A stretch of 32,431 nt of DNA, taken from positions 1 to 32,431 of the forward strand of contig JADLBQ010000007.1 in assembly GCA_020847635.1 (NCBI GenBank), written 5' to 3'. Of this stretch, positions 1-32,431 are shown in pieces. The translations under genes and the position numbers were made by a program. The notes beneath the pieces are model-generated. The model was not told where the DNA came from. It searched no databases and was given only the letters and a program-made list of their open reading frames with translations. Origin of the DNA: Bacteroidia bacterium. GTDB lineage: Bacteria; Bacteroidota; Bacteroidia; AKYH767-A; OLB10. Positions within the stretch are counted from its first letter, which is position 1. Every line of letters begins with the position of its first letter.

Positions 1-1
1 A

Positions 2-1183
2 TTAAAACTCAAAGCCTATTTACAGGATGAACTAGTCCGGACGCCTCCTCAACTTGAACGCTGGCAGATTTATTATACTGAAGTTCCTGAAGGTGCACTA
101 AATCCTCAAAAATATTTTGCTGTAACCCCATCTTCCTCATCAATTGATGAAGGCCAGAATTTTAAGTTTGAAATTGCATTTGAAAATATCAGTAATACTG
201 CTTTCACTGATAGTTTGCTGGTTGACTTTTTTGCATTTAGCGGCAATAACCAGCTGGTTCCCGTAATTTCTTCACGTTACAAAAAACTTAATCCCGGAGA
301 ACACTTCATTGCCTCAGGTACTTTCAATTCTCTTGGATATGCAGGTAATAATTCGTTATGGATCGAGGTTAATCCAAAGGAGGATCAACCGGAACAGTAT
401 CATTTCAATAATCTGGCTAATGTTTTCTTCAAAGTAAATAAAGATATTACCAACCCGGTTCTGGATGTAACTTTTGACGGTCAGCATATCCTGGAAGGAG
501 ATATTGTATCAGCCAAACCTCAGATTCTGATTAAGCTGAAAGATGAAAACAAATTTATTGCTCTGAATGACACAAATAAATACCGCGTATTTCTTACAAC
601 TCCAGACGGAATTCAAAGTAAACTCAGTTTTGAAAATGCTCCCGGGATCAGTACCGACCGGTCAAAAATGAAATATATTCCTGCCAGCTTACCTGATAAT
701 AGTTTTCTGATTGAATACAATCCCATTTTTGAAACTGATGGAATTTATAAAATTGATGTTCAGGCAAGTGATGAAGCAGGGAACCTATCCGGTCAGTATA
801 ATTACCGCATCTCATTTGAAGTCATTAATCATAGTTCAATTACTGAAGTCATTAACTATCCAAATCCATTCAGTACCTCCACCCGATTTGTATTTACCTT
901 AACCGGCAGTGAGATTCCCACACAAACGAAAATTCAGATTCTGACAATTACAGGAAAAATTGTCCGGGAAATTCTGCAGAATGAAATCGGGCCAGTGCAT
1001 ATCGGAAGAAATATTACCGAATTTGCTTGGGATGGCAGAGATCAATTTGGAGATCAGCTTGCCAATGGAATTTACCTGTACCGGGTAATTACTAACCTCA
1101 ATGGCCAGCGTATTGAAAAAAGAGCAACTGCTGCTGATCCTTACTTTAAAAAAGGATGGGGAAAGATGTATTTGCTCAGGTAA
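2..1183 (+). CDS. C-terminal part of a C25/PorU2-like secreted protein (5' end outside window)
   Basis: The reading frame is open from base 2 to the TAA at 1181-1183, so the gene is cut by the window edge; an internal TTG at 215 is not a credible start. The visible part is beta-rich, contains Ig-like stretches, and ends in a FlgD-type Ig module: YPNPFS at the start, then FAWDGRDQFGDQLANGIYLYRV, typical of FlgD-like folds. The last residues, FKKGWGKMYLLR, resemble the ends of gingipain-like C25 proteins annotated in Bacteroidota as PorU2-type T9SS sortases. The catalytic His/Cys region would lie upstream and cannot be seen, so the C25 assignment rests on tail similarity that I recall. It may instead be another large T9SS-related surface protein with a FlgD-Ig end. 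The next gene follows after 97 nt in the same direction. Confidence 0.6.
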   Translation, partial: LKLKAYLQDELVRTPPQLERWQIYYTEVPEGALNPQKYFAVTPSSSSIDEGQNFKFEIAFENISNTAFTDSLLVDFFAFSGNNQLVPVISSRYKKLNPGEHFIASGTFNSLGYAGNNSLWIEVNPKEDQPEQYHFNNLANVFFKVNKDITNPVLDVTFDGQHILEGDIVSAKPQILIKLKDENKFIALNDTNKYRVFLTTPDGIQSKLSFENAPGISTDRSKMKYIPASLPDNSFLIEYNPIFETDGIYKIDVQASDEAGNLSGQYNYRISFEVINHSSITEVINYPNPFSTSTRFVFTLTGSEIPTQTKIQILTITGKIVREILQNEIGPVHIGRNITEFAWDGRDQFGDQLANGIYLYRVITNLNGQRIEKRATAADPYFKKGWGKMYLLR

Positions 1184-1280
1184 AAGCCCCCCTATTTATC
1201 TTTTAATTTGTTACTTGCTCCGGTTTCGATATTTCGAACGAATCATTTTTCTTTGCCCATACCATACATAATTATTATTT

Positions 1281-3929
1281 ATGAAAATACTTGAAATCCG
1301 ACCGATGAGAGGGCCAAACTTCTGGAGCATCCGAAGGCACAAACTGATTGTTATGAAACTCGATCTGGAAGAGTATGAAGATTTTCCTTCAAATAAGATT
1401 CCTGGTTTCCCAGAACGGCTGGAAAAGATGTTTCCGACAATGTATGAACACCGTTGCAGCGAAGACCATGCAGGTGGATTCTTTAAAAGAGTAAGGGAAG
1501 GAACCTGGATGGGCCATGTAATCGAACATGTTGCTCTGGAACTTCAAACGCTTGCCGGAATGGATGTTGGTTTCGGCCGGACCCGGAGTACGGGTGAACA
1601 CGGTGTTTATCATGTTGTATTTTCTTACATGGAAGAAAAGGCCGGAGTTTATGCAGCCCGGGCATCGGTAAGAATTGTTCAGTCACTTATTGACGGGAAA
1701 GAATACCCGCTTGATGATGATATTCAGCAGCTACGCGAAATCCGGGAAGACGAACGATTGGGGCCCAGTACCGGAAGTATTGTTGAGGAAGCTGCCTCTC
1801 GTGGAATTCCCTGGATTAGGCTGAACCGCCATTCACTGGTTCAACTTGGATATGGCAAAAATCAAAGAAGGATCCAAGCTACTGTAGCTTCTACTACTTC
1901 AAGTATTGCTGTCGAAATTGCCTGTGACAAAGAAGATACAAAAAACCTTCTTGAGGCAGCTGCAATTCCTGTTCCTAAGGGAAGAATCATTTATTCTAAT
2001 GAAGACCTGCAAGATGCTATTGATTATACGGGTTTTCCAATTGTAATAAAACCGGTAAATGCCAACCATGGTAGAGGTGCAACCATTAACATTACATCCA
2101 AAGAACAGGCATTAGAAGCATTTGCTGTTGCCAAGAGAATTTCAAGGGGAGTTATTATTGAAAAATACATTACCGGATTTGACCACCGGGTACTGGTGAT
2201 CAACTACCGTTTTACTGCTGCAGCCCTGCGCAAACCGGCAGCAGTTACCGGTGACGGAAAGTCAACCATTCAACAACTTATAGATCAGGTAAATTCAGAT
2301 CCGCGAAGAGGTTATGGTCATGAAAAAGAACTGACTGCTATAAAAGTTGATGACATGACGTTACAGATTTTATCAGAAAAAAACCTGACCCTGGAGTCGG
2401 TTATCAATAATGGTGAAGAACTTTATCTCAAGCGAACAGCAAACCTGAGTACCGGAGGAACTGCAACTGATGTAACAGAAATTGTTCATCCTCATAATGT
2501 CTTTATGTGTGAGAGAATTGCACGGATTATTGGACTTGACATCTGCGGAATCGATATAATGACATCTGATATCAGTCATCCGATGGCAGAAATCGGTGGT
2601 GCTGTTCTCGAAGTAAATGCAGCACCGGGATTCAGAATGCACATTGCCCCAACAGAAGGGTTACCGCGAAACGTAGCCGAACCGGTTGTTGATATGCTCT
2701 ACCCGCCTGGGTCATCAGCCCGGATCCCAATAGTTGCAGTAACCGGTACAAACGGAAAAACAACTACAACCCGATTAATTGCACATATTGCCAAGACCTG
2801 CGGATACAAAGTAGGATTTACAACTACAGATGGAATTTATATTCAGAATCAGATGCTCCAGCAAGGAGATTGTACCGGGCCCCAGAGTGCAGAATTTGTA
2901 TTAAAAGATCCAACCATTGACTTTGCTGTTTTAGAAACTGCCCGGGGCGGAATCCTTCGTGCCGGATTAGGATTTCACCGGTGTGATATCGGAATTATTA
3001 CCAATGTTGCAGCCGATCACCTGGGTCTGAAAGGAATTAATACCATTGAAGAAATGGCCCGAGTAAAAGCGGTTGTTGTAGAATCGGTTTCACCTGATGG
3101 ATATGCTATTCTTAATGCAGATGATGACCTGGTGGTAAATGCCAGAAATTCAGTTGAAGGTAAGGTCGCATTCTTCAGCCTCAGCGAGAATAACCTTGTT
3201 ATTAAAAAGCATTGTGATGAAGGAGGTCTGGCTGCTATCTATGAAAATGGTTATGTCACCATTTGTAAAGGCAACTGGAAACTCCGGATAGCCAAAGTGG
3301 TAAATATTCCACTTACTTTCGGAGGTAAGGCTGTTTTTATGATTCAAAATGTTTTACCAGCCATTCTTACCGGTTTTATCCGGAATTTCAAAACTGAAGA
3401 TATCCGACTGGCACTTGAAACCTTCATTCCGTCACCCGTTCAAACGCCCGGAAGAATGAATATGTTTCAGTTCAGGAAATTCTCAGTCATGGTTGACTAT
3501 GCACATAATCCTGCCGGGTTCCAGGCAATTGCACGTTTCCTGGAAAAGATTGAAGCAACTCCTAAGATCGGAATCATTGCCGGTGTGGGTGATCGCAGAG
3601 ATGAAGATATTATTGGCCTCGGAGAACTGGCATCAACGATGTTCGATGAAATTATTATCAGGCAAGACAGAAACCTGCGAGGCAGAACCGAACAAGCAAT
3701 TATTGATCTGATGTTAACGGGTATAAATAAGAATTCACCCGGGAAACCTGTCAAAGTGATTCCTCATGAGCGTGAAGCAATTGACTATGCTCTGAAGAAT
3801 GCCCGCAAAGGATCGTTTATTGTGATTTGCAGTGATGTGGTACCGGATGCACTTCAGCAAATCATGCATTATAAAGAACAGGAAGATCAGTTTGAAGTTG
3901 CGGAGGAAGATATCCCAAACAGAAGATAG
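1281..3929 (+). CDS. cphA: Cyanophycin synthetase
   Basis: This enzyme polymerises L-aspartate and L-arginine into multi-L-arginyl-poly-L-aspartate (cyanophycin), a cytoplasmic nitrogen reserve, using ATP in two ligase domains. At 882 aa it has the usual CphA1 length. The order is an N-terminal cyanophycin-synthetase domain (about 1-200), an ATP-grasp domain (about 210-470, with PIVIKPVNANHGRGA and the ending EVNAAPGFRMH), and a Mur-ligase-type domain with the P-loop GTNGKT at residues 489-494 followed by the ETARGGILR block. Both nucleotide-binding sites look intact, which argues against a CphA2-type partial enzyme. The start is the ATG at 1281, just ahead of a conserved MKILEIRPMRGPNFWS opening. 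No cyanophycinase or isoaspartyl dipeptidase lies in the window. Family assignment is firm; use as a nitrogen store is inferred from the family. Confidence 0.95.
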   Translation: MKILEIRPMRGPNFWSIRRHKLIVMKLDLEEYEDFPSNKIPGFPERLEKMFPTMYEHRCSEDHAGGFFKRVREGTWMGHVIEHVALELQTLAGMDVGFGRTRSTGEHGVYHVVFSYMEEKAGVYAARASVRIVQSLIDGKEYPLDDDIQQLREIREDERLGPSTGSIVEEAASRGIPWIRLNRHSLVQLGYGKNQRRIQATVASTTSSIAVEIACDKEDTKNLLEAAAIPVPKGRIIYSNEDLQDAIDYTGFPIVIKPVNANHGRGATINITSKEQALEAFAVAKRISRGVIIEKYITGFDHRVLVINYRFTAAALRKPAAVTGDGKSTIQQLIDQVNSDPRRGYGHEKELTAIKVDDMTLQILSEKNLTLESVINNGEELYLKRTANLSTGGTATDVTEIVHPHNVFMCERIARIIGLDICGIDIMTSDISHPMAEIGGAVLEVNAAPGFRMHIAPTEGLPRNVAEPVVDMLYPPGSSARIPIVAVTGTNGKTTTTRLIAHIAKTCGYKVGFTTTDGIYIQNQMLQQGDCTGPQSAEFVLKDPTIDFAVLETARGGILRAGLGFHRCDIGIITNVAADHLGLKGINTIEEMARVKAVVVESVSPDGYAILNADDDLVVNARNSVEGKVAFFSLSENNLVIKKHCDEGGLAAIYENGYVTICKGNWKLRIAKVVNIPLTFGGKAVFMIQNVLPAILTGFIRNFKTEDIRLALETFIPSPVQTPGRMNMFQFRKFSVMVDYAHNPAGFQAIARFLEKIEATPKIGIIAGVGDRRDEDIIGLGELASTMFDEIIIRQDRNLRGRTEQAIIDLMLTGINKNSPGKPVKVIPHEREAIDYALKNARKGSFIVICSDVVPDALQQIMHYKEQEDQFEVAEEDIPNRR

Positions 3930-4016
3930 CTTTTTTTAATTCCTGATTAAAATTGGCATTGACAGGCTGTACAGGTTTAACTTTATTACATTCGCCCATT
4001 CTTTATAAGTCAGAAT

Positions 4017-4907
4017 ATGAGTGTATTAGTTAATAAGAATTCAAAAATTATTGTTCAGGGGTTTACCGGCAATGAAGGTACTTTTCATGCCACTCAAATG
4101 ATAGAATACGGTACGCAGGTGGTGGGAGGAGTAACTCCCGGCAAAGGAGGTTCTCTTCATCTTGACAAACCTGTTTTCAATACTGTTGAACAGGCAATAA
4201 AAGAAACAGGTGCTGATGTTTCAATCATCTTTGTACCTCCGGCATTTGCAGCTGATGCTATCATGGAAGCAGCCGAAGCAGGAATAAAGCTCATTGTGAC
4301 CATTACTGAAGGGATTCCGACCAAAGACATGATTTTAGTAAAGGAATATTTAAAGAGCAGGCAATCCAGGCTTATTGGTCCGAATTGTCCGGGGATTATA
4401 ACTGCCGAAGAATGTAAGGTTGGAATTATGCCAGGTTTTATTTTTAAAAAAGGAACAGTTGGTATTGTTTCAAAATCCGGCACCCTGACTTACGAAGCAG
4501 CTGACCAGGTTGTAAAAGCCGGATTAGGCATTACAACCGCAATCGGGATTGGCGGTGATCCGATTATTGGAACTACAACCCGAGAAGCGCTGGAACTGTT
4601 TAATAATGACCCTGAGACAGAAGGAATCGTAATGATTGGCGAAATCGGTGGAAATCTTGAAGCGGAGGCTGCCCGCTGGTATCGTGACCAAAAAAATAAA
4701 AAGCCTGTTGTTGGATTTATTGCAGGCCAAACTGCCCCTCCGGGGAGAAGAATGGGACATGCAGGTGCAATTGTTGGAGGAACTGATGATACAGCTGCTG
4801 CCAAAATGAGAATTCTGGATGAATGTGGAATTTATGTTTGCAAATCCCCTGCAGTTATTGGAAAAACAATGGCTGGTTTAGTTTTCAAAGCAGGTGCTAA
4901 AGCCTGA
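4017..4907 (+). CDS. sucD: Succinyl-CoA ligase (ADP/GDP-forming) alpha subunit
   Basis: This is the alpha subunit of the TCA-cycle enzyme that interconverts succinyl-CoA and succinate with substrate-level phosphorylation. At 296 aa it has the normal length. The CoA-binding Rossmann domain starts with [16 protein letters not shown], the ligase domain follows, and the phosphorylated histidine is His248 in RMGHAGAI. The start ATG at 4017 matches the usual SucD N-terminus. A TACATTCG sequence at 3987-3994 resembles a Bacteroidota -7 box, but I see no -33 box at the right spacing. The beta subunit gene sucC is not adjacent: the neighbours are cphA upstream and a T9SS-sorted protein downstream. Complex formation with a SucC encoded elsewhere is therefore assumed. 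Confidence 0.96.
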
Positions 4908-4952
4908 TTGACTTAATTTCTTCTCCTTTAATCTCAAGTAAAAGATATTGAA

Positions 4953-6062
4953 ATGAAACACCTGTTAACTCCTGCTCTGCTGCTATGTATATTAACTGTA
5001 CAGGCACAAATTACGATTGATGACTCAGATATGCCTTCTGCAGGCAATAAAATAAGAGTAAGTATCGGTGATATAAGTTCCGGAATTGACTATAATACAA
5101 CCGGGCCTAATCAGTTATGGGATTTCTCAAATCTGCAATGGATTTCACAGGATGTTGATACATTTTTAACAATTGGCCAGACCGGTTTAACCTTTCAGTT
5201 AGCCTTTGCAAATATTCCACTCAATCCTAACCGGGCCAACTCGGCAACCAAGGGCACCCTTCAGGCTCCGTCATTTGCCGGGGTTTCAGTCTCCGATGTA
5301 TTGGCTTTCTATTATAACAGCTCTACCGCTTATAAACAAGTAGGTTATGGTGCCGACATCAACGGGATTCCTACTCCAATGTCTTATACTAATCATGATG
5401 TCATTTATACATTCCCGCTAAACTTTGGATTAACCGATACTTCAGATTCTGACTTACATATAAACCTTCCATCCCTTCTATATTATGGATTTACTCAAAA
5501 AAGGATAAACAATTGTGACGGCTGGGGTACCTTAATCACTCCATTTGGCCAGTTTGACGTACTTCGGATTAAGTCAACACTGATTGTAAGAGACACCGTT
5601 TATCTGGATTCGCTTGGAATCGGTTTTGGATTTAACCGTCCTGTCAGAAGAGAATATAAGTGGCTTGGTAAGTCTAAAGGAATACCCTTACTCCAGATTA
5701 ATACCAATGTTGGAACTGGTGGAAATGAAACCATAACCCAGATCCGCTATCAGGATAGTCTAAGGGTACTTTCTGTTAATGAGCCTGTTGGAAAAGCACC
5801 TGAAATTTCAGTTTATCCCAATCCGGCAACTGATGCAATCTGGATTGAACTATCCATTCTAAAACAAGCGGAATATTTAATAGAATTAGTTACAGTTGAC
5901 GGGAAAACCGTTACAGAAATTTTCAACGGAAACCTTTCTGCCGGAAAATCAACAGTTGTATTTCTCCCAAAACAGCATCAGCAAATAAATAAGGGGGTTT
6001 ACATCTTGAAATTAAAAGGTGACGGCTACCTAAACTATAAAAAGATAATCATCTTGGATTAA
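4953..6062 (+). CDS. Secreted protein with T9SS type A C-terminal sorting domain
   Basis: A 369-aa exported protein of unknown function. Residues 1-19 form a signal peptide (KHLLTPALLLCILTVQAQ). The mature part opens with an ITIDDSDMPSAG segment and continues as a beta-rich region with several Trp/Tyr residues. The last roughly 80 residues form a Por-secretion sorting domain: VYPNPATDAIWIE, then a VDGK turn, then KGVYILKLKG and a basic YKKIIILD end. This implies export by Sec, passage through the T9SS translocon and surface attachment or release. The middle region carries no motif that I recognise. It follows sucD by 45 nt in the same direction, but nothing suggests a functional link. The next items downstream are tRNA genes. 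Confidence 0.85.
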   Translation: MKHLLTPALLLCILTVQAQITIDDSDMPSAGNKIRVSIGDISSGIDYNTTGPNQLWDFSNLQWISQDVDTFLTIGQTGLTFQLAFANIPLNPNRANSATKGTLQAPSFAGVSVSDVLAFYYNSSTAYKQVGYGADINGIPTPMSYTNHDVIYTFPLNFGLTDTSDSDLHINLPSLLYYGFTQKRINNCDGWGTLITPFGQFDVLRIKSTLIVRDTVYLDSLGIGFGFNRPVRREYKWLGKSKGIPLLQINTNVGTGGNETITQIRYQDSLRVLSVNEPVGKAPEISVYPNPATDAIWIELSILKQAEYLIELVTVDGKTVTEIFNGNLSAGKSTVVFLPKQHQQINKGVYILKLKGDGYLNYKKIIILD

Positions 6063-6099
6063 GGGGAATACTGGGATAGATTAAACGCAAACCTTGACT

Positions 6100-6107
6100 T
6101 ATCTTTG
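6100..6107 (+). promoter_or_regulatory. Probable -7 box upstream of tRNA-Leu(GAG)
   Basis: TATCTTTG fits the Bacteroidota -7 consensus TAnnTTTG exactly and lies 38 nt before the first tRNA base, leaving room for a short 5' leader removed by RNase P. No good TTG or TTTG is seen at the expected -33 distance, so the call rests on the -7 match and its position. Confidence 0.4.
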
Positions 6108-6145
6108 AACTCTTTTAAGTAAGCGGTTAGCCTTTAAAAGAACCG

Positions 6146-6227
6146 GCCCAAGTGGCGAAACTGGTAGACGCACCATCTTGAGGGGGTGGCGCCAACAGGC
6201 ATGCGAGTTCGAATCTCGCCTTGGGCA
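6146..6227 (+). tRNA. tRNA-Leu (anticodon GAG)
   Basis: An 82-nt class II tRNA. The acceptor arms GCCCAAG (6146-6152) and CTTGGGC (6220-6226) pair perfectly, with discriminator A at 6227. The anticodon stem is 6173-6177 with 6185-6189, and the loop TTGAGGG places GAG at positions 34-36, reading CUC and CUU leucine codons. A long variable arm follows from 6190, then the T-arm GCGAG-TTCGAAT-CTCGC. CCA is not encoded. Confidence 0.96.
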
Positions 6228-6341
6228 CAATCCATCAGGTTCAGCCTGTTTCTGGGTTGAATTTGGTACAGCAGTCTGGATCTGAACAGACTCTCATTTT
6301 GAGTTCTTTTTCGATTGAAGTTCACTCATATAAAACCTTAA

Positions 6342-6425
6342 GCGCGAGTGGCGGAACTGGTAGACGCGCAGGTCTCAGAAGCCTGTGGGGTAACACCTGT
6401 AGGAGTTCGACTCTCCTCTCGCGCA
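6342..6425 (+). tRNA. tRNA-Leu (anticodon CAG)
   Basis: An 84-nt class II tRNA. Acceptor arms GCGCGAG (6342-6348) and CTCGCGC (6418-6424) pair perfectly, with discriminator A at 6425. The anticodon stem CAGGT/GCCTG (6369-6373 with 6381-6385) encloses the loop CTCAGAA, giving anticodon CAG for CUG codons. A long variable arm precedes the T-arm AGGAG-TTCGACT-CTCCT. CCA is not encoded. The aroC start codon lies only 16 nt after the tRNA, so the two are probably on one transcript. Confidence 0.96.
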
Positions 6426-6441
6426 CAAGAACCCTTATTGG

Positions 6442-7530
6442 ATGGCCGGGAACTCATTTGGTACAATTTTCAGAATTACCACCTTTGGTGAATCACATGG
6501 CCCGGCATTGGGCGTAATCATTGATGGTTGCCCGGCCGGATTATCACTTGATTTTGATTTTGTTCAATCAGAACTGAATAAAAGAAAGCCCGGTTCTTCA
6601 CCTATTTCATCCCCGAGAAAAGAGAAAGACTCGGTTCAGTTTCTATCCGGGATTTTTGAAGGTAAAACAACCGGAGCTCCAATTGCAGCACTCGTTTTTA
6701 ATCACGACAGCAAGCCTGAAGACTATCAGAATCTGAAAACCATTTTTCGACCTTCTCATGCAGATTATACCTATCAGATAAAATACGGAATCCGTGATTA
6801 CCGAGGTGGCGGACGGGCTTCAGCAAGAGAAACAATCAGCAGGGTAATTGCCGGAGCAATAGCTAAACAGATTTTGGCACAACACCAGATTATTGTTGCC
6901 GGTTTTGTTCAACAGGTTGGAACAATCGGAACCCAATCAGAATTTACCATGGAACAGATTCAGTCGGCATGGAATAATTCAGTTCACTGTCCAGACTTGA
7001 AAACAGCCGAACAAATGCACCTGCTTATTGAAGCTGCACGGGATGATGGTGATTCATTAGGTGGAATTATTGCTGTTCAAATAAAAGGATGCCCTCCCGG
7101 ATTAGGTCAGCCGGTATTTGATAAACTTCAGGCTGACCTGGCAAAAGCCATGTTGAGTATCCCCTCAGTCCATGGATTTGAGTATGGCAGCGGATTTGAA
7201 GGTGCCCTTAAAAGAGGAACCGAACAGAATGATGCATTTATGACAACTGAAACCGGAGAAGTTATAACACAAACAAATTTTTCAGGAGGTATTCAGGGAG
7301 GTATTTCTAACGGAATGGATATAACTTTCAGGGTTGCATTCAAACCGGTTTCAAGTATCAAAAAACAACAAAACACCATTAACCAGGATCATGATGCGGT
7401 TAAATTTGAAATCTCAGGAAGGCATGACCCCTGTGTTTTACCTCGTGCTGTCATTGTAGTTGAAGCCATGTCAGCTATTGTACTGGCTGATCACTTGTTA
7501 CAAATGCAATCTGACAAACTGCATGACTGA
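6442..7530 (+). CDS. aroC: Chorismate synthase
   Basis: This catalyses the last shikimate-pathway step, conversion of 5-enolpyruvylshikimate-3-phosphate to chorismate, using reduced FMN. At 362 aa it has the normal length. Family signatures are visible: TTFGESHGPALGVIIDG near the N-terminus, the central SHADYTYQIKYG and DYRGGGRASARET blocks, and FSGGIQGGISNG followed by a GRHDPCVLPRAV segment near the end. The start ATG at 6442 begins MAGNSFGTIFRITTFGESHG, the usual N-terminus. Only 16 nt separate it from the preceding tRNA-Leu(CAG), so its mRNA 5' end may be made by tRNA 3' processing. It converges with parC, 47 nt away. Confidence 0.97.
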   Translation: MAGNSFGTIFRITTFGESHGPALGVIIDGCPAGLSLDFDFVQSELNKRKPGSSPISSPRKEKDSVQFLSGIFEGKTTGAPIAALVFNHDSKPEDYQNLKTIFRPSHADYTYQIKYGIRDYRGGGRASARETISRVIAGAIAKQILAQHQIIVAGFVQQVGTIGTQSEFTMEQIQSAWNNSVHCPDLKTAEQMHLLIEAARDDGDSLGGIIAVQIKGCPPGLGQPVFDKLQADLAKAMLSIPSVHGFEYGSGFEGALKRGTEQNDAFMTTETGEVITQTNFSGGIQGGISNGMDITFRVAFKPVSSIKKQQNTINQDHDAVKFEISGRHDPCVLPRAVIVVEAMSAIVLADHLLQMQSDKLHD

Positions 7531-7577
7531 CACCTTTTTTCTAATTATTCTGCATCATCAAACTCCTTTGCAGGAAA

Positions 7578-9746
7578 TCAAATCTCCAGCTTAATCTGAA
7601 CCTGTGTGTCAGCTTCCTTTTTTACCGGTTCGAACTTTTTTTTTGCAGTTTCTTCCTTCAAATTTACTTTCTTCTTAGCCGGAATTACTGCTGACGAATC
7701 TTTCTTCAAAGGCATCAGCTCCTGCATCAAATCAAGAGGTACAGTAACCGGCACTCTACCGGTTTGCTGAATTTTATGGACAGGAAATTTTGTTACAATA
7801 TTTCCAATTGCATTTCGGTTTTTAATTCCGATTTCAGCAAAATTAACCTTAACTACTGTGTTTTTGAGTTTTGGTCTTGGTTTCAAGATTACATCAGCCA
7901 ATGGAGCTGAATTGAGATCGGTTGCAGTGAAAAAAAGCACCTTGCTGTTTTCATTCCCTTTGGTAAGGTCATAAACTTTCTCCCGGGTTATACCGGTTAC
8001 CTGAAATCGTTTCACCATGATACTCCCTTTCAATCCGTCACGGTAAATCATATTGTACACAGTTGACACATCATCTTTATTAAAAACAGCAATATGTTTA
8101 ATGTCTTTTCCAAAATATTTCTTATCCTCAATTTTCCCCACCATCATTTTTCCGTCACCACTGAAAGCAATTATATCATCTAGGTCCGAACATTCACAAA
8201 CCAGTTCATCTTTCTTCAAACCCGATCCGGCAAAGCCTTCTTCCCTGTTGACAAAGAGCCTGGTATTATTAATTACAACTTTTTTGGCTTCAATCTGTTC
8301 AAATGGCTGTTCTGCAATTTGGGTTTTACGTTCTCTGCCCTTTCCGTATTTTTTCAATAACTCCTTAAAATATCCAATAGCAAACTGAGTCAAGTTAGCT
8401 AGGTTTTCTTTCAGTTCCTTCATTCTGGCATTCAGATCCTTAATTCGTTCATCTGCTTTAAACGAATCATACTTTGAAATTCGCTTTATCTTTATTTCCG
8501 TTAGCCGGATAATATCTTCTTCGGTAACCTCCCGTTTCAGCAACTTTTTAAATGGATTCAATCCTTTATCAATGATTTTGATTACTGCCTCCCAGGTTTC
8601 GCAATCTTCAATTCTCCGATAAATTCTGTTTTCAATAAAAATCCTTTCAAGCGAAGCGAAATGCCACTCTTCCATCAGTTCAGCTAATCTGATTTCGAGC
8701 TCCCGTTTGAGCAATTCCTGGGTATTGAATGTTGATTCTTTCAGAATTTCATTCACACTCATAAACTGCGGTTTACCATCTTTAATTACACAGGCATTGG
8801 GTGACATTGAAAGCTCACAGGAAGTAAATGCATACAGTGCCTCAATGGTCTTATCTGAGTCTTCAGCTGAGTCGGGATGAAGATAAATCACAATCTCAAC
8901 CTCAGCTGCTGTGTTATCCTCAACCTTCCTGACTTTGAGTTTTCCCTTGTCGTTAGCTGCCAGGATAGAATCAATTAATGACTGAGTAGTTGTTCCAAAT
9001 GGAATCTGTTTAATTACCAGCGTTTTGCGGTCGCGTTTTTCAATTTGTGCTCTGACCTTAATTCTTCCGCCTCTGAGTCCTTCGTTATACTGGCTGAAGT
9101 CTGCGATTCCTCCAGTCGGGAAATCAGGAAGAATATTGGTTTTTTTCTTTCGTAAAATATCAATAGATCCTTGCAACAGCTCACAAAAATTATGCGGAAG
9201 GATTTTACTTGCCAGCCCAACAGCAATCCCTTCAATACCGGAGGCCAGCAACAAGGGGAACTTTACTGGCAGTGTAACCGGTTCTTTATTTCTGCCGTCA
9301 TAACTCTGTTGCCAGATTGTAGTTTTAGGGTAAAAAACCACATCCAGTGCAAACTTTGACAGTCGTGCTTCAATATAACGCGAAGCTGCTGCCGAGTCAC
9401 CCGTATAAATATTGCCCCAGTTACCCTGAATATCAATCAGCAAATCCTTTTGTCCTAACTGAGTCAAGGCATCACCAATGGAAGCATCCCCGTGCGGATG
9501 ATACTTCATGGTATTTCCGATTATGTTGGCTACTTTATTGTAACGACCATCCTCCATCTCCCACATAGCATGAAGGATTCTGCGCTGAACGGGTTTGAGC
9601 CCGTCATCCAGATAAGGAACTGCTCTTTCAAGGATTACATACGATGCATAATCCAGAAACCAGTTTTCAAACATACCGCTTACGGGTACATGGTGTGTTA
9701 CTTCTTGTTTCTTTTCGAACTTAGCCTTATTTGTCTTTTTTGCCAT
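7578..9746 (-). CDS. parC: DNA topoisomerase IV subunit A
   Basis: This is the DNA-cleaving subunit of a type IIA topoisomerase that decatenates chromosomes with ParE. At 722 aa it is shorter than GyrA and matches Bacteroidota ParC. The WHD/tower region starts near residue 30 (LDYASYVILERAVP), and the catalytic tyrosine is Tyr124 in AASRYIEARL. The quinolone-region motif reads HPHGDASIGD, with Ala88 at the position of the E. coli GyrA Ser83. The C-terminal part is a reduced beta-pinwheel-like region ending in a Lys-rich tail (about 680-715); no GyrA box was seen. It lies 26 nt downstream of parE on the same strand, as an operon. Assignment to ParC rather than GyrA rests on length, partner and motif form. 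Confidence 0.93.
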   Translation of the reverse strand: MAKKTNKAKFEKKQEVTHHVPVSGMFENWFLDYASYVILERAVPYLDDGLKPVQRRILHAMWEMEDGRYNKVANIIGNTMKYHPHGDASIGDALTQLGQKDLLIDIQGNWGNIYTGDSAAASRYIEARLSKFALDVVFYPKTTIWQQSYDGRNKEPVTLPVKFPLLLASGIEGIAVGLASKILPHNFCELLQGSIDILRKKKTNILPDFPTGGIADFSQYNEGLRGGRIKVRAQIEKRDRKTLVIKQIPFGTTTQSLIDSILAANDKGKLKVRKVEDNTAAEVEIVIYLHPDSAEDSDKTIEALYAFTSCELSMSPNACVIKDGKPQFMSVNEILKESTFNTQELLKRELEIRLAELMEEWHFASLERIFIENRIYRRIEDCETWEAVIKIIDKGLNPFKKLLKREVTEEDIIRLTEIKIKRISKYDSFKADERIKDLNARMKELKENLANLTQFAIGYFKELLKKYGKGRERKTQIAEQPFEQIEAKKVVINNTRLFVNREEGFAGSGLKKDELVCECSDLDDIIAFSGDGKMMVGKIEDKKYFGKDIKHIAVFNKDDVSTVYNMIYRDGLKGSIMVKRFQVTGITREKVYDLTKGNENSKVLFFTATDLNSAPLADVILKPRPKLKNTVVKVNFAEIGIKNRNAIGNIVTKFPVHKIQQTGRVPVTVPLDLMQELMPLKKDSSAVIPAKKKVNLKEETAKKKFEPVKKEADTQVQIKLEI

Positions 9747-9772
9747 GCTGATCTGTCGAATATTCTGTTATC

Positions 9773-11632
9773 TCAAACTAACTCCTCAACTTCCGGTTCT
9801 TCATCTAATCTGAGTTCCCGAATGATGTGTTCCTGTCTTTCTGGAGTATTCTTACCCATATAATAATTAAGCAGCTGAATCACTGAAGACTCACGTTCAA
9901 CTGTTACATTTTCTAATCGCATCTCATCACCAATAAATGCTTTAAATTCATTCGGTGAAATTTCACCTAATCCTTTAAACCGGGTAATCTCGGGTTTTGG
10001 TCCCAGGTTCTGAATAGCCTCATCTCTTTCCATATCCGAATAACAATAGCGTGTTTCTTTTTTATTTCTGACTCTGAATAAAGGCGTCTGGAGAATATAT
10101 ACATGACCTGCCTTAACCAGTTCAGGAAAGAACTGCAGAAAGAATGTAAGCAGCAGTAAACGAATATGCATCCCGTCAACATCTGCATCTGTAGCAATTA
10201 CAATTCTGTTATAGCGGAGTTCATCCAGACCTCCTTCAATTCCAACAGCATTGACCAGGAGATTAAATTCTTCATTCTCATAGACTACCTTTTTTGTTAG
10301 TCCAAAACAATTCAGTGGCTTACCTCTGAGTGAAAATACTGCCTGAGTATTGACATCACGGGCAATGGTAATACTCCCGCTTGCTGAATCTCCTTCAGTA
10401 ATAAACAGGGTTGAGTCCATTCGTTGGGCATGTTTACTATTAAAATGAGCCCGGCAATCACGTAATTTTTTATTATGCAGATTCGCCTTCTTAGCTCTTT
10501 CATTAGCCAGCTTTTTAATTCCGGCAATTTCTTTTCTTTCCTTCTCACTTTGTTGAATTTTTTTCAACCATGTATCAGCAATTGCCGGATTTTTATGAAG
10601 ATAATTGTCAAGTTCTTTTTTTATAAAATCATTAATCCAGTTACGCAGTGACGGGCCATCCGGAGCCGTAGCCTGACTTCCGAGCTTTGTCTTTGTCTGA
10701 GATTCGAATACCGGCTCCTGAATTCGTATGCTAATAGCTGCTTCTATTCCTTCACGCACGTCTCCGGGGTCAAAATCTTTTTTAAAGAATTCACGTGCTG
10801 TTTTCACAATTGCCTCTCTGAATGCTGAAAGATGAGTTCCCCCCTGGGTAGTATGCTGCCCGTTGACAAATGAATAATAATCCTCACCGTAAGAAGTTGA
10901 ATGTGTAAAAGCAACCTCGATGTCTTTATCTTTAAGATGAATAATCGGGTAAAGTGACTCTTCTGTAATATGACTTTTTAACAGGTCAATCAATCCGTTC
11001 TCACTCTTGAATTCTTTGCCATTCAGAAAAACTGACAACCCAACATTCAGAAAGGTGTAATTTTGAATCATCCGCTCAACAAATTCCAAATCGAATCTGA
11101 ACTTCTTAAAAATAGCTGAATCAGGAATAAATTCTATCAGTGTACCGTTTGATTCCTGGGTTGGTCTCTCTCTTTGATGAAGTTTCTGTTTCCCTCGTTC
11201 AAACTCACCGATAACGGTCTTCTTATCCCTGAAACTCTGTACTCTAAAAAACTCAGATAAGGCATTAACTGCTTTGGTTCCAACTCCATTTAATCCGACA
11301 GATTTCTGAAATGCTGAACTGTCATACTTACCTCCGGTATTGATTTTGGAAACACAATCAATCACTTTGCCAAGCGGAATTCCTCTCCCATAATCCCTGA
11401 TTGAGACCTTGTTCTCACTTATCTCAATGATAATTTTTTTTCCATAACCCATGGTAAACTCATCAATACTGTTATCAATAACTTCTTTGATAAGCACATA
11501 AATTCCGTCATCACGTGAAGAGCCATCACCTAATTTACCAATGTACATCCCCGGCCGAAGCCGGATATGCTCCCTCCAGTCAAGGCTTTGAATACTGGCT
11601 TCGGTGTAGTTGTGTGCTGATTTGGTTGCCAT
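9773..11632 (-). CDS. parE: DNA topoisomerase IV subunit B
   Basis: This is the ATPase subunit that pairs with ParC. At 619 aa it has ParE length. GHKL ATPase motifs are present: [10 protein letters not shown] (Mg/ATP-binding Asn), IRDYGRGIP, and [15 protein letters not shown] (ATP lid). The transducer domain follows, then the TOPRIM domain with [11 protein letters not shown] and the metal-binding DADVDGMHI. The phrase [11 protein letters not shown] replaces the LPGK form seen in GyrB. The ATG at 11632 is chosen because the conserved [19 protein letters not shown] stretch follows directly. A TACTTTTG -7-like box lies about 58 nt upstream on this strand. The gene stop precedes the parC start by 26 nt. 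Confidence 0.93.
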
Positions 11633-12146
11633 AATACTTTCAGTTCAGGAATTTGTTATTTACACAATTAATTATACTGCCTGCTCTTTTCAAAAGTACC
11701 CTCCTGTAACGGTTACTTTGTTAATCTGCAAATAAAATTATTTAACATGCTTATTAACGGTCAGTAAGAATGGAAAGGAGCAAAACTTTTGAACAGAACG
11801 ATTGAGCTGAGTAATTGTTTTCTAAATTTATAAGTGAAGCTACAATTCCACTATCAATCCGAATAGAGAAATATCAATTACCTGAAAGAGTGGAATTCAC
11901 TGGCTTGCTATCATTACCTGGACCATTGACAATGATAACTTTCAGATTGAGTTAGTGCAGCAAACTAAAATCAGGGTTACTATCTGAAAAGCTGTTTTAC
12001 CAAATCGTTAAGCAGCCATATAATCAGGATTAATCCATGACAAGGATTCCTGCCACATGAATGAACACCCCTTCTTCCTTTTATCCGATTTGTAAATCTC
12101 GGAATGAAATATTAAGGAGACCGAATAGAGCTTATTTTAGCATTTT
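11633..12146. other. 514-nt gene-free region with three inverted repeats
   Basis: No convincing coding sequence lies between the divergent parE and pabC-like genes. Three perfect inverted repeats follow one another: AATTCCACT/AGTGGAATT (11844-11852 and 11889-11897), TATCATT/AATGATA (11909-11915 and 11931-11937), and TTTCAGAT/ATCTGAAA (11940-11947 and 11982-11989). The last encloses a smaller TTAGT/ACTAA pair near 11952-11968. The palindrome GGATTAATCC lies near 12028. The stretch could encode a structured RNA or be degraded sequence. In A+T-rich DNA repeats of this length can arise by chance, so only the run of three is notable. Confidence 0.4.
11691..11698 (-). promoter_or_regulatory. Possible -7 box for parE-parC
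   Basis: Read on the minus strand this is TACTTTTG, an exact TAnnTTTG match, 58 nt upstream of the parE ATG. The small perfect inverted repeat GTAAC-G-GTTAC lies just upstream (11706-11716), where a regulator could bind between the -7 and -33 regions. No clear -33 TTTG is seen, so support is partial. Confidence 0.3.
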
Positions 12147-12752
12147 ATGAAAAAGCCTGTCTTCGTTGAGTCAATCAGAATAGAAAACGGAATCATCTTT
12201 AATCTGGATCTTCATCAGGAGAGATTACAAAAGACGGCATTCTTCCATTATGGAACTCAGCCTGAAATAAAAATAGATGTTTCTTCCATTCCAACCGGAT
12301 TCAAAGACCAAAGAATTAAATGCAGGTTACTTTATCATGAGAGGATCTTTGCTATTGAGTTTCATACCTATCAGCTCCGGAAAATTAAATCATTACGTCT
12401 TATTAAAGACAACCGGATTACTTATCCGTACAAATCTGCTGAACGGAGTAGACTGGATGACTTATTCCTGCAAAGAGGGTCAGCCGATGATATCATCATT
12501 TTAAAAAATAATTTTCTAACCGATTCGTCCTTTAGCAACCTGGTACTAGAATCATTCGATGGAAGGCTGGTTACACCATCACCTTGTTTACTGGCCGGAG
12601 TCAGACGGCAATTTCTGTTAAGGAATAAAACGATAACTGAGCAAAAAATTGTGATTGATGAACTGGTTAATTACAAAAAAATCTACCTGATTAATGCACT
12701 AATCGGGTTGGAAGATGATATTTCAGTTCCGATCACATCAGTCAGTACCTAA
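12147..12752 (+). CDS. pabC: Aminotransferase class IV (PabC-like 4-amino-4-deoxychorismate lyase candidate)
   Basis: A 201-aa fold-type IV PLP protein. The probable PLP lysine is Lys96 in YPYKSAERSRLDDLF, matching the K-x3-R pattern of ADC lyases. The NNFLTDSSFSNLVLE and TPSPCLLAGVRRQFLL blocks match the cofactor-phosphate and C-terminal regions of this family. It is shorter than E. coli PabC (about 270 aa), with a compact N-terminal domain, as in the short Bacteroidota members. The likely role is release of p-aminobenzoate from aminodeoxychorismate for folate synthesis, but branched-chain or D-amino-acid aminotransferases share the fold, so substrate is inferred. The start ATG at 12147 is followed by FVESIRIENG, the usual opening. 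The serA-like gene begins 110 nt downstream. Confidence 0.75.
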   Translation: MKKPVFVESIRIENGIIFNLDLHQERLQKTAFFHYGTQPEIKIDVSSIPTGFKDQRIKCRLLYHERIFAIEFHTYQLRKIKSLRLIKDNRITYPYKSAERSRLDDLFLQRGSADDIIILKNNFLTDSSFSNLVLESFDGRLVTPSPCLLAGVRRQFLLRNKTITEQKIVIDELVNYKKIYLINALIGLEDDISVPITSVST

Positions 12753-12862
12753 CCTATTTTTCGGTTATTGGTTGTAAATAATCCGGAATCATTTCAGCAT
12801 ATTCATAAAATCAATCACGATCACGGCCCAATGATTATATTCGCAATCAAAAATCAAATGAA

Positions 12863-13831
12863 ATGGTAAAGATTCTGGCAAATGACGGTATTGACTCAGC
12901 CGGCAAGAAAATTTTTGAAACAGCGGGATTTTTTGTCTCGACTGAGAAAGTTTCACAGGATAATTTAGGTGAAGCACTAAAAAACTTTGATGGGGTACTG
13001 GTTCGCAGTGCAACTCAGGTCAGAAAAGAGCATATAGATGCTGCCCCCCACCTGAAGTTAATTGGCAGGGCTGGAGTCGGAATGGATAATATTGATGTGA
13101 AATATGCACGTGATAAAGGCCTGGCCGTTGTGAACACACCAGCAGCCAGCTCGCAAAGTGTTGCAGAATTAGTTTTTGCTTTCATGTTTGCAGGCGTCAG
13201 AATGCTTTCAGATGCATCGCGCAATATGCCCGGATGTGAGACAAAAGAGCGATTTAATGAATTGAAGAAATTCTATTCTTCAGGTACCGAATTGTCAGGT
13301 AAAACCATCGGAATTGTTGGAGCCGGTCAAATTGGAAGATCTGTTGCCGCAATGGCAGTTGGGATGGGAATGAATGTATTATTTCATCGTCTTAATAACC
13401 AGGATGTAGTTGTTCCTTTAAATTACCACCCGGCTTTAGGTCAGAAAAAAAGCGAATTAGTTTTTAAATGTGTAACTTTTACAAAACTGTTAATTGAAAG
13501 TGATTTTGTTACCGTTCATGTTCCCTTTCCTAAGGGCAGCCAGCCTATTATCAGTAAAAAGGAATTTGACCTGATGAAGAACGGGGCTGCCATAATTAAT
13601 ACAGCACGGGGAGGTGTAGTTTCAGAAACGGAATTACTGGAAGCACTCAACAGCCAGAAAATTGCATTTGCCGGATTAGATGTTTTTGAGAATGAACCGT
13701 TGATCCGGGAAGCATTACGGCATCATCCGAGAACGATTTGTACTCCACATATCGGAGGTTCTACCCGGCAGGCCCAGGAGCGAATCGGGATTGAACTGGC
13801 AGAAAAAGTGGTTGAATATTTCAATAAATAA
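12863..13831 (+). CDS. serA: D-2-hydroxyacid dehydrogenase, SerA-type (D-3-phosphoglycerate dehydrogenase candidate)
   Basis: The likely reaction is oxidation of 3-phosphoglycerate to 3-phosphohydroxypyruvate, the first step of serine synthesis. The 322-aa protein has the catalytic plus Rossmann domains and no C-terminal ACT domain. The dinucleotide motif GAGQIG is at 153-158. The catalytic triad is Arg249 (NTARGG), Glu278 (ENEP) and His296 (TPHIGGS). The Asp that normally ends the second beta strand and selects NAD is replaced by Arg176 (NVLFHRLNNQ), and a longer loop of about 25 residues follows, so cofactor preference may differ. The next gene, a DUF1015 protein, starts 53 nt downstream, an arrangement I recall from other Bacteroidota, where serC usually precedes. 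No serC is in the window. Confidence 0.82.
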   Translation: MVKILANDGIDSAGKKIFETAGFFVSTEKVSQDNLGEALKNFDGVLVRSATQVRKEHIDAAPHLKLIGRAGVGMDNIDVKYARDKGLAVVNTPAASSQSVAELVFAFMFAGVRMLSDASRNMPGCETKERFNELKKFYSSGTELSGKTIGIVGAGQIGRSVAAMAVGMGMNVLFHRLNNQDVVVPLNYHPALGQKKSELVFKCVTFTKLLIESDFVTVHVPFPKGSQPIISKKEFDLMKNGAAIINTARGGVVSETELLEALNSQKIAFAGLDVFENEPLIREALRHHPRTICTPHIGGSTRQAQERIGIELAEKVVEYFNK

Positions 13832-13884
13832 CACCGGTCAGCCAGTTCTTCTTATATTTTTAAATTAAATTCAAACTACCGTTT

Positions 13885-15165
13885 ATGGCGTATATCAAAC
13901 CATTTAAAGGCATCCGTCCTAAAAAAGAACTTGTACAGCGGATAGCTTGTCGTCCGTATGATGTGCTGGATACTGCAGAAGCAAGATTAGAATCAAAAGG
14001 TGATTCGCTTTCATTTTATCACGTTATCAAACCTGAAATTGATTTCCCGGATGGGTTTGACCCGTACTCATCCGAAATTTATAAAAAGGGAATTGAAAAT
14101 TTCAGAAGAATGCAGGATGCTGGAGCATTTATTACAGACTCCATGGATTGTTATTATCTCTATTCTCAATCCATGCCGGCTGATATGATTCCTGGACTTC
14201 CGCCCGAGGCATCTGCTCATACTCAATTTGGTTTTGTAGGCTGTGCATCCATTGATGATTATTTTAATGATATCATTAAAAAACATGAATTAACCAGACC
14301 GGATAAAGAAGAAGACCGGAAAAATCATGTCCGTGCCTCAAGACTAAATTATGAACCTGTCTTCTTTGCTTACCCACAGGTAAAATCACTTGATAATATC
14401 ATCAACCAGGTCAGCAAGGAAACTCCCGAATATCATTTTACTTCAGACGATCGGATTACTCATTCATTCTGGGTTATCTCAGATCCTGAAACAATCCAAA
14501 CAATTACCAAAGAGTTTTCAAAAATCAAATATACTTACGTTGCTGATGGTCATCACCGGACAGCAGCAGCTGCATTGGTTGGAAAAGAATTGAGAGCAGC
14601 CAATCCGGCACATCAAGGCAATGAAGAATACAATTATTTTCTGGCTGTTCATTTTCCTGACAACCAGCTCCAGATCATGGATTACAACCGTGTGATAAAA
14701 GACCTGAATGGCCTGTCAGTTTCTGATTTTATCAGCAGAATTAAAGACCGTTTTGAAGTAGCTGAGAAGGGAAACTCACCATACAGGCCGGCCAGGTTGC
14801 ATGAATTATCCATGTACCTTGAAGGGAAATGGTACTCACTCACTGCCAAACCGGGAACCTATCATGATTCGGACCCGATTGGGGTTTTAGATGTAACTAT
14901 TCTCTCAGAACAAGTATTGACACCGTTACTGAATATTACTGATTTGAGAAAGGACAAACGAATTGATTTTGTCGGAGGACTTCGCGGATTGACAGAGCTC
15001 CAGAGAAGAGTAGATTCGGGAGAAATGAAAGTTGCCTTTGCTCTTTATCCGGTTACCATGAAGCAATTGATTGCTATTGCTGACACTGGAAATATAATGC
15101 CCCCCAAGACCACCTGGTTTGAACCCAAACTCAGAAGCGGACTAGTATTGCACTCACTTGATTAG
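13885..15165 (+). CDS. DUF1015 family protein
   Basis: A 426-aa cytoplasmic protein of the DUF1015 family, without signal peptide or membrane segment. The N-terminus AYIKPFKGIRPKKELVQRIACRPYDVL is the family opening (the residues proposed to follow the start ATG at 13885). The conserved YVADGHHRTAAAA block places DGHHR at residues 221-225, and the RIDFVGGLRGL block is near 360. Biochemical function is not established to my knowledge. Position directly after serA suggests a role around serine or phosphoserine. The DG-x-HR signature recalls the nucleotide-binding motif of ParB/Srx-fold kinases such as SerK and SbnI, which phosphorylate free serine. That link is my inference and not a family annotation. 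Confidence 0.9.
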   Translation: MAYIKPFKGIRPKKELVQRIACRPYDVLDTAEARLESKGDSLSFYHVIKPEIDFPDGFDPYSSEIYKKGIENFRRMQDAGAFITDSMDCYYLYSQSMPADMIPGLPPEASAHTQFGFVGCASIDDYFNDIIKKHELTRPDKEEDRKNHVRASRLNYEPVFFAYPQVKSLDNIINQVSKETPEYHFTSDDRITHSFWVISDPETIQTITKEFSKIKYTYVADGHHRTAAAALVGKELRAANPAHQGNEEYNYFLAVHFPDNQLQIMDYNRVIKDLNGLSVSDFISRIKDRFEVAEKGNSPYRPARLHELSMYLEGKWYSLTAKPGTYHDSDPIGVLDVTILSEQVLTPLLNITDLRKDKRIDFVGGLRGLTELQRRVDSGEMKVAFALYPVTMKQLIAIADTGNIMPPKTTWFEPKLRSGLVLHSLD

Positions 15166-15229
15166 TCAGATTCCGATTTTTTTTTGGAATTTAAGTAATG
15201 GAATGTTTATGAAATGCAGCTTATTTTCA

Positions 15230-15259
15230 TTGGTTAACATCAGTTCATTGTTACATTTG
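15230..15259 (+). promoter_or_regulatory. Promoter of the exported protein at 15265: TTG-N19-TACATTTG
   Basis: TTG at 15230-15232 and the exact TAnnTTTG box TACATTTG at 15252-15259 are separated by 19 nt, the spacing known for Bacteroides and Flavobacterium primary-sigma promoters. The ATG starts 5 nt after the box, so transcription should begin at or only a few bases before the start codon, giving a leaderless or nearly leaderless mRNA. Confidence 0.6.
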
Positions 15260-15264
15260 ACCCA

Positions 15265-16365
15265 ATGAAAAGGATCCTACTGTTAACTGCTTTTTCAGTA
15301 TTGGTTTTTCCATTTTCTGCTTATTCACAGGCTATACCTGTCATCCTCAGGATCAATTCGCAGGACCAACACGATACTCTCGGCTATAATCTCGTTACTG
15401 CACTGACATCAGAAGTGTATAATCTGATTAATTCACAGCAAGTGAAACTCTGGGATAGTCCTGAAAAGGAGATTTATATTAATGCATCCTCTGTTCACCA
15501 GATTGAACGTGCATCTGGTGTTTCATTCCTTTCCCAGAGTGTGATTTTTATTTATGAACGTTGGGAAAAAACACGATCTGGAATCAACAGTCAGACAATT
15601 GGAATGAAGTTTTCGGCTCTTGATGAAAAGAACCAGGAGGTATCGTTTGGTTTCCTGGACTACAATGATGTTAGTAATCATTTCATGAGAGCACGACTAC
15701 CGGTGAATGCAAATGGTAATTACGAAACTTCGTTTGCTTATGTATTACTGAAAAAACAATATGCCTTCAATTTGTTGCAGTTTGGCCCGAAAACAATTAC
15801 TTCCGGAGGTACAGCTCGTGAATTATTGGCTGATTATATGAATAATCTGATCTTTAATCCGACAATTACAGCACCCGAGTATTCTGAGAAACTCATTGAT
15901 TACCACATTGATTTTTCAAGGTCGCCTTCAGATGAGAAAGCCGGTAATGCCAATAAGCTGCTGGCAGCAATTGAGTTATTTCTCCAAAACAATGAAGAGA
16001 TTTTCTATAACCTGGGTGGCGATAAGATTTTGAACTATTTCCGTAAGGGAAAAATCAGAGTTACCTGCATGGAAGTAAAAGAGTTCTGGAAGAATTATAA
16101 TAATCAGATTTCTACTGATACAAAAAACATTCAGATTTATGTAAATGACAGCACTTTAAGTCCGGTTTCATTCTCTGACTTTCTGATGTGGGGCATTCAG
16201 ATTGGTGATGAGTCCATGCATGAAGTATTTAAAGACAAAAACTTCGCATTTACAATACGGAGAATCAATGAAATGGATATTCCGAAAAAAAATGCACACC
16301 TTTACCTGAAAGCATTATATTCAATTGAATGGAATAAAATTACAGAGTTTGTAAAATACTATTAA
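15265..16365 (+). CDS. Exported protein of unknown function
   Basis: I do not recognise a family for this 366-aa protein. Residues 1-22 form a signal peptide (KRILLLTAFSVLVFPFSAYSQA), with no lipobox Cys, so a soluble periplasmic or secreted product is expected. There is no T9SS sorting domain at the C-terminus. The mature part is mixed alpha/beta, with a long charged segment around 210-280 and an aromatic-rich end. It has its own strong Bacteroidota-type promoter immediately upstream, so it is probably transcribed independently of DUF1015. Its TAA at 16363-16365 directly abuts the stop codon of the convergent ogt gene. Coding status is supported by length, signal peptide and promoter. Confidence 0.75.
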   Translation: MKRILLLTAFSVLVFPFSAYSQAIPVILRINSQDQHDTLGYNLVTALTSEVYNLINSQQVKLWDSPEKEIYINASSVHQIERASGVSFLSQSVIFIYERWEKTRSGINSQTIGMKFSALDEKNQEVSFGFLDYNDVSNHFMRARLPVNANGNYETSFAYVLLKKQYAFNLLQFGPKTITSGGTARELLADYMNNLIFNPTITAPEYSEKLIDYHIDFSRSPSDEKAGNANKLLAAIELFLQNNEEIFYNLGGDKILNYFRKGKIRVTCMEVKEFWKNYNNQISTDTKNIQIYVNDSTLSPVSFSDFLMWGIQIGDESMHEVFKDKNFAFTIRRINEMDIPKKNAHLYLKALYSIEWNKITEFVKYY

Positions 16366-16839
16366 TTAAAAGAGTTTTTGAATTCCCTGTTCATGGTCGA
16401 GGAGCCATTTTTTTCTCCAGAGACCACCGGCATAGCCTGTGAGTGAGTCATTAGAGCCAATAACCCGGTGACAGGGAACGATTACAGGAATATGATTGCT
16501 TCCGTTTGCATTTCCAATTGCACGAGTCAATTTTTTATTACCTACACGCTTTGCCAGTTCCAGATAAGTAATTGTTTTCCCATAAGGAATTTCCATAAGG
16601 CATTTCCAGACCAGTTGCTGAAAGTCAGTTCCAGGTTGTTCAATATTAATAGTAAAATCCTTACGACTACCATTAAAATATTCACTTAATTCCCGTTTAC
16701 AATTCAAGATTAACGGTGGAACAGAATCAGAGCCCGCATAAGCTACCGCATCGTACTGAACAGAATGAATTGCATACTTGGAGCCCGAAATTTGGATCAG
16801 TCCGATTGGAGTTTGTAAAGTCGTGTAATAGATTTCCAT
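16366..16839 (-). CDS. ogt: Methylated-DNA--protein-cysteine S-methyltransferase
   Basis: This suicide repair protein transfers alkyl groups from O6-alkylguanine (and O4-alkylthymine) to its own cysteine. The acceptor lies in VIVPCHRVIGS and is Cys123 when numbered from the ATG. The helix-turn-helix-like part YGKTITYLELAKRVG and the Asn-hinge RAIGNANGSN are present. The product is 157 aa. I chose the ATG at 16839; a TTG one codon upstream (16842) is also possible but less likely. The gene lies 28 nt after the ribBA stop on the same strand and may be co-transcribed with it. The stop codon abuts the convergent upstream gene. Confidence 0.93.
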   Translation of the reverse strand: MEIYYTTLQTPIGLIQISGSKYAIHSVQYDAVAYAGSDSVPPLILNCKRELSEYFNGSRKDFTINIEQPGTDFQQLVWKCLMEIPYGKTITYLELAKRVGNKKLTRAIGNANGSNHIPVIVPCHRVIGSNDSLTGYAGGLWRKKWLLDHEQGIQKLF

Positions 16840-16867
16840 CAATATTTTTGAGAAGAAAACTTCTGGA

Positions 16868-18097
16868 TCAACTTACTTCAAGCAGGTGTCCCATCTTAAC
16901 TTTCTTAGTCAACAGGTAGTTTTTATTGTATTTATTTGGTTTGATCCTGATTGGAATATTTTCAACAATTTCAAGACCGTACCCGATCAATCCTGCTCTC
17001 TTTTTTGGATTATTCGTCATTAGTTTCATCTTACTTACACCGACATCCCTCAGAATCTGAGCCCCGATCCCATAATCCCGTTCATCCATTTTAAAGCCAA
17101 GCTTCACATTTGCCTCAACGGTATCCAGTCCTTTCTCCTGGAGTTTATACGCTTTAAGCTTATTAAGTAAACCAATCCCCCTACCCTCCTGGTTCATGTA
17201 AACAATTACACCCTTACCAGCTCTTTCAATCATTCTCATTGCTTCATGCAACTGAGGTCCACAATCACAGCGACAAGAGCCAAAAATATCTCCGGTAAGA
17301 CAGGATGAGTGAACACGTATCAGTACAGGTTCATTTTTTTTCCACTTTCCTTTAATCAGTGCAAGGTGATCTTGTCCGGTATTGATTTGCTTATATGCAA
17401 TCAACCGGAAATTTCCATAATCAGTCGGGAGTTGGACTTCAACCTGTCGCTGAATCAGACTCTCCTTAGTTAACCGGTAGGCAATCAGATCTTCAATTGA
17501 AATAATCTTAAGTTTAAACTTTCGGGCAATCTTGATCAGATCATTTAACCGGGCCATACTGCCATCAGAGTTCATTATTTCAACCAGCACACCAGCCGGC
17601 TCAAATCCTGCCAATACTGCCAGATCAACGGCTGCTTCAGTATGTCCTGCTCTTCTCAGTACACCTCCATCCTGGGCTCGAAGTGGGAAAATATGTCCAG
17701 GTCGTCCCAAATCAGAAGGCTTAGTTTTCTGCTGAATTAGAGCCTTAATGGTTTTTGACCGGTCTGATGCCGAGATACCTGTTGAACAACCTTGCCCCAG
17801 CAGATCAACCGAAACAGTAAAAGCAGTGCGGTGTGATGCAGTATTTCTCTGAACCATCATCTCAAGCTGAAGTTCCCGACATCTGTTTTCTGTCAATGCT
17901 ACACAAATTAATCCTCTGCCGTTGGTTGCCATAAAGTTCACGACTTCTGTTGAAGCAAAACGTGCCGGAATAATGAAGTCACCTTCATTCTCACGGGCTG
18001 CATCATCAACAACAATTATCATTCTGCCATTTTTCAGGTCAGTAAGTGCTGATTCAATTGTATTCAGCTTAATCTTCCTATTAGTTCTCACATCCAT
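16868..18097 (-). CDS. ribBA: Bifunctional 3,4-dihydroxy-2-butanone 4-phosphate synthase / GTP cyclohydrolase II
   Basis: This supplies both precursors of riboflavin, from ribulose 5-phosphate (RibB part) and GTP (RibA part). At 409 aa it has the usual fused length. The RibB domain (about 10-205) shows the acidic metal/substrate loop [11 protein letters not shown] at 31-41 and the HTEAAVDLA block near 152. The RibA domain (about 207-400) has the zinc cysteines Cys266, Cys277 and Cys279 in [16 protein letters not shown], and the NQEGRGIGL motif. Both active sites look intact. The start is the ATG at 18097. A TAACTTTG -7-like box lies 11 nt upstream. I found no FMN riboswitch in the upstream region. 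ogt follows on the same strand. Confidence 0.96.
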
Positions 18098-18108
18098 TAA
18101 TTAAAATG

Positions 18109-18116
18109 CAAAGTTA
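18109..18116 (-). promoter_or_regulatory. Probable -7 box of ribBA
   Basis: On the minus strand the sequence is TAACTTTG, an exact TAnnTTTG match, ending 11 nt before the ribBA ATG. The nearest upstream TTTG (18144-18141) is 24 nt away, longer than usual, so only the -7 part is convincing. It predicts a very short leader with no room for a riboswitch. Confidence 0.4.
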
Positions 18117-18320
18117 ATTCATACTCCAGGAGAAGTATTTCAAAGACAGACAGAGGAACCGAAACACTGATTTTTAGACATATTGAGGCAGAATCTTACA
18201 GATTTAAACTATTTTCAGTTAAAACCGAACCCTTATCAGATACCTGCGTTTAACTACTCAAATCAGAATGGATATTTTAATCTGATTACGTTCATTACTA
18301 GAAGGAGTTTAGGTTGGAAC

Positions 18321-18355
18321 AGGGAGGGCTGCCCCGTAAGGCAGCCGGGCTCCCT
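18321..18355 (+). repeat. CCGTAA-loop hairpin repeat, copy 1
   Basis: The stem is AGGGAG (18321-18326) plus GGCTGCC (18327-18333), paired with GGCAGCC (18340-18346) and CTCCCT (18350-18355). Only a GGG bulge (18347-18349) interrupts the 13 pairs. The loop is CCGTAA (18334-18339). The preceding 45 nt or so resemble those before copy 2 (ATTA, AAGG, TTTA, GGTTG and AGG at comparable places), so the repeated unit appears larger than the hairpin. No T-run follows, so it is not a classical terminator. Confidence 0.85.
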
Positions 18356-18416
18356 AAACAATCTTCGCTATACCATTAATGATAAGGTTTAATTTTTTGG
18401 GTTGATTCAGGTAGAA

Positions 18417-18438
18417 GGGCTGCCCCGTAAGGCGGCCC
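18417..18438 (+). repeat. CCGTAA-loop hairpin repeat, copy 2
   Basis: GGGCTGCC (18417-18424) pairs with GGCGGCCC (18431-18438) around the same CCGTAA loop (18425-18430). The A of copy 1 is replaced by G at 18434, which keeps a U-G pair in RNA read from the plus strand but would be a mismatch in minus-strand RNA. The loop lies 91 nt after that of copy 1. Confidence 0.85.
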
Positions 18439-18482
18439 GGATATCTGATCAGAACAGATTCTAAAGAACTTTTCAATAAACC

Positions 18483-18512
18483 TTGTTTTATGTTTTTGCC
18501 TTTCTAAGTTTA
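18483..18512 (+). promoter_or_regulatory. Possible rlmE promoter: TTG-N19-TAAGTTTA
   Basis: TTG at 18483-18485 and TAAGTTTA at 18505-18512 are 19 nt apart, the right spacing for a Bacteroidota promoter, with one mismatch in the last base of the -7 box. The start site would fall near 18518, exactly at the first base of hairpin copy 3. Moderate support only. Confidence 0.35.
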
Positions 18513-18517
18513 TCCAT

Positions 18518-18535
18518 GCTGCCCCGTAAGGCAGT
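18518..18535 (+). repeat. CCGTAA-loop hairpin repeat, copy 3
   Basis: GCTGCC (18518-18523) pairs with GGCAGT (18530-18535; the outer pair is G-U) around CCGTAA (18524-18529). The loop is 99 nt after that of copy 2 and 49 nt before the rlmE ATG. Its upstream flank is less like those of the first two copies. It lies just after a possible promoter (18483-18512), so it may form the very 5' end of the rlmE mRNA. Confidence 0.8.
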
Positions 18536-18577
18536 TCTTTTTGTATTTTTCCGTCTCATGCAAACCAGCTTGAAAAA

Positions 18578-19177
18578 ATGGCTTACCAACCCAATGACTA
18601 TTATTCAAAAAAAGCAAAATCAGAGAACTTTGCTGCCCGTTCTGTTTACAAGCTTGAAGAAATTAATAACCGATACAGGCTAATCCATAAAGGGGATCAT
18701 GTACTTGATCTGGGTGCTTCGCCTGGTTCCTGGTCACAGTATGTTTCAAAGCTGATTGGCATTAAAGGTAAAATTTTCGGAATTGACTTAAAAAAGGTTG
18801 AAATCAACCTGGAAAATACTGTCTTTATTCAGGGCGACATTGAAGCTTTTGACTTTGAAGAAGCTTTCCGCATACATGGTTTCACGTTACCTTTTGATGT
18901 AGTTATTTCTGATATGGCACCGGATACCACCTCAAACCGCTTTACTGATCAGGTGCGGTCTTTTAATTTATGCACATTGGCACTTGAGGTTGCAATCAGA
19001 TACTTAAAACCAGGTGGCAACTTTGTCTCTAAAATTTTTGATGGACCGGATGCCATGAAATTCGGACAAGAACTTCGGCAGTATTTTAGTACAGTTCATC
19101 CGGTAAGACCTAAAAGTATACGTAAAAGCAGTAAAGAATTTTTCTTTGTTGCAACCGGGTTTAAAAAGGCATCCTGA
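18578..19177 (+). CDS. rlmE: 23S rRNA (uridine-2'-O)-methyltransferase RlmE/FtsJ
   Basis: This methylates the 2'-O of a uridine in the 23S rRNA A loop (U2552 in E. coli) late in 50S assembly, using SAM. The 199-aa protein shows the SAM motif VLDLGASPGSWSQYVS and the catalytic K-D-K-E tetrad: Lys25 (VYKLEEI), Asp112 (SDMAPDT), Lys152 (VSKIFDG) and Glu187 (SSKEFFF). The start ATG at 18578 precedes the usual SENFAARSVYKL region by about 14 residues. Upstream lies the three-copy hairpin array, which may form part of its leader. Only 8 nt separate its stop from the convergent methyltransferase stop. Confidence 0.95.
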   Translation: MAYQPNDYYSKKAKSENFAARSVYKLEEINNRYRLIHKGDHVLDLGASPGSWSQYVSKLIGIKGKIFGIDLKKVEINLENTVFIQGDIEAFDFEEAFRIHGFTLPFDVVISDMAPDTTSNRFTDQVRSFNLCTLALEVAIRYLKPGGNFVSKIFDGPDAMKFGQELRQYFSTVHPVRPKSIRKSSKEFFFVATGFKKAS

Positions 19178-19185
19178 ATATTGCC

Positions 19186-19872
19186 CTAATTGACTTTCAT
19201 CAGGATCAGGATATTGACGTTTGTAACAATCTCATTTCTGACTACTTCACGTTTAATGTGATGTGTACAGCGAAATCCATTATTTGAGAGCAGGCTGAAA
19301 AATGAACGGGCATATTGCCTACCGGGTTCACTTAATAATACAATCCCCTTAGGTATCAGCAGATTTCTAAAAGCTTTAATCAAAAACGGGAATGCTGTCC
19401 GTTCATAGGAAACATCCGATGCAATCAGAACTTCGTATTCGTTTTCAATAGAAGTCCGTTTCCAGTTTTCTATTTTATAAGCAGCGTCATTAACTCCGTT
19501 CGCTTCGGCATTCAGACATGCAAAATAGAGGGCATCGGGTTGTAAATCACTGAAAGTGATTGCTGCACCCATTCTGGCAGCAACGATTCCGGGTAATCCA
19601 AGCCCACAGCCAAGCTCAATGACCTTCTTCTTTTGAACAAGCTCTTGATTTTCTGCAATAAATTCAGATAAGCCAATTGATGCGGGCCAGATTTCAGTCC
19701 AATAGGGAATGTTATCCTCATTGTTTCCGCTTTCAGTGTTTTCTGAAACCATTCGTTCAAATAACTCATCAAAATTGGTAACCTTGGTAATCCGATATGT
19801 CTCACCACTGATTACAATATCTTCCTGAACCGCTTCAAAATGACCTTCAGATAACGGAGTTGGGTTTTTCAT
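19186..19872 (-). CDS. Class I SAM-dependent methyltransferase, METTL/lysine-methyltransferase type
   Basis: A cytoplasmic Rossmann-fold methyltransferase of about 228 aa. The segment IPYWTEIWPASIGLSEFI followed by KVIELGCGLGLPGIVAA is the hallmark of the METTL21/nicotinamide N-methyltransferase-like group (PF10294), which often methylates protein lysines. The motif IASDVSYERTAFPFLI is further along. The substrate is unknown. The start at 19872 overlaps the TGA of the upstream lipoprotein gene as ATGA, typical of translational coupling; an ATG three codons earlier (19881) is also possible and would overlap by 13 nt. It is the last gene of the hutU-lipoprotein-methyltransferase set. Confidence 0.85.
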   Translation of the reverse strand: MKNPTPLSEGHFEAVQEDIVISGETYRITKVTNFDELFERMVSENTESGNNEDNIPYWTEIWPASIGLSEFIAENQELVQKKKVIELGCGLGLPGIVAARMGAAITFSDLQPDALYFACLNAEANGVNDAAYKIENWKRTSIENEYEVLIASDVSYERTAFPFLIKAFRNLLIPKGIVLLSEPGRQYARSFFSLLSNNGFRCTHHIKREVVRNEIVTNVNILILMKVN

Positions 19873-20258
19873 CGTTTGCATTCTGCTGTAAATTGGTCGT
19901 TATCGAGTTTGTAACTTAAACTTATTTTCTGATTAGTATAATTTCCGGAAGCATTAGACAGTGCAAATCCATCAACGTTCTGATTTGGGATACTCAATGA
20001 ACTACCATACACAAGAACTGTCATATTATCTGAATTCAATTGTGCAAAGTTCGTAATTTGTATTGAATCCCCCTCTCCTTTCTTATAGATTGTTATTCTA
20101 AAAGTACTTTTTGCCCCGGTGTTATCTGTTTCCACACAGGTCCAGCTGCCTTCAAACTTGTCTCTTTCATCCAGTTCATCATTATCTTTTGCACACGATG
20201 TAATAAGCAGCAGCAATGAAAAAGAAAGAATCAGCCGGTATGCCATACTTGATTTCAT
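19869..20258 (-). CDS. Small lipoprotein of unknown function
   Basis: A 129-aa product with a lipoprotein signal: a hydrophobic run RLILSFSLLLLITSC, with the lipobox Cys at position 22. A short acidic linker follows (KDNDELDERDK), then a roughly 95-residue beta-rich domain starting FEGSWTCVETDN. That shape recalls small lipocalin-like Bacteroidota lipoproteins, but I cannot assign a family. I chose the ATG at 20258, one nucleotide after the hutU TAA; a TTG three codons upstream overlaps hutU and is less likely. Its TGA overlaps the next start as ATGA. The tight packing suggests one transcript with hutU, though a functional link is unproven. Confidence 0.8.
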   Translation of the reverse strand: MKSSMAYRLILSFSLLLLITSCAKDNDELDERDKFEGSWTCVETDNTGAKSTFRITIYKKGEGDSIQITNFAQLNSDNMTVLVYGSSLSIPNQNVDGFALSNASGNYTNQKISLSYKLDNDQFTAECKR

Positions 20259-20259
20259 G

Positions 20260-21924
20260 TTATTCAAGCCGCTGTTTCAGATCAAGCCTGAACTTGCGGG
20301 CAGTATCCATTGCAATATTGTAACCTGCATCAGCATGCCGAATCACTCCTATGGCCGGGTCATTGTGAAGTACGCGTTTCATTCTACGGGCGGCATCATC
20401 AGTTCCGTCAGCAACAATAACCATCCCCGCATGAATTGAATATCCAATTCCCACTCCTCCACCATGATGCAGGGAGACCCAGGAAGCGCCTCCGGCAGTA
20501 TTAATCAGTGCATTCAAAACCGGCCAGTCGGCAATTGCATCACTGCCATCTTTCATTGCTTCGGTTTCACGATTCGGAGATGCTACACTTCCGGTATCTA
20601 AGTGGTCACGACCAATAACAATTGGTGCTTTTATTTTTCCTGCTTTTACCAGGTCATTAAACGCTAGTCCTGCCTTTTCACGATCACCCTGACCCAGCCA
20701 GCAGATGCGGGCCGGCAGGCCCTGAAAAGCAATTCGCTTTTGAGCCATTTCAATCCAGCGTCTGAGCGCCTCATCCTCAGGGAAAAGTTCCAATATCTTC
20801 TTATCAGTTTCATAGATATCATTCGGATCACCACTCAGTGCAGCCCACCTGAATGGGCCTTTACCTTCACAAAACAGCGGTCTTACATAAGCCGGAACAA
20901 ATCCGGGAAAAGCAAATGCATTTTTTAACCCCATACTAAATGCTTGACCGCGCAGGTTATTTCCGTAGTCAAACACAACTGAGCCGCGGTGCATCAGTTC
21001 AATCATCATTTCCACATGCCGTACCATGGTTTCTTTTGAAAGTCTGATGTATTCATCCGGATTCTTATCCCGAAGAACCTTTGCTTCCTCAACACTCATC
21101 CTTTCGGGGAAATAGCCAACAAGTTCATCATGGGCTGATGTCTGGTCGGTCAGTGTATCCGGAGTAATATTTCTTTCTATAAGTCGGTGAAGCAGATCAA
21201 CTGCATTCCCAATCCAGGCGATCGAAACTGCTTCTTCCCTCTGCTTTGCTTCAAGAGCCCGATCAATTGCTTTATCAAGATCAGGTATTATGATATCCAA
21301 ATATCGTGTTTCAACTCTCTTTTCACATCGCCAGGCTTCCATTTCGGCAGCTAGACAAACGCCTTCATTCATTGTAATTGCCAATGGCTGAGCTCCACCC
21401 ATTCCACCTAAACCGGCTGTAACATTCAGTTTCCCTTTTAAAGAACCTTTAAAATGTTTTCTGGCAAGTGCTGCAAAAGTTTCATAGGTCCCTTGAACAA
21501 TTCCCTGAGAACCGATGTAAATCCAGGAACCTGCAGTCATCTGGCCAAACATGGTTAGGCCCATTGCTTCCAGTTTCCTGAACTCATCCCAGTTGGCCCA
21601 ATGAGGTACAATCTGAGAATTGGAAATCAGAATCCGGGGAGCATCCTTATGAGTAGGTAAAATTCCGACCGGTTTCCCTGACTGAATTAACAGTGTTTCA
21701 TCATCATTCAAATCGCGGAGTGCTTTAACAATTAAATGGAATGCCTCCGGATTGCGGGCAGCTTTACCTGTTCCTCCGTAAACAATCAGTTCTTCCGGAT
21801 TTTCGGCAACTTCCGGGTCAAGATTATTATGTAGCATCCGTAATGCTGCTTCCTGTACCCAGCCTTTACAGGAGATCTTTGTTCCGGTTGGAGTTTTTAA
21901 GGCTGAAATGTCAAGGGTTTGCAT
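20260..21924 (-). CDS. hutU: Urocanate hydratase
   Basis: This catalyses the second step of histidine degradation, urocanate to imidazolone propionate, with tightly bound NAD+. At 554 aa it has the normal length. Family landmarks include [14 protein letters not shown] near residue 50, [35 protein letters not shown], and the active-site Cys408 in [14 protein letters not shown]. The C-terminal [18 protein letters not shown] block is intact. The start is the ATG at 21924. The other hut genes (hutH, hutI, hutG/ftcD) are not in the window. It leads a tight gene set with a lipoprotein and a methyltransferase. The divergent TonB-type receptor gene starts 128 nt away. Confidence 0.97.
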
Positions 21925-22013
21925 ATCCGATTAATAAATTGAATGTGCAAAGTAAGTAAACTCACCGGAAAACATCCTGAAGAAACCCTTAGCCATCAGC
22001 CAGGTGACTAGGG

Positions 22014-22043
22014 TTTTCAGGGGCATCTGAATATCTATTTTTG
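22014..22043 (+). promoter_or_regulatory. Promoter of the outer-membrane receptor gene; decides its start codon
   Basis: TATTTTTG at 22036-22043 is an exact TAnnTTTG -7 box. A weak TTTT -33 element is at 22014-22017, 18 nt upstream. The box overlaps the TTG at 22041, which would otherwise extend the frame by four codons, so the ATG at 22053 must be the real start if this promoter is used. The leader would be only a few bases. Confidence 0.5.
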
Positions 22044-22052
22044 CCAGCCTTT

Positions 22053-24461
22053 ATGAATCGCCTCTTATTTCTTATAGTGTGTCTCCTTCTGGTCGGGAAA
22101 GGCTTTGCTCAGAACAGCTTTACTGTTAGCGGCTATGTGAAAGATGCAACAACAGGTGAAGCATTGATAGGAGCGAATGTATATTTTAAGGAGTTAATGA
22201 AGGGCAGTACTACAAATCCGTATGGGTTTTATTCCATTACTGTTGAAGAAGGGCAGCATACACTAATTGCATCTTTTCTTGGTTATAAAGATCATTCAGT
22301 TACTATTTCACTAAATACTAACCTGCGCATTAATATTGAACTGCGTCCTTCGGCCTTTGAAACCGGAGAAGTTGTCATTACGGATGAACGTGAAAATAAA
22401 AATATTCAAAGCACACAGCTGGGAAGAAATGAACTTGAAGTTGAAAAGATCAAGTCGCTTCCTGCCTTCCTGGGTGAAACCGATATTTTAAAAACCATTC
22501 AGCTGTTGCCTGGCGTTCAAACTGCCGGTGAAGGTAACAGCGGTTATTATGTTCGGGGCGGGGGACCTGACCAGAACCTGATTCTGCTTGATGAAGCGGT
22601 AGTCTATAATGCTTCTCATCTGTTTGGTTTCTTTTCTGTTTTCAATGCAGATGCGGTTAAACATGTTTCTCTTACAAAAGGAGGAATGCCGGCACAATAT
22701 GGAGGACGGTTAGCTTCCGTACTTGATATTACCATGAAGGAAGGGAACAGCCGGGAGTTCCACGCAGAAGGTGGAATTGGATTTATTGCCTCTCGCTTTA
22801 CGTTAGAAGGCCCGATAAAAAAAGATACCAGTTCATTCATTATTTCGGCCAGAAGAACGTTTATTGATTTATTCCTCCGTGAACCCTTCATCAGTAAAGA
22901 GTCAGATGCTTCAGGCAACTCCTATTATTTTTATGATGTAAATGCAAAGATCAATTATATTCTGAGTGACCGTAACCGTATATTTTTAAGCGGATATTTT
23001 GGCCGTGATGTCTTTAACTTTACTAATACTAATTCAGGATTTAGTGTTCGTATTCCTTGGGGGAATGCAACAACTTCACTCCGTTGGAATCATCTGTTCA
23101 GTGACAAGCTCTTTTTTAATGCTTCACTTATTTTTTCTGATTATAAATTTCGTTTCCGGGCAGCTCAGCAGGAATTTGATTTTGGATTGTATTCAGGCAT
23201 TCGTGATTATAATACAAGGCTTGATTTCACTTACTTCCCGGTAATCAGTCATCAGGTTAAGTTCGGAATGAATTACACATACCATATTTTCACTCCTTAC
23301 AATGCATCTGCCCGATCCGGTGAAACCATTTTTGATTTAGGAGATCCAGTCAGGCTTTACAGTCATGATGTTGCAGTTTATCTCAATGACGATTGGGATA
23401 TAACCGATCGTTTGGCAATAAGCTCAGGTCTACGGATTTCAGGATTTCAGCACATTGGACCGTTTAACCGTTATCTTTTTGACTTTACCGGAAATCATAT
23501 TACAGATACAATCGTTTACATGCCAGGAGAACAAGTTGCCGGTTATTTAAGAGCTGAGCCCCGGTTTTCTGCAAGGTATAATCTGAATCTGTCCTCATCG
23601 GTAAAAGCATCTTTTACCCGGAATTACCAATACATCCATCTGGCTGCAATCGGCTCGGTATCCCTGCCAACCGATATCTGGGTTCCAAGTACGGACCAGG
23701 TTAAACCTCAGCGGGGTGACCAGTATGCAGCCGGATACTTCCGGAATTTTAAAAACAACATGTATGAAACTTCACTTGAACTGTATTACAAAGAAATGCA
23801 TAACCAGCTTGAGTACAGTGAAGGCCATCAGCCTGAAGATGATGTCATGAATAATATTGACAATGATTTTGTTTCGGGAAAAGGCTGGAGTTATGGTGCT
23901 GAATTGTTTTTAAAGAAAACCCGTGGAAAAATGAACGGGTGGATTGGCTATACCTGGTCGAAAACAGAACGAAAATTTCCAGAGCTGAATCATGGCAATA
24001 CTTTCCCAGCCAAGTATGATCGCAGACACGATGTTGCGATTGTTCTGAATTATGAACTCTCATCCAAATGGACAATTGGAGCTGTTTGGGTGTATGCTAC
24101 CGGTAATGCGCTTACTCTTCCACAAAACCGATTTTTTCTGATGGGGCCAGGTAATTTGCAGACTTCATTACAGAATCCTTTTATCTATAGCGGGATCTAT
24201 AATGAACCGGGTAACCGGAATTCTTTCCGGATGATCCCTTATCACCGGCTGGATATTTCTGCAACCTGGAAACGCAAAACATCAAAAAAATTTGAATCCA
24301 GTTGGAATTTTTCTATCTTCAATGTATATAACCGTTACAATCCATACTTTATTTACTTCAATGATTCGGTTAATGAGACAACCGGTACACTTGAAATTCA
24401 GGCAAAGCAGGTTTCTTTGTTTCCCATCCTGCCCAGTGTGACTTATAATTTCAGGTTTTAA
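22053..24461 (+). CDS. TonB-dependent receptor with carboxypeptidase-like regulatory domain
   Basis: An outer-membrane protein of 802 aa. A signal peptide (NRLLFLIVCLLLVGKGFAQ) is followed by a CarboxypepD_reg-like domain (about 24-110, VSGYVKDATTGEALIGANVYFKE), then a plug-like domain (about 130-240) with the phrases LPGVQTAGEGNSGYYVRGGGPDQNLILLDEA (only in part diagnostic) and GMPAQYGGRLASVLDI. The rest is a beta barrel ending in an aromatic NFRF C-terminus. No TonB box is evident. It is not paired with a SusD gene, so it is not a standard SusC/D glycan pair, and its ligand is unknown. The start at 22053 is set by the overlapping promoter. Its stop lies 21 nt from the convergent DUF2400 gene. 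Confidence 0.88.
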   Translation: MNRLLFLIVCLLLVGKGFAQNSFTVSGYVKDATTGEALIGANVYFKELMKGSTTNPYGFYSITVEEGQHTLIASFLGYKDHSVTISLNTNLRINIELRPSAFETGEVVITDERENKNIQSTQLGRNELEVEKIKSLPAFLGETDILKTIQLLPGVQTAGEGNSGYYVRGGGPDQNLILLDEAVVYNASHLFGFFSVFNADAVKHVSLTKGGMPAQYGGRLASVLDITMKEGNSREFHAEGGIGFIASRFTLEGPIKKDTSSFIISARRTFIDLFLREPFISKESDASGNSYYFYDVNAKINYILSDRNRIFLSGYFGRDVFNFTNTNSGFSVRIPWGNATTSLRWNHLFSDKLFFNASLIFSDYKFRFRAAQQEFDFGLYSGIRDYNTRLDFTYFPVISHQVKFGMNYTYHIFTPYNASARSGETIFDLGDPVRLYSHDVAVYLNDDWDITDRLAISSGLRISGFQHIGPFNRYLFDFTGNHITDTIVYMPGEQVAGYLRAEPRFSARYNLNLSSSVKASFTRNYQYIHLAAIGSVSLPTDIWVPSTDQVKPQRGDQYAAGYFRNFKNNMYETSLELYYKEMHNQLEYSEGHQPEDDVMNNIDNDFVSGKGWSYGAELFLKKTRGKMNGWIGYTWSKTERKFPELNHGNTFPAKYDRRHDVAIVLNYELSSKWTIGAVWVYATGNALTLPQNRFFLMGPGNLQTSLQNPFIYSGIYNEPGNRNSFRMIPYHRLDISATWKRKTSKKFESSWNFSIFNVYNRYNPYFIYFNDSVNETTGTLEIQAKQVSLFPILPSVTYNFRF

Positions 24462-24482
24462 ACAATTCAGACTGGCTGTTCA

Positions 24483-25274
24483 CTAAGTTAGGGACTCCCG
24501 GAAATGCAATCCTGGAAGTTTAGTACTACTAAAGCCAAAAAGAGCAAAGTCATATTTTACAGGATCCACAGGATCAAATGTTTTAAGCATGTGGGTCAAC
24601 TCAACAGCAGCTTCCCAGTCATTTTGCCTGCGCTGAAGTAAACCCCATTGCCTTGCATTGCGGGCTGAATGTACATCCAGCGGGCAAACCAGTTTTGAGG
24701 CAGGTATATTTTTCCAGATTCCAAAGTCCACGCCCTGGTTATCTTTTCTGATCATCCATCTCAGAAACATATTCACTCGCTTGGCAGCTGATCCAGATAA
24801 CGGGTCTGCCAGGTGTTTTTCTGTTCTTTTTTCATGTTTCAGCGAAAAGAATACTTTTCGGAACCTGTGAATCGGTATCCCCGAGTCCTCAGATTCATCA
24901 AAAGCTGAAGTAAAAATTTTTTCCAGTCCACCCAGCCGGAGATATATATTTTTTAACGAAGTAATAAAGTAAACAGTATCTACTCCGTTAAATGTACGAT
25001 GTGCAAAATCCTGAAACGGTTTCAGTTCATTGCGGTTATGATTGATCACAAAATCATAAGGTGCCAAGTCCATTCTTTCAATAAGTTTCTTTGCATTACG
25101 GATTGTAACCAGGCGTTGTCCCCATGCAAGAACGGCAGACAAAAAGCCAGCGATTTCCCGGTCTTCCTTCGCAGTAAACAAATGTGGAACGGATATGGGA
25201 TCATGTTCAATAAAGGCTGTTTGATTAACCTGCCGAACAACGAAGTCAAGAAAGTGTCGGTTGATTACCGGCAT
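24483..25274 (-). CDS. TIGR02757 / DUF2400 family protein
   Basis: A 263-aa cytoplasmic protein of the conserved Bacteroidota family TIGR02757 (DUF2400). The family block HDPISVPHLFTAKEDREIAGF lies near residue 24, and AWGQRLVTIRNAKKLIERM follows. The C-terminal part reads VCPLDVHSARNARQWGLLQRRQNDWEAAVELT. No function is established to my knowledge. The PLDVH segment resembles the PVDVH catalytic-Asp motif of OGG1-type HhH-GPD glycosylases, but I see no lysine at the expected distance before it, so a glycosylase role is only a hypothesis. It starts 7 nt after the MBL-fold gene stop and is the last gene of this minus-strand group. Confidence 0.88.
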   Translation of the reverse strand: MPVINRHFLDFVVRQVNQTAFIEHDPISVPHLFTAKEDREIAGFLSAVLAWGQRLVTIRNAKKLIERMDLAPYDFVINHNRNELKPFQDFAHRTFNGVDTVYFITSLKNIYLRLGGLEKIFTSAFDESEDSGIPIHRFRKVFFSLKHEKRTEKHLADPLSGSAAKRVNMFLRWMIRKDNQGVDFGIWKNIPASKLVCPLDVHSARNARQWGLLQRRQNDWEAAVELTHMLKTFDPVDPVKYDFALFGFSSTKLPGLHFRESLT

Positions 25275-25281
25275 GAGCAGT

Positions 25282-26043
25282 TCAGAATTCGAGTGTTAAT
25301 CCGTCATACGCACAATGGATATTCTCAGGGAGTTCCCTCTCCACTTCAGCATGGCAACCCATCTGATGACTGATATGGGTTAGGTAACCTTGTTTGCATT
25401 TTAGCGCTCCCAGCAATTGAACTGCTTCTGTTAAAGTAAAATGAGATACATGGTGTTCTCTTCTGAGTGCATTAAGAACAATCGTATGGCATCCGCGAAT
25501 TTTGTCCAGCTCAGGTTCTTCAATGCTTTTTGCATCTGTAATGTAAGTAAAGTCACCAATACGATAACCAAAAACAGGGAGCAAATAGTGCTTAACCTCA
25601 ATTGGTATAAATTCCAGACCGAAAAGAACAAAAGGCCGGTGGCAAATAGTTTTTAGATTTATTTCAGGAATTCCCGGATACTTCACACTATCAAAAATAT
25701 AAGGGAATTCCCTTCTGATAGCTGCCTGAACACGTTCCGTAGCATAAATATCAATCTTTTGCTTCATTATAAAATTAAAAGCTCTGATATCATCCATACC
25801 GGCAATGTGATCCTTATGTTCATGAGTAAAAATGAGTGCATCCAATCTTCTGACATCCGCCCTGAGCATTTGCTGCCTGAAGTCAGGTCCGCTGTCAATT
25901 ATTATAACTCTTCCGTTATTCTCAATCATCACAGAAGAGCGCAAGCGTTTATCATGGCTGTCAGCAGATTTACAAACCGGACACTGACATGCAATCAGTG
26001 GAACCCCTTGTGAAGTTCCGGTTCCCAAAAAAGTAACTTTCAT
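25282..26043 (-). CDS. MBL-fold metal-dependent hydrolase, PhnP-like
   Basis: A 253-aa metallo-beta-lactamase-fold phosphodiesterase. The opening KVTFLGTGTSQGVPLIACQCPVCKSAD holds the Cys cluster seen in PhnP-type proteins, and SSVMIENNGRVIIIDSGPDFR is the first beta-sheet. The metal-binding THEHKDH motif is followed by IAGMDDIR, with later metal ligands in YITDAKSI and the HISHQ segment. PhnP acts on 5-phosphoribosyl 1,2-cyclic phosphate, but no phosphonate genes are here, so the substrate is unknown. It starts 5 nt after the 99-aa protein gene and ends 7 nt before DUF2400, so the three are almost certainly one transcript. Confidence 0.9.
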   Translation of the reverse strand: MKVTFLGTGTSQGVPLIACQCPVCKSADSHDKRLRSSVMIENNGRVIIIDSGPDFRQQMLRADVRRLDALIFTHEHKDHIAGMDDIRAFNFIMKQKIDIYATERVQAAIRREFPYIFDSVKYPGIPEINLKTICHRPFVLFGLEFIPIEVKHYLLPVFGYRIGDFTYITDAKSIEEPELDKIRGCHTIVLNALRREHHVSHFTLTEAVQLLGALKCKQGYLTHISHQMGCHAEVERELPENIHCAYDGLTLEF

Positions 26044-26048
26044 CTAAT

Positions 26049-26348
26049 CTACCCTCCGATCTGCTCTTGCTTCAGCCCTCTGGCTTTTTTATTCTCAAAC
26101 GTTTCTATTCTTAACAGTTCTTCACGTGCATTATCAGAGAGTTGCTCCTTTTCATTCAGTTCTTTCAAAATTTCGATTAGTGAATTAACTCTGCTTTCAA
26201 GTGAGGCAAATTTATTGATAACAATTATACGGTTATCCTTAAAGAGGCAATATCCGGATTTAAAATTTCCCTTCTCTTTTCGGAGAATGTAATTGTTCTC
26301 TTTAATCATATCTTCAAGTTTTGCCAGGAATTGTGGTGTGTACTTCAT
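26049..26348 (-). CDS. Conserved 99-aa protein of unknown function
   Basis: A small, highly charged, probably helical cytoplasmic protein. It opens KYTPQFLAKLEDMIKENNY and holds the central segment RKEKGNFKSGYCLFKDNRIIVINKF, then a helical LESRVNSLIEILKEL stretch and a basic tail. I recall similar small proteins in other Bacteroidota genomes near MBL-fold genes, but know no function. Coding status is supported by tight packing: the OPT transporter gene ends 30 nt before it and the MBL gene starts 5 nt after it. No signal peptide or membrane segment is seen. Confidence 0.82.
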   Translation of the reverse strand: MKYTPQFLAKLEDMIKENNYILRKEKGNFKSGYCLFKDNRIIVINKFASLESRVNSLIEILKELNEKEQLSDNAREELLRIETFENKKARGLKQEQIGG

Positions 26349-26378
26349 TATGCAATTAAAATTATAAACAATCAGTTT

Positions 26379-28433
26379 TTATTTTTTATCACTTATTCCA
26401 ATCCGGTACAGAACCCATCCCATGAAAGCAAAAAATAAGGTTCCCATCAGCATATAGCCACCCTCACCCAATGTACTTGTTAGGATATGTTCAAGGCTTA
26501 GCGAATTCATAATGGCTGAGGTTTTGTCACCTGCCTGCAGGAATGCAATAAACACTCCAAGCAAAGCACCACCGGCAACTAATCCGGTAGCAAACAGGTT
26601 GCCTTTGCCAAGTTCATCATCAATTTCTGCCTTCTTATTTTTTCTTTTCGCATTCCAATCAACCATTCCCTTTACAACTCCTCCAGCAAATATCGGCAAG
26701 GTGGTTGACAGCGGCAGGTAAGCACCGACTGCAAATGACAGTGATTTTACTCCACAAAGCTCTACTGTTGCTGCAATGAAGACTCCAACCATAACAAACT
26801 GCCAGTCTAAATTAAAAGAAAGTAACCCTCTGATTAAAGTAGCCATCAGGGTAGCCTGAGGTGCGGCAAATTTCTCACCAATCGCGTGCTTAATTCCCTG
26901 AGCTGCTAATTCAGGAGGTGGTGTATCGAGATATTTAACTGTAAATCCAATTACCAGTGATGATACAATTGCACCAATAAACAATGCAATTTGCTGATAC
27001 CTGGGGGTAGCACCTACGATATAACCGGTTTTCAGATCCTGTGAGGTAGCTCCGGCATTGGCTGCAGCAACACAAATCATTCCGCCAACAACCAGTGCCA
27101 GCGGTTCATAAAACTGGCCTGTCCACCCAACTGAAATAAACACAAGTGCAGTTCCCATAATTGTGGCAATGGTCATTCCGGAAATCGGGTTATTGCTGGA
27201 TCCGATTATTCCGACAATCCGGGAAGAAACTGTGACAAAGAAAAATCCAAATACAACAACCAGCAATCCGATCAGCAACTTGCTCACAATCGAATCACCG
27301 GGGATCTGAGGGAGAAATGCCATCAGCAATACCAATGCGATACTTCCAATAATGACAGTTTTAAATGAAAGATCATTTTCAGTCCGGGCAACTCCTGAAG
27401 CACCTTTCTCTTTAAACGAACCCATACTTTCACGAAATGAAGAAATAATGGTTGGAATTGTTTTAAGTAGAGTTATAAATCCGCCTGCAGCAACAGCACC
27501 GGCACCAATCTGTCTGACGTATGCACGATAAATGGCTGAAGAATAATCCTGGACTGTATGAGTTAGCGGATCCCACCCGGCCGGGCCGCCAGCTGTCATT
27601 ATATCATTCATATATCCAAGTTTCACTAATTGCTGGGCAATGGTATCAGCCGGAACAACAGTAGCCAGCAATGGTATTAATCCCAACCAGGCAAGAACAC
27701 CTCCGGCAACCAACACCCCGGCAATCTTTGGACCAATGATATAACCTACGCCCAGGTATTCAGGAGTTATCTCACCACTTACATTAGCTGATGGAAAATA
27801 TTTATTGGTTTGCCGGGTTATATACTCAGGGACTTCAGAAATAACGTGAAAAACCTTTTGAGTAATTGCATAGAGAACTGCAAAGCCAAGACCCTGATAG
27901 GCTGTTTTTGAGAAGTCACCACCCTTTTCACCGGCAATGAGTACCTGAGCACAAGCAGTTCCTTCCGGATATGGAAGCTGACCGTGTTCTTTTACAATCA
28001 GGCTTCTGCGAAGGGGAATCATCATAAGGGTACCCAGCATACCTCCGAAAATTGCAAGGGTAAGAATTGTCCAATAATTGAAATATCCGAAACCAATGCT
28101 CGTACCGGTTTCATCGGGGGTCAGAAACAAAAAGGCAGGTAGGGTAAATACCACCCCGGCAGCAATAGATTCACCGGCAGATCCGGTAGTCTGAATGATA
28201 TTATTTTCAAGTATTGAAGTCTTGAGAAATTTCTTTCCCAATGAAATTGCTATTACAGCAATTGGAATGGAAGCCGAAACCGTTAAACCGGCTTTCAGCG
28301 CAAGATAAACTGTACTCATCCCGAATATAATTCCGAAAACCGAGCCCAGCAGTATTGATTTTAAAGTAAACTCGGGTGGTGAATCAGTTGCCGAAATATA
28401 GGGTTTAAAATTTGTATTGTTTTTATTTTCCAT
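26379..28433 (-). CDS. OPT family oligopeptide transporter
   Basis: An inner-membrane importer of 684 aa with many hydrophobic spans, in keeping with the roughly 16 helices of the OPT family. The N-terminal EFTLKSILLGSVFGIIFGMSTVYLALKAGL block is the family start, GSAGESIAAGVVFTLPA follows, and GATSQDLKTGYIVGATPRYQQ is the conserved central loop. Prokaryotic OPT proteins move oligopeptides or metal-peptide complexes; the actual substrate is unknown. A promoter-like TTTG-N16-TACATTTG lies 19 nt upstream of its ATG, the same geometry as before the M1 peptidase gene 58 nt upstream. A secreted aminopeptidase next to a peptide importer suggests joint peptide scavenging. Confidence 0.93.
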   Translation of the reverse strand: MENKNNTNFKPYISATDSPPEFTLKSILLGSVFGIIFGMSTVYLALKAGLTVSASIPIAVIAISLGKKFLKTSILENNIIQTTGSAGESIAAGVVFTLPAFLFLTPDETGTSIGFGYFNYWTILTLAIFGGMLGTLMMIPLRRSLIVKEHGQLPYPEGTACAQVLIAGEKGGDFSKTAYQGLGFAVLYAITQKVFHVISEVPEYITRQTNKYFPSANVSGEITPEYLGVGYIIGPKIAGVLVAGGVLAWLGLIPLLATVVPADTIAQQLVKLGYMNDIMTAGGPAGWDPLTHTVQDYSSAIYRAYVRQIGAGAVAAGGFITLLKTIPTIISSFRESMGSFKEKGASGVARTENDLSFKTVIIGSIALVLLMAFLPQIPGDSIVSKLLIGLLVVVFGFFFVTVSSRIVGIIGSSNNPISGMTIATIMGTALVFISVGWTGQFYEPLALVVGGMICVAAANAGATSQDLKTGYIVGATPRYQQIALFIGAIVSSLVIGFTVKYLDTPPPELAAQGIKHAIGEKFAAPQATLMATLIRGLLSFNLDWQFVMVGVFIAATVELCGVKSLSFAVGAYLPLSTTLPIFAGGVVKGMVDWNAKRKNKKAEIDDELGKGNLFATGLVAGGALLGVFIAFLQAGDKTSAIMNSLSLEHILTSTLGEGGYMLMGTLFFAFMGWVLYRIGISDKK

Positions 28434-28452
28434 ACAACGAAGGTTAAAGGGT

Positions 28453-28480
28453 CAAATGTAGGGATTGGCTATATTGCAAA
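28453..28480 (-). promoter_or_regulatory. Promoter of the OPT transporter gene: TTTG-N16-TACATTTG-N19-ATG
   Basis: On the minus strand TTTG (28480-28477) is followed after 16 nt by an exact TAnnTTTG box (28460-28453), then 19 nt to the ATG at 28433. The spacer is a little shorter than the usual consensus but identical to that of the neighbouring M1 peptidase gene. It lies in the 58-nt gap after that gene. Confidence 0.45.
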
Positions 28481-28491
28481 ATTGAAACGAC

Positions 28492-30912
28492 CTATTTCAG
28501 CACCACCAGCTTTTCGGTTTGCCTGACCTTCCCTTTTTCAATCAGATTGGCAAAATAAATTCCGGCCGGGATGTTGCTTACCTCCCATTTTAAACAGTCC
28601 TTAAACAAGCTATCAAAAACAATGGTACCTCTGCAATCAAATATTTTCAGGGAAGCCTGCTGGTCTTTTGCTAACAACCGCTCAAACCTGAATTCAGTGG
28701 AAGCCGGATTTGGATTCACAGTAAACATTTTATTGAAAAACACCGGGTCCACCTGTTGATTGCTGACTGAATAATCATAATATCCAAACACATATTCACC
28801 AAACTTAAGCGTATCAACTGTAATGGTTCCTCTTTTGTCGCTGGCACTTCCTATGACTTGGGTAAAGCCATTTACTACCTCCCAATCATCACCAACTCCT
28901 TTCCGGTAAAGAATGACAACACTGTCTTCAACTCCGGTAATGAGGTTATTATCCAGGTATCCATTTGATAAGCTTGTTGATCCGTCATAGCTAAATGTTG
29001 CTTTGCTCAGGAATCCAGGAAGGTTTCTACCGTTAACTGACCAGTAATGATAATCGCTGATCCGGATTCCGGGATTGGAATGTTGAAATCCATCCGGTGT
29101 AACATAATGATGCTCTACCCTGAAAGTATTTTTTATTAAAGGCGGAGCAGGATTCCCTAATTGCTGAACATTCATTGAAAAACCGGTTTCGGTAAACTGC
29201 TGGATTCCGGTTGAAAGAATATCCTTCTCAAAATCAACAATTGCATCACTGACTTTCTGATTCCTGTCAAGCATAATCCAGTCGGCAGTTTGAATTAATG
29301 GAATATGAAAAACATTGGTAACCGAATCAATAAGGATGGTCAGGGTTGTATCACCTGCAGGTGATGAGAATGTCAGTTCAACCGGCATTTTATAAATATG
29401 GTTATTGCCTCTTGAGCGCTGACGGGTATAAACAAAATAGTGATCCAGGCCGCCCGGAACATAAACTACTGAATCAATTGAAAAATGCGGCCAGCCGGGT
29501 GTAAAAATCCAGTCATCAAAAAAGCGTGACATATTTATACCACTGCCTGCAGTCAAATCATCACGCAGATCTTCGCTTGAAGCATTGCCATAAGCCCGAT
29601 TGTTCAAGTAATATTTACATCCATTAAAAAATGAAGAATCGCCCATGTAGTTTCTCATTGTATGAATAATATCCGCACCCTTCTGGTACACATGCATACC
29701 ATAGGTCTTATTATCCGGAATATTATTCATTGCCAGATCAGTGCTGTCATTCTGGGGGACATGAGCAAACTGAACCAGCTGACGGTGGTTGGTATGATTC
29801 CAATTTTTATACATCTGCTGGCCATAAAGGAGCTGAGTAACGAATCCTTCATTATAAGATGCCCATCCTTCATTAAGCCACATATCCTGAGCTGTCTTAC
29901 AGGTAACCTTATCACCCCACCACATATGAGCCAGTTCATGCGCCCAGAGTGTTTCATACGTCAGTGTACCGTTTATAAATGCCCTGCCAATAGAAATTGC
30001 AGTAGCATGTTCCATTGCTCCACTATTAAAAGGAACAAGTAAATAACCAATTTTCTGAAACGGATAAGCTCCATAAGCATTGATATAAGCCGAAACAATC
30101 GTATCCAGATGCTGAAATGTATTACTGACTTTAACGGTATCAGCAGCAAGGCAGGCCCATTCAACAGGAATACCGTTTGAAGTAGTTGTTTTTGTGTAGT
30201 AAGGGCCAACAGCCATACATGCCAGGTAGGTAGGTATTGGGTCAGTCATATTCCAGTACCAGGTTTTAGTACCATCCGGATTGAGAGTTTCGGAAACCAG
30301 TTCACCATTGGCAAAGGCTTTATTTGCAGGAGCAGTTGTAATAAAGAATTCGTAGGTGGCTTTATCAGTAAACACATCAATACAGGGGAACCAGACTTTG
30401 CCAAGGTTATGAGGGACAGATTGAAAACCTACTCCAAGATTGAACGCATACAGGCCTGATATATAAAAACCTCCCCAGCCAGAAGGATCCTGTTTAGGCA
30501 TTCCGCTGTAATGAATTCTAACATTCATGGTATCACCTGCGGACATTGGTGCAGTTATAGGTATTGAAATAGTAGTATCATTGTAACTATACAGTGCCGG
30601 TTGTCCGTTTAAAAAAACGGAATCAACAGAAAGCTGAAGTAAATCCAGATTTACAAAGACCGGATCAGCAACTTTAGCAACTAAATGAATTTCAGCTTTT
30701 GCCCGTATTGTTTGTGCCAGGAAGTTAATTGAATCAATAAAAATCCGGTAATGATTTGCATGTAAACTATCATCAGAGGAGATACTTCTGAGAAAGTCTG
30801 GATGATTCCTTAAGCCATGCTTTGAATTCCCTGCAGTAACCTGGGCATAAGTATTTAACAGGCATATAGTTAAAGCAACAACAAGGATGAATTTATAATT
30901 TCCTCTTTTCAT
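28492..30912 (-). CDS. Secreted M1 family aminopeptidase with T9SS C-terminal sorting domain
   Basis: A zinc aminopeptidase of 806 aa. The ATG at 30912 is chosen because the signal peptide RGNYKFILVVALTICLLNTYAQ follows directly; the open frame runs 48 codons further upstream, but that stretch overlaps the divergent MFS gene and its promoter region. The zinc site is His325-Glu326-x2-His329 (HELAH) plus Glu348 (NEGWA), with 18 residues between, as expected. The substrate-binding motif reads SGAMEH rather than the classical GAMEN, a variant I recall in other Bacteroidota M1 proteins. The last roughly 75 residues (NPNPASTEFRFE, PAGIYFANLIEKGK, TEKLVVLK) form a T9SS sorting domain, so the enzyme acts at or outside the cell surface. 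The OPT transporter gene follows. Confidence 0.94.
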   Translation of the reverse strand: MKRGNYKFILVVALTICLLNTYAQVTAGNSKHGLRNHPDFLRSISSDDSLHANHYRIFIDSINFLAQTIRAKAEIHLVAKVADPVFVNLDLLQLSVDSVFLNGQPALYSYNDTTISIPITAPMSAGDTMNVRIHYSGMPKQDPSGWGGFYISGLYAFNLGVGFQSVPHNLGKVWFPCIDVFTDKATYEFFITTAPANKAFANGELVSETLNPDGTKTWYWNMTDPIPTYLACMAVGPYYTKTTTSNGIPVEWACLAADTVKVSNTFQHLDTIVSAYINAYGAYPFQKIGYLLVPFNSGAMEHATAISIGRAFINGTLTYETLWAHELAHMWWGDKVTCKTAQDMWLNEGWASYNEGFVTQLLYGQQMYKNWNHTNHRQLVQFAHVPQNDSTDLAMNNIPDNKTYGMHVYQKGADIIHTMRNYMGDSSFFNGCKYYLNNRAYGNASSEDLRDDLTAGSGINMSRFFDDWIFTPGWPHFSIDSVVYVPGGLDHYFVYTRQRSRGNNHIYKMPVELTFSSPAGDTTLTILIDSVTNVFHIPLIQTADWIMLDRNQKVSDAIVDFEKDILSTGIQQFTETGFSMNVQQLGNPAPPLIKNTFRVEHHYVTPDGFQHSNPGIRISDYHYWSVNGRNLPGFLSKATFSYDGSTSLSNGYLDNNLITGVEDSVVILYRKGVGDDWEVVNGFTQVIGSASDKRGTITVDTLKFGEYVFGYYDYSVSNQQVDPVFFNKMFTVNPNPASTEFRFERLLAKDQQASLKIFDCRGTIVFDSLFKDCLKWEVSNIPAGIYFANLIEKGKVRQTEKLVVLK

Positions 30913-30931
30913 GATTTTGAATTTAACAGAA

Positions 30932-30959
30932 CAAAAATAATTCAAACCTGGCTGACAAA
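30932..30959 (-). promoter_or_regulatory. Promoter of the M1 aminopeptidase gene: TTTG-N16-TATTTTTG-N19-ATG
   Basis: On the minus strand TTTG (30959-30956), a 16-nt spacer, and an exact TAnnTTTG box (30939-30932) are followed by 19 nt to the ATG at 30912. The arrangement equals that of the OPT gene next door. It also argues for the ATG at 30912 and against the upstream extension of the frame. Confidence 0.5.
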
Positions 30960-31006
30960 GACCATTTCTGTTAATATCATTTCTCAAATTAGCAGGCTGA
31001 TAAAAT

Positions 31007-32344
31007 ATGCCGGGGGAGCAAATTATTACCATTAAACGAAACGACAAGCGGACCATTAATGCCTGGGCTATGTATGACTGGGCTAACTCCGTATATTCGC
31101 TTGTAATAACCTCAGCTATCTTCCCGGTATATTATTCAACGGTTACAATGACCAATGGAGATGATACAGTCAGGATGTTCGGTAGGACCTACACCAATAC
31201 CGCTCTCTATTCCTACAGTCTCTCAGCATCCTTTTTGGTCATTGCTTTTTTATCACCCATGCTGGCCGGAATCGCAGACTACCGCGGAATAAAAAAAGCA
31301 TTCATGCAGTTCTTTTGTTTCCTGGGTTCAGCATCCTGTGCATTTCTGTTTTTCTTTACCGGGAAAGAAAATCTGTGGATAGGAATCCTGGGTTTCTTTC
31401 TTGCTTCTATAGGTTGGGCCGGGAGCATTGTTTTCTACAATGCCTTCCTGCCTGAAATTGCCGATAAAGAGCACCACGATGCGGTAAGTGCACGTGGCTT
31501 TGCAATGGGTTATACCGGCAGTTCGCTGTTACTGATTTTCAATTTGATCATGATTATGCAGCCGGGGCTGTTTGGAATACAGGATGGCAGTTTACCTGCC
31601 CGCATTTCATTTCTGCTGGTTGGAACCTGGTGGGCCGGATTTGCATTCTATACTTTTAAGTACCTGCCGGCCAGAACAAGAAAAAAATATTCAAACGGGA
31701 ATGTGCTCTTCAAAGGATTCCACGAACTAAAAAATGTTTTAACCCAAATAAGAAAACATAAAGTGCTCCCTGTTTTTCTGCTTTCTTTCTTTTTCTACAA
31801 TATGGGAGTACAGACTGTAATGTATGTTGCAGCTTTGTTCGGAGATAAAGAATTGCAACTTGACAGCAGCCAGCTTATAATCACTATTTTAATTATTCAG
31901 TTTGTAGCTATCGGTGGTGCTTACCTGTTTTCAGGCCTGTCGTACAGAATGGGAAATTTCAGAGCATTAATAACAGCAATCTGCGTTTGGATTGTCATCT
32001 GTATTGCTGCTTATTACACAACTACTTCAATGCAGTTTTATACCATTGCTTTCCTGGTTGGCCTGGTTATGGGTGGTATTCAATCCCTGTCGCGTTCAAC
32101 GTATTCTAAGTTATTGCCCGATACACATGATACGGCATCCTACTTTAGTCTTTACGATATATGCGAAAAAATCGGGCTTGTTATTGGTACGGCTTCTTAC
32201 GGTCTGATTGAAGAACTTACAGGAAGTATGAGAAATTCGGTGATCGCTTTGATTCTATTTTTTATATTGGGACTTATTCTTGTTTACTCAGCTTCGATAC
32301 TCAGAAGAAAAGAATTGAAGACTCACCGGATTTCCACAAAATAA
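31007..32344 (+). CDS. MFS transporter, Atg22/UMF1 type
   Basis: An inner-membrane protein of 445 aa with about 12 hydrophobic spans. The N-terminal INAWAMYDWANSVYSLVITSAIFPVYY is the signature of the UMF1/Atg22-like group of the major facilitator superfamily. SIGWAGSIVFYNAFLPEIAD lies in the first half, and GGIQSLSRSTYSKLLPD in the second, both typical of the group. The yeast relatives export amino acids from the vacuole; bacterial substrates are mostly unknown. The start ATG at 31007 fits the short cytoplasmic N-terminus. It diverges from the M1 aminopeptidase gene with a 94-nt gap. The next frame begins 1 nt after its stop, so it is probably co-transcribed with that gene. Confidence 0.9.
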   Translation: MPGEQIITIKRNDKRTINAWAMYDWANSVYSLVITSAIFPVYYSTVTMTNGDDTVRMFGRTYTNTALYSYSLSASFLVIAFLSPMLAGIADYRGIKKAFMQFFCFLGSASCAFLFFFTGKENLWIGILGFFLASIGWAGSIVFYNAFLPEIADKEHHDAVSARGFAMGYTGSSLLLIFNLIMIMQPGLFGIQDGSLPARISFLLVGTWWAGFAFYTFKYLPARTRKKYSNGNVLFKGFHELKNVLTQIRKHKVLPVFLLSFFFYNMGVQTVMYVAALFGDKELQLDSSQLIITILIIQFVAIGGAYLFSGLSYRMGNFRALITAICVWIVICIAAYYTTTSMQFYTIAFLVGLVMGGIQSLSRSTYSKLLPDTHDTASYFSLYDICEKIGLVIGTASYGLIEELTGSMRNSVIALILFFILGLILVYSASILRRKELKTHRISTK

Positions 32345-32345
32345 C

Positions 32346-32431
32346 ATGATGAACAAAGTGGTTCCATCCATTATCCTGATTCCCGGGTTAAGTAACTTCA
32401 GTATGATTAAGAGCATGATGCGTCAGGATAA
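32346..32431 (+). CDS. Start of an unrecognised gene (3' end outside window)
   Basis: An open frame begins with ATG-ATG one nucleotide after the MFS stop and stays open to the window edge (28 full codons). It reads MMNKVVPSIILIPGLSNFSM and onward. The PSIILIPGLSN phrase is a hydrophobic strand and turn of the kind seen at the start of many cytoplasmic enzymes, but this is too little to assign a family. The 1-nt gap suggests an operon with the transporter. Confidence 0.45.
   Translation, partial: MMNKVVPSIILIPGLSNFSMIKSMMRQD

Follow-up and report, generated by a model that had tools for sequence, protein, structure and literature searches.

CCGUAA-loop hairpin arrays in Bacteroidia very probably include a small regulatory RNA gene located back-to-back with ribBA

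The window, i.e., the whole stretch of DNA analysed here, comprises 32,431 nt of a Bacteroidia bacterium (assembly GCA_020847635.1, contig JADLBQ010000007.1, positions 1 to 32,431 of the forward strand). Three hairpins with the loop CCGTAA are situated between a ribBA gene on the minus strand and an rlmE/FtsJ-type methyltransferase gene on the plus strand. Further upstream, at 15265-16365 on the plus strand, a 366-aa protein without Pfam match is encoded downstream of a DUF1015 gene. The features of the hairpin locus and its surroundings are the following.

16868-18097, minus strand: ribBA (DHBP synthase / GTP cyclohydrolase II; Pfam PF00926 and PF00925), the conserved divergent neighbour
18108-18116, minus strand: -7 box of the ribBA promoter, TAACTTTGC (consensus TAnnTTTG)
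18228-18253, plus strand: predicted ECF-sigma-type promoter with -35 AAC at 18228-18230, a 16-nt spacer and -10 CGTTTAA at 18247-18253
18258-18550, plus strand: predicted small RNA gene, about 290 nt from promoter to terminator, non-coding (stops in the frames, variable module spacing), with a fold z of -3.3
18261-18287, plus strand: 5' hairpin of the predicted RNA, AATCAG/CTGATT (MFE fold)
18308-18355, plus strand: module 1 with linker TTTAGGTTGG, outer stem AGGGAG/CTCCCT (18321-18326/18350-18355), inner stem (18327-18333/18340-18346) and loop CCGTAA (18334-18339), from sequence match and MFE fold
18397-18448, plus strand: module 2 with linker GGTTGAT, outer stem TCAGGTA/TATCTGA (18407-18413/18442-18448), inner stem (18417-18424/18431-18438) and loop CCGTAA (18425-18430), from sequence match, fold and covariation over 25 family modules
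18518-18550, plus strand: copy 3, an intrinsic terminator with the same loop, stem 18518-18523/18530-18535, loop 18524-18529 and tail TCTTTTTGTATTTTT
18578-19177, plus strand: rlmE/FtsJ-type methyltransferase gene (Pfam PF01728), outside the element

Exact matches to the 14-mer CTGCCCCGTAAGGC occur at 18329, 18420, and 18519 of the plus strand, with loops starting at 18334, 18425, and 18524 and spacings of 91 and 99 nt, as given in an earlier sequence-only reading of this DNA. These three are the only occurrences in the genome (2.58 Mb, 94 contigs), and the reversed control has none. With one mismatch allowed, the 12-nt core GCCCCGTAAGGC has a single extra site in the whole genome versus four for the control. 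In approximately 0.35 Mb of the genome (the window and 20 contig stretches), no CCGTAA hairpin with C-G closure and at least 6 bp of stem exists besides the three of the array. The genome-wide search for the core that had been proposed as a check hence returned one locus with three copies and no dispersed set. Like the array, REP/BIME palindromes are short, intergenic and sometimes tandemly arranged, but they occupy many genomic sites. A REP-like dispersed repeat, which the sequence-only reading had considered, was rejected, since many unrelated intergenic sites would be expected for such an element instead of three copies at one locus. Furthermore, no CCGTAA hairpin with a stem of at least 6 bp was found outside arrays in 1.1 Mb from three array-bearing genomes, which argues in these three genomes against both a dispersed repeat and a generic terminator cap.

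In the family of the window (f1), the repeated unit has a GGTTGAT linker followed by two stems, outer and inner, with an internal loop between them; the inner stem carries the hexaloop CCGTAA. The upstream sequence said to be common to copies 1 and 2 (GGTTG..CAGG.., each with an outer stem) was recovered, and both reported stem wobbles, U-G in copy 2 and terminal G-U in copy 3, hold. For 25 modules of the family (alignment A3), 97.5% of the cells are paired, versus at most 44% for slid structures, and covariation amounts to 0.398, versus 0.171 +/- 0.016 for shuffled alignments and at most 0.11 for slid structures; in seven pairs both sides change. The two species of the genus have different sequences in each of the three inner stems, and pairing is kept throughout, e.g., module 1 of the sister species (G001) reads GCAGCC/GGCTGC, a paired swap. 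Stem substitutions are thus paired while the loop CCGUAA stays fixed, and covariation above the level of shuffles, the second check that had been proposed, is present among homologues.

Due to the excess of internal G-U over A-C pairs in f1 (14 vs 4) and the terminator T-runs that follow on the plus strand, the RNA is assigned to this strand. The corresponding count over all families (34 vs 25) includes pairs beyond the true stem and is uninformative outside f1. The proposal of an RNA element read from the plus strand is therefore in good agreement with compensatory changes, G-U excess, and T-runs alike.

Copy 3 (GCTGCC-CCGTAA-GGCAGT) is followed by TCTTTTTGTATTTTT and was scored as an intrinsic terminator, so that the earlier statement that no T-run follows the hairpins is wrong for this copy. 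At the same place, the sister species G001 carries a 12-bp terminator as orthologue of copy 3. On the opposite side of the array, the motif AAC-N16/17-CGT, the usual form of promoters recognised by ECF sigma factors, precedes the first hairpin in 16 of 21 genomes (mean of the shuffles 0.74, maximum 4 in 300 shuffles); it is missing from five genomes of the family. Since the promoter zone was picked after the motif had been seen, the ranking over all 4096 triplet pairs is the fairer measure, and AAC/CGT is the most frequent pair at that spacing in this zone. ECF-type promoters with a CGT -10 box have been reported for the phylum (PMC9723704). From the position of the promoter we infer a transcription start near 18257-18260, and together with the terminator an RNA of about 18258-18550 is predicted.

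The RNA of the region 18258-18560 (plus strand) folds better than 100 out of 100 shuffles (z = -3.3). Several relatives carry, as judged by eye, a hairpin of different sequence at the position of the 5' hairpin, and the RNAs of f1 mostly contain 2-5 hairpins each. A coding function was rejected, given that the reading frames are broken by stops and that the modules are spaced by 91 and 99 nt. Between ribBA and the predicted promoter (window 18181-18260) a DNA motif, TCTTACAG/CTTACAA, recurs in many relatives and may represent a regulator site.

A covariance model of the module (R1; E-values of this model and of the class-wide model R2 are rough) was searched in 24 genomes of the family and detected the module in 21 of them, at one locus each. 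A 22nd genome (G013), missed by R1, was recognised by eye from exact-loop hairpins at ribBA. The locus was fetched for 20 relatives, and in every one of them the array is the immediate upstream neighbour of ribBA, in divergent orientation. The order contains a second family (f3) in which nine genomes likewise carry, divergent to ribBA, a two-hairpin form whose second hairpin is a terminator with the same loop. The linkage to ribBA was examined in the order of the window and in a few other members of the class. G003 lacks an array at ribBA; four near-identical 63-bp tandem units representing paired CCGUAA hairpins are found elsewhere in this genome (L182:3392-3650, G003:C22), as if the array had moved.

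In the sequence-only reading the array had been suggested to be a cis-acting leader of rlmE, i.e., an attenuator sensing the state of the ribosome or rRNA. In the window's genus the array is indeed situated shortly upstream of the rlmE start on the same strand, with the same gene order in G001, but adjacency to rlmE is restricted to this genus, the CCGTAA hairpin is absent from 12 rlmE loci of other genera, and the array remains with ribBA. As the gene following the array is convergent, on the opposite strand, in 14 of 19 relatives, a role of the array as leader of this gene is ruled out; moreover, rlmE itself is preceded by a terminator, copy 3. A leader function for rlmE is therefore unsupported, and we regard it as scarcely credible. 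That the array is a conserved structured RNA of the plus strand and not an rlmE leader can, on the other hand, be held with high confidence.

In 19 of 21 genomes a TAnnTTTG box, which is the Bacteroidetes -7 consensus (PMC9723704), is located at a distance of 12-76 nt from where the ribBA match starts, and due to this proximity to the start codon the ribBA mRNA should not include the array. A ribBA leader on the minus strand, to which the T-runs, the G-U pairs, and the -7 box of ribBA are all contrary, was rejected. The FMN riboswitch model RF00050 has no match in the window, and the array points away from ribBA. A regulator of the divergent gene, acting by antisense or by interference of the back-to-back promoters and tied to flavin supply, would account for the pairing with ribBA that is fixed in two families, and a cofactor theme is conceivable, with a second f3 locus by a cobalamin-riboswitch operon and arrays of family f8 after a panB-like gene. 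However, with the ribBA -7 box at 18108-18116 the two transcripts should not overlap, no preferred pairing with the ribBA mRNA was detected, arrays of other families were encountered at other loci, and that of G003 is found elsewhere. Such a regulator is thus considered very unlikely. Pairing of the RNA with the start regions of ribBA or rlmE was rejected as well, because duplex energies are no better there than elsewhere in those genes.

Comparison among the relatives shows the RNA strand, stems, fixed loop, single locus, and divergence to ribBA, as well as the independence from a leader role for the next gene. At the level of sequence, the general characteristics of trans-acting sRNAs are present, namely a predicted promoter and terminator, no conserved ORF, and no tie to the downstream gene. 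Very probably, the array represents a separate small regulatory RNA gene arranged back-to-back with ribBA.

No named RNA family had been recognised in the sequence-only reading, in agreement with the Rfam searches. At gathering threshold, the 4227 models of Rfam 15 matched only two tRNAs in the window and left the array unmatched; 16 array loci gave a single, unrelated cobalamin riboswitch and six phage loci gave no match. A permissive threshold yielded nothing but snoRNA-type chance matches (E above 1) over the array region. A description of a CCGUAA hairpin array was not found in searches of open-access papers.

Two loops spaced by 12-42 nt were matched in 50 of 395 Bacteroidia genomes. Since the reversed control pattern also matches about 30 genomes, inspection of the hairpins and not this tally carries the class-wide claim. 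True stems were found on inspection of loci in f1, f3, f8, f13 (some genomes), f25, f39, f45, f49, and f62, i.e., in at least nine families, with 2-13 CCGUAA hairpins in each of the arrays at other loci. In case of f13, for which a 12-mer control was equally frequent, only genomes with several real hairpins were kept. Five matches of a linker-loop pattern outside f1 were rejected as chance matches, there being no hairpin at these sites. In approximately 67 sampled genomes of other classes of the phylum the array pattern was absent. Many of the compared genomes are metagenome-assembled, and absence according to the class-wide model R2, which scored 13 candidates per genome, is weak evidence. 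The ribBA-adjacent RNA very probably belongs to a class-wide set of CCGUAA-loop RNAs in Bacteroidia that had not been described before.

The longest arrays, with 12-13 CCGUAA hairpins separated by A-rich spacers, were observed in f62 (L189:3404-3790, L273, and L274). In f3 a second conserved CCGUAA RNA with three hairpins occurs (L191:3217-3290 and L192:3140-3215 of G028 and G025), which in L191 is close to a cobalamin riboswitch.

In f8 and f39, where a coding gene immediately precedes the array, the latter may represent a 3' UTR instead of a separate RNA. At L178:3298-3600 and its homologues in G158, G217, and G188, several hairpins start about 50 nt past the stop codon of a putative panB gene, named by eye, and the last one is terminator-like, so that the whole looks like a 3' UTR array. 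The f8 arrays follow such a putative panB gene. Apart from arrays, single CCGUAA-capped terminators follow ordinary genes in several families (L118:1520-1550 of G353, L170, L169, L155, and L175).

A two-hairpin form is also real in at least seven large viral contigs (L362, L338, L290, L308, L327, L346, and L392), while most of the single matches listed in the viral scan are due to chance. The element is located at 1965-2030 of L362 and on the minus strand of L338 at about 1290-1382, in both cases flanked by the reading frames of a capsid-like gene and a PhoH-like gene. These phages are T4-like. Flavobacterium phage immuto has a capsid gene with the annotation Gp23 to which L362 aligns, and this cultured phage carries a UUCG terminator at the equivalent place. 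The position of the phage element after the capsid gene and the UUCG terminator of the cultured relative fit a plain 3'-end or terminator role.

These observations bear on the possibility that CCGUAA hairpins are a 3'-end module capping terminators and 3' UTRs, which would protect ends or slow decay and of which the ribBA-divergent RNA would be one carrier. The last hairpin is usually a terminator, and the arrays directly behind coding genes in f8 and f39, the phage form, and the isolated capped terminators of several families are consistent with such a module. Against it stand the mentioned lack of hairpins outside arrays in 1.1 Mb of three array-bearing genomes, copy numbers of up to 13 per RNA, which are far beyond the need of a terminator, and the RNAs of f1 and f3 that have no upstream coding gene. 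As a general explanation we consider this improbable. Rho-independent terminators with UUCG or GNRA loops resemble the array in that its last hairpin terminates, but the array differs from them by the hexaloop CCGUAA and by the internal position of most copies, which lack a U-run.

Among 204 hairpins (110 distinct), collected with loops of the form [CT][CT]GTAA only and thus without rarer variants, e.g., CCATAA, 192 have the loop CCGTAA and 12 have CTGTAA. Counted from the loop, pair 1 is C-G in 105 of the 110 distinct hairpins, pair 2 is C-G, U-A, or U-G in 106, and pair 3 is a purine-pyrimidine pair (G-C, A-U, or G-U) in all 110, the reverse orientation never being observed. The recognised unit over these 110 distinct hairpins, as read from the sequences, is RYC-CCGUAA-GRY. 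Due to the exchange of C-G for U-A at pair 2 (TCCCGTAAGA), the loop is taken to be a CCGUAA hexaloop closed by C-G. The GNRA-type turn suggested in the sequence-only reading is not supported, as the variants with U-A at the second pair fit a hexaloop and not a GUAA tetraloop closed by CC/GG. The fixed orientation of the stem pairs suggests a constraint of the kind that a bound protein would impose.

For the same RNA, trans-acting base-pairing with mRNAs through the C-rich loops (CCCCGUAA) or the unpaired linker (UUUAGGUUGAU), each copy offering an identical seed, has to be weighed. It would suit an independent RNA with predicted promoter and terminator whose conserved unpaired parts are loop and linker, and characterised sRNAs of the phylum pair with mRNAs (GibS and FopS, PMC11697453; predicted for Rfp18, PMC9723704). 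However, the fixed orientation at pair 3 counts against antisense pairing by the loop alone, which needs no such constraint on adjacent stem pairs; the linker is limited to one family, whereas the loop is class-wide; the start regions of ribBA and rlmE gave no preferential duplex; and the 8-mer CCCGTAAG, searched on both strands, is not enriched in three sampled genomes. Base-pairing is therefore judged unlikely, though less so than the 3'-end module.

Preference is given to an RNA with multiple protein-binding sites, resembling CsrB, as the moderately supported mechanism. A stress-type ECF sigma factor would drive rightward transcription from the predicted promoter at about 18228-18253, and the third hairpin would terminate it. 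Acting in trans, the RNA would present its repeated RYC-CCGUAA-GRY hairpins to an RNA-binding protein and either assemble this protein on itself or titrate it off mRNAs, as CsrB, with a motif unrelated to this one, does to CsrA. The sponge step is suggested by the repetition of the motif and the constraint on stem orientation. As a whole, an ECF-controlled trans-acting sRNA presenting one hairpin in several copies to a protein, as sponge or platform, is our leading candidate, to which we give slightly less than an even chance. The genome encodes one RRM protein, which is a candidate partner and no more.

Among known systems, CsrB, CsrC, RsmY, and RsmZ of the gammaproteobacteria are similar in being separate non-coding RNAs with many short hairpins that share one fixed loop motif, with stems, spacers, and copy number varying between species, and with a terminator end. 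Their loops, however, contain GGA and are bound by CsrA/RsmA, whereas the array has CCGUAA/CUGUAA loops with defined closing pairs and occurs in another bacterial class. The array RNA is accordingly not a member of the CsrB/RsmZ group and may only be a functional analogue. To our knowledge, most Bacteroidia lack Hfq and CsrA.

GibS and FopS of Bacteroides thetaiotaomicron, which are bound by RbpB (PMC11697453), are sRNAs of the same phylum ending in intrinsic terminators. FopS consists of a single-stranded 5' seed and one terminator hairpin and has no tandem CCGUAA hairpins (PMC11697453); it is deposited in Rfam, where the array is unmatched. The comparison with these sRNAs, which are characterised by the GibS R1 seed in a single-stranded 5' region plus a terminator, covered Rfam matches and architecture, and the architecture differs. 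Rfp18 of Flavobacterium psychrophilum, compared by its description, is a conserved intergenic sRNA of the phylum with multiple stem-loops and is predicted to pair with protease mRNAs via the third of them (PMC9723704).

Little is known about post-transcriptional regulation in Bacteroidia, and a function has been assigned to few of their small RNAs. The searchable RYC-CCGUAA-GRY hairpin, occurring across families and related phages, offers a direct way towards the putative RNA-binding protein and its regulon, and arrays can be annotated in many genomes for which Rfam has no model. It is tempting to speculate that a Csr-like circuit extends over the Bacteroidia, in which RNAs with 2-13 such hairpins would serve as platforms or sponges for a dedicated RNA-binding protein, and phages would carry the same hairpins behind the capsid gene, perhaps to tap or block it; we regard this as possible, but more doubtful than the sponge or platform role of the ribBA-divergent RNA itself.
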